Source: an uncultured Bacteroidia bacterium (GTDB lineage Bacteria > Bacteroidota > Bacteroidia > Bacteroidales > UBA932). Taken from it: a stretch of DNA of 64,000 bases. Position numbers and translations under genes: made by a program. The number at the start of each line of letters is the position of its first letter. Position 1 is the stretch's first letter. The stretch lies in the NCBI GenBank assembly GCA_902794005.1, contig CADBFO010000003.1, positions 41,890-105,889 of the forward strand, in the 5' to 3' direction. The notes beneath the pieces were generated by a model. That model saw nothing but the letters and a program-made list of their open reading frames with translations, made no database searches and was not told the DNA's origin. Shown piece by piece: positions 1 to 64,000 of the stretch.

Positions 1-1
1 T

Positions 2-889
2 GGGCCTCGCGAAACGCAGGACTACATGGCCGCCATCATTCCCGCCATCGCCAACACGGACAGCAGCCGGCTCATTTCTCCCACCACGGCCTGGGATGCC
101 ACGCATTATGGCAATTATGAAGGGACGGTGGATTTGGAAGGGAACCCCCTGGAACCGGAACCCTGGCTCATGCATCCCATGATGACCCGCGGCGTCCAGG
201 ACAGCTACTCGGGCTATGACAATCCCTGGAGCGAAATCCGTAACATGCCCAGACCCTGGGCCAAATGGACCCTGGAAGCCAAGGATTTAGGTTACTACAA
301 TTTCGAGCACGAGGAGTCCATCGGCATGCCCAACTGGTCGCTGGCCCGGAAGGAGCCCTGGTACCGGATAGACTCTTACGAAAAGAATTACGAGGACGGA
401 AACATCGGCACCCGGCTCACTTTCGACCAGTGGCGGGAAAGCCAGGCCTACCAGGCCTTCGGCGCCTGGGAGAGCATGAAAATGCAGCTTTTGATGGGAA
501 CCAGCGGTTTCTCTTGGTGCTCCTTGGAGTCCGGCCCCAACATGTTCACCTACCAGAAGCCGCTGGTGGATGCCTTCCGCGTGCCCAAACTGGCTTTCCA
601 TGCCAACCGGATGGCCTTCCAGCGCCTTTGGGCGGCCAGCGACAACGTGGATACGGTGTATGGTCCCGGAGATGCCGTCACGCCGGCGGTCTTCAATCTG
701 GACGGCGCTTGCACGGTGCGGCTGGAGGTGCAGTTGCAGGACGAGAGGGGAAAGATTCTGGAGAGGAAGGTCTTCAAAAGTGTGGAAATCCCCGCCGGAC
801 GCAGCGTAACCCGCCTGGAGCCTTTCCGTTTCCGCACGCATCGTCCGGGCTGTTATTTCATTGTCTATCAAATAAACGTCACGAAATGA
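2..889 (+). CDS. GH2-family glycoside hydrolase, C-terminal part (5' end outside window)
   Basis: The reading frame is open to the window edge, so this is the 3' part of a larger gene. The ATG at 26 is only an internal methionine. The visible 295 residues look like the end of a GH2 (beta-galactosidase/beta-mannosidase-like) TIM barrel plus a trailing beta-sandwich. A tract near nt 290-365 reading YYNFEHEESIG followed by PNWSL and EPWY resembles the barrel end of Bacteroidales GH2 enzymes; the Glu there is a candidate nucleophile, unproven. The last ~80 residues (VRLEVQLQDERGKILE onward) look like a GH2-type Ig-like domain. The stop overlaps the next start in ATGA, so the two are translationally coupled. 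The exact specificity cannot be read because the substrate-binding N-terminus is missing. Confidence 0.7.
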   Translation, partial: GPRETQDYMAAIIPAIANTDSSRLISPTTAWDATHYGNYEGTVDLEGNPLEPEPWLMHPMMTRGVQDSYSGYDNPWSEIRNMPRPWAKWTLEAKDLGYYNFEHEESIGMPNWSLARKEPWYRIDSYEKNYEDGNIGTRLTFDQWRESQAYQAFGAWESMKMQLLMGTSGFSWCSLESGPNMFTYQKPLVDAFRVPKLAFHANRMAFQRLWAASDNVDTVYGPGDAVTPAVFNLDGACTVRLEVQLQDERGKILERKVFKSVEIPAGRSVTRLEPFRFRTHRPGCYFIVYQINVTK

Positions 890-3800
890 GGAAGTGCCTT
901 TTCATATTCCTGGCTTTCTGGGCCGTAGCGTGCCCTTGTCCGCAAGAAGGGGAAGGCCCGTCGGAGCCGATGAGCGACACGAAGGCCGAGACATGGAGGG
1001 TAAGCGAACTGCATTTCACGGCCTCCCGGAGTTACGACGACGGGGGCGGGGACCGGGTAAGGCTGGATGTGCAGTTCTCTCACAGAAAAACGGGCCGGAC
1101 GCTCACTGTCCCCGCCTTCTGGGATGGCGGCGACAGTTTTGTGGTGCGCTTTGCTCCCCCGGAGGCGGGCCGCTGGACCTGGAAGAGCACCTGCCCCGAA
1201 GACCCTGCCCTTCACGGGCGGAAAGGGACGATCCGCTGCCGGGAATACACCGGTCCGCTGGCCATTTACCGGCATGGTTTCATCCAAGCCCGGAAAGGGA
1301 CGAAATACCTGATGTATGCCGACGGAACGCCGTTTTTCTACCTGGGCGACACGCATTGGGGCATGTACTCCGAGGACCTGTCCGACGAGCATTTCAAAAA
1401 GATTGTCCGTCGCCGCGTGGAGCAGGGCTTCACGGTACTGCAGAGCGAACCCATCGGCGCTCCCTTCCATCTGCTGGACGGCCACGTGGATGCCGACGAC
1501 ATTCCCGGTTTCCGGAAGGCCGATGCCTATTATCAGTTCATCGCCGACGCCGGTCTTGTGCATGCGAACGCCGAATTCTTTTTCGCCACGAGCCTGACCC
1601 GGGAACTGGCCTCGGATGACGAGGCGCTGAAGGCCCTCTGCCGATACTGGGTGGCCCGTTTCGGGGCCTATCCGGTGCTCTGGACCCTGGCCCAGGAGAT
1701 TGACAATGACTCATACGCCGAGCTGGGCGGCCGTTTCTTCGACTATACCGACAATCCCTGGGTGAAGATAGCGGAGTACCTCCATGCCGCAGACCCTTAC
1801 TCCCATCCGCTCTCCGGCCATCAGGAGAATGCGGTGAATACCAGCGTCACCGGTGCCGGAACCGAGCCGGAAGAGTCCCATGCCGACGGAAACGGGGTAT
1901 CGGCCTTCCTGTCCGAGGCGGTCTCCGAGCGTACCGGCCATTCCTGGTGGGCCGCCCAGTGGTCTCCGCCCCTGCACGAGACGCCCGGCCCCGAGGCTGT
2001 CCGCGATTATTGGCTTTCTTCCCGCCCGGCGGTGAATTATGAGGGCCGGTATTGCGGCGTGTGGACCCTGAACTTCGGAGCCAGAGCCCAGGGATGGATT
2101 TCGTTTCTGTCCGGTTTCTGCGGTTACGGCTACGGCGCTGCGGACATCTGGCTTTACCACGGCGGTTTCCAGATGGACATCACTTCCTTCGACGGAGTGG
2201 AGTACGTTACCCCGCAGCTGAAGGCCATTCCCTGGCAGGAGGCGCTGGAATATCCCAGCGCCCGGCAGATGATTCACCTGAAGAATCTGCTGGAGTCTTT
2301 TGACTGGTGGAACCTGACCCCCGTCATTCCCGGAGACCCGGTTTTCCGGGATGCTTCCGGCGCGGCCGTCTATGCCCGTACGGAACGGATGCACCTGCTT
2401 TATTTCTATGGGAAAGGAACGCAGACCGGCCGTATCTCCGGCCCGGTCCCCGATGCCGGGATGCAGGCACAGTGGTATGACCCGCGGACCGGCGAGTACC
2501 GGGTTGCCGCCAATCCCGTGAGGGAAGCCGACGGCTATTGGGCCCTGCCGCCCAAACCGGACGGACAGGACTGGGTGCTGGTAATCCGCACATCGGAAAC
2601 GGCCTCCCGTCCTTTCCCGCTCCCGGTGGACGAAAGCCGCTCCATGCTCTCCCGCTGGGCACAGAAGGAGGTGCTGGAATCGCTCCTTCTGGATGACATG
2701 GAGCTGGATGGCCGATGGAAGGTGCGCGAGGGAAAGCCCGAGCTTTCCTACACGCGGGAGAATGGCAAGGACGGTACCCGGGCCCTCCGGCATCGGATGT
2801 CCCTGGTGGACCGGGACTGCCTGGCGGTTTCCCGTACTCCCTGGGGGACCTTCCAGGGGATGCAGGGAGGCTGGACCAGCGTTGCACTGGAATTCGACCG
2901 GCCGCAGGACTGGAGCGCTTACAACCGGATTTCCCTGTGGGCCTATATCCATCCTTCCCGGAATCCCAACGTCAGTTTCGCCCTGAGCCTTGTGACGGAG
3001 ACCCCCGACAGCATCCTGACGCACGGTCGTGAGACCAATGTGGACATTCCGCAGGGGAAATGGGTGCAGGTGCTGTGGGAAATCGACGCTCTGCCGCGTG
3101 ACAAAGTCCTTCGGCTGGAATTCTGCCAGACCTGTACGGGCTATGACCCTGCCCTGGGAGAGGAATATGTCACCATAGACCTGGACCGCCTGGAATTGCA
3201 GAAGGTGGTGCCGGACCATTATGAAGGCTGGGACCTTCCCTCCGGACAGTTTGCCTTTGCCCATACGGGCTATCTGCCGGAAGGGAGGAAAGTGGCGCTG
3301 GCCGGTCCCGGGGAGGCCCGCCGTTTTGTGCTGCTGGATGGAAGCGGAAAGGTGGCCCATAAGGGGACTGCGAAGCCGGTTTCCTGGAAGGGAAATTCTT
3401 TTATGGAATTGGATTTCAGCGCTTTCCGGAAGCCGGGCACATACCGGATCCGGTATGGAGATTCCTTGTCGAATCCCTTCCCGATAGGGGAAGCTATCTG
3501 GGAAGAGCCCCTCTGGAATGTCCTGAATTTTTATTACTGCCAGCGGTGCGGCTATCCCGTGGAAGGCATTCATGATGTTTGTCATGCCGATGTGCGTTCT
3601 TTCTGGAAGGACCGGACCCGGGTGGTAAACGGAGGCTGGCACGATGCCGGGGACCTTTCCCAGGGTTTCTGGCGGACGGCTTATGCCTGTTATGCCCTCC
3701 TGGGTGCCTTGGACGTGACATCTTCCGCTCTTCGCGAACGGATGGAGGAGGAAGCACGCTGGGGGCTGGACTGGCTTCTGAAAGTACGTTTCCCGGAAGG

Positions 3801-4839
3801 CCGGCATCCGACGTGGACGCTTCTCCGCTACTATTCGGACAATGAAGAGGGGACGCTGGACGATGTGGCCTATCCTGCCCAGTTCGTCCCGTGGGAGGTT
3901 TTCCAGGGCGTTGCCGTCTTCTTGAAAGCGTTGGAAACCCTGCCGCTCTCCGAAGCGGAAAAGGAAAGTTTCTCCGAGGCGGTGAAGGCCGATTGGAAGG
4001 CTGCGTCGGAATCCTCCGACTGGGGACAGGCCAGCTATCTGGAAGCGGCCTGGGGCGCGGTGGCATCGGCCTCTGCGTACAAGCGTTTCGGAAATCCGCT
4101 TTACCGGGAGGCAGCCCTTCATTTCGGAGACCTCCTCCTCCGCTGTCAGGAACAGGATTCGGTGGACGGGATGCCCGTCAAGGGTTATTTTTACAGTTCT
4201 TCCCGGCGGGAGCAGCTTCTTCAAAGTTCTCATACCGCTTTCTGGGAAGCTTCCATGCTGGCCTTTTCGACCTTGTCGGAGGTGTTCCCGGAGCGGTCGG
4301 CCCCTTGGAAAGAGGCGGCCCGGCTGTATATGGACAGTTACCTGAAGCCCGGGAGTGAACTTTCGGCCCCTTATGGTCTTCTCTCAGCAGGCCTTTATAC
4401 CCGCGAACAAACCCTCGGGCAGCCCGGAACGCCTGTAAGCAGGCATTATGTGATGCGAACCTTCCCGGTTTGGGAGAGCCATGTTTTCCATGGCGCTACG
4501 AATATCCAGTTGTCACAGGCCTGGGCACTGGCCCTCGCGGCCACCCTCCTGGAGGACCGGGAGGCCATGGACCTGGTGCAGACCCAGCTGGAGTGGACGC
4601 TGGGACGCAATCCCTTCTCTTCCAGTCTCATGTACGGAGCGGGATACAATTACGCCCCGCTTTTCGTCTATACCACCCGCCACGTGGCAGGTGCCATCCC
4701 CGTAGGGATAGACAGTTTCCATGACGACGAACCTTTCTGGAACGGAACGGCCCATGCCACCTCCCACGAAATCTGGATCGAGCCGGTGAGCCGTTTCCTG
4801 GGAACGCTGTCCCTCTATTTGAAATCTCGGGATTTATGA
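886..4839 (+). CDS. Lipoprotein/exported bimodular glycoside hydrolase: DUF5060-DUF4038 (GH140-like) fused to GH9
   Basis: This 1317-residue protein combines two hydrolase modules. A signal peptide (MRKCLFIFLAFWAVACPC) has a cysteine at a lipobox-like site. Residues ~35-120 look like DUF5060 and ~125-480 like a DUF4038 apiosidase-type (GH140) barrel, with FYLGDTHWG near 151 and WTLAQEIDND at 266-275 (E271 is a candidate catalytic Glu). Residues ~600-770 look like a carbohydrate-binding beta-sandwich. The rest is a cellulase N-terminal Ig-like domain and a GH9 (alpha/alpha)6 barrel with GGWHDAGD at 916-923 and a C-terminal SHEIWIEP matching the GH9 acid region. The frame is open further upstream, but that part overlaps the GH2 gene. 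The start at 886 gives a signal peptide and an ATGA overlap. GH9 members usually cleave beta-glucan or xyloglucan-type backbones and GH140 cleaves apiose linkages, so the real target is uncertain. Confidence 0.8.
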   Translation: MRKCLFIFLAFWAVACPCPQEGEGPSEPMSDTKAETWRVSELHFTASRSYDDGGGDRVRLDVQFSHRKTGRTLTVPAFWDGGDSFVVRFAPPEAGRWTWKSTCPEDPALHGRKGTIRCREYTGPLAIYRHGFIQARKGTKYLMYADGTPFFYLGDTHWGMYSEDLSDEHFKKIVRRRVEQGFTVLQSEPIGAPFHLLDGHVDADDIPGFRKADAYYQFIADAGLVHANAEFFFATSLTRELASDDEALKALCRYWVARFGAYPVLWTLAQEIDNDSYAELGGRFFDYTDNPWVKIAEYLHAADPYSHPLSGHQENAVNTSVTGAGTEPEESHADGNGVSAFLSEAVSERTGHSWWAAQWSPPLHETPGPEAVRDYWLSSRPAVNYEGRYCGVWTLNFGARAQGWISFLSGFCGYGYGAADIWLYHGGFQMDITSFDGVEYVTPQLKAIPWQEALEYPSARQMIHLKNLLESFDWWNLTPVIPGDPVFRDASGAAVYARTERMHLLYFYGKGTQTGRISGPVPDAGMQAQWYDPRTGEYRVAANPVREADGYWALPPKPDGQDWVLVIRTSETASRPFPLPVDESRSMLSRWAQKEVLESLLLDDMELDGRWKVREGKPELSYTRENGKDGTRALRHRMSLVDRDCLAVSRTPWGTFQGMQGGWTSVALEFDRPQDWSAYNRISLWAYIHPSRNPNVSFALSLVTETPDSILTHGRETNVDIPQGKWVQVLWEIDALPRDKVLRLEFCQTCTGYDPALGEEYVTIDLDRLELQKVVPDHYEGWDLPSGQFAFAHTGYLPEGRKVALAGPGEARRFVLLDGSGKVAHKGTAKPVSWKGNSFMELDFSAFRKPGTYRIRYGDSLSNPFPIGEAIWEEPLWNVLNFYYCQRCGYPVEGIHDVCHADVRSFWKDRTRVVNGGWHDAGDLSQGFWRTAYACYALLGALDVTSSALRERMEEEARWGLDWLLKVRFPEGRHPTWTLLRYYSDNEEGTLDDVAYPAQFVPWEVFQGVAVFLKALETLPLSEAEKESFSEAVKADWKAASESSDWGQASYLEAAWGAVASASAYKRFGNPLYREAALHFGDLLLRCQEQDSVDGMPVKGYFYSSSRREQLLQSSHTAFWEASMLAFSTLSEVFPERSAPWKEAARLYMDSYLKPGSELSAPYGLLSAGLYTREQTLGQPGTPVSRHYVMRTFPVWESHVFHGATNIQLSQAWALALAATLLEDREAMDLVQTQLEWTLGRNPFSSSLMYGAGYNYAPLFVYTTRHVAGAIPVGIDSFHDDEPFWNGTAHATSHEIWIEPVSRFLGTLSLYLKSRDL

Positions 4840-4844
4840 TGATA

Positions 4845-4876
4845 TTTGTCTATGAATAGCGACGGGAATCTGTTTG
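4845..4876 (+). promoter_or_regulatory. Candidate Bacteroides-type promoter
   Basis: TTTG at 4845-4848, a 20 bp spacer and TCTGTTTG at 4869-4876 match the Bacteroidota -33/-7 pattern (TTTG, 19-21 bp, TAnnTTTG) with one mismatch in the -7 box. It lies in the 120 bp gap before the Tat-type oxidoreductase gene and would give a leader of about 75 nt. It may start a second transcript inside the long hydrolase run. Confidence 0.4.
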
Positions 4877-4959
4877 TGCCCTGTTCTTCGGAGGCTGCGG
4901 CTTCAGACACCCCATGGAACTCTTTGAAATTTGAATGAACACTTAATACACAATAACCT

Positions 4960-6264
4960 ATGGCTGATTCAAGAAGATCATTCCTCAAAAAGGCGGGGGC
5001 CGGCATCGTGGCCGCGACCATCCTGCCCAGAAACGTATTCGGCGCAATGGGAGGCAACAAGAAGTATGTGGCCCCCAGCGACCAGCTCACACGGGGTATC
5101 ATCGGCGTCGGCGGCATCGGCATGTCCGGCCTGCACTTTGTCAGCGACGACAAATGCCGGCTGGTGGCCGTCTGCGATGTGGACCAGAACCATTTGAACC
5201 GGGCCCTCGAGGCCGGCAAGGAGCGTTTTGGCACCCGGCTTGCCGCCTACCATGATTTCCGCGACCTCATCCACGATCCCAACGTGGACATCGTACACAT
5301 TGCCACTCCGTCCCACTGGCACGGCATCCAGGCCGTGGAGGCCGCCCGGGCCGGCAAGGACATTTTCTGTGAGAAACCCATGACCCGCACCATCGGCGAA
5401 GGGCAGAAGGTGGTGGAAGCCGTGGCCAAGTACGGCCGCATCTTCCGCCTGGACACCTGGTTCCGTTTCAAAGACACTTTCTATGGACTGGGCACGACGG
5501 TGGAACCTCTCAAGAAGCTGGTATCCAGCGGTCTGCTGGGCTGGCCGCTGACCGTCCGCATTTCCGGTGCGACGGGCTTCGCCTGGAAATTCTACTGGAC
5601 CGGCCGGGAAGACCTGACGCCCCAGCCCGTTCCGGCCGAACTGGACTACGACCTTTGGCTGGGTCCCGCCCCGTACAAGCCCTACCATCCGCACCGGGTG
5701 CACGGAACCTTCCGCGGTTACTGGGACTACGAATCCGGTGGCTTGGGAGACATGGGACAGCACTATATCGACCCCGTGCAGTACATTCTGGGCAAGGACG
5801 ACACTTTCCCGGTGAAGGTGGAAGTGGACGCGCCCGCACAGCATCCCGATGCCGTGGGAACCTGGCGCAGCATCACTTATACTTATGATGACGGCTGCCG
5901 GATTATCCTGGAAGGAGAAGGCTACGAAAGTCCCGGCAAGGTTCCCTACATCGAAGGCCCGCTGGGCAAGGTTTACAAGGGGTTCGAGTGTACCATCCCC
6001 AACGTGTGGGATGTCATCAACTCCCTGCCCGACCCGGCTCCCCGCCACACCGACTTCCTGGAGTGCGTGCGCAACCGCCAGCACTTCGCCCTGGACGAGA
6101 TCATCGGCCACCACAGCGCCACGGTGGTGAACATCGGCGCCTGCGCGTTGCGCCTGGGACGTACCCTGCACTTCGATCCGCTCACCCAGCGTTTCATCGG
6201 CGACGATGCCGCCAACCATCTTATTAACCAACCGATGCGTGCCCCCTGGGCTTCCATGATTTAG
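4960..6264 (+). CDS. Tat-exported Gfo/Idh/MocA family oxidoreductase
   Basis: This 434-residue NAD(P)-dependent dehydrogenase is predicted to act outside the cytoplasm. Its N-terminus has a twin-arginine signal (RRSFLKK at 5-11, then a hydrophobic stretch to about residue 28). The Rossmann fold follows, with GVGGIG at 49-54, VCDVD near 71-75, and the family EKP motif at 138-140, whose lysine takes part in catalysis in this family. The C-terminal half is the usual alpha/beta substrate domain. Export in folded form through Tat implies a pre-bound nicotinamide cofactor, as in glucose-fructose oxidoreductase. It is followed after 6 bp by a DUF1080 protein, the standard partner in 3-keto-glycoside chemistry. 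The sugar oxidised is unknown. Confidence 0.85.
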   Translation: MADSRRSFLKKAGAGIVAATILPRNVFGAMGGNKKYVAPSDQLTRGIIGVGGIGMSGLHFVSDDKCRLVAVCDVDQNHLNRALEAGKERFGTRLAAYHDFRDLIHDPNVDIVHIATPSHWHGIQAVEAARAGKDIFCEKPMTRTIGEGQKVVEAVAKYGRIFRLDTWFRFKDTFYGLGTTVEPLKKLVSSGLLGWPLTVRISGATGFAWKFYWTGREDLTPQPVPAELDYDLWLGPAPYKPYHPHRVHGTFRGYWDYESGGLGDMGQHYIDPVQYILGKDDTFPVKVEVDAPAQHPDAVGTWRSITYTYDDGCRIILEGEGYESPGKVPYIEGPLGKVYKGFECTIPNVWDVINSLPDPAPRHTDFLECVRNRQHFALDEIIGHHSATVVNIGACALRLGRTLHFDPLTQRFIGDDAANHLINQPMRAPWASMI

Positions 6265-6270
6265 TGCCTT

Positions 6271-8739
6271 ATGAAAAAGATATTTGCTCTGTTTACCGCG
6301 CTCCTGCTGGTGGCAGGAAGCCTCTTCGGACAATCTTTGAGCGATTCCGCCAAGCGGGACGCCCTGAAGCAGGAAATCTCACGGTGCGACGACTCCGTGA
6401 CCCGTTCCTTCCTTCTCCAGCAGCTGTATCCGCTGGCCCAGGACGCCGACATCGCCCTATACCTTTCTTATGTGAATGATCCCTTGTGCGCCCCCATGTC
6501 CATAGCGGCCCTTACGGCCCTTCCCGGCGGGGACAAGGCGCTCATGGAACTCGTGCGCACGGAAGGGGCGGACAAAACGCTCCTGTGCGGCGCCGTTGCC
6601 GACCGCAAACTCCGCGAGGCCGAACCGTATCTGCTCCAATGGGCCCAAAAAGCACAGGGAGACGAGAAGAAGGCCATCGCCCAGACCCTTGGCATCATCG
6701 GAAGCAAGGCCTCGGCCCAATATCTGAAGAGCCAGTCTTTGTCCGACTATATGGCCCTTCTGGACAATTTCACTGACAAGGAGGCCGTGAAGGCCGCCAA
6801 GAAGCTGCTGAAGGATGCCAATTCCGGCATCCGCTGCGCCGCCGTGAAGACCGTCATCGAGCGGTCTGCCCCGGACCCGAAACTGGTGGTGAATGCCCTC
6901 AAGACCGGTGACCGTCCCTATCGCAACGCCGCCCTGGCCGCTGCCGGGGGCTATGATACGGATGTGCTGGCGAAGGCTTTGGGAAAGGCCTATGCCGCCC
7001 TTCCGGCCGACGCCCGGGCCGATGTCCTGAACTGGGTGGCCGTCCACAAGGCGGAAAGCGCACTTCCCGCTGTGATGAGCAGTGTCGCGAGCCCGGGTGA
7101 ACTGGGAGAAACGGCCATCCGCACGCTGGGAATCCTCGGAGGAGAGGGTGCTGCCGAGACCTTGGTGGCTTCCCTTGCCGGCGACAAGGCCGACGCGGCC
7201 TTTGCCGCCCTGGCCACTTTCGAAGGGAACGCGACCGATGCGGTTGCCAAGGCTCTGGACGCTCCGGTGAACGGAGTTCAGCTGGAAAACCTTCTCCGCC
7301 TCGCTTCCAAGCGTCGCATGACGGATCTGGCTCCTGCCGTGTTGAAGCGGGCCGCCTCCGGCTGTCTGCCGGCGGCAGAAGCCCTGGACGGCATGGCCAC
7401 CCTGGCCCAGGCCGACGAAATCGCCGCTCTCCTGGATGCCGCCGATGAAAAGCTGGTGGATCCCCTCCGGAAGGCGCTCGCCTATGCCATCCATACGGAA
7501 ACGCCTGAGGCTCAGGCAAATAAGCTGAAAAATTACCTTCCTTCGGCCGTTCATAAGGACCATTTCTATCCGGTCCTGGCCGCCGGAAATTCCGACGCGG
7601 CTGCGAACGTGCTCCGGGAGGAGGCCCGGAAAGAGGCATCGGCCCGCGAAGCCCTCTTCGGGATGCAGATTCCTTCCGTGATGGAAGATGTGCTCTCTGC
7701 CGCCCGCGAAGGTGGAAAGGATACCGACAAGTACCTGGGCCGCTATGTGAATCTTCTTTCCCAGTTCGGAAAGAACGACGCTTCGAAGCGTCTGGGCTAT
7801 GCCGAGGTGCTGTCCCTGGCTTCCGACCCCGCCGTAAAGGTATCGGCCCTTGGAAAACTGGGCGAAATGCCGCTCATGAAATCTTTCCTTCTGGCCGGCA
7901 AGTATCTGGATGACAACGCGGAAAGCGTTCGTTTTTCCGCGGCCGACGCCGTCCGTAAAATCGCATCCAAGTGCAAGGAGGAAATCAATTACGATGACTT
8001 CAAATCCAACCTGGAGAAAGCGGCTTCGCTGTACCGCACCCGCGGGCTGGCCGATGACGGCTATGCCGTGGATGAAATCGGGAAAATGCTGGGAGAGGCG
8101 AAGCCCGCCCCGCGGAGCGAACTGACGGCCGAGGAGAAAGCCCGCGGTTTCGAGATGCTCTTCGACGGCAGCGACCTTTCCAAATGGCACGGCGACAAGG
8201 AAAACTACACCGTGGTGAACGGAACCATTTCCGTATCGGCCGACGGCGGTACCGGCAATCTGTACACCAACCGGGAATACCGCAACTTCGTCTATCGCTT
8301 CGAATTCTGCTTCCTCCGGGAAGGGGTGAACAGCGGCGTGGGCGTACGCACTCCCGAGCATGTGGATGCCGCGTATCATGGCATGTGCGAACTCCAGATC
8401 CTGGACCACGACGCCCCCGCTTATGCCGGCTGGCTCAAAGATTACCAGACACACGGTTCCATCTACGGTATTGTTCCGGCCAAACGCCTGAAACACAAGC
8501 CTCTGGGCGAGTGGAGCACGGAAGAAATCATCGTCAGGGGAGACCACATCACCGTTACGGTGAACGGCGAAGTGATTACGGACGCCGATGTGCGCAAGGT
8601 TACCAAAGGGGGCCGCAAGCCCACGATGGACGGCAAGGAGCATCCGGGCCTTTTCAACAAAAAGGGATACATTTCTTTCTGCGGACACGGTGACGGACTG
8701 AGAATCCGGAATGTGCGTATCCTCGATTTGGGCGAATAA
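6271..8739 (+). CDS. HEAT-repeat protein fused to DUF1080 (3-keto-glycoside hydrolase/lyase-type) domain
   Basis: This 822-residue exported protein has a signal peptide (MKKIFALFTALLLVAGSLFGQ). Residues ~30-620 are almost entirely short helical repeats rich in Ala/Leu/Asp (for example AEPYLLQWAQKA and AVAKALDAPVN), which I read as HEAT-like repeats. Residues ~625-822 form a DUF1080 domain opening with FEMLFDGSDLSKWHG (FDG at 631-633) and holding GVGVRTPEH and LQILDHDAP. DUF1080 members have been shown to act on 3-keto-glycosides. The repeats could be a scaffold or protein-binding arm. The 6 bp gap to the upstream Tat oxidoreductase argues that they work together. Substrate specificity is not visible. 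Confidence 0.8.
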   Translation: MKKIFALFTALLLVAGSLFGQSLSDSAKRDALKQEISRCDDSVTRSFLLQQLYPLAQDADIALYLSYVNDPLCAPMSIAALTALPGGDKALMELVRTEGADKTLLCGAVADRKLREAEPYLLQWAQKAQGDEKKAIAQTLGIIGSKASAQYLKSQSLSDYMALLDNFTDKEAVKAAKKLLKDANSGIRCAAVKTVIERSAPDPKLVVNALKTGDRPYRNAALAAAGGYDTDVLAKALGKAYAALPADARADVLNWVAVHKAESALPAVMSSVASPGELGETAIRTLGILGGEGAAETLVASLAGDKADAAFAALATFEGNATDAVAKALDAPVNGVQLENLLRLASKRRMTDLAPAVLKRAASGCLPAAEALDGMATLAQADEIAALLDAADEKLVDPLRKALAYAIHTETPEAQANKLKNYLPSAVHKDHFYPVLAAGNSDAAANVLREEARKEASAREALFGMQIPSVMEDVLSAAREGGKDTDKYLGRYVNLLSQFGKNDASKRLGYAEVLSLASDPAVKVSALGKLGEMPLMKSFLLAGKYLDDNAESVRFSAADAVRKIASKCKEEINYDDFKSNLEKAASLYRTRGLADDGYAVDEIGKMLGEAKPAPRSELTAEEKARGFEMLFDGSDLSKWHGDKENYTVVNGTISVSADGGTGNLYTNREYRNFVYRFEFCFLREGVNSGVGVRTPEHVDAAYHGMCELQILDHDAPAYAGWLKDYQTHGSIYGIVPAKRLKHKPLGEWSTEEIIVRGDHITVTVNGEVITDADVRKVTKGGRKPTMDGKEHPGLFNKKGYISFCGHGDGLRIRNVRILDLGE

Positions 8740-8752
8740 CTTGTTTTTTCGT

Positions 8753-11593
8753 ATGGAAAAAGGAAAGCGATGGGCGGCCCTGCTGCTCCCCGTTATGTTT
8801 TTTGCCGTCTCCTGCGGCGCTCCGGAGGAAGAATCTTCCCTCTATGAGGTGAATCCGTTTGTGGGCAGCGGCGGAATCGGCCATACCTACCCCGGGGCGA
8901 CGGCTCCGTTCGGTTTGGTCCAGCTGAGTCCGGATACCCGGAATGGCGGATGGATTGCCGCCTCAGGCTATCACGACGAGGACAGCACCATCATGGGCTT
9001 TTCGCATACCCATCTGAGCGGAACGGGCGGCGTGGATTTTGGAGATTTCCTGTTCACGCCCCTGCTGGGGGAAGTCCCCTTGACCGAAGAGGGCTTCCAG
9101 GTCTCCCCGCTCCCTTTTTCCAAACAAAACGAGAAAGCCTTCCCGGGCTATTATTCCGTCGTGCTTCCGGGCGTCACCGTGGAGCTGACGGCGCTTTCCC
9201 GAACCGGCTGCCATTCCTACGGCTTTAATGGGGAAGGGGAACGGCACCTGCTGATAGACCTTCGGCACAATATCGGCGAAACCCGCCCCAGTGACATTTC
9301 CTTCACCGCCGTGGCCGATACCCTCGTGGAAGGCGGCCGTCACGTGGCCGGCTGGGCTCCCGGGCGGGATATCTATTTCAGCGCCCGGTTCTCCGTCCCG
9401 TTCACCCGCTGCGTCCCCGACGGCAAGGACCGATATCTGCTTACTTTCCCGGCAGATACCAAGGGCGTTACCGTTACCGTGGGCCTCTCGCAGGCCAGCG
9501 CGCATGCCGCCCGGCAAAACCGCCTCTCGGAGGCTCCCCGATGCCGGTTCGGCGAAGTGCTGGACCGCTCGAAGGCGCTGTGGGAAGAGCAGCTCGGGAA
9601 AATTGTCATCGAAGGGGGTACCAAGGCCCAAAGGGTCAACTTCCACACGGCTCTTTACCATACCCTGGTGGCTCCGAACCTCATCAGCGACGTGGGCGAG
9701 AGGCCGTTTTATTCCACACTTTCCCTTTGGGATACCTACCGTACCTGGAACCCGCTGCAGACCCTCCTGAATCCGCAGCTGGTGAGCGACATGGCCCGGA
9801 GCCTGGTCCTTACTTACCAGCGGTACGGCAAACTGCCTCTCTGGCCGCTCGCCGGGGTGGACACGGACTGCATGATCGGCTATCACGCCGTGTCGGTCCT
9901 GGCCGATGCATGGCTTCGCGGCATCCGCGGCTTCGACGGGGAAGCGGCCCTGGAGGCCATGGTGGCTTCTTCCAACCTGGATCCGGCTTCGGACTGGTAT
10001 AACGCATACGGCTACATTCCCTGTGATTTCGCTTCCGAATCCGTGTCCCGCACGCTGGAGTTCTGCTACGACGACTGGTGCATCGCCCGCATGGCCGAGG
10101 CTCTCGGGCACCGGGATATCGCCGCGGAGTACGATGCCCGCGCCCTCCGCTACCGCAACCTGCTGGACCCTTCCACCGGCTTTTTCCGGGGCAGGGATTC
10201 CGAGGGCAACTGGCGCAGTCCCTTCAATCCCGACGCCCGTTCCCGGGATTACACCGAGGCTACGGCGTGGCAATACCGGCACTATGTGCCGCAGGACATG
10301 GGCGGGTACATCGCCCTGATGGGCGGCCGGGCGGCGGTGAAAACCTCCCTGGATTCGCTCCTGACGTATGACTTTCGGGATCCGTCCATGGCCGGAGATG
10401 CCAATGTGACGGGCATGATCGGGCAGTATGCCCACGGCAATGAACCCAGCCACGGATCGGCCTGGCTGTATGCCTGTATCGGAGACCCTTCCTCCACGCA
10501 GCGGTGGGTCCGGTACATTCTGGAGGAAATGTATGCCCCCACCCCGGAAGGTATCTGCGGCAACGAGGACTGCGGCCAGATGAGCGCCTGGTACGTGATG
10601 GCCTCGCTGGGCCTGTACCCCCTCTGCCCCGGCAGCGGAGAGTTTGTGCTGGGGGCTCCGCTTTTCCGGAAAGCCACGCTGAATCTTCCCGGAGGAAAGA
10701 GCTTTGTCATCAAGGCCGACCATCCCGAATACGCTTTTGTGAAGGAGGTTCTTCTGAACGGGAAAAGGGTTGAGGAACAATTTATTACATACGAGGATAT
10801 CCTGAGGGGCGGCGAACTCTCCTTCCAACTTTCCAAGAAGCCTTTCCCCGGACGGGATGCTTTCCGGCCCCCGTATTCCATGACTGGGGAGAACCTGGTC
10901 TCCACGCCTGTCCTTCTGGGAAATCCCCGATTTTTCAAAGGCACTTTCCGGACGGAGTTCGACTGCCGTACTCCCGGTGCGGAGATCCGTTACACCCTGG
11001 ACGGCAGCGAGCCCACGGAGACTTCGGCCTTGTATGAGGGGGCTTTCCCTATCACGGATGAGGCAATCCTGAAAGCAAGGGCTTTCCGTGAGGGAATGAC
11101 TCCCAGCCCGCTGATGGAGTGCCGGGTGTTCCCGCTGGTGATTCATCCTGCCGTGCCGGCGCCCGCCTCCCTGGCACCGGGATGCCGCTACACTTATCAC
11201 CGGGGCTTTTTCAAGATGACGGCCGATGTGGTGGCTTCTCCGGCGGTCTCGCGCGGGGTGATGCCGGAACCGTCCATCCTGGACGCTCCCGACGAGGACC
11301 ATTTCGGCTACATTTTCACCGGTTATCTGGATGTTCCCGAGGAGGGCCTTTGGGAATTCGCCATCACCAGTGACGACGGATGCGTGCTGGAGATCGACGG
11401 CCATCTGGCCGTGAATGCCGACGGATCCCATTCCAATTCCACCGCTACGGGATTCATCGGCCTCGCGAAGGGCCTGCATGCCTTCACGCTCCGGTACCTC
11501 GAAGACTATGAGGGACAATATTTGGAGTGGAAGTGGAGAAGTCCTTCTTCGGAGGGCTTTGCCCTCATTCCCGTGTCGGCCATTTCCCGCTAG
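8753..11593 (+). CDS. GH92 family alpha-mannosidase lipoprotein with chitobiase C-terminal-like and PA14 domains
   Basis: This is a 946-residue lipoprotein (lipobox AVSC near residue 21). An in-frame ATG at 8711 exists, but it overlaps the previous gene and lacks a signal peptide, so I chose 8753. The GH92 core runs from VNPFVGSGGIGHTYPGA (~30) to ~700 and carries the family motifs FSHTHLSGTG, GNEPSHG (E564) and CGNEDCGQMSAWY (D606). GH92 enzymes are calcium-dependent exo-alpha-mannosidases. A small domain with YTLDGSEPTE matches the chitobiase/hexosaminidase C-terminal sandwich. A final PA14-like domain (DEDHFGYIFTGYLDVPEEG, SDDGCVLEIDG) probably binds sugar. The same architecture recurs in the minus-strand gene at 37555-40407, so the two are paralogues. 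The linkage specificity is unknown. Confidence 0.9.
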   Translation: MEKGKRWAALLLPVMFFAVSCGAPEEESSLYEVNPFVGSGGIGHTYPGATAPFGLVQLSPDTRNGGWIAASGYHDEDSTIMGFSHTHLSGTGGVDFGDFLFTPLLGEVPLTEEGFQVSPLPFSKQNEKAFPGYYSVVLPGVTVELTALSRTGCHSYGFNGEGERHLLIDLRHNIGETRPSDISFTAVADTLVEGGRHVAGWAPGRDIYFSARFSVPFTRCVPDGKDRYLLTFPADTKGVTVTVGLSQASAHAARQNRLSEAPRCRFGEVLDRSKALWEEQLGKIVIEGGTKAQRVNFHTALYHTLVAPNLISDVGERPFYSTLSLWDTYRTWNPLQTLLNPQLVSDMARSLVLTYQRYGKLPLWPLAGVDTDCMIGYHAVSVLADAWLRGIRGFDGEAALEAMVASSNLDPASDWYNAYGYIPCDFASESVSRTLEFCYDDWCIARMAEALGHRDIAAEYDARALRYRNLLDPSTGFFRGRDSEGNWRSPFNPDARSRDYTEATAWQYRHYVPQDMGGYIALMGGRAAVKTSLDSLLTYDFRDPSMAGDANVTGMIGQYAHGNEPSHGSAWLYACIGDPSSTQRWVRYILEEMYAPTPEGICGNEDCGQMSAWYVMASLGLYPLCPGSGEFVLGAPLFRKATLNLPGGKSFVIKADHPEYAFVKEVLLNGKRVEEQFITYEDILRGGELSFQLSKKPFPGRDAFRPPYSMTGENLVSTPVLLGNPRFFKGTFRTEFDCRTPGAEIRYTLDGSEPTETSALYEGAFPITDEAILKARAFREGMTPSPLMECRVFPLVIHPAVPAPASLAPGCRYTYHRGFFKMTADVVASPAVSRGVMPEPSILDAPDEDHFGYIFTGYLDVPEEGLWEFAITSDDGCVLEIDGHLAVNADGSHSNSTATGFIGLAKGLHAFTLRYLEDYEGQYLEWKWRSPSSEGFALIPVSAISR

Positions 11594-11693
11594 AAAGCCG
11601 ATTGTCATTTCTCAAAGTTTTTTTGGCGAAAACAAAAGAGATCCGGTGACGGATTTTTCCTATCTTGTATGGCGTGAATTTAACCCTACAGTT

Positions 11694-13877
11694 ATGAAGA
11701 TATTTGTTTCCGCTTTTTTCCTTGTGCTGGCCCTCGGTTTTCTGCAGCCGGCCGGCGCCCAATCCGTTATTGTTGAAAGCGCCCGTTTCTGCAAAGGGGA
11801 CAACCCCGCCTGGCAGAAGGCCGATTTTGACGACAGTGCCTGGCAGGTGCTCGCCTTGGACAAAGACTGGTTCCAGCAGGGTGTCCGGAATGCCAATGCT
11901 TACGGCTGGTACCGCCTCCATGTGGTGATTCCTTCCTCGCTGAAAGGAGGTGTCACCGGAGACATCCTTCTGGACATGGGCCCCATCGATGACACCGATG
12001 AGACCTGGCTCAACGGACACCTGGTGGGGAAGACCGGCCGCAATCCCAAGGAGGAAGGCGGTTTCGAAGGCAAGTGGGATACCCCCCGCCGTTATGTGGT
12101 TTCCCCTGAATGGGTGCGCTGGGACGAAGAGAACGTTATCGCCGTCCGCGTTTACAACGGTGGAGAACCCGGAGGCTTCTATGCCCAGCCTGTCAACATT
12201 ACCAGGCCGGAGTTGAAGGACTATGCGGGCATCACGCTGGAACGCAAGGGAAATGAATGCGTGGCCACTCTGAGCAGCCGTATCAAGACCGGCGGGACGG
12301 TGGAAGCGCAGCTAAGGGATGTCCTTACCGACGAATTGCTCTCTTCCAAGACTTGGAAAGTCCGCCCGACCGGCAAGAAGGACCTCAGCTTCCCGCAGTC
12401 CTTCCGGGAGGGTGTCCGGGTGGTCTTTTCCTATCGGGACGACAAGTTTGACGATTTCCTGGAAGCGAATATATGCGCTCCCTATATCCTCACTCCGCCC
12501 GCACCGGCTACGCCCCGCTACAACGGTCCGCTGGTGTTCGGTGTACGGCCCGGTTCTCCGGTCATCTTCCGTCTGGCCTTCTCCGGGGAGAAGCCTATGA
12601 CCTACAAAGCGGAAGGCCTTCCCGAGGGCGTTGTGCTGGATTCCGGGAAGGGCGTTCTCAGCGGCAGCGTCAAGGAGGAGGGAGACTATCCGATCGTTTT
12701 CACCGCCACCAACGCCAAGGGAAGCACCAGCGCTTCCTTCACCCTCAAGGTGGGCGCCCGGATCGCCCTCACCCCGCCCATGGGCTGGAATTCCTGGAAC
12801 TGCTGGGGCACCAGCGTATCGCAGGAAAAGGTGATGGCATCGGCCGTCGCCCTCATCAACCGCGGCCTGGCCGACTATGGCTACAGCTACATGAACATTG
12901 ACGATGCCTGGGAGGCTGACGAGCGCGCCGCCGACGGCACCATTCTCACCAACGAGAAGTTTCCCGACATGAAGGCTCTGGCCGACTGGCTGCATGGAAA
13001 CGGACTTCGCCTGGGCATCTATTCCAGTCCCGGAAGCCACACCTGCGGCGGCTATCTGGGTTCCCTGGGCCATGAGGAGCAGGATGCCAAAACCTGGAAC
13101 GAATGGGGTATCGACTATCTCAAATACGACTGGTGCGGCTACAACAAGGTTTTTGCCGCCAGCAGCGACCGCTCCACCGCCGCCTACATGCGTCCTTATG
13201 TGAAGATGCAGCAGTTCCTCCGCGAGCAGCCCCGTGACATTTTCTATTCCCTCTGCCAGTACGGCATGAACCATGTGTGGGAGTGGGGAGCCTTTGTCGA
13301 TGCCAACTCCTGGCGCACCACGGGCGACATCAACGACACCTGGGCTTCCCTCTACGACATCGGCTTCGTTCGGCAGGCGGGTCTCCATCCCTATGCCGGC
13401 CCCGGCCATTGGAACGACCCCGACATGCTGGTGGTGGGCAAGGTGGGCTGGAGCGACAAGCTCTGGGACAGCCGCCTCACCCCGGACGAGCAGTACACCC
13501 ACATCTCCCTGTGGTCGCTGCTGGCCGCCAACATGCTCATCGGCTGCCCGCTGGACCAGATCGACGATTTTACCTTCAACCTCCTTTGCAACAACGAGGT
13601 GAATGCCGTGAACCAGGATATCCTGGGGCATCAGGCTCACCAGGACGTGGTGGAGGACAACGTCCAAATCTGGAGCCGGGACCTTTACGACGGCGGCAAG
13701 GCCGTGGGCATCTTCAATCTGGGCGAGGCCGTCATGCCCACCCTTCTCAGGGGCGCCCTGGAGAAAATCGGCATCGAGGCCGATACCGTCCGGGACCTCT
13801 GGCGCCAGAAAGACATTCCTACTGATTCCGTGTACCAGATTCCTTCGCACGGTGTCCTGTATGTTAAAGTGAAGTAG
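11694..13877 (+). CDS. GH27 family alpha-galactosidase-like enzyme with N-terminal jelly-roll and Ig-like domains
   Basis: The protein has 727 residues and a signal peptide (MKIFVSAFFLVLALGFLQPAGAQ). Residues ~25-180 form a galactose-binding-like sandwich (KADFDDSAWQV, DTDETWLNG). Residues ~285-360 form an Ig-like domain (VLSGSVKEEGDYPI). The GH27 barrel begins at LTPPMGWNSWNCWG. The nucleophile D479 sits in YLKYDWCGYN and the acid/base candidate D545 in TTGDINDTW, with GHWNDPDMLVVG after it. GH27 enzymes retain configuration and remove alpha-galactose or related sugars. The frame is open upstream into the GH92 gene, but only the ATG at 11694 yields a signal peptide and respects the 100 bp gap. 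The adjacent GH106 gene starts directly after the stop. Confidence 0.9.
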   Translation: MKIFVSAFFLVLALGFLQPAGAQSVIVESARFCKGDNPAWQKADFDDSAWQVLALDKDWFQQGVRNANAYGWYRLHVVIPSSLKGGVTGDILLDMGPIDDTDETWLNGHLVGKTGRNPKEEGGFEGKWDTPRRYVVSPEWVRWDEENVIAVRVYNGGEPGGFYAQPVNITRPELKDYAGITLERKGNECVATLSSRIKTGGTVEAQLRDVLTDELLSSKTWKVRPTGKKDLSFPQSFREGVRVVFSYRDDKFDDFLEANICAPYILTPPAPATPRYNGPLVFGVRPGSPVIFRLAFSGEKPMTYKAEGLPEGVVLDSGKGVLSGSVKEEGDYPIVFTATNAKGSTSASFTLKVGARIALTPPMGWNSWNCWGTSVSQEKVMASAVALINRGLADYGYSYMNIDDAWEADERAADGTILTNEKFPDMKALADWLHGNGLRLGIYSSPGSHTCGGYLGSLGHEEQDAKTWNEWGIDYLKYDWCGYNKVFAASSDRSTAAYMRPYVKMQQFLREQPRDIFYSLCQYGMNHVWEWGAFVDANSWRTTGDINDTWASLYDIGFVRQAGLHPYAGPGHWNDPDMLVVGKVGWSDKLWDSRLTPDEQYTHISLWSLLAANMLIGCPLDQIDDFTFNLLCNNEVNAVNQDILGHQAHQDVVEDNVQIWSRDLYDGGKAVGIFNLGEAVMPTLLRGALEKIGIEADTVRDLWRQKDIPTDSVYQIPSHGVLYVKVK

Positions 13878-16800
13878 ATGCAGAAGATCAAACTCTTTCT
13901 ATGGATGGCTCTTCCCCTCCTGCTGCTGTCGTGCGGCAGGAGCGGAAAAGCGGGCTTTTCGCAGTTGGAGGACGGGTTCCGGAACGTTCCGGATTCCGTC
14001 CAAACTGCTGTTTACTGGTACTGGCTGGACAATTACATTTCCAAGGAAGGAGTGGTGAAAGACCTCCGGGCCATGAAACGCGTGGGCATCAACCGCGCCT
14101 TCATCGGCAATCAGGGCGTGGAAGGAGGCGACGGCCCCGTTCCGCTTTTCTCGGACGAGTGGCTGGACATTACCCATACCGCCTTCAAGACCGCCGGGGA
14201 ACTGGGCATCGAGATTGGCATGTTCAACTGTCCGGGCTGGAGCCAGTCCGGCGGTCCCTGGGTTACGCCGGAGCAAAGCATGAAGTACCTCGAAGGGCAT
14301 TTTCAGCAGGTGACGGGAAACGGCACCGAGCAGGTGCTCTCCCTCCCGGACGTGCCCCTGGACCGGATTGTGGACATCCAGGCTTTCCGAAATCCGGTGG
14401 GGGAATCCCGCAGCTGGACTTTAAAAACGCGGAAGGGAGTGCCGGCCGTCCTCCGGATGCAGGCGGACTTCCCGGTCCACAGCCTCAAGCTGGAAAGCGA
14501 CGGAAATCAGTGGACGGAAGCCACCCTTCTCTGTAACGGAAAGGAACTGACCTCTTTCACCTACGACAGGCACAACTTGAGTCCGAACGTGGGTTTCAAA
14601 CCCCTGTCCCCGTGGGTGGAGAGTTTCCCGTCGGGGGAATCCGGCAGTTACGAGCTCCGCCTGGAAGACCCGGCCGACGGCACCTTCACCGTTACGCTCT
14701 CTGAAATCGGCTTGATGCCCCATTATGCGGAAAAGAGCCTCGCAAAGCTGTTCCAGGAACCGCTTCCCATGTGGGACTGCTATATGTGGGACCATCCGCA
14801 GTATGTGAACTACCGGAACTGCGTGGACCCTGTTTTCCAGCAGAATATCACGGACCGCCTGGTGGACGGGAAGCTCCGCTGGACGGTGCCGGGCGGGGAA
14901 TGGACCATCCTCACCAGCTATATGCAGACCACCGGCGTCCGCAATGGCCCAGCGGTTTCCGAAGGCACCGGCCTGGAGGTGGACAAGATGAGCCGCCGCT
15001 ATGTTGCGGAGCATTATGACGCTTTTGTGGGAGACCTGTTGCGCCGCATCCCTCCCGAGGACCGCAAAAGCTGGAAAGTGGTGGTGGAAGACAGTTACGA
15101 AACCGGCGGCCAGAACTGGACGGACGACATGGCGCAGGTATTTGAAAAAACCTATGGCTACGACCCCCGTCCTTATCTTCCTGTCCTTCAAGGCCTTGTC
15201 GTGAGCACCATGGAGGAGAGCGAGCGCTTCCTCTGGGACCTTCGCCGCCTGGTGGCCGACAGGGTCGCTTACGATTATGTGGGCGGCCTGCGGGAAAAGG
15301 CGAATGCCGACGGACTCCAGACCTGGCTAGAATGCTACGGCCACTGGGGCTTCCCCGGCGAGTTCCTCCTCTACGGCAGCCAGAGCGACCAGATTGCCGG
15401 TGAGTTCTGGAGCGAGGGAAGCCTCGGAGACATTGAAAACCGTGCCGCTTCTTCCTGCGGCCATATTTACGGAAAGAACCAAATCTGGGCCGAATCCTGC
15501 ACGGCGGGCGCTCCCCAGTTCCACCGCTACCCGCGCCTGATGAAACAGCGCACCGACCGCTTCTTCTGCGAAGGCATCAACGCCACCCTGCTGCATCTGT
15601 ACATCCAGCAGCCCGACGACCGGCAGCCCGGCCGCGACGCCTGGTTCGGCAACGAGTTCAACCGGAACAATTCCTGGTTCGAGGGCATGGGCACCTTCGT
15701 GCAGTACCTCAAGCGCTGCAACTTCATGTTGCAGCAGGGCCGGTATGTGGCCGATGTGGCCTACTTCATCGGCGAGGATGCGCCCAAGATGACCGGCGTC
15801 ACGGATCCCGCCCTCCCCAAGGGGTACAGTTTTGACTACATCAATGCTGACGTGCTCCGGCATCACGCCCATGTGAAAGACGGCCGTCTGGTTCTGGACA
15901 GCGGCATGGAATACCGCGTTCTGGTGCTTCCGAGGCAGGAAACCATGCGTCCCGAGGTGTTGGAAGCCATTGCCGGCTTCGTGACGGACGGCCTTTGCAT
16001 CGTCGGAGACGCCCCCCTGCGTTCCCCCAGCCTGCAGCATGGCATTTTTGAATCGGACGAAAGGGTCCGGAAACTGGCGGCACAGGTTTGGAACGGAAGC
16101 GGAAAGGGAATGGTGTATCCCGCGGACAGCCCCCTGGAAAGGGTCCTGGACGATCTGGGCACCCGTCCCGATTTCTCCTACCCGGACGGGGAGGGAAATC
16201 TTCTCTTTATCCACCGTACCCTGGGTGCCGAAGGGGAAATCTACTTCCTTTCCAACCAGGAGGAGGAAGCCGTCGAGGTGCATCCTTCCTTCCGGGTGGA
16301 TCCTTCCCTGAAGGCCGAACTGTGGGACCCCCTTACCGGAGAAGTTCAGGGCTGGAACGGAGAAACCCTTTCCCTGGACCGCCTCCAGAGCGTGTTCGTG
16401 GTGTTCCGGAAGAAGACCAAGGCTCCCGGGCAGGCCCCGGTCACGGCGATGCCGGTAGAAGGTCCCTGGACTGTGGCCTTTGCCCCGTCGGCCGGGAACC
16501 CCGGCTTCTCCCGCACTTTTGACAGGCTCTCGGACTGGACTCTCAGCGAAGACCCCGCCGTGAAATACTACTCCGGCAATGCCGCATATACAAGTACCTT
16601 CACCCTTGATGCGCTTCCCGAAAATGCCGCCCTGGACCTTGGTGAAGTGATGGTTCTCTCCAGCGTGAAAGTGAACGGAAAGGATGCCGGCGGCGTCTGG
16701 ACCTTCCCGTACCGGCTTCCCGTATCGGCCCTTCTGCAGAAAGGGGTGAATACTTTGGAAATCACCGTGTACAACAATTGGCAGAACCGCCTCATCGCCG

Positions 16801-16913
16801 ACGAAAGCCTTCGTCCCGAGGAGCGCGGCACCTGGACCAATCACCATACTTTCGAGGCCGATGACCCGTTGCAGCCCTCCGGCCTTCTGGGTCCCGTCAG
16901 GCTTTTGTTTTAG
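13878..16913 (+). CDS. GH106-like alpha-L-rhamnosidase lipoprotein
   Basis: This 1011-residue lipoprotein (LLLLSCG, Cys at 19) starts on the base after the previous stop. The N-terminal region with YWYWLDNYISKEGVVKDLRAMKRVGINRAFIG is the typical GH106 barrel opening. Conserved blocks follow: FNCPGWSQSGGPW, VVVEDSYETGGQNW, EFWSEGSLGD, and AESCTAGAPQFHRYP. The C-terminal ~130 residues form a galactose-binding-like sandwich (VKVNGKDAGGVWTFPYRLP). GH106 enzymes cleave terminal alpha-L-rhamnose from rhamnogalacturonans by inversion. It lies in a run with three GH78 genes, which supports a rhamnose-rich substrate. The exact linkage is not readable. Confidence 0.85.
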   Translation: MQKIKLFLWMALPLLLLSCGRSGKAGFSQLEDGFRNVPDSVQTAVYWYWLDNYISKEGVVKDLRAMKRVGINRAFIGNQGVEGGDGPVPLFSDEWLDITHTAFKTAGELGIEIGMFNCPGWSQSGGPWVTPEQSMKYLEGHFQQVTGNGTEQVLSLPDVPLDRIVDIQAFRNPVGESRSWTLKTRKGVPAVLRMQADFPVHSLKLESDGNQWTEATLLCNGKELTSFTYDRHNLSPNVGFKPLSPWVESFPSGESGSYELRLEDPADGTFTVTLSEIGLMPHYAEKSLAKLFQEPLPMWDCYMWDHPQYVNYRNCVDPVFQQNITDRLVDGKLRWTVPGGEWTILTSYMQTTGVRNGPAVSEGTGLEVDKMSRRYVAEHYDAFVGDLLRRIPPEDRKSWKVVVEDSYETGGQNWTDDMAQVFEKTYGYDPRPYLPVLQGLVVSTMEESERFLWDLRRLVADRVAYDYVGGLREKANADGLQTWLECYGHWGFPGEFLLYGSQSDQIAGEFWSEGSLGDIENRAASSCGHIYGKNQIWAESCTAGAPQFHRYPRLMKQRTDRFFCEGINATLLHLYIQQPDDRQPGRDAWFGNEFNRNNSWFEGMGTFVQYLKRCNFMLQQGRYVADVAYFIGEDAPKMTGVTDPALPKGYSFDYINADVLRHHAHVKDGRLVLDSGMEYRVLVLPRQETMRPEVLEAIAGFVTDGLCIVGDAPLRSPSLQHGIFESDERVRKLAAQVWNGSGKGMVYPADSPLERVLDDLGTRPDFSYPDGEGNLLFIHRTLGAEGEIYFLSNQEEEAVEVHPSFRVDPSLKAELWDPLTGEVQGWNGETLSLDRLQSVFVVFRKKTKAPGQAPVTAMPVEGPWTVAFAPSAGNPGFSRTFDRLSDWTLSEDPAVKYYSGNAAYTSTFTLDALPENAALDLGEVMVLSSVKVNGKDAGGVWTFPYRLPVSALLQKGVNTLEITVYNNWQNRLIADESLRPEERGTWTNHHTFEADDPLQPSGLLGPVRLLF

Positions 16914-16938
16914 CATACAAAACAAAACAGATATCGAT

Positions 16939-23059
<6,121 letters not shown>

Positions 23060-23060
23060 A

Positions 23061-24770
23061 ATGAAAAGATTACTCCTCATATTGGGAATGACGGGCCTTC
23101 TGGGAGCGTGCTGCTCCCGGGAAGGCTCCGTACCGCAGGAGAAGCCTGAATTTATAACGGAATACCTGAAGCCTGTGCGGATTGTGTGCACCAACGGGCC
23201 GGTGGAAAACGCCGGGTTCCTGCTTGAGTCCGATGCCGGCCAGGTGAGCACCGGAGAGAAACGGGTGGTCACCTTCCGGGAAGGAGGCTCCGTTCTTCTG
23301 GATTTTGGGAAAGAACTTCAGGGCGGCATCCAGATTGTTCGCACCATGAGCGGTTCCCACAAAGCCGCCCGTGTGCGCCTGTGCCTGGGCGAATCCGTGA
23401 CCGAGGCGCTCAGCAGCGTGGATGCTCCGGGAAGCACGGCCACCAACGACCATTCGGCCCGGGACGTGGAGATCCCGCTTCCCTGGGTGGGAAGCGTGGA
23501 GTTCGGCAACAGCGGCTTCCGCTTTGCCCGAGTGGACCTGGTGGACGGGGATGGGGAAGAGGTGAGCCTGCTGTCGGTCCGGGCCATCTCGCGCATGCGG
23601 AACCTGGATTATCTGGGAACTTTCCGCTGCTCCGACGAGCGCCTGAACCAGATTTGGCAGACGGGGGCCTATACGGTCCATCTCTGCATGCAGGACTACC
23701 TTTGGGACGGCATCAAGCGTGACCGGCTGGCCTGGATGGGAGACATGCATCCCGAGGTGATGACGGCGAACACCGTCTTCGGGAACCAGAAAGTTGTCCG
23801 CAAGACCTTGGACTATGTGCGGGACAAGACTTCTCCCGCGCAATGGATGAACGACATCTGTTCCTACTCGCTCTGGTGGATTATCATCCAGCACCACCTG
23901 TATCAATGGTACGGGGACCTGGATTATCTCAAGGAGCAGCAGGAATACCTGAAGGCCCTCCTCCACACGGTGATGGGCCAGATGGACGGAAACCGGGAAG
24001 CCTATGCGAGCGGCCGCTTCATCGACTGGCCGTCCAACGACCAGCCCGAAGTGATTCATGCCGGTCTGCAGGCCCTCAGCGTCCGCGCGCTGGAAGCCGG
24101 TGCCGAGATGGCCTCCCGGCTGGGCGAGAAAGCCTTGCAGGAAGAATGCCGGAAGGCTGCGGACAAGCTCCGCACCTATGTCCCCGACATGATGGAAAAC
24201 AGCCAGGCGGCGGCGCTCCTGTCCGTTTCCGGCATGGTGGATGCGGGTGAAGCATCGGCCCTTATCCTTCGGAACGGGGCCGACAAGTTCACCTCCTTCA
24301 TGGGCTATTACCTCCTGGAGGCCTTGGCCCGGAGCGGCCATTACGCCGAGGCCATGGACCTGATCTCCACCTATTGGGGCCGGATGCTGGATCTGGGAGC
24401 CACCACCTTCTGGGAGGATTTCAACTATGTGGATGCCAAGAATGCCGCACGGATCGATGAAGTGGTCCCCGAGGGCAAATTCGACATCCATGCCGACGGC
24501 GGCGCCTGGTGCTACGTGGGCCTCCGTCACAGTTTCTGCCACGGCTGGGCAAGCGGTCCCACGGCCTGGCTGAGCGAGCACGTGCTGGGCATCCAGCCTG
24601 TGGAGCCTGGTTTCCGCCGGGTGAGCATAGAACCGCATCTGGGCAATTTGGAATGGGCCGAAGGAACCCTTTCCACCCCGCAGGGTATCATTGCGGTAAG
24701 GCATGAGAAACAGCCCGACGGCAGCGTAAAGACCACGGCAAAACTTCCCAAAGGCGTGAAGAGAATCTAA
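23061..24770 (+). CDS. Short GH78-family alpha-L-rhamnosidase-like lipoprotein
   Basis: This 569-residue protein is compact for GH78, with only one N-terminal sandwich before the helical barrel. The N-terminus MKRLLLILGMTGLLGACC gives a lipobox (LGAC). The barrel carries DGIKRDRLAWMGD (D216 and D221), the variant signature seen in shorter GH78-like enzymes where Asp stands at the position of Glu. DGGAWCYVGLRHSFCHGWASGP near the C-terminus is typical of the barrel end. It starts 1 bp after the preceding GH2 stop. Rhamnose cleavage is the likely role, but the short subfamily is less well characterised. Confidence 0.8.
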   Translation: MKRLLLILGMTGLLGACCSREGSVPQEKPEFITEYLKPVRIVCTNGPVENAGFLLESDAGQVSTGEKRVVTFREGGSVLLDFGKELQGGIQIVRTMSGSHKAARVRLCLGESVTEALSSVDAPGSTATNDHSARDVEIPLPWVGSVEFGNSGFRFARVDLVDGDGEEVSLLSVRAISRMRNLDYLGTFRCSDERLNQIWQTGAYTVHLCMQDYLWDGIKRDRLAWMGDMHPEVMTANTVFGNQKVVRKTLDYVRDKTSPAQWMNDICSYSLWWIIIQHHLYQWYGDLDYLKEQQEYLKALLHTVMGQMDGNREAYASGRFIDWPSNDQPEVIHAGLQALSVRALEAGAEMASRLGEKALQEECRKAADKLRTYVPDMMENSQAAALLSVSGMVDAGEASALILRNGADKFTSFMGYYLLEALARSGHYAEAMDLISTYWGRMLDLGATTFWEDFNYVDAKNAARIDEVVPEGKFDIHADGGAWCYVGLRHSFCHGWASGPTAWLSEHVLGIQPVEPGFRRVSIEPHLGNLEWAEGTLSTPQGIIAVRHEKQPDGSVKTTAKLPKGVKRI

Positions 24771-24811
24771 GTTTTCAACAGATATATGTTTAACGACCAA
24801 ATCATCCAACC

Positions 24812-26131
24812 ATGAAACGCAGAACATTCATTAAAAGTTCGGCCGTGCTTGCCGCTGCGGCCGGGGCGCCGGAACTGATGAAAGCCGCCGAAAGGCTTCC
24901 GGAACCTCAGGAAGAGGTTTCCGGGAAACTGATTGCATCGGTCCCCGTATTGCAGAATTTTGCCGAGACATCCATCGGCGTCGCCTTTACGGTAAACGCC
25001 CTGGCCAACGGATATGTGCTGGTGGGCGAGAAACCGGACCTGTCCGATGCCCGAAAAATCCTCTGCGGAGGCTATCGGCTGGCCGATATCGATGAGCGGG
25101 TCATCCAGGTAAGGGTTACGGGCCTGAAGCCGGCCACCCGCTACTACTACCGAATCGGCGCCGACCGCATCTATTATGGTCATGGACACGACATGAAGAT
25201 TCTGGGAAATGAGGAAGACCCTGAAATCTATTCGTTTACCACGGCGGGAGTGGCGCTGAAAGGTAGTTTCTGCGTCATCAACGACACGCATGCGCGCTGG
25301 GACGGCCTGAGCAAGGTGCTGGACAAGGTGGCGGAAATCTCCCCTTCCTGCGTTGTGTGGAACGGCGACGCTTCCAATTCGGAAGAGACGCTGGAAAACC
25401 AGATCCGCATCTTCCTGGACCATCCGATGGAAAGGAAGGACTATGCCGCCCGTATTCCCTATCTGCTCTGTCCCGGGAATCATGACCTCCGGGGCCGGGC
25501 CAACCGGCACTTGGAGAAGGTATGGATGTACCGGCAGCCGGAAGAGCGGGATGTGAGGGACTGGGACCTGGGCCGGAACTTTGCCGTAAGGCTGGGAGAG
25601 ATGGCCCTTATCGGCCTGGACACGGCCGAGGACAAATTGGACACCAATCCCATCTTCGCCGGCCTGTTCAAGAGCGAGGAGTATCGCGAGGCGCAGACGA
25701 CCTGGCTCAGGGATGCCCTTATCCGCCCGGAAATCGCTTCCGCCCCTTATCTGGTGGCGTTCTGCCACATTCCCCTGTTCGACGACGATCCCACGCACAA
25801 CCCCGGGGATGTGTATCCCGATGACACCGATCCGCAGTACTCCGCCGATTTCGCTTACTGGCAGCGGACTTGCGGGAAGATGTGGGGCCCCCTCCTTCAT
25901 ACGGCCGGCTGTCAGGTCCTCATTACGGGCCACATGCATGCATACAAGTACTTCGCTCCGACGCCCGACCGTTGCTGGGCCCAGATTATCGGCGGCGGCC
26001 CCCGTCTGGAAGAGGTAAAGTATCCTACGGTAATAGAAGGTGACGTGGCCGGAGGCAGACTCCGCATCAAGGTTCACAACATCCTGACCGGAAAGGTGCA
26101 GGAAGAACTCTCTTTTGCCAGAAGATTCTGA
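24812..26131 (+). CDS. Tat-exported calcineurin-like metallophosphoesterase
   Basis: This 439-residue protein has a MKRRTFIKSS start typical of Tat signals, running to about residue 25. Residues ~35-145 resemble the fibronectin-type domain that precedes purple acid phosphatase-like catalytic domains (ends in LKPATRYYYRIG). The metal-binding motifs are complete: NDTH, WNGDAS, PGNHDL, CHIPLF and TGHMHAY. It would hydrolyse a phosphomono- or diester in the periplasm. It sits between two GH78 genes (41 bp after one, 10 bp before the other), so it may remove a phosphoryl group that blocks glycan degradation. That link is inferred. Confidence 0.85.
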   Translation: MKRRTFIKSSAVLAAAAGAPELMKAAERLPEPQEEVSGKLIASVPVLQNFAETSIGVAFTVNALANGYVLVGEKPDLSDARKILCGGYRLADIDERVIQVRVTGLKPATRYYYRIGADRIYYGHGHDMKILGNEEDPEIYSFTTAGVALKGSFCVINDTHARWDGLSKVLDKVAEISPSCVVWNGDASNSEETLENQIRIFLDHPMERKDYAARIPYLLCPGNHDLRGRANRHLEKVWMYRQPEERDVRDWDLGRNFAVRLGEMALIGLDTAEDKLDTNPIFAGLFKSEEYREAQTTWLRDALIRPEIASAPYLVAFCHIPLFDDDPTHNPGDVYPDDTDPQYSADFAYWQRTCGKMWGPLLHTAGCQVLITGHMHAYKYFAPTPDRCWAQIIGGGPRLEEVKYPTVIEGDVAGGRLRIKVHNILTGKVQEELSFARRF

Positions 26132-26141
26132 CCGTAGGATT

Positions 26142-28622
26142 ATGAGACGTTTTCGGAGATTTCTTTTGATGCTGGCGGGATTGCTTGCCGTCGTGGGCTG
26201 CCATCCCTCTTTTAAAGTGCAGGAAATGCGCTGCGAAGGGCTTGTGGAACCGTTGGGCATCGACTCGGCCAAGCCTCACTTCAGCTGGACGGTCCTTAGC
26301 GACGGCCCCATGGTGCAGACGGCTTATGAGATAGAAGTGGGGCCGGACATCTGGCGTTCCGGCAAGGTGGAAAGCGCGGAGCAGATCATGGTCCCCTACG
26401 GCGGGACGCCCCTCGCTTCCCGCCGGCAGGCCTGGTGGCGGGTCCGCGTGTGGAACCAGGACGGGAAGGTATCGGCCTGGAGTGCGAAGGCGCGTTTCGG
26501 CGTGGGCATTCTGGACGGCGACATGAAGGGGGCGTATATCGGCGCTGTGCCGGGAGAGGGGAGAGCCCCCTTGCTGCGGAAGGCGTTTGAGCTGGAGAAA
26601 ATGCCTGCACAGGCGCTTCTGTACGTGAATTCCCTGGGCTATCACGAAGCCTCCGTCAACGGACGGAAGGTGTCGGAATCGGTCCTGAATCCGGCCGTTT
26701 CCCAGCTGGACAAGCGTTCGCTCATCATGGTGTACGATGTGACCGGCCTGCTTCGGAAAGGACGGAACGAACTGCTGATCGCGGCAGGGTCGGGCTGGTA
26801 CAAGCCCGACACTTTCGGGGCTTCTTATGACGGTCCTCTGGTGCGGGCCGAACTGGACCTGGACGGTATCCCGGGCGTATGGACGGACGCTAGCTGGGAG
26901 GGCGCCTGGAGCGGCTATGCCGACCCCGGCACCTGGCTCTATCACGGCTTTGCCGGCGAGGTTATCGACGCACGTGTAAAGCCGCAGTGGGGCCCGGTGG
27001 ATGTGGTGGAGGTGGAAGGAATCAAGGCCACCATGCAGATGTGCGAGCCCTGCACCGTCCAGGAGGTCCTGGAGCCGGTGAGCATTGTCCGCAACAAGGG
27101 CGGTTATCTGGCAGATTTCGGGAAGGTGGTGAACGCGATGTTGGATGTGACCCTGCCGGGGCTTCCGGAGGGGCACGTGACGCCTGTCGGGTTCGGAGAC
27201 AACACGCCGGACAAGCTGGATCCGCTCATCTGCGGTACAGACACGCTGATCTCTTCCGGCGCGGCCGAAGGAGACCGTTTCATGAACCGCTTCAACCACC
27301 ATGTCTTCCGCTATGTGCAGCTGGACAGCCTTCCGGAAAAGCCTTTGGCTGTCCGGGCCCTGCGTATGCGGACCGATTACCCGAAGCGGAGCTCTTTCGA
27401 ATGTTCGGATGAAGACCTCAACCGCATCTGTTCCCTGGTGGACTGGACGATGGAGAATCTCTCTTTCAACGGCTACATGGTGGACTGCGCCAGCATCGAG
27501 CGCCTGGGTTATGGCGGTGACGGCAATGCCTCCACCCCTTCCCTCCAGGCCATGGCGGCCGTTTCTCCCCTGTACCTGAACTGGCTGCAGGCCTGGGACG
27601 ACGCCGTGCGCCCCGATGGCGGCGTGCCCCATACGGCCCCCAATCCGTACAGGGCCGGCGGCGGTCCCTACTGGTGCGGTTTTCTGGTGCAGGCTCCCTG
27701 GCGCACCTATGTGAGTTATGCCGACAAGCGCCTGCTGGAGCGCTTCTATCCGGCGATGAAGCACTGGCTGGACTATGTGGATGCCTATTCGGTGGAGGGT
27801 CTCCTGAAGCAGTGGCCCAATCTCGATTACCGTTACTGGTACTTGGGCGACTGGGCCGCCCCGAAGGGCGTGGACGTGAAGGATCCCGTCTCGGTGGACC
27901 TGGTGAACAACTGTTCCCTCTGCCAGGTTTATCTGCAACTGGAACAGATTGCGAAAGTGCTGGATGAGCCGGCCGACGCCGTGCGCTTCCGTCTCCGGTA
28001 CGAAGAACTCTCCCGTATCATCCATAACCGTTTCTATCAGGCGGAAACGGGACTGTACGGCACCGGAAGCCAGCTGGATATGGTTTATCCGCTGCTGGTG
28101 GGAGTGGTGCCGGAGGATCTGGTCCCCCGGGTCGTGGATACGCTCAAGGAGCGTACGGCGCAGCTGTACGACGGTCATCTGGCCACAGGCTTGGTGGGCG
28201 TCCCCGTTCTCACGGAATGGGCTACCCTCAACCGCGAGGCCGACTGGTTTTACGGGCTGCTCAAACAGAGAGACTACCCGGGCTATCTGTATATGCTGGA
28301 ACAGGGTGCCACCGGTGTCTGGGAAGAGTGGGACGGCGGACGAAGCCGTATCCACAACTGCTACAACGGCATCGGCAGCTGGTTCTATGAGGCGCTGGGA
28401 GGCATCGTTCCCCTGGAGCCGGGCTGCCGGAAGGTGCTCATCGATCCGCAGGTTCCCGAGGGACTGGAATGGGTGAAGGTGGTGCGCGACACCCCTTACG
28501 GCCCCATTTCCGCCGAGCGGGAAGGAAGCCTGCTGCGCGTATCCTTGCCCGTGGGCGTATCGGCCCGGATACAGGGGAAGGAGTACGGGAACGGAAGCTG
28601 GGAGATAACATTATCTCTGTAA
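26142..28622 (+). CDS. GH78-family alpha-L-rhamnosidase lipoprotein
   Basis: The protein has 826 residues, with a charged start and hydrophobic core ending in a lipobox (LAVVGC). The start at 26142 is chosen because the earlier in-frame ATG at 26115 lies inside the metallophosphoesterase gene. N-terminal sandwiches include WWRVRVWNQDGKVSAWS and VNGRKVSESVLNPAVS, as in the full-length GH78 plan. The barrel signature reads DCASIERLGYGGD, with D448 and E453 at the canonical DxxxxE spacing; Pro and Arg of the common DCPxRE form are replaced. NCYNGIGSWFYEALGGIVPLEPGC marks the end of the barrel. It is the third GH78 in this run. A strong promoter follows 5 bp after the stop, so transcription of the hydrolase run may end or be boosted here. 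Confidence 0.88.
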   Translation: MRRFRRFLLMLAGLLAVVGCHPSFKVQEMRCEGLVEPLGIDSAKPHFSWTVLSDGPMVQTAYEIEVGPDIWRSGKVESAEQIMVPYGGTPLASRRQAWWRVRVWNQDGKVSAWSAKARFGVGILDGDMKGAYIGAVPGEGRAPLLRKAFELEKMPAQALLYVNSLGYHEASVNGRKVSESVLNPAVSQLDKRSLIMVYDVTGLLRKGRNELLIAAGSGWYKPDTFGASYDGPLVRAELDLDGIPGVWTDASWEGAWSGYADPGTWLYHGFAGEVIDARVKPQWGPVDVVEVEGIKATMQMCEPCTVQEVLEPVSIVRNKGGYLADFGKVVNAMLDVTLPGLPEGHVTPVGFGDNTPDKLDPLICGTDTLISSGAAEGDRFMNRFNHHVFRYVQLDSLPEKPLAVRALRMRTDYPKRSSFECSDEDLNRICSLVDWTMENLSFNGYMVDCASIERLGYGGDGNASTPSLQAMAAVSPLYLNWLQAWDDAVRPDGGVPHTAPNPYRAGGGPYWCGFLVQAPWRTYVSYADKRLLERFYPAMKHWLDYVDAYSVEGLLKQWPNLDYRYWYLGDWAAPKGVDVKDPVSVDLVNNCSLCQVYLQLEQIAKVLDEPADAVRFRLRYEELSRIIHNRFYQAETGLYGTGSQLDMVYPLLVGVVPEDLVPRVVDTLKERTAQLYDGHLATGLVGVPVLTEWATLNREADWFYGLLKQRDYPGYLYMLEQGATGVWEEWDGGRSRIHNCYNGIGSWFYEALGGIVPLEPGCRKVLIDPQVPEGLEWVKVVRDTPYGPISAEREGSLLRVSLPVGVSARIQGKEYGNGSWEITLSL

Positions 28623-28626
28623 AGAT

Positions 28627-28658
28627 TTTGAAAAAACTTTAAAAAACCGTATCTTTAC
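28627..28658 (+). promoter_or_regulatory. Bacteroides-type promoter for the oxidoreductase/DUF1080 operon
   Basis: TTTTG at 28627-28631, a 19 bp spacer and TATCTTTA at 28651-28658 match the Bacteroidota consensus with one change in the last base of the -7 box. Transcription would start near 28666, about 18 nt before the GTG start at 28684. Confidence 0.75.
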
Positions 28659-28683
28659 GAGACTATATTATTAATCAGAACTC

Positions 28684-29874
28684 GTGAGAATAAAGTTAGC
28701 AGCCGTGGGTGTAGGAAACCGGACGGGAAAGTATTTGAAATACTTCCAGTCTCACGGCGATTTGGTGGAATTGGTCGCAATTGTAGAGCCGAACGCGGTG
28801 CGTAGAGAAGCCTGTCGAAAGCAGTTCTCCCTGCCGGAAGAGGCATGCTACGAATCGGCCGAATCGTTCTTTGAAAAAGGGGTAGAGTGTGACGGGGTCA
28901 TCATCGGCTCGCCGGACCGCTTCCACTATGAGCAGGCGCTGATGGCCATCGACCGGGGCATGCATATCCTCCTGGAAAAGCCGATTGCCCAGAATTACGA
29001 TCAGTGTCTGCGCATTGCCCAGGCGGCCCGGGAGAAAGGCGTGAAAGTGGGCGTGTGCTATGTGCTCCGCTTCATGCCGCTTTACCGCAAGGTGAAGGAA
29101 CTCATCGATGCCGGCCGTATCGGCCGTGTCACCGGCGTCTCGCATCAGGAATTCGTTGGAATCGACCGCATGCTGCACACCTATGTCCGCGGGTATTGGA
29201 ACAAGGCGTCGGCCTCTACGCCGTCGTTCATCTCCAAGTGCTGCCACGATGTGGACATGCTTCTGTGGATTACCGGGGCGCAGATCAAGACGGTGCAGAG
29301 CGCCGGAAGCCTGGAATGGTACCGGCCGGAAAACGCACCCGAAGGAGCGGCCGCCCGCTGCACGGAATGTCCCGTGGAGAGCACTTGTTCCTTCTCGGCC
29401 GTGGATATGTATCTGCGCCGGGGCGTATGGACCAACAATTTCCCCGTCCCGGAAGGGAAAACCAAGCAGGAAGTGCTGGAGGAGGAGATTCGCTCGGGCC
29501 GGTTCGGCCGCTGCGCCTTCCACTGCGACAACGACGTGGCCGACCGCCAGATGGTTACCCTGTCCGCTACGGACGGCATCCTCATTACCATCGAGATGAA
29601 CGCCCTCACCCGTCGGGAAGGCCGCATTACGGTGTTTTCCGGCACCCTGGGAGAGTTGGTCGCCACGGACGACGGCATTGAACTGAGAGACCGTCTGGGG
29701 AATCTGGTGGAGGAAATCGACTTTTCCCGGGAAGCCGCCCTTCCCCTGCATTCCCACGCCGACCTGGACATCGTGGAAGACTTCATCCAGGCAGTTGCCT
29801 GTCCGGACCGTCCCGTAGCCATCCCCATTGAGGAGGCCCTGGAAAGCCACCGCATCTGCTACCTGGCCGGATAA
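28684..29874 (+). CDS. Cytoplasmic Gfo/Idh/MocA oxidoreductase with a cysteine cluster
   Basis: This 396-residue protein starts with GTG, the only in-frame start that follows the promoter, and has no signal peptide. GVGNRTG at 9-15 is the dinucleotide loop and EKP lies at 98-100 (LLEKPIAQNY). An unusual insertion carries cysteines at 226, 229, 235, 277 and 281 (CTECPVESTC and CAFHC), which could bind a metal or an iron-sulfur cluster. It is the first gene of a four-gene unit; the second is another oxidoreductase of this family, but with a Tat signal. It may process a keto-sugar taken up after periplasmic oxidation. This role is inferred. Confidence 0.82.
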   Translation: MRIKLAAVGVGNRTGKYLKYFQSHGDLVELVAIVEPNAVRREACRKQFSLPEEACYESAESFFEKGVECDGVIIGSPDRFHYEQALMAIDRGMHILLEKPIAQNYDQCLRIAQAAREKGVKVGVCYVLRFMPLYRKVKELIDAGRIGRVTGVSHQEFVGIDRMLHTYVRGYWNKASASTPSFISKCCHDVDMLLWITGAQIKTVQSAGSLEWYRPENAPEGAAARCTECPVESTCSFSAVDMYLRRGVWTNNFPVPEGKTKQEVLEEEIRSGRFGRCAFHCDNDVADRQMVTLSATDGILITIEMNALTRREGRITVFSGTLGELVATDDGIELRDRLGNLVEEIDFSREAALPLHSHADLDIVEDFIQAVACPDRPVAIPIEEALESHRICYLAG

Positions 29875-29912
29875 GAAACAGACACAACATAAACACACAA
29901 AACACTGATACT

Positions 29913-31397
29913 ATGTCAAAAGAATTCTCAAGAAGATCGTTCCTGAAAGCAGGGACTGCTGCCGCCATCGGCCTGTCCGTGGCTCCCAAAACCGTTTTGG
30001 CAAAGGCGAAGGATGTCCCCCCGCCGCCCATGGACCGCAAATTGAAGGTCCTGGCCGTGGGTATTGGCGGCCGCGGCGCCGCCGACATCGCCGAAGTGGC
30101 CAAGACGGAAGAAATCATCGGCCTGTGCGATGTGGACTGGAAGTATGCCGACCACGTGTTCAAACAGTATCCCAATGCCAAGAAGTACAGCGACTACCGC
30201 GTCATGTTCAAGGAACTCCTTCCGGAGGCCGATGCCGTGATTGTCGCCACCGCCGACCACACCCATGCCATCATCGCCGCCGAGGCCATCAAGGCCGGCA
30301 AGCATGTCTATTGTGAGAAGCCCCTTACCCGTACGGTGTACGAGTCCCGCCTGCTGACCAAACTGGCCAAGAAGTACCGCGTGGCCACCCAGATGGGCAA
30401 CCAGGGTGCCTCCCAGGAGGGGGTGCGCAAGGTTTGCGAATGGATCTGGAACGGCGAGATCGGCGAGGTGACCCGCGTGGATGCCTTTACGGACCGCCCC
30501 ATCTGGCCCCAGGGCCTGGAGCGTCCCGCGAAGTCCGAGAAAGTCCCCAAGACCATGAACTGGGACTGCTTCATCGGCCCGGCTCCCATGCGTCCCTACC
30601 ATTCCATCTACACGCCCTGGAACTTCCGCGGCTGGTGGGATTTCGGTACAGGCGCCCTGGGTGATATGGCCTGCCACATCCTGCATCCCGTTTTCGCAGC
30701 CCTCAAGCTCGGTTATCCCACCAAGGTACAGGGCAGCTCCACCGCCCTTCTCACCGAGTCCTGCCCGCAGGCCGAGAAGGTCCGCTTCGTGTTCCCCGCC
30801 CGTGACAACATGCCCAAGGTGGCCATGCCCGAGGTGGTGGTGAACTGGACCGACGGCGGCATCCTCCCGGACCGTCCGGAAGGCCTTCCCGCCGGTGTGA
30901 ACCTCAACGATAACGGCGGCTGCCTCATTTTTTACGGCACCAAGGACACCCTGATCTGCGGTTGCTACGGTGTGCGTCCGTATCTGCTGAGCGGCCGTAA
31001 TCCCGAGGTCCCCCATGTGCTGCGCGAGGTGAAGACCTCCCACCAGCAGGACTGGGTTCGCGCCTGCAAGGAACATCCGGATTTCCGTACTCCTTGCGTG
31101 TCCGACTTTGCCCAGGCCGGCCCGTTCAACGAGATGGTCGCGATGGGCGTCGTGGCCGTTCGCCTGCAGGCCCTGAACCAGGAACTGGAGTGGGACGGCG
31201 AGAACATGCACTTCACCAACATCCCGAAGGGTGCCACCATCCGCACCATGATTCACGACGGATTCTCCATCCATGACGGTCACCCGACCTTCGAGAACGT
31301 ATATACCGATCCGGTAGATGCGAACGAATTCGCGGCCGAACTCATCAAGCCCAAGTTCCGCGACGGCTGGTCCCTCCCGGAAATGCCCGAAGACTAA
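29913..31397 (+). CDS. Tat-exported Gfo/Idh/MocA family oxidoreductase
   Basis: This is a 494-residue enzyme with a clear Tat signal (SRRSFLKAG, then a hydrophobic stretch to VLAKA near 32). The Rossmann loop GIGGRG is at 50-55 and EKP at 135-137. It is longer than the paralogue at 4960 because of extra C-terminal sequence (HDGFSIHDGHPTFENVY). The GNQG and WNFRGWWDFGTGALGDM blocks are typical of the secreted Bacteroidota/Planctomycetota subgroup. The DUF1080 lipoprotein starts 21 bp downstream. Expected chemistry: NAD-dependent oxidation at C3 of a glycoside with the cofactor retained in the enzyme. Confidence 0.86.
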   Translation: MSKEFSRRSFLKAGTAAAIGLSVAPKTVLAKAKDVPPPPMDRKLKVLAVGIGGRGAADIAEVAKTEEIIGLCDVDWKYADHVFKQYPNAKKYSDYRVMFKELLPEADAVIVATADHTHAIIAAEAIKAGKHVYCEKPLTRTVYESRLLTKLAKKYRVATQMGNQGASQEGVRKVCEWIWNGEIGEVTRVDAFTDRPIWPQGLERPAKSEKVPKTMNWDCFIGPAPMRPYHSIYTPWNFRGWWDFGTGALGDMACHILHPVFAALKLGYPTKVQGSSTALLTESCPQAEKVRFVFPARDNMPKVAMPEVVVNWTDGGILPDRPEGLPAGVNLNDNGGCLIFYGTKDTLICGCYGVRPYLLSGRNPEVPHVLREVKTSHQQDWVRACKEHPDFRTPCVSDFAQAGPFNEMVAMGVVAVRLQALNQELEWDGENMHFTNIPKGATIRTMIHDGFSIHDGHPTFENVYTDPVDANEFAAELIKPKFRDGWSLPEMPED

Positions 31398-31418
31398 TTT
31401 TAAATTTAACTGTTTGAT

Positions 31419-32255
31419 ATGAAAAAAGTTATTCTTTTCACTGCTATGGCTGCCCTTCTGATGAGCGCAGTTTCCTGCAAAAATACCAACAAGGGCGGTG
31501 CTCCCGCGTACAAGGTCGTGGATGCCGCCCAGGTAGATCTGGCCGATTTCCCCGTGGATGAAGAAGGCTACGTGGTCCTGTTCGACGGTACTTCCTCCAA
31601 AGGCTGGCGCGGCTACGGAAAAGACGCCCTTCCGGGTCGCTGGACCGTGGAAGACGGCTGCCTCAAGTTCTCCGGCACCGGTTCCGGCGAGGGCCAGACC
31701 GGCGAAGGCGGGGACGTGATCTTCGCCCACCAGTTCAAGAACTTCACCCTGGAACTGGAATGGAAAATTTCCAAGGGCGGCAATTCCGGTATCTTCTACC
31801 TGGCCAAGGAAGTCACCACCAAGGACGAGAACGGCAACGACCGTTATGAGCCCATCTACATCTCCGCTCCCGAGTATCAGGTCCTGGACAACGCCAATCA
31901 TCCGGACGCCCTGCTGGGCGTGGACGGAAACCGCCAGTCCGCTTCCCTGTACGATATGATTCCGGCCGTTCCGCAGAACCAGAACCCTTACGGCGAATGG
32001 AACAAGGTGAAGATCCTGGTTTACAAAGGCACCGTGGTACATTTCCAGAACGATGTGAAAGTGCTGGAATATCACCTGTGGACCCAGCAGTGGACCGATA
32101 TGCTTCAGGCCAGCAAGTTCTCCCAGAAGGACTGGCCCCTGGCTTTCGAACTCCTGAACAACTGCGGCGGTGAGAACCACGAAGGCTATATCGGCCTGCA
32201 GGACCACGGCGACGACGTGTGGTACCGCAACATCCGTATCAAATTGATGGACTAG
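31419..32255 (+). CDS. DUF1080 (3-keto-glycoside hydrolase/lyase-type) lipoprotein
   Basis: This 278-residue lipoprotein (SAVSC, Cys near 20) is a single concanavalin-like DUF1080 domain from about residue 50. It opens with VVLFDGTSSKGWRG (F55) and holds GGNSGIFYLAKE, PEYQVLDNANHPD and GYIGLQDHGDDVWYRNIRI, all standard for the family. Unlike the copy at 6271 it has no repeat arm. Family members cleave 3-keto-glycosides, so it would follow the adjacent Tat oxidoreductase in the same compartment. The next gene starts 4 bp after the stop. Confidence 0.88.
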   Translation: MKKVILFTAMAALLMSAVSCKNTNKGGAPAYKVVDAAQVDLADFPVDEEGYVVLFDGTSSKGWRGYGKDALPGRWTVEDGCLKFSGTGSGEGQTGEGGDVIFAHQFKNFTLELEWKISKGGNSGIFYLAKEVTTKDENGNDRYEPIYISAPEYQVLDNANHPDALLGVDGNRQSASLYDMIPAVPQNQNPYGEWNKVKILVYKGTVVHFQNDVKVLEYHLWTQQWTDMLQASKFSQKDWPLAFELLNNCGGENHEGYIGLQDHGDDVWYRNIRIKLMD

Positions 32256-32259
32256 TCGT

Positions 32260-33138
32260 ATGAAAATAGTCTATTTGGCCCTTGCCGCCGTGGCCATGGC
32301 ATTCGCCGCCTGCAGCCCCGGGGAACAGGCTCCGGTAAAGAAGGATATGTGCGTGCAGATGTATTCTGCACGCAGTATCCTCAACAAGGACAATTATGCC
32401 GATGTCCTGAAGCAGATCGCCGCCTTGGGTTACACCGCCGTGGAAGCCGCCAGCTATAACGACGGCCTCATCTACGGTGACGAGCCCGAGGTCTTCAGGC
32501 AGAAGGTGGAGGCTGCCGGCATGAAGGTTGTGAGCGCCCATGTGGGCCGCGGCCTGTCCGAGCAGGAACTTGCCAGCGGAGACCTTACGGCCGCCCTCGC
32601 CTGGTGGGACAAGTGCATCGCAGACCATGTGAAAGCCGGAGTGGAATATCTGGTAACGCCCTGGATAGGGCTCCAGAAGAACCTGCACGACCTTCAGCTC
32701 TATTGCGACTATCTCAATGAAGTGGGCCGCCGCTGCAAGGCCGCCGGCCTCAAGTATGGCTACCACAACCACGCCCACGAGTTCGAGAAGGTGGAAGGAC
32801 AGGTGATGTACGACTATTTCCTCGAGCACACGGACCCGGAACTCGTCTTCTTCCAGATGGACGTGTACTGGACTGTCATCGGCAATGCCTCTCCCGTCGA
32901 TTATTTCGAACGCTATCCCGGCCGTTTCAAGATGCTCCACATCAAGGACGAGTGGGAAGTGGGCCAGAGCGGCATGGTGGGCTTCGACGCCATCTTCCGC
33001 AACGCCGATGTGGCCGGTCTCGAGAATTTCGTGGTGGAAATCGAGCGCTACAAGCACGAGGACATCCTCGTCAGCTTCAAAGAGAGCGCCGAGTATCTGC
33101 TCAACGCTCCCTTCGTAAAAGCCACCTACGCCAAGTAG
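32260..33138 (+). CDS. Exported sugar phosphate isomerase/epimerase-like TIM-barrel lipoprotein
   Basis: This 292-residue protein belongs to the xylose isomerase-like/AP endonuclease 2 barrel family. It carries a lipobox (MAFAACS), so it acts outside the cytoplasm; a true sugar-phosphate substrate is therefore unlikely. Metal-site motifs are present: YGYHNHAHEFE, FQMDVYW and MLHIKDEW. It is the last gene of the unit with two oxidoreductases and a DUF1080 lipoprotein. It could isomerise, epimerise or hydrate the keto- or enol-sugar formed by its neighbours. The exact reaction is unknown. Confidence 0.8.
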   Translation: MKIVYLALAAVAMAFAACSPGEQAPVKKDMCVQMYSARSILNKDNYADVLKQIAALGYTAVEAASYNDGLIYGDEPEVFRQKVEAAGMKVVSAHVGRGLSEQELASGDLTAALAWWDKCIADHVKAGVEYLVTPWIGLQKNLHDLQLYCDYLNEVGRRCKAAGLKYGYHNHAHEFEKVEGQVMYDYFLEHTDPELVFFQMDVYWTVIGNASPVDYFERYPGRFKMLHIKDEWEVGQSGMVGFDAIFRNADVAGLENFVVEIERYKHEDILVSFKESAEYLLNAPFVKATYAK

Positions 33139-33173
33139 TCGTTCTCAATACACCAATACGGCAGTAACAGGAT

Positions 33174-33201
33174 AATGGTCGCTCACAAAGGGGCGACCAT
33201 T
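33174..33201. terminator. Bidirectional terminator hairpin between convergent operons
   Basis: The arms AATGGTCGC (33174-33182) and GCGACCATT (33193-33201) form a perfect 9 bp stem with a 10 nt loop. The right arm lies inside the last codons of the ROK kinase gene on the minus strand. An AT-rich stretch (GTATTTAATA) follows on the plus side. Confidence 0.7.
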
Positions 33202-34007
33202 GTATTTAATAAAAGAGCCGCGCCCAGGATGCCGGCATTCTCAACGTCGGCAGGGGCTATTTTAAGGTTCTGGACACTTTGGGGGTAGGGGAACCGGCGG
33301 GTCTCCTTCCACATGGCATCGGAAAAGAGCGGGAAAGCTTTTGCGATGCTGCCGCCAATGACAATGGCTTCGGGGTCGTAGGCGTACAGAATCAGCTGGA
33401 CCAGTTTCCCGACGTGGGTGCCGAACTCCTCCCAAAGGGAAGAAGGGCCGGAAGCGGCCGCTTCTTTTCCCGTAGTGCCTTTTCCGGTGAAAAAGCGGCT
33501 GGAGCAGTAGTACTCATAGTCCTTGTCCAGGTAGGGGATGCTGCCAATCTCTCCGGCACCGGTGTTGTGGCCGTTGTACAGCCTGCCGTCCACTACCAGC
33601 GAACTGCCCACACCGGTTCCCAGGGTTACGCAGACGGTTTCCTTCGCGTGGCGGAGAGAACCATAGCGGGCGACACCCAGGGCAAAGCAGTTGCAGTCGT
33701 TGTTGACGGCGACCGGCAGGTGAAAACGATTCTCCAGGAAGTTCTTCAGGTGGACTTCCTTCCACGAAGGAATGCCCACGACGTTGAAGACGATGCCTTT
33801 CTCGCGGTCAACGACGGAGGGAACGCCGATGCCGATGCCCTCCACCTCCGGGGTGAGGACGCCTTCGATGAGCCGGCTCATCTGCTCCTGCACGTCCTCC
33901 CGGGACCCTTGTGAAAGGCTGGGCTCGGAAAGTAGTCGGACAATCTGTCCGTCCTGTACCGTGGCTACGCGGATATTGGTTCCGCCCAGGTCTATTCCGA
34001 TAAACAT
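33183..34007 (-). CDS. ROK-family sugar kinase without the usual zinc motif
   Basis: This 274-residue cytoplasmic kinase starts with the ROK phosphate loop IGIDLGGTNIRVA. The catalytic Asp is D104 in NNDCNCFALG, and GTGVGSSLVVDGRLYNG is conserved. In most ROK proteins a CxCGxxGCxE zinc site follows the GEIG motif. Here TGAGEIGSIPYLDKDYEYYC retains only one cysteine, so this is a zinc-less subgroup. It should phosphorylate a hexose (glucose, allose or mannose) released by the upstream hydrolases. It is the last gene of a four-gene minus-strand operon, 23 bp after the GH63-like gene. Confidence 0.85.
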   Translation of the reverse strand: MFIGIDLGGTNIRVATVQDGQIVRLLSEPSLSQGSREDVQEQMSRLIEGVLTPEVEGIGIGVPSVVDREKGIVFNVVGIPSWKEVHLKNFLENRFHLPVAVNNDCNCFALGVARYGSLRHAKETVCVTLGTGVGSSLVVDGRLYNGHNTGAGEIGSIPYLDKDYEYYCSSRFFTGKGTTGKEAAASGPSSLWEEFGTHVGKLVQLILYAYDPEAIVIGGSIAKAFPLFSDAMWKETRRFPYPQSVQNLKIAPADVENAGILGAALLLNTMVAPL

Positions 34008-34030
34008 AAGTCAGTATGTTTAATATAGGT

Positions 34031-35632
34031 TCAGTATTTCAGTTTTCCGCTTTTTTCCACATGGACCGTTGCGCTTTCGCCTTCACCCCAGAGGAGGGTG
34101 ATGTCCAGCGGTACATTGGTGGTGATCGTCACCACGGGCTTTTCCGAGGCCGATTTCCGGGCGGCGGCCTTGAGGCTTACGAGGCCTTCCGGGCCGAAGG
34201 GATAACGCTCGATCCCATGGGCCTCCGTCTGGCGGACATCCCACTCGATGCGGTTCTCGGAATAGTCCGAGCGGATGCCCAGGATGCACTCGATGAATTC
34301 CGCGATGGGCGGAAGACCGGCCCAGCCCACGAAGTCCTTGCGGGCCATGAATCCCGGCTCAATTTTCTCGGGGGCATAGTACTCCCAGAAAGTGCCGGTG
34401 TCTTTCCACACCTGGAACACATTGCCGAAGTGGTTGTCGGCCACTTGGCGGCAAAGTTCCTTGTATCCCTTGCGCCAAAGGCCGTCGATGACCATATAGT
34501 TGGCTCCGGGCCACACTCCACCCTGCCAATAGCGGCCCAGCGGATTGTATTTCCTGTTGTCTGCGCTCAGGGACGGCACCTGATGCGGACGGGCGAATTC
34601 GGTGCTGTCCGCGAGATGGGCCACCAGGCGGTCCAGGCGGTCTTTGTCCAGCACGTCCGTCTGGAGGGCCCAGAAAGCGCTGATACCCTTGGCACTCCCG
34701 CGGCTGCCGTCACGGAGAACGTCGTAGAGGTAACCGGTCTCGGGATCCCACATGTTTTCGTTGATCCATGCCTTGAGGAACTTCATCTCATCCTCCAGTT
34801 CCTCGATTTCCTGCCAGCGCTCGATATAAAAGCCAATCTGCATGAGGCAGTCGTCCACCAGCCACTGTTGCAGGTTGGTGTCCAGCCAGGTGATATGTCC
34901 GTTGGAGAAGATGGGGTTGTATCCTTCCGGGACGCGGGGCTGGTTATCCATGCCGGTTCCCCAGCCGCTGCTCCAGTAGGTGCCGTTCTGCCAGGTGCGG
35001 TTCAGCTGCCACCATTGGGCGTAGGCCACCAGGGCGGGGAACACGCGGTGCAGACGGTCCATGTCTCCGAACTGCTTGTAGTACAGAAGTTCGGCCCAGG
35101 GGAGGAGGTTGGGGCCGGTGCTCACGGGGTCGTAACGCTCGAAGCAGTCCGACCCGTCGGCCCGGATTTCCCGGCAGATGAAGCCGTCCTGGTGCTGCTT
35201 GGCGTAGAAATTGTCCAGGGTGCGTTGGAAGGGGAAGAAACGGTATCCGTATCGGGCGAACATCATCATGAAAGAATCGTCCCACATGAAGATGTTTCCG
35301 TTGTAGGCCACGTCCAGGTAGGGGGAGACGAAGCCGGACCCTTCCTGGGGCTGACGGATGTTTCCGACGGCGATTTTCCAGGCGTGCCAGTACATGTCCA
35401 CCTCCTGCTGGTGACCTTCCCAGAAGGGGGCGGGAAGGATTTTGCGGGCCTGCTCGAACGACCCCGGTTTGATGGTTTCCTGCTTCATGGTGCGGTAGGG
35501 ATTCTCCGCCACGAAGATGTTTTTCACATACGTGTTCTTGTACGGAAGGTCATAGGGGCCGCTTTTGAGTTCCTGTCCCCAAAGAGGCAGGGAAAGTGCG
35601 GCCATGCAGGCTATGGCTGTGATTGTTCTCAT
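34031..35632 (-). CDS. Exported GH63/GH37-like (alpha/alpha)6 glycoside hydrolase
   Basis: This 533-residue protein has a signal peptide (MRTITAIACMAALSLPLWGQ). It resembles trehalase/GH63-type enzymes: an aromatic-rich helical barrel with NIFMWDDSFMMMFARYG, DPVSTGPNLLPWAELLY, YWSSGWGTGMDNQPR, GYLYDVLRDG and YWQGGVWPGANYM. The Asp in SSGWGTGMDN and a Glu near GTFWEYYAPEKIEPG are plausible catalytic acids, by analogy only. The start overlaps the stop of the phosphatase gene in ATGA. Family members cleave alpha-linked glucose or mannosylglycerate-type substrates. Confidence 0.75.
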   Translation of the reverse strand: MRTITAIACMAALSLPLWGQELKSGPYDLPYKNTYVKNIFVAENPYRTMKQETIKPGSFEQARKILPAPFWEGHQQEVDMYWHAWKIAVGNIRQPQEGSGFVSPYLDVAYNGNIFMWDDSFMMMFARYGYRFFPFQRTLDNFYAKQHQDGFICREIRADGSDCFERYDPVSTGPNLLPWAELLYYKQFGDMDRLHRVFPALVAYAQWWQLNRTWQNGTYWSSGWGTGMDNQPRVPEGYNPIFSNGHITWLDTNLQQWLVDDCLMQIGFYIERWQEIEELEDEMKFLKAWINENMWDPETGYLYDVLRDGSRGSAKGISAFWALQTDVLDKDRLDRLVAHLADSTEFARPHQVPSLSADNRKYNPLGRYWQGGVWPGANYMVIDGLWRKGYKELCRQVADNHFGNVFQVWKDTGTFWEYYAPEKIEPGFMARKDFVGWAGLPPIAEFIECILGIRSDYSENRIEWDVRQTEAHGIERYPFGPEGLVSLKAAARKSASEKPVVTITTNVPLDITLLWGEGESATVHVEKSGKLKY

Positions 35633-37551
35633 TTGCTGACCAGTCTCTTGATGGTACGTGCGATTTCGGTGTTGATGTAGGTGCCCGTGAATTCACGGGA
35701 ACCGGGGCCGTAGGCGAAGACGGGAACCACGGTGGGGGTGTGGTCGTCGGAATTGTACACGGCCAGAATATGGCCGCTCTCCAGGTCTCCGTCCAGGAGG
35801 GTGAGACCGCCGGTCTCATGGTCGGCCGTGATGACCACCAGGGTTTCGCCGTCCTGGTCGGCAAAGCGGAGGGCGGCGGCCACGGCCCTGTCGAAAGCCA
35901 GCTGCTCAATGACGGAGGCCGGGAAGCAGTCTGAATGGCCGGCATAGTCTATTTTTGCGCCTTCCACCATGAGGAAAAAGCCCTTGCGGGAGAGGCTCCG
36001 GAGCTTGCGGATGGATTCGGTGGTGATGTCGGCCAGGAGGTCCAGGGTTTCCTCGGTGGCGTACGGACGCATTCTCTGGTCGATGGCAATCACCTTGCCG
36101 GGGATGGAGGTGGTGCTCAGGGCATCGTGGCTGTAGGAATACCCTCTGGCTTTGATGCCGGCCATCAGGTCCAGGCCGTCTTTCCGGGGGTCTTCGAAAT
36201 AGTCGGTACCGCTTCCGCAAAGCAGGTCCAGCTTGCTGGTGGTGGCGAGGTAGCTCGTGATGAGCTCGGTGCTGTCACGTTCCGAAGTGTGGCTGTAGAA
36301 TACTGCGGGAGTGGCGTCGGCGATGTCGCCCATCGTAACGACACCCGTTGACTTGCCCATGGCATGGAACCAGTCGGCCAGGTTGGGATATCCCTCGGAT
36401 CCGTCATGGTTGGAGGAGATGTGGCGCGTCCAGGAGAGTTCGCCGGTAGCCAGGGCGCTGCCGCCCGAGGCGGAATCTCCGATGAAATCATCCAGAGGGT
36501 TGTAGAACTGGATGCCGATGCTCTTGAGTTTGAGAAGGGTGAGGTCCCGGTTGTTGGCGTAGGCGCCGGCGGCAATCTGGTTCAGGCCCATGCCGTCGCC
36601 GATGAGCAGGATGACATTCCTGATCTTCTTCCCGGAACCATCGTTCCTGAACGTGGGCGTATAAGTGGGGATACGCTTGGTGAGTTGAAGCTTTTCGTTC
36701 TGGAAGCCCGAAAAATCCCGTGTGGCGGCATCCAGTTTCTTGGTGCCGGTGACGCCGGAGCGCACCTTGTGCCGGCCCATGATGAAGTTCTTGTTGCCCC
36801 AGTCGCTGAAGAACTGGCAGGCGACGGCGGGCTTGTCCGTGTTGATGATGTCCACCCCCAGTTTCCAGAAGGTGAAATAGGCGGTGGTGCCTTCCGGGCC
36901 GCCCCAGAAGCGGATGGGCTTGCCCATTTCGTGGGCCTTGGCGATGGCGGCCTTCACGGATTGCAGTTCGGCGTCCACCATCCGGCCTTTGCCGTTCCAT
37001 TTGCGGGCGTAGTCGCGGAAATTCTCGCTGATCATCCCCACGCGGGCGAGTTGCGCCGGGGTATAGTCTTTGGAGAGAAGGCCGTCGAACCAGATGCAGG
37101 ACGGGTAGTTGCCGAATTTCGACGGAGCCGGCGTATTTCCGGAGATGACCACCTGGACCCCTTTTTCGGAAGCGAAGACGTCGGGAAACGCTTCCACAAG
37201 GCTCACGACGCCGGGCAGGGCATCGGCCGATTTGAGATCTACCAGCAGGATGAGGCGGTCTTCACTGTCTTCCCACATGCGGCCTTCGTGGGAACGGAAC
37301 AGTTTCACGATGGGATCGATGTACATATTGCGGAGGGTGCAGTCGGCCGACAGGTCCTCGCGGTTGTGGGCGACCAGAATCTCGCCGTCCTGCAGGAAGA
37401 CATCGGCCTCGATGGAGCCGCAGTGCTGGGAATAGGCCTCCCAGAAGGGCGCAGTGCGGTTATAGTCGTTGTGCGAGTGCAGGATGACGGGCATCTGTGC
37501 GGCGGCGCCCAGGGGCAGCAGGCAGCAAAGCAGGGCAAGAAGTCTTTTCAT
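35629..37551 (-). CDS. Exported fusion of glycerophosphodiesterase-like domain and alkaline phosphatase
   Basis: The protein has 640 residues with a signal peptide (MKRLLALLCCLLPLGAAAQ). Residues ~22-270 look like a GDPD/PLC-like barrel (HSHNDYNR, SIEADVFLQDG, LVAHNRED, DIINTDKP). Residues ~305-640 are an alkaline phosphatase: LLIGDGMG with metal ligand D319, nucleophile S360 in GDSASGGSA, EGAKIDYAGHS and TADHETGGL. In one polypeptide a diester could be opened and the monoester dephosphorylated. It lies 3 bp after a GH92 mannosidase gene and overlaps a glycosidase gene, so a phosphodiester-decorated glycan or glycerophospho-compound is a reasonable but unproven target. Confidence 0.88.
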   Translation of the reverse strand: MKRLLALLCCLLPLGAAAQMPVILHSHNDYNRTAPFWEAYSQHCGSIEADVFLQDGEILVAHNREDLSADCTLRNMYIDPIVKLFRSHEGRMWEDSEDRLILLVDLKSADALPGVVSLVEAFPDVFASEKGVQVVISGNTPAPSKFGNYPSCIWFDGLLSKDYTPAQLARVGMISENFRDYARKWNGKGRMVDAELQSVKAAIAKAHEMGKPIRFWGGPEGTTAYFTFWKLGVDIINTDKPAVACQFFSDWGNKNFIMGRHKVRSGVTGTKKLDAATRDFSGFQNEKLQLTKRIPTYTPTFRNDGSGKKIRNVILLIGDGMGLNQIAAGAYANNRDLTLLKLKSIGIQFYNPLDDFIGDSASGGSALATGELSWTRHISSNHDGSEGYPNLADWFHAMGKSTGVVTMGDIADATPAVFYSHTSERDSTELITSYLATTSKLDLLCGSGTDYFEDPRKDGLDLMAGIKARGYSYSHDALSTTSIPGKVIAIDQRMRPYATEETLDLLADITTESIRKLRSLSRKGFFLMVEGAKIDYAGHSDCFPASVIEQLAFDRAVAAALRFADQDGETLVVITADHETGGLTLLDGDLESGHILAVYNSDDHTPTVVPVFAYGPGSREFTGTYINTEIARTIKRLVSK

Positions 37552-37554
37552 TAT

Positions 37555-40407
37555 TTAATAGCAAAATAAATTCTCTTTGGGAATGGGGGAGAAGCGTTTT
37601 TCTCCTTCGGCCCGCCAGGCCCAGCGGAGTTCCTGGCCTTCGTAGTCCTCCAGGTAGATGAGCCTGTACGGATGCAGGCCCTTCTTGAGCGGAATCCGGC
37701 CGAAGGTGGCGAAAGCGGCGTGGGAGCCGTCGTTGTCAACAACCCGTACGCCGTCGATATCCAGGACGGCACCGTCGTCACTGACGAGGGTGAAGGCCCA
37801 GATGCCATCGGAAGGGACGTCAATAAGACCGGTGAACACATAGCCGAAATGGTCCTCGTCGGGGGCGTCCAGGATGGAAGGTTCCGGCATGGTTCCGACG
37901 CTCACCGCTTTGGAGGCGAGCACGTCGGCCGTGCAGGTGAACTGGCCCCGATAGTAGCGGTAGTCCACGCCCGGGCTGGACTTGGATGCCACGGTGGGAT
38001 GGTGGAAATACGCCTTGGTGGCTTTGAGGGAGGCAACGGGGGACGGATCCCAGCCTTCGCGGAAGGCGCGGGCCTTGACCAGGCAGGTCTTCGTAATCAC
38101 GAAAGGCTTGTCATAGACCGGGCTCTGGAGGGTGGGTTCGCTGCCGTCCAGGGTGTAGTGGATGGCAGCGTTTTCCGTTCGGCAGTCCAGGGTTACAGTG
38201 GCTTCTTCCTTAAACAGGGTGAGGTTCTCTTTGACGGAAGGGGTTGAGACCAGATTCCCCTTGGTGAGGGAGTAGGGGGCCTCCAGCTTGTCGCGGCTGT
38301 GGTCGGGGGTGGCCGATGTCTTGAAGCAGAGTTCTCCTCCTTCCATGATTTCGCTGTAACGGAGAAAGTCCCTGTCCACGGGCCGGCCGTTGAGGGTGAC
38401 GCCGGAAATGTATGGGTTCTTGGGGTTGTCGGTCTTGACGGTGAGGATTTTTCCGTTGCCCAGCCGGAGGGTGGATTTGCGGAACAGGGGTACCGTGAGA
38501 ATGTACTCACCGCTGCCCGGACAGGCCGGGTACATGCCCAGGGAGGCCAAAACATACCAGGCGCTCATCTGGCCGCAGTCTTCGTTGCCGCAGACGCCTT
38601 CCGGCGTGGTGTCATACATGGTTTCGAGGAGCTTCCGTACCGTTTCCTGGGTTCGCGAAGGCGCCTCCAGCCAGTTGAAGATGTAGGCCATGTGATGGCT
38701 GGGTTCGTTGCCGTGGGCATACTGGCCCAGATAACCGGTGATGTCGGAAATACTTACGTTCTTGCTGCGCTCCTCATAGGTGAAGAGGGAATCCAGGGCT
38801 GCCAGCATGGGCTCCCGGCCGCCCATCAGGGAGGTATGGCCGGCTTCGTCGTGGGGAACAAAGAAACGCGCCTGCCAGGGGATGGCCTCGGTATAGTCGC
38901 GGGTGCTGGCAAGGGGGTCGAAAGGGCTCATCCAGGAGCCGTCGCTGTTTCGGCCGCGCATGAATCCGGTGTAGGAATCGAACACGTTGCGGTAGTTGCG
39001 GGCACGACGGTCGTAGGCCTCGGCGATGTCCTGGTGGCCCAGGGATTCGGCCATACGGGCGATGCACCAGTCGTCGTAGGCGAACTCCAGGGTTTGCGAA
39101 ACGGATTCCTTGATGCGGTCGGCCGGGATGTAGCCGTATTCCGAATAGAGGGCGGAAACGTTGGTTCCCTTGTTGTGGTTGCTGGAGGCCACCATGGCCT
39201 GGAGGGCCTTCTCCCCGTCGAAACTGCGGATGCCGCAGAGCCAGGCGTCGGCGATGACGGAAACGCTGTGGTAGCCGATCATCGTCTGGGTTTCCCGGTT
39301 CCCGAGGGGCCAGATGGGCAGTTCTCCCGTGCAGTCGAACATGTCCAGCATGCTGTTTACCATGTCTCCCACCAGGGCGGGATTGATGAGGGTCTGGAGA
39401 GGATTCCAGCTGCGGAAAGTGTCCCAGAGGGAGAGGGTGGAATAAAAATGGGAAGCATTCCGGACGGTTTTGTTGCGGTTCCGGTGGTCCCGGTACAGAC
39501 CGGTCACGTCCTCCATGCGGTTGGGGACTTTGAATGTATGGTACAGGCAGGTGTAAAACTGCTCGGTGGGACCGCCCTCGACGCGGATGCTGCCCAGGGA
39601 TTGCTCCCACATGGCCGTGGCCAGGGCGCGGATGCGGCCGAAGCCGGGCTCCGCCGTCTCTGCGAGACGGTTGGCGCGGGCGCCTTCCATGCCGGTTCCC
39701 GAAAGGCCGGCATAAACGATAAGTTCCTTCATGTCCCCGGGAAAATGGAGAAGAAGCTTTCCTTTCTCCGTTTCCTCCGCCTTCAGGAACGGAACGGAGA
39801 AAGCGGCCGACAGATAGATGTCGCGGCCCTCGGCCCAGCCTACGACATGACGGTGCCCGATCACTTCCCGGTCACCGGCGGTTTCCAGGCTGTATGCTTC
39901 GGGAATACTGCCTTCGCCGATACAGTGGACGGCATTCAGGAGAAGCAGCCTCTCGCCTTCTCCCGTGAATGTATAGCGGTGAACGCCCACATGCGGGGTG
40001 GCCGTGAGTTCCACGGTGATGCCCTGCGGAAAGTCCGCTTTGTAATAACCGGGTTCGGCCTTCTCCTTTTTGTGGTCCAGGGGCAGGGGAGCCACCCGGT
40101 CCAGCCCCGGAGTGAACAGGAAGTCGCCGAGGTCGGCGCAGCCGGTGCCGGACAAGTGGGTATGGCTGAAGCCCAGGATGGCCGAATCCGAGTAATGATA
40201 TCCCGAACAGCCGTCCCAGCCCTGCACACGGGTGTCCGGGCTCAGTTGCACCAGCCCGAAGGGAGTGGTGGCTCCGGGATAGGTATGGCCGTGAAAGCCG
40301 GTTCCGTTGAAAACATGGACCTGGGACAACGGGCTGTTGCCGGTCCCCGTACAGGATAGGATGGCTGCCAAGGATAAAACCAGCAGCCCGGAAAGGTGGA
40401 ATTTCAT
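37555..40407 (-). CDS. GH92 family alpha-mannosidase lipoprotein with chitobiase C-terminal-like and PA14 domains
   Basis: This 950-residue lipoprotein (AAILSC, Cys near 19) has the same order of domains as the GH92 at 8753-11593: GH92 core with GHTYPGATTPFGLVQLSPDTR, FSHTHLSGTGCAD, GNEPSHHMAY and CGNEDCGQMSAWYVLAS, then YTLDGSEPTL, then a PA14-like domain (DEDHFGYVFTGLIDVPSDG, SDDGAVLDIDG). The N-terminal VHVFNGTGFHG replaces the usual VNPFVGTG-type opening. It heads the minus-strand operon with the phosphatase fusion, the GH63-like enzyme and the ROK kinase. It should release alpha-mannose; linkage is unknown. Confidence 0.9.
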   Translation of the reverse strand: MKFHLSGLLVLSLAAILSCTGTGNSPLSQVHVFNGTGFHGHTYPGATTPFGLVQLSPDTRVQGWDGCSGYHYSDSAILGFSHTHLSGTGCADLGDFLFTPGLDRVAPLPLDHKKEKAEPGYYKADFPQGITVELTATPHVGVHRYTFTGEGERLLLLNAVHCIGEGSIPEAYSLETAGDREVIGHRHVVGWAEGRDIYLSAAFSVPFLKAEETEKGKLLLHFPGDMKELIVYAGLSGTGMEGARANRLAETAEPGFGRIRALATAMWEQSLGSIRVEGGPTEQFYTCLYHTFKVPNRMEDVTGLYRDHRNRNKTVRNASHFYSTLSLWDTFRSWNPLQTLINPALVGDMVNSMLDMFDCTGELPIWPLGNRETQTMIGYHSVSVIADAWLCGIRSFDGEKALQAMVASSNHNKGTNVSALYSEYGYIPADRIKESVSQTLEFAYDDWCIARMAESLGHQDIAEAYDRRARNYRNVFDSYTGFMRGRNSDGSWMSPFDPLASTRDYTEAIPWQARFFVPHDEAGHTSLMGGREPMLAALDSLFTYEERSKNVSISDITGYLGQYAHGNEPSHHMAYIFNWLEAPSRTQETVRKLLETMYDTTPEGVCGNEDCGQMSAWYVLASLGMYPACPGSGEYILTVPLFRKSTLRLGNGKILTVKTDNPKNPYISGVTLNGRPVDRDFLRYSEIMEGGELCFKTSATPDHSRDKLEAPYSLTKGNLVSTPSVKENLTLFKEEATVTLDCRTENAAIHYTLDGSEPTLQSPVYDKPFVITKTCLVKARAFREGWDPSPVASLKATKAYFHHPTVASKSSPGVDYRYYRGQFTCTADVLASKAVSVGTMPEPSILDAPDEDHFGYVFTGLIDVPSDGIWAFTLVSDDGAVLDIDGVRVVDNDGSHAAFATFGRIPLKKGLHPYRLIYLEDYEGQELRWAWRAEGEKRFSPIPKENLFCY

Positions 40408-40438
40408 CAGAGTCGGGCGTTATCAGTTTCAGCTAGTA

Positions 40439-40446
40439 CAAAGATA
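40439..40446 (-). promoter_or_regulatory. -7 box for the GH92/phosphatase operon
   Basis: On the minus strand this is TATCTTTG, an exact TAnnTTTG. No good TTTG lies 19-21 bp further upstream, so the promoter may need an activator. The predicted start lies about 27 nt before the ATG at 40407. The 169 bp gap between the two divergent genes is AT-rich and otherwise shows only the plus-strand box at 40563. Confidence 0.5.
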
Positions 40447-40562
40447 CAAAAGAAAGGGCGCAAGAGCGCTATATTTTGCGGTCTTTTTATACGCAAATCG
40501 CGCATTGCGCGTGTGCGCACACAATTCATCAAAAACTTATCGGCAGAATAAAAAAATATGCT

Positions 40563-40570
40563 TAACTTTG
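40563..40570 (+). promoter_or_regulatory. -7 box immediately before the membrane-anchored protein gene
   Basis: TAACTTTG is an exact -7 match. It ends 6 nt before the ATG at 40577, so transcription would begin at or next to the start codon. The -33 element is weak (TTAT, 22 bp upstream). Confidence 0.45.
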
Positions 40571-40576
40571 CATAAT

Positions 40577-42697
40577 ATGGGTAAACGTTCTACCATCGTG
40601 GCCGTTGCGGCCTTGGCACTCCTCCTGGCGGGCATTGTCCTGGCCGTCATTCGTTTATACAAAACCGGCCCCGAAGAGCCTTCGGTTGCTTCCGCCGCCC
40701 CTGCCGGCTGGTCGGTGCTCAAAGCCATTCCATCCGATGCCAACGCCGTGCTGGTCTTTGACGGCTCGGCCAAAGCCGCCCGTGCCCTGGCCGATTCAAG
40801 CGGTTTGATCAAGGGCCTTGTCGCTCCGGACAATCCGGCATTCATGGCGTTTCTGTCGGCCGAAAGCCGCCGCCGCATGGCCGTTTCCCTGCACAACAGC
40901 GGTTCGCTGGTACCCCTCGTCGCCATCGAGACGGACCAGCCGGATTCCCTGACCCTGGCCTTCGCTTCCCGTGCCGGCCTCAAGACCCGGCAGCACGGCG
41001 GCTTCCTGCTGGCCTCCCGTTCCGAAACATTCATCCGGGCCGCCGTCCGGCACATGACGGAGGAGACGTCCATCCTGGGAGCCCGTCACCTCAGGGATCT
41101 CGTCCGCCATGTATCCGGCCCCGCCGTACTGTTCCTTCCCCATTCCCAGGCCGGAAAACTGCTGCAGGTCTATGGCGGCACCGCCTACCGGTCCCGGGCC
41201 TCCTTCGTGAAGGAACTCACGGAGTGGAGCGCCTGGAGCCTGCAGGAACTGGACAAGGAACACCTCATCCTCAAAGGTACGGCCCTTCCCGGAGAAGGAG
41301 CCGCCAGCTATTTCCATGCCTATGCGGGTACGCCTGCAGAGCGTCCTGAATTTCCGGACGTGCTGCCCTATTATACTTGTTCGGCCATTTCTGTTCCGGT
41401 GGCCGATGTCAACGATTTCCTGAATGCCCGCCGTGTTTTCGAGGACGGCTGCGCCCGTCTGGCGTCCTATGAAAAGTTCCTGAAAGGGAAGGCCGGCCGC
41501 CCTCTGTCTCCGGAAGAGTGGTTCCGTTCCCTGCAGCCCAGGGAAGTGGTCCGCGTATCCTTCCGCTCAGAGGACGGACTTGTGCGGGATGCCTTGCTGG
41601 TCCGCTCGGCCAAAGACCTTAAACTGGGACAGGAAACCTCCAATCTGTACCGGGGGGTCCTGGGAGGCCTTCTGGGCGGATATTTCGCCGTGACGGACAC
41701 GGTGTGCGCCTCGGTGGGCCAGCGCTGGAGCGTTTTCGCAGACCTTCCCACCATCCGCTGCTTCCAGGAAAAGTCGTTCCTGGAGTACAGCCTCGGGGAC
41801 AGGCTTTCGGATGCTTCCGTGAGCGTTCCTGACGGATTCGTCGCCTACACATCCTTCTCCGATGCTCCGGAGAGGGTGACGGAGCTGTTTGCATCCAATA
41901 TCGCCACGCCGCTGCAGGATTACGTGCGGGGGGCCGGTTTTGCGCCCGCGATGGCGTCGCTGGACCTCTCCGGAGAGCGCCCTTCCCTTCGCCTCAGCGT
42001 AGAAACCCGGGTTCTCAAGGGAACCAAGGTGCAGGTGCTGGAGCGTGACACGACCGTCGTTGTCCCCACCGGCCTTTTCCCGGTTATCAACCACAGCACG
42101 GGAAAAACCAATTATCTGTACCAGAATGCCCACAAGTCCGTCTGTCTCAATGACGAGAACGGAAAGGGCGTGTGGGGCATTCCCTTCAAGGAAGACCTTT
42201 GCGGCCGGGTACAGAGCATCGACTATTACAACAACAAGAAAATTCAGTTCCTCTTCTGCTCCACCGATAAGCTGTGGTTGCTGGACCGTCTGGGCCACTG
42301 GGTGAACGGTTTCCCCGTGAAACTGCCCAAGCCCGTGCTCCTGGGACCGGACGCCTATGATTTCACCGGAGCGGGGGGGTACACCGTCATGGTTCTCCAC
42401 ACGGACAACAGCCTGGAACGCTACAACCTGCATGGCCGGAAGCCCGAGGGCTGGAAGGGAATCCGGGCCCCGGAAACGGTAAAGAACCTTCCGGAACTGG
42501 TGGAGGCCAGGGGAAAGCGTTACTGGGCGGTGCGCACGTCGGTGCGCACGCTGATCTATCCCTTCGAAGGGGGAGAGGCGCTCACCCGCGATGAAGGCGG
42601 CAAGATGATCAAGCCCGACGCAGAACTCAAACCCATTTCCAAAGGCGTTTCGGCCGAATGCTATGACGGCCGTACACGAGATTTCAAATTGAACTAA
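40577..42697 (+). CDS. Membrane-anchored protein of unknown function (DUF3352-like)
   Basis: I do not recognise a specific function. The 706-residue protein starts MGKRSTIVAVAALALLLAGIVLAVI, an N-terminal membrane anchor, with the rest outside the cytoplasm. Residues ~45-480 resemble the DUF3352-type fold of repeated units with short substrate-less motifs (VLVFDGSAKAARALAD; GGLLGGYFAVTDTVCASVG). From ~490 the protein looks like a beta-propeller or strand-rich sensor (GKGVWGIPFKEDLCG, LWLLDRLGHWVNGFP, NSLERYNLHGRKPEGW). The frame continues upstream of 40577 without a credible start. It is followed after 15 bp by an acyl-CoA synthetase gene and probably shares its transcript. Confidence 0.75.
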   Translation: MGKRSTIVAVAALALLLAGIVLAVIRLYKTGPEEPSVASAAPAGWSVLKAIPSDANAVLVFDGSAKAARALADSSGLIKGLVAPDNPAFMAFLSAESRRRMAVSLHNSGSLVPLVAIETDQPDSLTLAFASRAGLKTRQHGGFLLASRSETFIRAAVRHMTEETSILGARHLRDLVRHVSGPAVLFLPHSQAGKLLQVYGGTAYRSRASFVKELTEWSAWSLQELDKEHLILKGTALPGEGAASYFHAYAGTPAERPEFPDVLPYYTCSAISVPVADVNDFLNARRVFEDGCARLASYEKFLKGKAGRPLSPEEWFRSLQPREVVRVSFRSEDGLVRDALLVRSAKDLKLGQETSNLYRGVLGGLLGGYFAVTDTVCASVGQRWSVFADLPTIRCFQEKSFLEYSLGDRLSDASVSVPDGFVAYTSFSDAPERVTELFASNIATPLQDYVRGAGFAPAMASLDLSGERPSLRLSVETRVLKGTKVQVLERDTTVVVPTGLFPVINHSTGKTNYLYQNAHKSVCLNDENGKGVWGIPFKEDLCGRVQSIDYYNNKKIQFLFCSTDKLWLLDRLGHWVNGFPVKLPKPVLLGPDAYDFTGAGGYTVMVLHTDNSLERYNLHGRKPEGWKGIRAPETVKNLPELVEARGKRYWAVRTSVRTLIYPFEGGEALTRDEGGKMIKPDAELKPISKGVSAECYDGRTRDFKLN

Positions 42698-42712
42698 AAC
42701 CTGCCATTGCAT

Positions 42713-44371
42713 ATGGAATTCAAATCCGTCAACAAGATTTTTCAGGACAGTTTTGTCCAGAACTGGGACAGACCTGCCCTCACCAACTATCAGGGAATGA
42801 CCCTGGCTTACCGTGATGTCGCCCGCCGCATCGCCAAGTTGCACATCGCCTTCGAGCAGTGCGGCCTCCGGCGGGGAGACAAAGTGGCCATCTGTTCCCG
42901 GAATCAGGCCAACTGGGGTGTCAGTTTCCTGGCCGCCATCACCTATGGCGCCGTCGCAGTCCCCATTCTTCACGAGTTCAAACCCGGCAACATTCATTAT
43001 CTGGTCAATCATTCCGAGGCCCGCGTCCTCTTTGTGGACGAGGTCATCTGGGAAGGCCTCGTCCCCGACGAGATGCCGGACCTTTCGGTCGTTGTCCAGA
43101 TCAACACGTTCAAGTTCCTCTATGCCGACAGCGAAGAGCGTCGCCAGGTGCGGGAGCATCTGAACGAGGAGTTCGGGCACCGTTATCCCAACAACTTCGA
43201 GCCGGAAGATCTCGATTACTACGAGGACAGCGCCGAGGAACTGGCCATTATCAATTACACCTCCGGTACTTCCGGCTTCTCCAAAGGTGTCATGATTCCC
43301 TATCGTGCGCTCTTCTCCAATATCCAGTTTGCCGCGGAAGACGCCTGCCCCATGCTCAAGGCGGGCATGAACGTGGTATCCATGCTTCCCACGGCCCACA
43401 TGTACGGCATGATGTTCGAGTTCCTGTTCGAGATGTCCATCGGCATGCATGTCCATTTCCTCAGCCGCGTCCCCAGCCCCAAGATCATCATGCAGGCCCT
43501 CGGGGAAATCCAGCCGGAAATCATCATCGCCGTTCCGCTGGTCATCGAGAAAGTGTACAAGACCAAGATCAAGCCCCTCGTGGACAAGAACAAGTTGAAA
43601 TATCTCATGCGCATCCCCGTGCTGGACAAGGCCATCGAAAAGAAGTTCTCCACGGAACTTACCAATGCCTTCGGCGGAAAATTCGAGGAAGTGATCCTGG
43701 GCGGCGCCGCTTTCAATCCGGAAGTGGAGCGCTTTTTCCACAAGATCGGCTTCCATTACACGGTAGGTTATGGCATGACGGAGTGCGCTCCCATCATCTG
43801 CTATGCCCACTGGGATAAGGTAAAAGTGGGATCGGCCGGACGCGCCGCCATGAACATGCAAATCCGCATCGACTCTTCCGATCCCAGGAATATTCCCGGA
43901 GAAGTGCAGGTGAAAGGACCGAATGTGTGCCTGGGCTACTTCAAGAACCCGGATGCCACCAGGGATTCCTTCACCAGCGACGGCTGGTTCCGCACCGGCG
44001 ACATGGGCGTTCTGGACGAGGACGGCTATCTGTTCCTGCGCGGGCGCTCCAAGTGCATGGTCCTGGGCCCTTCCGGCCAGAATATCTATCCGGAAGAGCT
44101 CGAAGCCACCATCAACAACTTTGCCTATGTGGTGGATTCCCTGGTTGTGGAGGACGACGGCGGCCTCACGGCCCTCATCTATCCCGACTGGCATCAGGGA
44201 GAACTGGACTGCATGACGCGCAGCGAGTTCAAAAACCGAATCCTGGGCATGCTTCCCGCCATCAACCAGGAACTTCCCAATTATGCCCAGATCAAGAAGA
44301 TCGAGCTGATGCCCGAGGACTTCGAGCGCACCCCCAAGCGCAGCATCAAGCGTTACCTCTATCAAAGATAA
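42713..44371 (+). CDS. Long-chain acyl-CoA synthetase/AMP-binding ligase
   Basis: This 552-residue cytoplasmic enzyme activates a fatty acid with ATP and CoA. Motifs of the adenylate-forming family are complete: the phosphate loop YTSGTSGFSKG starting at Y182, YGMTECAP, DGWFRTGDMG and the C-terminal lysine in PKRSIKRY. A TTG two codons upstream is possible; the ATG at 42713 is preferred. The 5' neighbour is the unknown membrane protein and the dCMP-deaminase-like gene begins 3 bp after the stop. It lacks the large insertion of FadD-type enzymes, so chain-length preference is open. Confidence 0.88.
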   Translation: MEFKSVNKIFQDSFVQNWDRPALTNYQGMTLAYRDVARRIAKLHIAFEQCGLRRGDKVAICSRNQANWGVSFLAAITYGAVAVPILHEFKPGNIHYLVNHSEARVLFVDEVIWEGLVPDEMPDLSVVVQINTFKFLYADSEERRQVREHLNEEFGHRYPNNFEPEDLDYYEDSAEELAIINYTSGTSGFSKGVMIPYRALFSNIQFAAEDACPMLKAGMNVVSMLPTAHMYGMMFEFLFEMSIGMHVHFLSRVPSPKIIMQALGEIQPEIIIAVPLVIEKVYKTKIKPLVDKNKLKYLMRIPVLDKAIEKKFSTELTNAFGGKFEEVILGGAAFNPEVERFFHKIGFHYTVGYGMTECAPIICYAHWDKVKVGSAGRAAMNMQIRIDSSDPRNIPGEVQVKGPNVCLGYFKNPDATRDSFTSDGWFRTGDMGVLDEDGYLFLRGRSKCMVLGPSGQNIYPEELEATINNFAYVVDSLVVEDDGGLTALIYPDWHQGELDCMTRSEFKNRILGMLPAINQELPNYAQIKKIELMPEDFERTPKRSIKRYLYQR

Positions 44372-44374
44372 GCC

Positions 44375-44776
44375 ATGAAATTCGATCGCTCCTACTTGGA
44401 AATGGCCGAAGTGTGGGCCCAGAACTCCTACTGTAAGCGCAGAAAGGTGGGAGCCCTCCTGGTGAAAGACCGCACCATCATCTCCGACGGGTACAACGGA
44501 ACCCCTTCGGGCTTCGAGAATATCTGCGAAGATGAAAACGGCGTCACCAAACCCTACGTGCTCCATGCAGAGGCCAATGCCATCACCAAGGTGGCCAAGA
44601 GCGGCAACAGTTCGCAGGGCGCCACCCTCTTTGTGACAGCTTCTCCCTGCGCCGAGTGCGCCAAACTTATCATCCAGGCGGGCATCACCCGCGTGGTGTA
44701 TCGCGATGCCTATCGGCTCACGGACGGGATAGACCTCCTGAAGCGGGCAGGCATAGAGGTAGAACAGGCCGGATAA
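44375..44776 (+). CDS. dCMP deaminase-family protein
   Basis: This 133-residue zinc-dependent deaminase resembles the ComEB/deoxycytidylate deaminase group. The zinc and catalytic residues are in HAEANAI and SPCAEC, and the N-terminal KRRKVGALLVKDRTIISDGYNG is family-typical. It would convert dCMP to dUMP for thymidylate synthesis. It lies between an acyl-CoA synthetase and a C-terminal processing protease with gaps of 3 and 4 bp. Confidence 0.88.
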   Translation: MKFDRSYLEMAEVWAQNSYCKRRKVGALLVKDRTIISDGYNGTPSGFENICEDENGVTKPYVLHAEANAITKVAKSGNSSQGATLFVTASPCAECAKLIIQAGITRVVYRDAYRLTDGIDLLKRAGIEVEQAG

Positions 44777-44780
44777 AACC

Positions 44781-46355
44781 ATGAAAAGAACGTTCGTACA
44801 AATCCTGCAAGTGCTGCTGGGTGTCGTGATCGGCATCCTTCTCACGCTGCTGGCTGTCCGCTATCGGGAAAGCCGGCATATCAAGCATATCAGCCGGGCG
44901 GATTGGGGGAAACTCAATCTCATCCTGGGCATTGTGGAAAAGAATTATGTGGATACCCTGGACCGGGACGGAATGACGGAAGCCGCCGTATCGGCCGCGC
45001 TGTCCAAACTGGATCCGCACTCGGTTTATATGCCCCCCGTGCAGTTGTCGGCTTCCGAAGAGGAACTGGCGGGGAACTTTGAGGGCATCGGCATTCAGTT
45101 CAATGTCCCCAATGACACGGCCATCGTCCTGGAAGTGATTCCCGGCGGCCCCTCTGAGAAGGTGGGTCTCATGGCGGGAGACCGTCTGCTCAAGGTGGAC
45201 GACAAGGTGATTGCCGGCGTCAAGTTTCCGCAGGACAGCATGGTCCGCAGGATGAAGGGACCGGCCGGAACCAAAGTCACGGTTACCGTCAGGAGGGGCG
45301 TGGAAGAGATTCCCTTCGAAATTACCCGCGGAAAGATACCGGTTTACAGCGTGGATGCGTCTTTCCTGATTCGGGACAGCATAGGCTATCTGCGGTTGGC
45401 CAAGTTCTCCCGCACTACCTTCAAGGAGTGCCATGAGGCAACCCTCCGTCTGATGGAGCAGGGAATGACCCATCTCGTGTTCGACCTTCGGGACAACACG
45501 GGCGGCTACATGGACCAGGCGCTTCTGCTGGCCAACGATTTCCTCTCCCCCGGGGATACCATTGTGTATATCGAGGGCCGTCAGCGTCCCCGCGAGGTCT
45601 TCAAGGCCGACGGTCGCGGAGCTTTCCAAAGCATGGGCCTGACGGTACTGATCAGCGAGAATACGGCATCGGCCAGCGAAATTTTCGCCGGAGCCGTCCA
45701 GGACAATGACCGGGGCACCGTCGTCGGACGACGCTCCTTCGGAAAGGGCCTGGTGCAGGAGCCTTTCTTCTTCACCGACAATTCCGGCATCCGCCTCACC
45801 GTCGCCCGTTATTATACGCCTTCCGGCCGATGCATCCAGAAGCCTTACGACAATTATGGCAGGGACATCTACAATCGCTTCATGGACGGAGAGGTTTTCA
45901 GCGCCGACAGCGTACACCTGGACACTTCGGACGTGCACCGTACGCGCAGCGGGCGTCTCGTGTATGGCGGTGGCGGCATCATGCCCGATGTCTTCGTCCC
46001 CATCGATACAACCCGTGCCAGCGATTTCTTCATCGCGTGCAACCGAAAGGCCACCCAGATGCGCTATGCTTCCCAGATCTTCGACAAGCATACGGCGCGC
46101 TTGTCGTCCATCGATTCCTACAAGGAAATGGACGACTTCCTCTCTTCCCTCAACTTGAGGGTGGATTTCCCGGCCTTTGCCCGGAAGACGGACGGCATTT
46201 CCTGCACCGAAGCCGAGTGGGACCAGACGCAGGCGTATCTGCTGCCTCAGCTGCGTGCGCTCATCGCCCGTTACTCCAAACTGGGAGAAAATGCTTTCTA
46301 CAAGTATTATCTGCCGGTGGATGACACGGTAACGAAGGTACTGGAGTCGCTGTAG
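44781..46355 (+). CDS. S41 family C-terminal processing peptidase
   Basis: This 524-residue protease has an N-terminal membrane helix (ILQVLLGVVIGILLTLLAV), a PDZ domain (~95-170: FEGIGIQFNVPNDTAIV, GDRLLKVDD) and the S41 catalytic domain. The Ser lies in ENTASASEIFAGAV and the general base Lys in GRRSFGKGLVQ. It cleaves C-termini of envelope proteins in the periplasm. The last ~120 residues (DKHTARLSSIDSYKEMDDF) form an extra helical domain common in Bacteroidota copies. It ends the plus-strand operon; a strong hairpin follows. Confidence 0.92.
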   Translation: MKRTFVQILQVLLGVVIGILLTLLAVRYRESRHIKHISRADWGKLNLILGIVEKNYVDTLDRDGMTEAAVSAALSKLDPHSVYMPPVQLSASEEELAGNFEGIGIQFNVPNDTAIVLEVIPGGPSEKVGLMAGDRLLKVDDKVIAGVKFPQDSMVRRMKGPAGTKVTVTVRRGVEEIPFEITRGKIPVYSVDASFLIRDSIGYLRLAKFSRTTFKECHEATLRLMEQGMTHLVFDLRDNTGGYMDQALLLANDFLSPGDTIVYIEGRQRPREVFKADGRGAFQSMGLTVLISENTASASEIFAGAVQDNDRGTVVGRRSFGKGLVQEPFFFTDNSGIRLTVARYYTPSGRCIQKPYDNYGRDIYNRFMDGEVFSADSVHLDTSDVHRTRSGRLVYGGGGIMPDVFVPIDTTRASDFFIACNRKATQMRYASQIFDKHTARLSSIDSYKEMDDFLSSLNLRVDFPAFARKTDGISCTEAEWDQTQAYLLPQLRALIARYSKLGENAFYKYYLPVDDTVTKVLESL

Positions 46356-46356
46356 C

Positions 46357-46383
46357 AGATCCTTCACTGCGTTCAGGATGACA
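46357..46383 (+). repeat. 27-nt intergenic repeat, copy 1
   Basis: This 27-nt unit directly follows the protease stop. It recurs at 47283-47309 with only two differences, which are the two partners of one base pair in a 5 bp stem (ATCCT/AGGAT here, ATTCT/AGAAT there) around an 11 nt loop. The paired change suggests a conserved RNA or DNA hairpin. Confidence 0.7.
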
Positions 46384-46420
46384 AAAGGGAAGGGCGACCG
46401 TCACGGCCGCCCTTCCCTTT
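46384..46420. terminator. Strong bidirectional terminator hairpin
   Basis: The arms at 46384-46396 (AAAGGGAAGGGCG) and 46408-46420 are perfectly complementary over 13 bp, with an inner CCG/CGG pairing. It separates the convergent protease gene (+) and lptB (-). T-rich sequence follows on both strands. The rest of the gap (46421-46484) is AT-rich with no feature I can name. Confidence 0.8.
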
Positions 46421-46484
46421 CCTATTATTAACTAAACCAACTAAAACTAACCTGGTTCAGTAAATGCAAGAGGTGTGCCAAACT

Positions 46485-47282
46485 TTATTTTTCGTGTTCT
46501 ACTTCTGCCCGGGCCCGCTCCACGGACTTGGAGCGTTTGAGAACAAAGCCTGAACCCAGATACTTGGTGCGGACATCCTCGTCGGCGGCCAGCTCTTCCG
46601 GCGTTCCGGCCTGGAGGATGACGCCTTCGTAAAGCAAATAGGCGCGGTCTGTGATGGCCAGGGTCTCGCCGACATTGTGGTCCGTGATGATGACGCCGAT
46701 GTTGCGGTATTTGAGTTTGGCGATGATATACTGGATGTCTTCCACGGCGATGGGGTCCACGCCGGCGAACGGTTCGTCCAGAAGGATGAATTTGGGATCC
46801 ACGGCGAGGGCGCGGGCAATTTCACAGCGGCGGCGCTCTCCTCCGGAAAGCTGGATGCCGAGGGACTTGCGCACTTTGGAGAGATTGAACTCGTCGATGA
46901 GCTGCTCCATGCGGGCAAGACGCTCTTCCTTGGTCATATCCTGGGTGCTGGCCGACATTTCCATCACGGAAAGGATGTTGTCTTCTACCGACATTTTGCG
47001 GAATACGGATGCTTCCTGCGGCAGGTAGCCCAGGCCTTTCTGAGCGCGCTTGTACATGGGAAGGTCGGTGATTTCCACGGTGTTCCCCTGGTCGTCGTCC
47101 AGGAAGATGCGGCCTCCGTTGGGCTTGATCTGTCCGGTAATCATGTAGAAGCTGGTAGTCTTCCCGGCGCCGTTGGGCCCCAGGAATCCAACGATTTCTC
47201 CCTGTTGCACTTCCATGGAAACGCCCTTCACCACGGTTCGGACGCCATATTTCTTGACCAGTTTTTCTGCTCTGAGTTTCAT
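46485..47282 (-). CDS. lptB: LPS export ABC transporter ATP-binding protein LptB
   Basis: This 265-residue ATPase powers lipopolysaccharide extraction from the inner membrane with LptFG. Walker [10 protein letters not shown] is at 35-43, followed by the Q-loop in [18 protein letters not shown] (an LptB hallmark), signature [15 protein letters not shown], Walker [14 protein letters not shown] and the H-loop in ITDHNV. The C-terminus has a charged extension ([16 protein letters not shown]) beyond the usual ~240 residues. It is downstream of dnaX with a 33 bp gap that contains repeat copy 2. Confidence 0.92.
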
Positions 47283-47309
47283 AGATTCTTCACTGCGTTC
47301 AGAATGACA
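47283..47309 (+). repeat. 27-nt intergenic repeat, copy 2
   Basis: This is the second copy of the unit at 46357-46383. It lies between the lptB start codon and the dnaX stop and occupies nearly the whole gap. It differs from copy 1 by a compensatory C-G to T-A change in the stem. Confidence 0.7.
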
Positions 47310-47315
47310 ATATCG

Positions 47316-48983
47316 TTACTTGGTGTCCAGCCCAAGGTCGGCCACGAAGGCGCGGACGTCGGGATTTTTCTCCATCAGGTCCTTGGCCTTCTCTTCGGGC
47401 ATATAAGGAACTTTCTCGGCCGATTCTTCCACGGGCGTCACTTCCACCAGAATGTTTATCTTGGGGCAGGACAACATTTCCCGGATTTTGTTCTCAAGAT
47501 CGCGCAGAAGCTTTTCTTCCACCCACTGTTTCTGGGCCTCGTTGAGAACAAAGAAATCTATTATTTTTACGCCGCCTTCCTCGCGGACGTCAATTTTTCC
47601 GCTGGCAATCATGCTGGCCAGGCGGGGGCGGTTGTCGTATTCCTTGGCCAGTTCCTTCCACTGCATGCGCACCGTCTCGTCCTCCGGAAGGCTTGTACTC
47701 TGCTGTTTTGCTTCGGCCGGTGCCGCTTCCTCTTTCTTCTCCTCCATGATGGCACTCATGGAAAGCGAAGAACCTTTGAGGGGGCGCCGCCCCTTGGGAT
47801 TTCCCGACGGCAAAATTCCGGGCTCCGTGCTTGCAGGCGGCGGAACAGGTTTGGCATCCTTCCCGGCCGGAACGGGAACCTCCACGGGCTTTTGCACCAG
47901 ATAACTCAGCCGCATGAGGGCGAATTCAATGTGAAGGCGGGGATTGACGGCCGCCTTGTAGCCGGATTCACAGGCGGTGGTGATGCCCAGGGCATCGTAC
48001 AGAAACTGATGGGTACAGCGGGAAGCCTGGTCTGCGTATCGTTTCTTGAGGGAATCCGGGAGCTCCAGCAGGGGCTCCAGCCCACCGGTCTTGGCCACCA
48101 CGAGGTTTCTCAGATGGCTGGAAAGGGAAGCCACGAAATGCAGGGCGTTGAAGCCCTTGGACAGAATCTCGTCCAGGGTGAGGAAGGCATCCCCGTAGTT
48201 CCCGCTCAGGAAATCTTCCACCATCCGGAAGCTGTACTCGTGGTCCAGTACATTGAGGTTGCGGATAACATCCTCATAATGGACTTCTGTCCCGCAGAAA
48301 GCCACCGTCTGGTCGAAGATGGTCAGGGCGTCGCGCATGGCGCCGTCGGCCTTGGAGGCAATCACATGGAGGGACTCGTCGTCGATGGTGATTCCTTCCT
48401 TGGTGGCAATGCCGCGAAGATTCCGAACCATGTCCGGAATGCCGATGCGATTGAAGTCATAGGTTTGGCACCGGCTCAGGATGGTGGGAAGGATTTTGTG
48501 CTTCTCCGTTGTCGCGAGGATGAAAATGGCGTGTGCCGGGGGCTCTTCCAGCGTTTTGAGGAAGGCGTTGAAGGCCGCCTGGGACAGCATGTGGACCTCG
48601 TCGATGATATACACGCTGTAGCGCCCGACCTGCGGCGGAACCTGCACCTGTTCCATGAGCGTCTTGATATCCTCCACGGAGTTGTTGGAGGCTGCATCCA
48701 GTTCGTGGATGCAGTAGGAACGGCCTTCCTGGAAACTTACGCACGATTCGCACTGCCCGCAAGGCTCCATCTCCGGTCCCGGGTTCATGCAGTTGATCAT
48801 TTTGGCGAAGATGCGCGCCGTGGTGGTTTTGCCAACACCCCTGGGGCCGCAGAACAGATAGGCATGCGCCAACTGTCCCCTCCGGATGGAGTTGGACAGC
48901 GTCCGGGCAATGGTATCCTGACCGATCAGGGTTTCAAAGGAATCCGGCCTGTACTTCCGGGCCGATACAATATAGTCGCTCAT
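47316..48983 (-). CDS. dnaX: DNA polymerase III subunit gamma/tau
   Basis: This 555-residue clamp-loader ATPase has Walker A GPRGVGKTT at 46-54, the zinc-binding cysteines C65, C75, C78 and C81 (CGQCESC), Walker B-type VYIIDEVHML, and sensor 1 in FILATTEKHKI. Domain III follows to ~380. The C-terminal tail has a Pro-rich linker and a KEEAAPAEAKQQS segment typical of Bacteroidota tau-like forms. I see no clear slippery frameshift site in the reading. Its ATG is only 6 nt from an exact -7 promoter box. Confidence 0.95.
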   Translation of the reverse strand: MSDYIVSARKYRPDSFETLIGQDTIARTLSNSIRRGQLAHAYLFCGPRGVGKTTTARIFAKMINCMNPGPEMEPCGQCESCVSFQEGRSYCIHELDAASNNSVEDIKTLMEQVQVPPQVGRYSVYIIDEVHMLSQAAFNAFLKTLEEPPAHAIFILATTEKHKILPTILSRCQTYDFNRIGIPDMVRNLRGIATKEGITIDDESLHVIASKADGAMRDALTIFDQTVAFCGTEVHYEDVIRNLNVLDHEYSFRMVEDFLSGNYGDAFLTLDEILSKGFNALHFVASLSSHLRNLVVAKTGGLEPLLELPDSLKKRYADQASRCTHQFLYDALGITTACESGYKAAVNPRLHIEFALMRLSYLVQKPVEVPVPAGKDAKPVPPPASTEPGILPSGNPKGRRPLKGSSLSMSAIMEEKKEEAAPAEAKQQSTSLPEDETVRMQWKELAKEYDNRPRLASMIASGKIDVREEGGVKIIDFFVLNEAQKQWVEEKLLRDLENKIREMLSCPKINILVEVTPVEESAEKVPYMPEEKAKDLMEKNPDVRAFVADLGLDTK

Positions 48984-48989
48984 AGACTA

Positions 48990-48997
48990 CAAAGATA
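48990..48997 (-). promoter_or_regulatory. -7 box of the dnaX promoter
   Basis: On the minus strand this is TATCTTTG, an exact match, with TTTC 18 bp upstream as a weak -33 element. The box ends 6 nt before the dnaX ATG, so the transcript would have almost no leader. Confidence 0.55.
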
Positions 48998-49045
48998 ATA
49001 AATTTTCCGCACCGGGAAAGACCACAAAATGTGCGTAAAACAGGA

Positions 49046-50035
49046 TTACTCGTCGATGTTCACGATGCGGTAATCGGCCTTTCCGAGCCCGATGGAGACG
49101 GCATAGTCGATAATGTGCGTGCCGTGCTGGCGGTTGATGCGGTCCTGAAGGGGTTTGGCGTCATCGCCCTTCCGGGAAGGATAGGAGAACACCAGGTCCA
49201 GGCAGGCTTTGTCCAGGGCCACCGGGTCAGTGGATGCCAGAATGCCGATATCGGAGAGGCGGGGCTTGTCCGGATGGCCGTCACAGTCGCAGTCCACGGA
49301 CATGTTGTTCATCACGTTGATATAGACGATGTTCTTGCCGAAATGGTTGGCGACGGCCTGGGCGGCAGCGGCCATGGACTCCAGGAAGGCATCCTGCTCG
49401 GCCGTAATCCAATGATCCTGCGATTCGCCGGCGGAATGGATGTAGAACTTTCCGGCCGTGGACGCGAAGCCGATGCTCTGGTTCTTGAGAACGCCGCCGA
49501 AACCACCCATGGCGTGTCCCTTGAAGTGCGCCAGGTTGATGACAAAGTTGTAGTTCCGGATGTTTTTGCCGACGATGTCGTACTGGATGTGCTTTTTGTC
49601 GAGGACCGGAATCCGGATGTCGCCATCCTCATCCATGATATCGACCGGTGCCACCGCCTCAAAGCCGCGTTCCGCGATGGCCTTGCGGTGGTCTTCCGTC
49701 TTCATGCGGGAACCGCTATACGCCGTGTTGCACTCGATGAGCGTGCCGTTAACGGCCTTTACGAGCGGGGCGATGAGTTCCGGCCGCAGATAATGGGATT
49801 TGGCCGATTCGCCGGTACTGATTTTTACGCCCACCTTGCCTTCGGGCTTGCAGCCCAGGGCATTGTAGATATTCAGGAGCCCTTCCGGACTGATTTCGGA
49901 GGTGAAATAAACGATGGGGGCGTCGGGGCTTTCGCTGCTGGAAACCGGTACCACCGGTTGCATGCGCGGGCTTGTCTGGGTGGAGCCGCAGGCGACAAGC
50001 GCCAGGGCTACGAGGGGAAGAAATATCTTTTTCAT
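49046..50035 (-). CDS. DUF362 domain lipoprotein
   Basis: The protein has 329 residues. An in-frame ATG 54 nt upstream exists, but MKKIFLPLVALALVACGS at 50035 gives a lipoprotein signal, and the promoter lies between the two. The DUF362 core includes VGVKISTGES, NTAYSGSRMKTEDHRK, NLAHFKGHAMGGFGGVLKN and SIGFASTAGKF. A short Cys/Asp stretch (DCDCDGHPDKPR) could bind a metal. DUF362 proteins are often linked to iron-sulfur or redox functions, but no reaction is established here. Confidence 0.85.
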   Translation of the reverse strand: MKKIFLPLVALALVACGSTQTSPRMQPVVPVSSSESPDAPIVYFTSEISPEGLLNIYNALGCKPEGKVGVKISTGESAKSHYLRPELIAPLVKAVNGTLIECNTAYSGSRMKTEDHRKAIAERGFEAVAPVDIMDEDGDIRIPVLDKKHIQYDIVGKNIRNYNFVINLAHFKGHAMGGFGGVLKNQSIGFASTAGKFYIHSAGESQDHWITAEQDAFLESMAAAAQAVANHFGKNIVYINVMNNMSVDCDCDGHPDKPRLSDIGILASTDPVALDKACLDLVFSYPSRKGDDAKPLQDRINRQHGTHIIDYAVSIGLGKADYRIVNIDE

Positions 50036-50058
50036 TCGTAATAGGGTTCTGTTGCAGG

Positions 50059-50091
50059 CAAATTTAATCATTCTCCGCTTTTTCAGCAAAA
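50059..50091 (-). promoter_or_regulatory. Bacteroides-type promoter for the DUF362 gene
   Basis: On the minus strand TTTTG (50087-50091), a 20 bp spacer and TAAATTTG (50059-50066) match the consensus. Transcription should start about 18 nt before the ATG at 50035, which supports that start over the earlier one. Confidence 0.75.
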
Positions 50092-50115
50092 GATTTTGGA
50101 CTGGGTCCTCAAAAC

Positions 50116-50145
50116 AAAAAACCGGCCTTGAAAGGTCGGCTTTTT
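50116..50145 (-). terminator. Intrinsic terminator of rpsU
   Basis: Read on the minus strand, a GC-rich stem (GCCGACCTT paired with AAGGCCGGT, one wobble and one mismatch) is extended by A/T pairs and ends in a T run (TTTTTTGTTTT). It lies about 20 nt after the rpsU stop. Confidence 0.75.
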
Positions 50146-50167
50146 ATCTTGAAAGGTGCTCGGGCAA

Positions 50168-50362
50168 TTACTGCTCCTCTTTGAGACGAAGCTGCTGAAC
50201 ATAGATAGCCTTCTGAAGTGCTACGCGCTTCTTTACGGAAGGCTTCTCGAAGTTCTTGCGGGAACGCATCTCGCGGACGGCACCGGTCTTTTCGAACTTG
50301 CGCTTGAATTTTTTCAGGGCTCTTTCGATGTTTTCGCCTTCTTTGATGGGTACGATGATCAT
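50168..50362 (-). CDS. rpsU: Small ribosomal subunit protein bS21
   Basis: This 64-residue, highly basic protein (RALKKFKRKFEKTGAVREMR) is a complete bS21. In Bacteroidota, bS21 is part of the pocket that hides the 3' end of 16S rRNA and so suppresses Shine-Dalgarno use. Its own gene here has a strong Shine-Dalgarno sequence 8 nt upstream, consistent with autoregulation. It has its own promoter and terminator, so it is monocistronic. Confidence 0.96.
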   Translation of the reverse strand: MIIVPIKEGENIERALKKFKRKFEKTGAVREMRSRKNFEKPSVKKRVALQKAIYVQQLRLKEEQ

Positions 50363-50370
50363 TGCTTTTA

Positions 50371-50383
50371 CACCTCCTTTTTT
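50371..50383 (-). promoter_or_regulatory. Strong Shine-Dalgarno sequence of rpsU
   Basis: On the minus strand the leader reads AAAAAAGGAGGTG, 8 nt before the ATG. Other starts in this window lack such a site, so it stands out as a regulatory element rather than a general ribosome-binding site. Confidence 0.85.
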
Positions 50384-50394
50384 CTAGTGGACTG

Positions 50395-50426
50395 CAAAGG
50401 TAGAAAAAAATTGCAAATGCACAAAA
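50395..50426 (-). promoter_or_regulatory. rpsU promoter
   Basis: On the minus strand TTTTG (50422-50426), a 19 bp spacer and TACCTTTG (50395-50402) match the consensus exactly. It overlaps the divergent plus-strand promoter at 50411-50442. Confidence 0.85.
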
Positions 50427-50442
50427 TAATTTATTATATTTG
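50411..50442 (+). promoter_or_regulatory. Promoter of the EF-hand/ATPase/sirtuin operon
   Basis: TTG (50411-50413), a 21 bp spacer and TATATTTG (50435-50442), an exact -7 box. The start would be near 50449, giving a leader of about 28 nt. It shares 16 bp with the rpsU promoter on the other strand. Confidence 0.8.
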
Positions 50443-50476
50443 TGGTAACAGGAATGTTATCTAAAAACCTTATGAT

Positions 50477-52591
50477 ATGAAAAAGACCCCTGAAACCTAT
50501 CCCTGGAAGTTCGCCTCCGTAGGCGGAGCCGTGCGTGTAAACATCCAGAGCGGAGAAGACATCCGTCATCTGGGAGAACTGGACCGCAAGATGTGGACGG
50601 TCCTCAGCTGCCCTGTCGAGGGCCTGGAATTCGATGCCAGGACCCTTCAGCTCATTGATACCGATGCCGACGGCAAGATTCGCGTGGACGAAGTGATCAA
50701 GACCGCCCAGTGGCTCACCCGCGTCCTCAAAAATCCGGATGAACTGCTCAAGGAAGGGGATACCCTCGCTTTTTCGGAGTTCAACACCGAGGATCCGGAC
50801 GGTGCCCGTCTCCTTTCATCGGCCCGGCAGATTCTGGCCAACCTCAAGCTGGAGAAGGATTCCATCTGCATGGAAGATACGGCTGACAATGTGAAGATTT
50901 TCGCCGAGACCCGCTTCAACGGAGACGGTATCATCACCCCGGCCACGGCCGATGACGAGGCCACCGCCGGACTCATCGAAACCATTGCCGGCATTGCCTC
51001 GGCCACGGATCGAAGCGGTGTCCCCGGCATCACGGCAGACCATGTGGAAGCCTTTTACACCGCCTGCACGGAATATGCGCAGTGGCAGAAGGCCGGCACC
51101 AAGGAAGTTTTCCCCTTCGGTGACAAGACGGCCGATGCCCTTGCCGCCGTCAACGTCCTGAAGGATAAGGTGGCCGACTATTTCATGCGCTGCCGTCTCA
51201 TCGGCTTTGACGCCGCCGCGGCGGAAGCCGTCGATGTGAGCGTCGAGAAGATTGCCGCCATCGAGGGCAACCTTGCCGCCGCTTCCGATGAAATCGGCCT
51301 GCAGCCCCTTGCCAAGCCTTCGGCCGACGGGAAACTGGCCCTGAATGCCGTGAACCCCGCCTGGAAGGCCGCCGTGGACAATATGGTTGCATTGGTGGGT
51401 ATTCAGAAAGAGACGATAGACGAGGCCGGCTGGACGGACATCCTGGGCCGCTTCGCCCCGTACACCGCCTGGATGGATGCCAAGCAGGGCGCCCTTGTGG
51501 AAGGCCTGGGCCTGGAAGCCGTGCAGGCCATCCTGAAGGAGGACAAGAAGGCCGTTCTCCTGGACCTGCTGGAGAAAGACAAGGCCGAGGAAGCCAACGC
51601 CCTTTCCATCGAAGAGGTGGACAAACTCCTGCGCCTGAACAGGTATTTCTACCGTTTCCTGAACAACTATGTGGTCATGGCCGATTTCTACGACTGCGAC
51701 CGCATGGCCATCTTCCAGGCGGGCCGCCTGTACATCGACCAGCGTAGTACGGACCTCTGCGTAAAGGTGGCGGGGCCTGCACCGGCCATATCATCCCTCA
51801 GCGGCATGTACATCCTGTACTGCAGCTGCACCAGCGAGAAACTGGGCAAGAGTTTCAATATCGCCGCCGTCCTTACCGACGGTGATGTCAACGGTCTCCG
51901 CGAAGGGAAGAACGCCGTTTTCTACGACCGTGACGGCGTTGATTACACCGCTACGGTAACTTCCATCGTCGAGAATCCGATTTCTATCCGCCAGGCCTTC
52001 TGGGCACCTTATAAAAAGGCGGCCCGCTGGATCAGCGACAAGATGGACAGGAACGCCGCTTCCAAGAACGAAAAGTCCATGGGGAACCTCACCGCCGCGG
52101 CCGACAGCGCAACGGACGGAAAGGGGGCCGAGGCTGCAGCGGCGGCCAAACCCGGCTTCGATGTGAGCAAGGTGGCGGTCATTTCCATTGCCGCAGCCGC
52201 CGTTTCCGGGGTGCTGCTGGGTGTTGTCGCCGTTCTCAAGGGCCTTACGTGGTGGCAGTGGCTCATTCTCATTGCCGCCGTCATGCTCCTGATCTCCGGT
52301 CCTTCCATGTTCATCGCCTGGCGGAAACTCCGCAAGCGCGACCTGGGTCCGGTCCTCAATGCCAACGGCTGGGCCATCAACGCCGCATCGCTGGTCAATG
52401 TGAAGTTCGGAAAGACCCTCACGTCCTTGGCGCAGTATCCCAAACTCACGGCCGTGGACCCCGAGGAACGGAAGAAAGTCGCCTGGCGCAAGTTCTGGTG
52501 CTGGATGTGCGTAATCGTGGTGCTTCTGTGCCTCGGCCTGTGGCTCTGCAACATCCTTCTCCCTTTAGGACTTAAGAGCCCGCTGTTCTGA
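50477..52591 (+). CDS. Membrane protein of unknown function with an EF-hand motif
   Basis: I do not recognise a family. The 704-residue protein has a textbook EF-hand loop at residues 61-72 (DTDADGKIRVDE), with all acidic ligands and the invariant Gly and Ile, and a degenerate second one (RFNGDGIIT). Residues ~90-420 are mostly helical. Residues ~430-540 are strand-rich (YILYCSCTSEKLGKSFNIAAVLTDGDV). An Ala-rich low-complexity linker leads to three membrane helices (VISIAAAAVSGVLLGVVAVL; WLILIAAVMLLISG; CVIVVLLCLGLWLCNILL). There is no N-terminal signal peptide, so most of the protein should face the cytoplasm. The stop overlaps the start of the ATPase gene (TGATG), which implies coupling. 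A calcium-responsive membrane scaffold is one possible reading. Confidence 0.75.
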   Translation: MKKTPETYPWKFASVGGAVRVNIQSGEDIRHLGELDRKMWTVLSCPVEGLEFDARTLQLIDTDADGKIRVDEVIKTAQWLTRVLKNPDELLKEGDTLAFSEFNTEDPDGARLLSSARQILANLKLEKDSICMEDTADNVKIFAETRFNGDGIITPATADDEATAGLIETIAGIASATDRSGVPGITADHVEAFYTACTEYAQWQKAGTKEVFPFGDKTADALAAVNVLKDKVADYFMRCRLIGFDAAAAEAVDVSVEKIAAIEGNLAAASDEIGLQPLAKPSADGKLALNAVNPAWKAAVDNMVALVGIQKETIDEAGWTDILGRFAPYTAWMDAKQGALVEGLGLEAVQAILKEDKKAVLLDLLEKDKAEEANALSIEEVDKLLRLNRYFYRFLNNYVVMADFYDCDRMAIFQAGRLYIDQRSTDLCVKVAGPAPAISSLSGMYILYCSCTSEKLGKSFNIAAVLTDGDVNGLREGKNAVFYDRDGVDYTATVTSIVENPISIRQAFWAPYKKAARWISDKMDRNAASKNEKSMGNLTAAADSATDGKGAEAAAAAKPGFDVSKVAVISIAAAAVSGVLLGVVAVLKGLTWWQWLILIAAVMLLISGPSMFIAWRKLRKRDLGPVLNANGWAINAASLVNVKFGKTLTSLAQYPKLTAVDPEERKKVAWRKFWCWMCVIVVLLCLGLWLCNILLPLGLKSPLF

Positions 52592-53739
52592 TGGACACCC
52601 CTTTCCCGTATGCCCAGTATGTAACCGGCAAGCAGTTCGTCGGGCGTAAAAATGACGTGACGCTCCTGGGAAACCTCCTTTCCCAGGGAGAGCACGTGAC
52701 CATTTATGAACCGCCCAAAACCGGCATCACCTCACTGGTGCAGCAGACGCTGTTCAACATGCGGCTGGGCGGCAAGTCCTTCATGGTGGGGCAGTTGTCG
52801 GCTCTCAACATCCGCACGCCGGAGGCGTTCCTGCTTCGCCTGGGCTCCACGCTGATGAGGATGGTGGCTTCCGTTCCGGACGATTATGTGAAAATGACGC
52901 AGCGGTATCTCGGGGGGACACATTTTGTTTTCGATCCCCGTGCCTATGCCGAGACCGGACAGGTGTTGTCACTGGGGTGGGAACTGGACCGGGACGACAT
53001 CCTGGCCATGCTGCGGATGCCTTTCCGCCTGGCTGCCGACCGGGGAGACCGCCTTTTTCTCATCATCGACGAATTCCAGTGCCTGAGCCTTCTGGAAGAC
53101 CCCGACGTGCTGTTGCGGCCGCTGGACGCCGTCCTCCGGGATGAGCGGGACCCCCGCCTTTTCTCCTACATTTTCTGCGGGAGCGGCGTAAATGCCATGA
53201 TGGGCATCTTCGAAGGGAGTCTCCTGTTCCACCGGGTGGTGGAAAGGGTGCGCATTTCTCCGGCCGGGGAGCGTGAGATATCCGATCACGTGCAGCGGGG
53301 TTTCCTGGCCGGAGGCAAGGTTGTGAACCAGGAGCTCATTCTGGGGGCCTGTCGCCTGTTCCGGGGAAACCTCTGGTACATCAACCACTTCTGCGCCATC
53401 TGTGATGCCATGAGCCGTGGATACATCATGGAGCCGGTTTTCGTGGAAGCGCTGGAGGATTTGGTGTCCCTGCACGAGCCTCGTTTCAAGGAAATCGTCA
53501 ACGGACTCACCACGCACCAGGTGAACCTTCTCAGGGCAACGGTGGAGGGTGTTACCCGTTTCTCGTCGGCCGATGTAATCCGGAAATACGGTCTCAATTC
53601 GTCGGCCAACGTCAAGCGCGTAAAGGATGCCCTGATGAGGAAGGAAGTGCTGGTTTTTGACGAAAATGACACGCCCTCGCTCATGGACCCTCTCTTCGAG
53701 TACTGGGTGAAGAAGTATTATTTTGAGATACCCCAATGA
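52591..53739 (+). CDS. AAA/STAND-type ATPase with degenerate Walker A and C-terminal winged helix
   Basis: This 382-residue protein resembles the archaeal-type ATPases common in Bacteroidota. The P-loop reads YEPPKTGITSLVQQ (41-48 region): where relatives have GKTS there is GITS, so the key lysine is replaced by I46. Walker B is intact (LFLIIDEFQ), and a sensor-like FSYIFCGSGVNAM follows. The C-terminal ~90 residues look like a winged helix (VNLLRATVEGVTRFSSADVIRKYGLNSSANVKRVKDALMRKEVL). It overlaps both neighbours (TGATG upstream, ATGA downstream), so the three proteins should be made together. It may bind nucleotide weakly or act as a scaffold. Confidence 0.8.
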   Translation: MDTPFPYAQYVTGKQFVGRKNDVTLLGNLLSQGEHVTIYEPPKTGITSLVQQTLFNMRLGGKSFMVGQLSALNIRTPEAFLLRLGSTLMRMVASVPDDYVKMTQRYLGGTHFVFDPRAYAETGQVLSLGWELDRDDILAMLRMPFRLAADRGDRLFLIIDEFQCLSLLEDPDVLLRPLDAVLRDERDPRLFSYIFCGSGVNAMMGIFEGSLLFHRVVERVRISPAGEREISDHVQRGFLAGGKVVNQELILGACRLFRGNLWYINHFCAICDAMSRGYIMEPVFVEALEDLVSLHEPRFKEIVNGLTTHQVNLLRATVEGVTRFSSADVIRKYGLNSSANVKRVKDALMRKEVLVFDENDTPSLMDPLFEYWVKKYYFEIPQ

Positions 53740-54443
53740 AAAAACTCGTGATTCTGACCGGGGCCGGCGTGTCGGCCGAAAGCGGTTTTGCCACCTTCCG
53801 CGATACGGGCGGCCTGTGGGAGCAATATGACGTCAACGACGTGGCTTCCATCGAAGGCTGGTACCGCAACCGGAAACTGGTGCTGGATTTCTACAACCAG
53901 CGCCGGGCGCAGTTGAAGGATGCCAGGCCCAACGAGGCCCATCTGGCCATGGCCCGGCTGGAAAAAGACTACAAGGTAAGCGTCATCACGCAAAATGTGG
54001 ACAATCTGCACGAGCGGGCCGGCTCCACCTATGTCCTGCATCTTCACGGCGAACTCACCAAAGTGCGCCCGGAGAACGGCCTCTATGACCGCACTGAATC
54101 GGAGGCGGAAGTCATCGACGTGGGCTACCGGCCCGTTCATCTTGGAGACCTGGCCCCGAACGGCAGCCAGCTGCGTCCGCACATCGTCTTTTTCGGGGAG
54201 GCCGTTCCCCATATCGGCAAGGCCATCGACTTGGTGGAAGAGGCCGATATCCTCCTGATTGTCGGCTCCTCGCTGCAGGTGTACCCGGCTGCCGGGCTGT
54301 ACCGTTACGCTCCCAACGATTGTCCGATCTATGTGATTGATCCCAAACCGGTTCCCATCGCGGATCCCCGCGTCACCCTCATCACCGATGTTGCCACCAA
54401 AGGCATGATCCGCTTCCGGGAACTCCTGTCCAGTGGCAAGTAA
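53736..54443 (+). CDS. cobB: Sir2-family NAD-dependent deacylase lacking zinc cysteines
   Basis: This 235-residue sirtuin has GAGVSAESGFATFRD, TQNVDNLHERAG and LHGEL, which form the NAD site and catalytic His. Y53 and R56 (FYNQRRAQL) match the YxxR pair that favours succinyl- and malonyl-lysine in class III sirtuins. The four zinc-binding cysteines are absent; the only Cys is in NDCP near the C-terminus. The zinc module region (KVRPENGLYDRTESEAEV) is polar instead. The start codon overlaps the ATPase stop in ATGA. The symbol is by family resemblance; cellular targets are unknown. Confidence 0.85.
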   Translation: MKKLVILTGAGVSAESGFATFRDTGGLWEQYDVNDVASIEGWYRNRKLVLDFYNQRRAQLKDARPNEAHLAMARLEKDYKVSVITQNVDNLHERAGSTYVLHLHGELTKVRPENGLYDRTESEAEVIDVGYRPVHLGDLAPNGSQLRPHIVFFGEAVPHIGKAIDLVEEADILLIVGSSLQVYPAAGLYRYAPNDCPIYVIDPKPVPIADPRVTLITDVATKGMIRFRELLSSGK

Positions 54444-54468
54444 GGCATTGATATACAGGTGTTTATGT

Positions 54469-54501
54469 ATAATCCTCTGCGCAAAAAACGCAGAGGATTA
54501 T
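54469..54501. terminator. Convergent hairpin between cobB and serS
   Basis: The arms ATAATCCTCTGCG and CGCAGAGGATTAT form a perfect 13 bp stem with a 7 nt A-rich loop. It lies 26 nt after the cobB stop. There is no clear T tract, so termination strength is uncertain. The rest of this 103 bp gap shows nothing further. Confidence 0.7.
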
Positions 54502-54546
54502 GCGTAAAAGACTATGTGTCAGCGGCTTGGCTGCCACCCTGGAAGT

Positions 54547-55818
54547 TTAGTCAATCCGGTCAAAGCCGGTGTAGGGACGGAGAACTTCCGGAATTTCAAT
54601 GTATCCGTCTTTCTGGTTGTCTTCCAGAAGGGCTGCCACTACGCGCGGAAGGGCGAGGGAGCTGCCGTTGAGGGTATGGACCAGCTGGGTTTTGCCCGTC
54701 TCGTCCTTGTAGCGGCACTTGAGGCGGTTGGCCTGGAAACTTTCAAAGTTGGAAACGGAGGAAATCTCCAGCCACCGGCCTTGGGCTGCGCTCCAGAGCT
54801 CGAAGTCGTAAGTGATGGCCGAGGTGAAGCTCATGTCCCCGCCACAGAGGCGGAGAATGCGGTATTTGAGCCCCAGGGCGTTCACGAGGCCTTCCACATG
54901 GGCGATCATCTCGTCCAGGGCGGCATAGCTGTTCTCGGGCTTCTCGATGCGCACGATTTCCACTTTGTCGAACTGGTGCAGGCGGTTGAGGCCACGCACA
55001 TCCTTGCCGTAGGAGCCGGCCTCCCGGCGGAAGCAGGGAGTATAGGCCGTAAGTTTCTGCGGGAAATCGTCGGCTCCCAGGATAACATCCCGGAAAATAT
55101 TGGTGACGGGCACTTCCGCGGTGGGAACCATGTAGAAACCGTCCAGGGGAGCCAGGTACATCTGGCCTTCCTTGTCGGGCAACTGGCCGGTACCGAAACC
55201 GGAAGCGGCGTTCACCATCACGGGCGGCTCCACCTCCTTGTATCCGGCGGCCGTGTTGCGGTCCAGGAAGAAGTTGATGAGGGCGCGCTGCAGGCGGGCA
55301 CCTTTGCCTTTATACACAGGGAAACCGGCTCCGGTAATCTTCACGCCCAGGTCGAAGTCGATGATGTCGTACTTCTTGGCAAGATCCCAGTGGGGAAGGG
55401 CGCCTTCGGGAAGGTTCACCTCCGGGCCGCCCGTCTTTACCACAACGTTGTCCTCGGCGCCTTTTCCTTCAGGAACCTGGTCGCAGGGGATGTTGGGAAG
55501 CAGGGCCAGCAGTTCGTTCAGCTTGGCGTTGTTGTCATCGGCCATCTCCAGCAGCTCACTGGAACGGGCCTTGAGTTTGGCCACCTCGGCCTTGGCGGCT
55601 TCGGCCTCCTCTTTCTTGCCTTCTTTCATGAGCTGGCCAATCGCGGTGGCCGCCTTCTTCTGCTCTGCCAGAAGGGCGTCGCTGCTGGTTTGGAGGGCCT
55701 TGCGATGGTCGTCCAGGACAATGATTTTGTTCACGATGTCCCGGGCATCGAAGTTTTTAACAGCAAGTCTCCGGATGACAAAATCCGGAGACTCGCGTAG
55801 AAGTTTTAATGTCAGCAT
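54547..55818 (-). CDS. serS: Seryl-tRNA synthetase
   Basis: This 423-residue class II synthetase charges tRNA-Ser. The N-terminal coiled-coil arm (KALQTSSDALLAEQKKAATAIGQLMKEGKKEEAEAAKAEV) binds the tRNA. Motif 2 lies in CFRREAGSYGKDVRGLNRLHQFDKVE and motif 3 in LNGSSLALPRVVAALLEDNQ. It starts 3 bp after the rpmA stop, so it shares the rplU-rpmA transcript. A perfect 11 bp inverted repeat lies in codons ~9-18. Confidence 0.96.
   Translation of the reverse strand: MLTLKLLRESPDFVIRRLAVKNFDARDIVNKIIVLDDHRKALQTSSDALLAEQKKAATAIGQLMKEGKKEEAEAAKAEVAKLKARSSELLEMADDNNAKLNELLALLPNIPCDQVPEGKGAEDNVVVKTGGPEVNLPEGALPHWDLAKKYDIIDFDLGVKITGAGFPVYKGKGARLQRALINFFLDRNTAAGYKEVEPPVMVNAASGFGTGQLPDKEGQMYLAPLDGFYMVPTAEVPVTNIFRDVILGADDFPQKLTAYTPCFRREAGSYGKDVRGLNRLHQFDKVEIVRIEKPENSYAALDEMIAHVEGLVNALGLKYRILRLCGGDMSFTSAITYDFELWSAAQGRWLEISSVSNFESFQANRLKCRYKDETGKTQLVHTLNGSSLALPRVVAALLEDNQKDGYIEIPEVLRPYTGFDRID
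55766..55793 (-). repeat. Perfect 11 bp inverted repeat inside the serS start region
   Basis: In the mRNA the arms AGTCTCCGGAT and ATCCGGAGACT flank the 6 nt loop TTTGTC... read as TTTTGTC at the junction, and form a stable hairpin. It encodes part of the serS N-terminus, so both coding and pairing constraints act on it. Confidence 0.8.
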
Positions 55819-55821
55819 GTC

Positions 55822-56082
55822 TTAGTTCTCAAAAGGAAGAACGGAAACATAGGACTTGTTTTCACGTTTGCGGGTGAATTTGACGGTGCCGTCGATGAGG
55901 GCGTAGAGGGTGTGATCCTTACCCATGCCAACATTCAGACCCGGGTTGTGGGCGGTACCGCGCTGACGCACGATGATGTTGCCGGCCTTTACGACTTCTT
56001 CGCCGAACTTCTTGATGCCGAGACGTTTGGAATGCGACTCACGACCGTTCTTGGAACTGGATTGACCTTTCTTGTGTGCCAT
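55822..56082 (-). CDS. rpmA: Large ribosomal subunit protein bL27
   Basis: This 86-residue protein begins [22 protein letters not shown], the conserved tail that reaches the peptidyl transferase centre. There is no Firmicutes-type cleavable N-terminal extension. [29 protein letters not shown] is the family core, here split by normal variation. It lies 21 bp after rplU and 3 bp before serS in one operon. Confidence 0.97.
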
Positions 56083-56103
56083 AATCTGTTTCTCCTTTAA
56101 AAG

Positions 56104-56415
56104 TTAAGCGATAGCGTCGATGTGGATCTTGGTGAGCTTCTGGCGATGGCCATTGAGCGTCTGGAAACCCTTGCGACGGATTTTCTTGAATACGAGCACT
56201 TTCTTTGCTTTGGCATCATCGTCCAGGACGGTGGCCTTCACAACGGCTCCTTCTACATACGGAGTACCGACCTTTACGGCGCCCTCATTGTCCACGAGGA
56301 GCACTTTGTCGAACTCTACAGATTCTCCGTTCTTCGCGCTGAGGCGGTTTACGAAGATGTCCATGCCAGCTTCTACTTTAAACTGCTGGCTTGCAATGTC
56401 AACGATTGCGTACAT
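56104..56415 (-). CDS. rplU: Large ribosomal subunit protein bL21
   Basis: This 103-residue protein starts MYAIVDIASQQFKVEAG, the standard bL21 opening, and ends with the C-terminal KGFQTLNGHRQKLTKI motif that contacts 23S rRNA. The frame is open 21 codons further upstream, but that part is the transcribed leader with a hairpin, so 56415 is the start. First gene of rplU-rpmA-serS. Confidence 0.97.
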   Translation of the reverse strand: MYAIVDIASQQFKVEAGMDIFVNRLSAKNGESVEFDKVLLVDNEGAVKVGTPYVEGAVVKATVLDDDAKAKKVLVFKKIRRKGFQTLNGHRQKLTKIHIDAIA

Positions 56416-56451
56416 TGTACAAAAACTTGTTAAAAGTTTGGACCGTAAGCG

Positions 56452-56469
56452 CCTGCCTTCTGCGGCAGG
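56452..56469 (-). promoter_or_regulatory. Hairpin in the rplU leader
   Basis: A perfect 6 bp stem (CCTGCC/GGCAGG) with a 6 nt loop sits in the ~88 nt leader between promoter and rplU start. Ribosomal protein operons often carry such leaders for autoregulation; function here is inferred. Confidence 0.45.
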
Positions 56470-56508
56470 TCTTGCCAAAGCTTAGCGGTCATCTCAAAAA
56501 ATGGACTG

Positions 56509-56539
56509 CAAAGATACGAATAATTCTCAGAATCACAAA
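56509..56539 (-). promoter_or_regulatory. rplU-rpmA-serS promoter
   Basis: On the minus strand TTTG (56536-56539), a 19 bp spacer and TATCTTTG (56509-56516) match the consensus exactly. The -33 box touches the end of the hybrid two-component regulator gene. Confidence 0.85.
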
Positions 56540-59151
56540 TTTTTCCGCCGGAAATCCTCGCGTTCTTCTCCGGGCAGGCGGCCGAAAAGCTCCATGTAGC
56601 ACTTGGAGAAGTAGGACGGGGTGCCGAACCCCACGGCATAGGCCACTTCCGCAATGGTTTTGTCGGTGGTTTTGAGCAGTTGTTCGGCCGCTTTCAGGCG
56701 CGTAATGCGCACCAGTTCGACAGGGGAGTAGCCGGTAAGGGCTTTCACCTTCCTGTACAGCTGCACGCGCGAGAGAGCCAGTTCGGAGCCCAGTTGCTCC
56801 ACGCTCAGGTCTTCGTCGGAAAGCCGGGCCTGCACCTTGGCGCGGAACCGTCCCAGAAAATCGTTCTCCTGCGGTCTGGCGGCACTTTCGCCGGTTTCCA
56901 GATAATGCTCTTTGAGCAGGATGCGGCTTTTCAGGAGGTTGCCGATCCGGGAGAGCAGCACCTTCTCGCTGAAGGGTTTGGAGATGTAGGCGTCGGCCCC
57001 TGAGTCGTAGCCTTCCGCGCGCTGGTCTTCCAGTGATTTGGCGGTTAGGAGGATAACCGGGATGTGGCTGGTGGCCAGCTGGCCTTTGAGCGCCTTGCAG
57101 AATGCCAGGCCGTCCATGACGGGCATCATGACGTCCGAAACCACCAGGTCCGGCAGTTCGCGCGTGGCTTTTCCCAGCGCCTCGCGGCCGTCGCAGGCAC
57201 TCAGAATCCGGTATTCGCCCTCCAGGAGCGTGCCGATAAAGCTGCGCAGGTCCGCATTGTCGTCCACCAGAAGAATGGTGGGACGGTCGCTTTCACTCAC
57301 ACGGCTGGCGGCCTCCTCCTTGCTCGTGTCCACGTGGTCATAGCTTTCTTCGTAACGCTCCGTATAGGCCGAAGCATCACGCCCTTCGGTCAATTTCACT
57401 CCTTTTTGCACCAGCGGCAGCCGGAGGGTGAACGTGGTGCCGGCGCCCGGGGTGCTGTCCACCCGGACACTGCCCTTATGGAGTTCCGCAACGGCTTTTA
57501 CCAGCGCCAGGCCGATCCCCGTTCCGCTGCCGGTATCGTTCCCTTTGTAGAATTCGTCAAAGATGAAGGGCAGTTTCTCCTGCGGGATGCCTTCACCGTC
57601 ATCGGTGATGGAGATGAGGGCTGTCGGCCCTTCCTGCCGTACGGAAACGACGATGTGGCCGTGAGTCCGGGTGTGCTTGATGGCGTTGCCCATGAGGTTG
57701 AAAAGCGCCCTTTCCACCAGGCGCATGTCGGCCTCGACCGTGAAGGATTCCTGGCCTTCGCAGCTGAGTGTACGGGAGGTACCGCTGAAACCGCCCATCC
57801 ATTCCCGGACGGCGGCAGGAAGGTCGAAACGGGATACGCTGAGCGGGATGTTTCCACTCTCTATCTTTCTGAAATCCAGGATGTTGTTTACCAACTCCTG
57901 CAGTACGGTCACATTACGGCGGGCGAGAGAGAGGTTTTTTTGTTGCTGGGGCGACAGCGGCCCTTCCAGCACGTGCTGCAGGGGACCGGCTACCAGGGTA
58001 AGCGGTGTACGGAGGTCGTGGCTCACCTGGGTAAAGAACTTCAGTTTGGCCCTCGTGCTCTCTTCCAGCCGCTGTTGCAGCTCCCACATCTTGATGTAGC
58101 TCCAATAGGCTTGTGCGGCAACGACGAGCAGCAGCAGCGAGAAGCCGATCACCAGCCACATGATGATGCGCTGGGTGTTGTACTGCATCAGGAAGGTATC
58201 CAGGCGAGCGTTGATGTTTTCCACGTTGGTCCGCTGGGTGGCCAGTTCCGCTTCCTGCAACTGAAGGATACGGGCGTTCTGGCTGTCCACCAGGGCGCTT
58301 TCCAGCAGGTTTTCCCGTTGAAAGGGCGCACCCCTGAGGATATTCATGGCCAGCTCCATCACCAGGTCGCCGCGGGTAGGATACAGGTAGGAGGCGCTGA
58401 GCACGCTGTCAATCACTTCCTGCAGTCCGGCATCCGGCAGGGCGTCCACGCCAAAGAACGCGACATCTGCAGGGGCGCCCATGGCTTCCCGCGCGCCCAG
58501 TGCCATCCGGTCGTTCTGACCGAAGACGGCATCGGGCCTGACGTTCCGGGCCAGCACCTCTTTCATGGCATTGAAACCGCCATCCTGCAGCCACCCGCCG
58601 TACGGAGCCGTTACCAGCGTGATGCCGGGATATTGCCGCAGTGCTTCCTCGAAGCCCTTGTGGCGGTCGTCGGCGGGGGAGGAACCCTCCAGCCCCGGGA
58701 TTTCCACCACCTGCCCCTCCTTGTCCAGGAAATCGGCGATGTAATGCCCCATGATGCGGCCGATTTCCACGTTGTCCGCACCGATGAAGGCGGTGTATTT
58801 GGCGGAATTGATTTTCCGGTCGAACAGAATCACCGGTATGCCGGCGTCGAAAGCTTCTTCCACGGCCGGCGTAATGGTATGCGACTGGTTGGGCGAGACG
58901 ATGAGCAGGTTCACGCCGTCCGCCACAAAGCGGCGGATCTGCTCCATCTGCTTCCGGCTGTCGTCGTCGGCCGAAGAAAAACGGAGCGTAACCCCCTCTA
59001 CACGGGCGGCAAGGGCCAGTTCATCGTTGAGTTTGGTGCGCCAGATGTCGTCGCTGCACTGCGATACGCCTATAACCAGCGACTTCTTCCCGCCGGTGCA
59101 ACCGGTGAGAAGAAGTACGGCTGATATGAGGATTAGAAGCTTTCGGTCCAT
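56533..59151 (-). CDS. Hybrid two-component regulator with periplasmic sugar-binding sensor (fructan locus)
   Basis: This 872-residue protein joins sensor, kinase, receiver and DNA-binding parts. After an N-terminal signal/anchor (LLLTGCTGG), residues ~24-300 form a type I periplasmic binding protein domain (VIGVSQCSDDIWRTKLNDE, DGVNLLIVSPNQ, FDRKINSAKYTAFIGADN). A helix spans the membrane at ~328-350. The kinase has H378 (FFTQVSHDLRTPL), NLMGNAIKHTR, DDGEGI and GTGIGLALVKA. The receiver accepts phosphate at D673 (VVSDVMMPVMDG). An AraC-type helix-turn-helix ends the protein (EVAYAVGFGTPSYFSKCY). The layout matches the fructose-sensing regulator known from Bacteroides fructan loci. It starts directly after the fructokinase stop, at the 3' end of the operon it probably controls. 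Confidence 0.92.
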   Translation of the reverse strand: MDRKLLILISAVLLLTGCTGGKKSLVIGVSQCSDDIWRTKLNDELALAARVEGVTLRFSSADDDSRKQMEQIRRFVADGVNLLIVSPNQSHTITPAVEEAFDAGIPVILFDRKINSAKYTAFIGADNVEIGRIMGHYIADFLDKEGQVVEIPGLEGSSPADDRHKGFEEALRQYPGITLVTAPYGGWLQDGGFNAMKEVLARNVRPDAVFGQNDRMALGAREAMGAPADVAFFGVDALPDAGLQEVIDSVLSASYLYPTRGDLVMELAMNILRGAPFQRENLLESALVDSQNARILQLQEAELATQRTNVENINARLDTFLMQYNTQRIIMWLVIGFSLLLLVVAAQAYWSYIKMWELQQRLEESTRAKLKFFTQVSHDLRTPLTLVAGPLQHVLEGPLSPQQQKNLSLARRNVTVLQELVNNILDFRKIESGNIPLSVSRFDLPAAVREWMGGFSGTSRTLSCEGQESFTVEADMRLVERALFNLMGNAIKHTRTHGHIVVSVRQEGPTALISITDDGEGIPQEKLPFIFDEFYKGNDTGSGTGIGLALVKAVAELHKGSVRVDSTPGAGTTFTLRLPLVQKGVKLTEGRDASAYTERYEESYDHVDTSKEEAASRVSESDRPTILLVDDNADLRSFIGTLLEGEYRILSACDGREALGKATRELPDLVVSDVMMPVMDGLAFCKALKGQLATSHIPVILLTAKSLEDQRAEGYDSGADAYISKPFSEKVLLSRIGNLLKSRILLKEHYLETGESAARPQENDFLGRFRAKVQARLSDEDLSVEQLGSELALSRVQLYRKVKALTGYSPVELVRITRLKAAEQLLKTTDKTIAEVAYAVGFGTPSYFSKCYMELFGRLPGEEREDFRRKNL

Positions 59152-60024
59152 TTACTTGAGATTATCCGGAACAATGGGCATGGCTCCGCTCTGGGTACAC
59201 ACGAATGCCGATACCTTGACGGCGGTTTCGTGGGCCTCGCTGACGGATTTTCCCGACAGGAGGGAACCGACGAACGATCCGGTGAAGGAGTCGCCCGCGC
59301 CGACCGTATCCGCAACCTGTACCTTCGGGGTGTCCAGGAAGGACATGCCGCCCTCGTAGAAAACGTAGCTGCCGTTCACCCCGCAGGTGAGAATGAGCAT
59401 GGTGAGCTTGTATTCCCTGATGAGGTAGCGGCATTTCTCTTCCAGCGCCAGCCCGGGCAGATTGAACAGCCGGGCCACCACCACCAGTTCCTCGTCATTG
59501 ATTTTCAGGATGTCGCAGCGGCGGAAGGAAGACTCCAGCACGTCCTTGTCGTAGAAGTCCTGGCGCAGATTGATGTCGAATACCTTCAGGCAGTCCGCGG
59601 GAACGGCATCCAGGAAGCGGCCGATGCTCTCGCGTGAAACGGGGCTGCGCTGGGCCAGGGAACCGAAGCACACGGCCCGGCATTTGCCGGCAAGTTCCGC
59701 CAGCTGGGGGGTGTAAGGGATGTTGTCCCATGCCACGCCGGTCTGGATCGTGTACTGCGGCACGCCGCGGTTGTCCAGGCTCACCTGCACGGTTCCGGTA
59801 GGGTATTCCACGCGATCCAGGTGGTAGGGCAGGTGATGCTCTTCCAGGGCCGTTACAATTTCCTCGCCCAGTTTGTCCCGGCCGATGGCACTCACGGCCA
59901 TGCCTTCCATGCCGAACTGGCGGGCATGATAAGCGAAATTGGCGGGCGCACCACCCAGTTTCTTTCCCTCGGGAAGCATGTCCCAAAGCGCTTCCCCTAT
60001 GCCGATGACGAATCGATTATCCAT
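59152..60024 (-). CDS. PfkB-family fructokinase
   Basis: This 290-residue kinase starts MDNRFVIGIGEALWDMLPEG; the open frame further upstream overlaps the transporter gene in another frame and is not used. GGAPANFAYHARQFG binds sugar, and DTVGAGDSFTGSFVG contains the catalytic base D245. Fructose phosphorylation is inferred from its place between an MFS transporter and the fructose-type regulator, downstream of GH32 genes. The gap to the transporter stop is 2 bp. Confidence 0.9.
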   Translation of the reverse strand: MDNRFVIGIGEALWDMLPEGKKLGGAPANFAYHARQFGMEGMAVSAIGRDKLGEEIVTALEEHHLPYHLDRVEYPTGTVQVSLDNRGVPQYTIQTGVAWDNIPYTPQLAELAGKCRAVCFGSLAQRSPVSRESIGRFLDAVPADCLKVFDINLRQDFYDKDVLESSFRRCDILKINDEELVVVARLFNLPGLALEEKCRYLIREYKLTMLILTCGVNGSYVFYEGGMSFLDTPKVQVADTVGAGDSFTGSFVGSLLSGKSVSEAHETAVKVSAFVCTQSGAMPIVPDNLK

Positions 60025-60026
60025 AA

Positions 60027-61178
60027 TCAGTTGCGAACTTTGTAGAAATAATAAAACAGATAGGCGACGCCGACGGTCATGACGGCGACGGCGCCGGCCT
60101 GGCCGATGGCATCGGAGGCGAAGCCCATCAGGAGCGGAAAGACGGTGCCGCCGAACAGCCCCATGATCATGAGGCCGCTGACCTCGTTCTGCTTCTCGGG
60201 AACGGCCAGCAGGGCCTGCGAGAACACGATGGAGAAGATGTTGGAGTTTCCGAAGCCTACCAGGGCGATGGCTGCGTACAGCAGGGGCTTGGTTGTGCCG
60301 ATGAACATGCCGCACATGGACAGAGCCATCATGATGACGCTCACCAGGAAGAACTTCCTGTGGCTGAACCTGGACAGGATGAACGAGCCGCTCAGGCAGC
60401 CGACGGTACGGAAAATAAAGTACAGGCTGGTAGCGAAGCCGGCTTCCGTGAGGGTCATGCCCACACGCTCCATCAGGAGTTTGGGTGCGGTGGTGTTGGT
60501 GCCCACGTCAATGCCCACATGGCACATGATGCCCAGGAAACTCAGAAGGACGACGGGTTTCCCCAGCAGTTTGAAGCAATCCACAAAACCGGAAGCTTTG
60601 TCGGCCACCTGCTCCCGCTCGATGGGAGAAAGGGCCAGGAATATCGCTGCCAGAATGCCGATTGCTCCGTACACCGGGAACAGCACTCTCCAGCCGAGCC
60701 CCCAGGTCGGCATGGCGGCGGTGGCGCCCCACATGGCGATGTACGGTGCCATGAAGGAGGCGATGGCCTTGACGAACTGGCCGAAGGTCATGGTGCTGGC
60801 CAGCTTCTCTCCCTTGATGATGTTGGTGATAAGCGGGTTCAGCGAGGTTTGCATGAGCGCATTGCCGATTCCCAGCAGCGAGAAGGCGGCCAGCATGAGA
60901 CCGTAGCTTTCGCCGAAGATGGGCAGGACAAGGGAAATCACCGTCACGGCCAGGCTCAGGAGGACGGTGTTTTTGCGGCCGATACGGTTCATCAGGATCC
61001 CCGTGGGAACGGAAAAGATGAGGAACCAGAAAAAGACCAGTGACGGGAAAATATTGGCGGCGGAGTCTGACAGCTGCAGATCCTGCTGCACATAGTTGGA
61101 GGCGATGCCCACGAGGTCCACGAACCCCATGGCGAAGAAGCACAGCATCACCGGTATCAGTTGTATCTTTTTATTCAT
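60027..61178 (-). CDS. MFS sugar transporter (FHS-like), probably for fructose
   Basis: This 383-residue inner-membrane protein has about 12 hydrophobic helices and the loop NRIGRKNTVL after helix 2, an MFS signature. It resembles the fucose/glucose/galactose permease group of proton symporters found in Bacteroidota fructan loci. Its start overlaps the upstream GH32 stop by one base (TAATG). It would import the fructose released by the two GH32 proteins and pass it to the adjacent fructokinase. Confidence 0.88.
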   Translation of the reverse strand: MNKKIQLIPVMLCFFAMGFVDLVGIASNYVQQDLQLSDSAANIFPSLVFFWFLIFSVPTGILMNRIGRKNTVLLSLAVTVISLVLPIFGESYGLMLAAFSLLGIGNALMQTSLNPLITNIIKGEKLASTMTFGQFVKAIASFMAPYIAMWGATAAMPTWGLGWRVLFPVYGAIGILAAIFLALSPIEREQVADKASGFVDCFKLLGKPVVLLSFLGIMCHVGIDVGTNTTAPKLLMERVGMTLTEAGFATSLYFIFRTVGCLSGSFILSRFSHRKFFLVSVIMMALSMCGMFIGTTKPLLYAAIALVGFGNSNIFSIVFSQALLAVPEKQNEVSGLMIMGLFGGTVFPLLMGFASDAIGQAGAVAVMTVGVAYLFYYFYKVRN

Positions 61179-62823
61179 TATTTGCTTAGGGGATAAAGGG
61201 TTACATCGACCTTCATGTTGCCGTAGAGTCTGATGGTGTTAAAGGGGGAGGAAGGGAACACCAGGTTGGTCATGGCGAAGTCTTCGCCGAAGGCCTCGAT
61301 GCTGGCGCTGTCCACAAGAAGACGCAACTCCATCTTGCCTCCTACTTGGGTGGGGGCGGTGGTGACGGCCGCGAATTTCTTGGAGAACTTGACGGCTCCG
61401 CTGCCGCGGCGGTCCATGGAGAAGGTCTGGGACACCGGCTCGTAGGAGAAGACCACCTGTTCGCCGGTCTCGTTGGAGAGGACGAGGGTGGCGCCTTCCT
61501 TCTTCTGGAGGTTGAAGCGGATAAGCATCTCGTAGGCCTTCATGGGCGTCTCAAAGAGCTCCACGGGGGCGGTGGCAAGCGTGTGCTGCACCGGATTGCC
61601 GCGCAGGGCTTCCACTTCCTTGGACGGGGTGCTCTTCAGGAGCACTTCCTTGCCCTTGCGGATGAGGGAGAGGTCCCGGGGCACGGAGTTGGCGCTGCGG
61701 AACTGCGTGGTGGGAACGGAATTGGCATACTGCCAGTTGCTCATCCACGCGATGGCCACGGTGCGGCCTTCCGGAGCGTTGCTCCAGGTGACGGCGGCAT
61801 AGTGGTCCTTGCCGTAGTCCATCCAGCGGGTGGTGGTGGGGCGCTGCCGCCGAAGGGGCCGCCGGGGTTGATGTTCAGAAGGAGCACCCACTTGTCCTTG
61901 CCTTCGAAGGGCAGGCGGATCAGGTCCGGGCATTCCCATACACCGTTGTGGTTGCCGTAGGAAAGGCCGAAACTGCTGTCATACGTCCAGTCCTTCAGGT
62001 TGTGGGAGCTGTAGAACTGCACTTCCTGACCGGCGGCCAGAACCACCTTCCACTGACGGGTCTGATTGTCCCAGAACAGCTTGGGGTCGCGGAAATCGGG
62101 CGTATCTTCGGCCATGATCACCGGATTGCCGGCATATTTGGTGAAGGTGCGGCCGTTATCCAGGCTGTAGGCGATGCTCTGGGTCTGGTTGTCTTCCACC
62201 ACGGCACTGCCGCTGAAGATGTCTCCCAGGGCGTCCGGCACAATCGCGGCCCCCAGGTGTTCCCACTGCACCAGGTCACGCGAGACGGCGTGGCCCCAGG
62301 TCATGTTGCCCCAGAAACTTCCGAAGGGGTTCCACTGGTAGAACAGATGCCATTCACCGTCCTTATAGACCATGCCGTTGGGGTCGTTCATCCAGCCCCA
62401 GGCAGGGGAGAAGTGGTAGGCGGGCCTGTATTTTTTCTCCTTGTTGCCGGCGTCAAAGACGGGGCTCGAGGTCATCTCGCTCCAGCAGACATCGTCGGAG
62501 GGATCCCTGCGCACGCTGCGGCCCTGTTTCATGGTGATGTCCAGCAGGATGCTGCTGCCGTTCCAGGGGGACAGGTCCAGCGGCACCAGATAGTCCGTCT
62601 TGTCAATGGCCAGGCTCACGTTGGCCTTGTACACCTCATGGCCGTTGGAGAGCACCTTCACAACCGCCTCCTGGGCCGTTTCCTGAATGGGAAGCAGCAC
62701 ATAGCGGTCTTTTCCGCTCACCCGCACCATGCTGTGCGTCTCGCTCAGATGGGTGATGGTAAGGTTCTGCGCCCCGGAAAAAACCGGGAGCATCAGTGCC
62801 AAAAGAGTCAAAAGACGTTTCAT
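61178..62823 (-). pseudogene. GH32 fructanase disrupted by a frameshift with missing codons
   Basis: The N-terminal part (62823 to ~61845) has a signal peptide (MKRLLTLLALMLPVFSGAQ), an N-terminal sandwich and all three GH32 catalytic motifs: nucleophile D147 in WMNDPNG, D246 in FRDPKLF and acid/base E297 in WECPDL. It stays in frame to INPGGPFGGS (S327). The C-terminal part resumes in another frame at TTTRWMDYGKDHYAAVTW (from 61837) and runs to 61178 with the normal beta-sandwich. The ~20 residues usually found between GGS-A and the WMD block are absent. So a deletion that is not a multiple of three has occurred near 61836-61846, or the assembly is wrong there. The intact protein would cleave fructans to fructose. 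Continuing in the first frame gives 360 residues with a nonsense tail. Confidence 0.85.
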
Positions 62824-62827
62824 GCTT

Positions 62828-62835
62828 CAAATATA
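62828..62835 (-). promoter_or_regulatory. -7 box just before the broken GH32 gene
   Basis: On the minus strand this is TATATTTG, an exact -7 match, ending 4 nt before the ATG at 62823. There is no good -33 element, and the gene lies inside an apparent operon, so it may be chance. Confidence 0.3.
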
Positions 62836-62852
62836 GCTAAAAAACGAGACTT

Positions 62853-64000
62853 TTAATACAGGGTTACAGCCAGATCGGAAACGGTGATGCTTCCTCCGTA
62901 ATTGTTGATGCTCCAGCAGTTTTTCTGTATTCCATAGATACGCTGCGTGTAAGCACATACGTCGTTGATGTACATCACCACCACGGAGTTGTCCGTGTAA
63001 ATATCAATCTTGTACTCGTTGTTGGCGGGTCGGGCGAAATTATAGCCGTCTATTCCTTCAATGAAGTGCTTGCCTTCTTCGCCTTCCTCTTCGAAGTTCA
63101 CTTTCCGGCCGTCTTCCCATTCGGGATTCACCACCATCGTGTAGTATTTCTTGGAATCCGTTCCGCGCACCAGGGAGATGCCGAATTTGTCCCAATTGTT
63201 GGAGGTGGTTACTTTGAAGGAAAGGTGGTTGTGGGCATCCAGGCGGTTGTAGAGGATGTAGGCATCGTCTCCTTTCAGGCTTCCGTTGACCCCGTTCAGG
63301 GTGGCTCCGTTGGAAGCCATCACCTTCACGGTCTTGCTCTGGTTGTATTTCGCAGCCATGGCCGGCACTTCACCCAGGGTGAGGGTACCGTCGGCCTTCT
63401 GGAGAATCTTGTGACAGACCAGAGCTCCGGACCAGTTGGGCTCGCCGGCGGCACCCACGTTGACGTTGCGGTCAAAGATGGTGGCGCCGGTGCGGGTGGG
63501 GCACCAACCCCAGATGTAACGCTCAGTTCCGTTGGAAGCGGTTTTACCGGCATAGAAGGCGCGGCTGTCCAGCACACCCTCGTGCATGTCCTGCGGCCAG
63601 TGGGCGCCCGGATCGCCGAAGCAGTCTTTCAGCCCCTGCCAGGAATCGGCCATCATGTATTTAACCTTGCGGCTCCAGGGAGCGCGGTAGCCTTCCGAAT
63701 AGATGAAGTACCACCAGTCGCCCATCTTGAACACGTCCGGGCATTCGCACATACGGTCCCAGACCATGTTGAAGGAACCCACGTGAGACCAGGTTTTGAG
63801 GTCGTCGGACACGAAGTCGGCGAACTTGAGGTTGCTGGAAATCACCATGTGCCATTTGCCGTCATCGGCCTTGAACACCTGGGGGTCGCGGAAGTCTTCC
63901 TTGGAATAGCCGAAATCATCGCCCTTCATGGCCCAAAGGAGGTCTTTGGTCCAGGTGGTGAAATCCGGGGATGTGGCCCGCAGGATAACCTCACGGTTGG
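62853..64000 (-). CDS. GH32-like protein with C-terminal sandwich (5' end outside window)
   Basis: The frame is open to the window edge, so the N-terminus lies beyond 64000; the ATG at 63929 is internal. The visible 382 residues hold two GH32 marks, EDFRDPQVFKADDGKWHMVIS and RMCECPDVFKMGDWWYFIYSE (acid/base Glu). Later blocks such as YIWGWCPTRTG fit a beta-propeller. The nucleophile motif should be upstream. The C-terminal ~170 residues (YNRLDAHNHLSFKVTTSNNWDKFGISLVRG) are a concanavalin-like domain, as in the DUF4975-type GH32 proteins of Bacteroidota. It lies 29 bp before the broken GH32 gene and could supply a similar activity in its place. Confidence 0.8.
   Translation of the reverse strand, partial: NREVILRATSPDFTTWTKDLLWAMKGDDFGYSKEDFRDPQVFKADDGKWHMVISSNLKFADFVSDDLKTWSHVGSFNMVWDRMCECPDVFKMGDWWYFIYSEGYRAPWSRKVKYMMADSWQGLKDCFGDPGAHWPQDMHEGVLDSRAFYAGKTASNGTERYIWGWCPTRTGATIFDRNVNVGAAGEPNWSGALVCHKILQKADGTLTLGEVPAMAAKYNQSKTVKVMASNGATLNGVNGSLKGDDAYILYNRLDAHNHLSFKVTTSNNWDKFGISLVRGTDSKKYYTMVVNPEWEDGRKVNFEEEGEEGKHFIEGIDGYNFARPANNEYKIDIYTDNSVVVMYINDVCAYTQRIYGIQKNCWSINNYGGSITVSDLAVTLY

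Follow-up and report, generated by a model that had tools for sequence, protein, structure and literature searches.

Conserved motifs of the SIR2 domain bind NAD and supply the catalytic histidine of sirtuins, and the tyrosine and arginine of the YxxR pair belong to the acyl pocket. Escherichia coli CobB and the class III (SIRT5-like) sirtuins are the described proteins closest to the sirtuin treated here. SIR2 proteins without a zinc site have been reported in acetic acid bacteria (PMC11820453). The second protein of our locus resembles the ATPase_2 family (PF01637), with the archaeal structures 2qen and 2fna. Among the matches listed in the open-licence literature, no paper dealt with zinc-less sirtuins of Bacteroidia, with an ATPase-sirtuin pair or with the EF-hand membrane family described below.

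The locus lies in a 64-kb window of DNA from an uncultured Bacteroidia bacterium (contig CADBFO010000003.1), and all coordinates are positions in this window. It consists of three complete reading frames, all uninterrupted and on the forward strand, coding for P0001, P0002 and P0003. As the initial annotation had claimed, the genes overlap, the first two by TGATG at 52589-52593 and the last two by ATGA at 53736-53739. The features are as follows:

50477..52591, + strand, gene of the EF-hand membrane protein P0001 (704 aa; open reading frame)
50657..50692, + strand, canonical EF-hand loop, residues 61-72 (strict EF-loop pattern; helix-loop-helix in the AF2 model)
50918..50929, + strand, NGDG of a second, degenerate EF-like loop
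52175..52546, + strand, three predicted transmembrane helices, residues ~567-587, 592-616 and 667-690 (hydropathy; AF2 helices)
52591..53739, + strand, gene of the ATPase_2-like protein P0002 (382 aa; open reading frame; AF2 model)
52708..52731, + strand, degenerate Walker A, EPPKTGIT, residues 40-47
53068..53073, + strand, Walker B Asp160-Glu161
53506..53730, + strand, C-terminal part, including the best-conserved stretch of the protein, SSANVKR...DPLFEYW (low column entropy)
53736..54443, + strand, gene of the zinc-less CobB-type sirtuin P0003 (235 aa; open reading frame; SIR2 profile match)
54051..54170, + strand, segment matching the zinc-cysteine region of E. coli CobB, without cysteine
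54547..55818, - strand, serS (context only)
between serS and the L21 gene, gene of ribosomal protein L27
56104..56433, - strand, gene of ribosomal protein L21 (context only)

The SIR2 domain covers most of the length of P0003 (profile E 5.1e-41). The motifs GAGVSAESG, TQNVDNLH, HLHG and YNQR are all present, and Y53 and R56 align with the YxxR pair of E. coli CobB, in agreement with the initial annotation, which had stated that the NAD site and this pair were kept. The same annotation noted the loss of the zinc cysteines; the loss stands, but it is typical of related sirtuins, 84 of the 86 distinct homologues parsed having no CxnC pair (one more, unparsed and outside the 86, shows a single cysteine in its stretch). 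Outside the genus this survey covered 41 loci, 12 from the order and the 29 best-scoring from a phylum sample, the latter at about 50% identity and above. Among the relatives examined, a sirtuin without zinc cysteines is ordinary. As P0003 lacks the four cysteines of the structural zinc site, it would be a zinc-less variant working like the class III family rather than a full member of it. Its closest NCBIfam and PDB matches are CobB-type deacylases; the NCBIfam models among them score below their cut-offs. No ATPase-like match was found within ~1-1.5 kb on each side of any of the 41 loci outside the genus, so that the sirtuin does not seem to have a general need for an ATPase partner.

The AF2 model of P0002 (mean pLDDT 82.6) matches the archaeal ATPases 2qen (E 8.1e-11) and 2fna (E 3.2e-9) and has the ATPase_2 fold, with GIT in place of an intact GK[S/T]; a Pfam search gave no match of P0002 to the PF01637 profile. 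When three of its paralogues were scanned with this profile, two scored above the cut-off and the one from the window genome just below. The C-terminal part, modelled as helices and short strands, may be a winged helix. Isoleucine (Ile46) replaces the Walker A lysine while Walker B (IIDEF) is intact, as had been noted for this protein; the retained Walker B counts against the reading, given below, of P0002 as a non-hydrolysing partner.

A comparison of the P-loop among relatives showed that the lysine loss does not extend to the orthologues as a rule: the lysine is present in 50 of 56 and absent in 6, and isoleucine occurs at this position only in the window genome and one other among the genomes read. 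The 56 do not include five genomes (fragments or unfetched genes), two loci with lysine and one with isoleucine (L068), which was added for the tree. The remainder of the site is altered more often. GK[S/T] is intact in 29 of the 56 and lost in 27, the Walker B Asp-Glu pair is altered in 27, and both are intact in 20. A spectrum of states exists inside one genus; on the ATPase tree the lysine state changes at least 7 times. All 28 sampled paralogues (20-26% identity, chosen from ~58 low-identity rows, mostly better-scoring) have GK[S/T], and 27 have the Walker B Asp-Glu as well. The wider pattern among the orthologues is one of decay of the nucleotide site. For 10 selected ATPase pairs, a simple counting script gave low dN/dS ratios of 0.02-0.15. 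GK[S/T] is intact in 23 of 25 ATPases with an adjacent EF gene versus 6 of 32 others, a comparison with two independent pairs, too few to claim a link; given the 23 of 25, nucleotide binding may still matter in the EF-linked ATPases. Sirtuin adjacency set against ATPase motif state gave three pairs on starred tree branches and no significance.

The initial annotation described P0001 as a protein with a textbook calcium loop and three C-terminal membrane helices that fits no family, and each of these points is upheld. The loop DTDADGKIRVDE (residues 61-72) is the sole match to the strict EF-loop pattern in six frames of the 64-kb window, and in the AF2 model (mean pLDDT 81) this DxDxDGxI...E loop is flanked by helices 54-60 and 70-83. 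D61, D65 and E72 are conserved in 45 of 45 rows, G66 in 43 and I68 in 42, and degenerate loops are found among more distant relatives. The second, EF-like loop retains NGDG in 45/45 rows and has a non-acidic residue at its first position. Since the canonical loop is conserved, Ca2+ binding by P0001 is plausible, and the basic loop between membrane helices 2 and 3 suggests that the EF domain is probably cytoplasmic. Neither P0001 nor P0002 reached a Pfam, NCBIfam, PADLOC or PHROG family at curated cut-off or significant E-value; their Pfam matches are weak (E 0.04-0.2 only), that of P0001 to EF-hand_5 being sub-threshold at E 0.09. A Foldseek comparison of the P0001 fold with the PDB gave no match at E<=0.001. 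P0001 represents a large EF-hand membrane family: scanning one collection confirmed at least 577 stretches of it, and it has no counterpart above cut-off in the family libraries searched or, at E 0.001, among solved folds.

A SIR2 domain, an ATPase_2 fold and a membrane protein superficially fit an NAD-consuming anti-phage system built of SIR2, a STAND-like ATPase and a membrane component, and a defence-like role had been suggested for the locus. We consider it highly improbable. No protein of a described SIR2-based anti-phage system was matched, the best PADLOC hit having E 0.01 over a short stretch, and the closest NCBIfam and PDB matches of P0003 are the deacylases named above. P0001 has nothing significant in PADLOC, PHROGs, plasmid and phage collections, P0002 has no match in PADLOC and PHROGs, and P0003 matches a general Sir2 PHROG family. 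Besides, the locus lies beside ribosomal-protein and tRNA-synthetase genes, and in one sample of 23 genomes from the same class all but one had a sirtuin match.

Gene order was compared in 49 genomes, mostly drafts, of one gut Bacteroidales genus. All three genes are present in 32 of them and mutually adjacent in 7, of which 6 fall within a single clade of the ATPase tree and the seventh was not part of it. The ATPase and sirtuin genes are adjacent in 30 of the 43 genomes that have both; as most genomes are drafts, some of the 13 unlinked cases may be contig ends, and in at least one a contig break is the cause. For pairs on the same strand, 43 of the 47 rows have junctions between -8 and 32 nt, sirtuin starts being approximate; the other four measure 80, 80, 80 and 1192 nt (two of the 80s are one contig counted twice). 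Their order is kept while the flanks vary: relative to L21-L27-serS, in the 40 of 46 ATPase-bearing genomes counted, the pair is divergent, co-directional or convergent, the last only in EF-clade loci. It is the ATPase-sirtuin pair, not the trio, that is conserved as a unit.

A three-part, Ca2+-responsive membrane complex controlling deacylation, working as one machine in the EF clade, had also been suggested, and we find it unlikely. The tight coupling of the genes is real and recurrent: with starts set by alignment, the EF and ATPase genes overlap or lie at most 6 nt apart in 25 of the 28 trio rows, which count two or more contigs twice. The conserved loop in a probably cytoplasmic domain would suit such a complex. 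However, the EF and ATPase genes are adjacent in only 7 of the 35 genomes that have both, and unlinked in 28, some of which may be contig ends of drafts; unlinked genes in relatives are what the initial annotation had named as a refuting outcome. Among the 28 are G003 and G014, with EF proteins at 68 and 72% identity to P0001. At two loci (L139 and L141) with a 69% identical EF protein, there is no ATPase or sirtuin gene within 8 kb on each side. The unlinked genomes and the absence of partners at these two loci argue that the EF protein is independent of the operon. The EF state changes twice on the ATPase tree, and the EF gene was presumably gained by the operon rather than lost from it.

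Outside trio loci the EF gene has varied neighbours, among them genes for a glycosyltransferase group 1 protein, TetR, SDR, pseudouridine synthase, an outer-membrane beta-barrel, a metallophosphoesterase, a nitroreductase and others. We rejected these neighbours as a guide to function, because those identified are unrelated. A genus from outside the class has the EF gene after a VTC-containing unit in three genomes, too small a number for conclusions.

We propose, with a probability of roughly 0.4, that the locus is an operon for a housekeeping deacylase and an ATPase that is turning into a non-hydrolysing partner, and that in one clade the EF gene has come to stand at its front. In most sampled genomes of the genus a two-gene operon, often beside L21-L27-serS, would encode a protein derived from ATPase_2 together with a CobB-type deacylase that lacks the zinc cysteines and uses normal NAD-dependent sirtuin chemistry. 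With fold and C-terminal domain retained and the nucleotide site decayed, the ATPase-like protein would most likely be a binding or scaffolding subunit and not a motor, and might position or regulate the sirtuin. Against this partnership count the 13 genomes in which the two genes are unlinked and three trio-clade loci (L132, L145 and L150) where no sirtuin was found in the ~6.8 kb beyond the ATPase. The EF membrane protein heading the operon in one clade could anchor it to the membrane or provide a Ca2+ input. The structure and conservation of the operon, the decay of the ATPase motifs and the motifs of the sirtuin are directly seen; complex formation, regulation and Ca2+ input are what we infer beyond them.

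The same linkage could also have arisen without a shared mechanism, if a housekeeping deacylase merely shares its expression with an ATPase_2 paralogue that is drifting, and the EF gene landed in the operon in one clade. This is a serious contender, short of even odds: in other families the sirtuin is found with no orthologue of the ATPase, the EF gene keeps many unrelated companions, and ATPase and sirtuin are apart in 13 of 43 genomes. Against it stand the pair order and mostly tight spacing kept despite varying flanks, and an ATPase present in 46 of the 49 genomes with low dN/dS. A fuller version of the proposed operon, in which an ATPase on its way to a non-catalytic regulatory subunit serves the sirtuin as its dedicated partner and one clade has added a membrane Ca2+ sensor, appears doubtful. 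If the partner reading is true, the genus would offer a natural series of one sirtuin-adjacent protein, its nucleotide site ranging from intact to broken, which could probe both the turn from ATPase to regulator and a dedicated partner of a bacterial sirtuin.

Among the known systems, the SIR2 proteins reported without a zinc site in acetic acid bacteria belong to another bacterial group, and the available excerpt of that report mentions no ATPase or EF-hand partner (PMC11820453). ATPase_2 proteins have a fold like that modelled for P0002, whereas P0002 itself has no significant match to the family and the motifs are often lost in its orthologues. E. coli CobB has zinc cysteines that P0003 and nearly all related sirtuins examined do not possess, yet it and the class III sirtuins share with P0003 the SIR2 domain, the NAD and catalytic-histidine motifs and the YxxR pair.

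Three genes on the forward strand of the window had been described in the initial annotation as overlapping; all three are complete, and the overlaps are as described. They and their neighbours are:

49046-50089, reverse strand, DUF362 protein gene, upstream of the trio
50477-52591, forward strand, EF-hand membrane protein gene
52591-53739, forward strand, ATPase_2-like gene
53736-54443, forward strand, sirtuin gene
54547-55818, reverse strand, serS
56104-56433, reverse strand, L21 gene

Across 49 genomes of the genus, 36 were found to carry the EF-hand gene, 46 an ATPase orthologue and 44 the sirtuin gene. The ATPase gene adjoins the sirtuin gene (same strand, within 200 nt, from match coordinates) in 30 of the 43 genomes having both, and the EF-hand gene adjoins the ATPase gene in 7 of 35. 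Around the ATPase gene at 40 loci, the sirtuin gene follows on the same strand in 29, lies on the other strand in one and is absent from the DNA examined in ten. Relative to the housekeeping genes L21, L27 and serS, 11 of the 29 same-strand pairs are divergent from L21, 9 run into it on the same strand, 3, all carrying the EF-hand gene, converge on serS, one lies downstream of serS and 5 have none of the three nearby. Because pair order is the same in these varied L21/serS orientations, we read the ATPase-sirtuin operon as having been held together while its flanks were rearranged. Outside the genus, none of 41 sirtuin loci had an ATPase-like match within about 1-1.5 kb of flank.

The EF-hand family is large and scattered: a scan of one collection gave at least 577 confirmed stretches. 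Nearly all of the 80 listed matches come from Bacteroidales or Bacteroidia, many of rumen or gut origin, with one record labelled Proteobacteria; in a phylum sample, 5 of 118 genomes carry the family, the window's own included. An ATPase orthologue lies directly downstream at 21 of these 80 named loci, some of whose contigs also belong to the 49-genome set, so that the two counts are not additive. In all 21 the EF-hand protein is at least 66% identical to that of the window. The reverse does not hold, since two loci at 69% (L139, L141) have neither partner gene within 8 kb on each side, and two genomes (G003, 68%; G014, 72%) carry the EF-hand gene on another contig. The sirtuin gene is also present in the flanking DNA examined for 17 of the 21; of the other four, L131 is a short contig, and in L132, L145 and L150 the gene is absent from about 6.8 kb beyond the ATPase gene. 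At 25 of 28 EF-ATPase junctions, with starts placed by alignment and three not at ATG, the genes overlap or are separated by 6 nt or less (one-base overlap in 15 of the 25). On a tree of 57 ATPase orthologues and 4 paralogues, the EF state changes twice, and the scattered places of the EF-hand gene elsewhere suggest that it may have joined the operon later.

At one trio locus (L133, about 11260-12459), the ATPase and sirtuin genes are about 1.2 kb apart, which suggests an insertion. At 11 loci (L053, L054, L056 and others, some being one contig present twice), the solo EF-hand gene is followed immediately, on its own strand, by a member of a single protein cluster; all four members scanned are group 1 glycosyltransferases. 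Three genomes from a single genus that lies outside the class (L262, L263, L264, about 3.3-9.8 kb) have the EF-hand gene 3' of a VTC-domain (polyphosphate polymerase-like) gene, with a DUF4956 gene between them in both loci scanned for it, L262 and L264; this arrangement may hint at a link with polyphosphate or calcium handling.

The EF-hand protein itself (704 aa) matched no family above cut-off in profile library searches, and a structure comparison gave no match to a solved fold with an E-value of 0.001 or lower. It contains one canonical EF loop, the sole strict match in six frames of the window, with a conserved NGDG downstream, and ends in three hydrophobic helices. Basic loops indicate the cytoplasmic side of a membrane protein (the positive-inside rule). 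As the loop joining helices 2 and 3 has on average 8.4 basic against 0.7 acidic residues (45 rows), the EF domain is predicted to be cytoplasmic.

The structure model of the ATPase-like protein (382 aa; pLDDT 82.6) has fold matches in two archaeal ATPases, 2qen and 2fna. Two of three paralogues scanned pass the PF01637 cut-off; the third, from the window's own genome, falls short with a score of 28.8 against 33.2. Counting that of the window, 50 of 56 distinct orthologues have the Walker A lysine, and in the others it is replaced by C (2), I, T, R or V (1 each); G014, beyond the 56, likewise has Ile. The position after the lysine holds Met, Lys, Arg or Asp in 23 of the 56; 29 retain GK[S/T], and 20 retain both GK[S/T] and the Walker B Asp-Glu. 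In 28 paralogues, hand-chosen from a longer match list, GK[S/T] is intact in all and Asp-Glu in 27. The tree requires at least 7 changes for the lysine, 7 for GK[S/T] and 9 for Walker B, counts that are approximate because several deep branches are long and weakly supported. The nucleotide site as a whole is thus decaying across orthologues. The protein is nevertheless still constrained: dN/dS is low (10 chosen pairs gave 0.02-0.15, some with dS above 1), and conservation is highest in its C-terminal third. Such a pattern fits a protein losing catalysis while keeping shape and surface, although GK[S/T] is kept in 23 of 25 EF-linked rows.

Going beyond how the genes are laid out, how far they are conserved and what state their motifs are in, we infer that the best reading is a deacylase operon whose ATPase-derived partner may no longer need hydrolysis, joined in a single clade by the EF-hand membrane protein.

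The sirtuin is CobB-like, with active-site motifs present and zinc cysteines absent; its best NCBIfam models are deacylases, scoring below their own cut-offs. A sirtuin was matched in 22 of 23 same-class genomes of one phylum sample and, in the relatives set, in 30 of the 32 genomes that belong to other families of the order, five of these matching only a more distant type. Most genomes of family f48 in the phylum sample are without a match. The missing zinc cysteines, presented in the initial annotation as an odd trait, are usual among these relatives, since the zinc segment lacks any CxnC pair in 84 of the 86 distinct homologues that were parsed; of the two exceptions, one has a single pair and the other, a different sirtuin type at 32% identity, all four cysteines. 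Sirtuins without the zinc site are also reported from acetic acid bacteria (PMC11820453).
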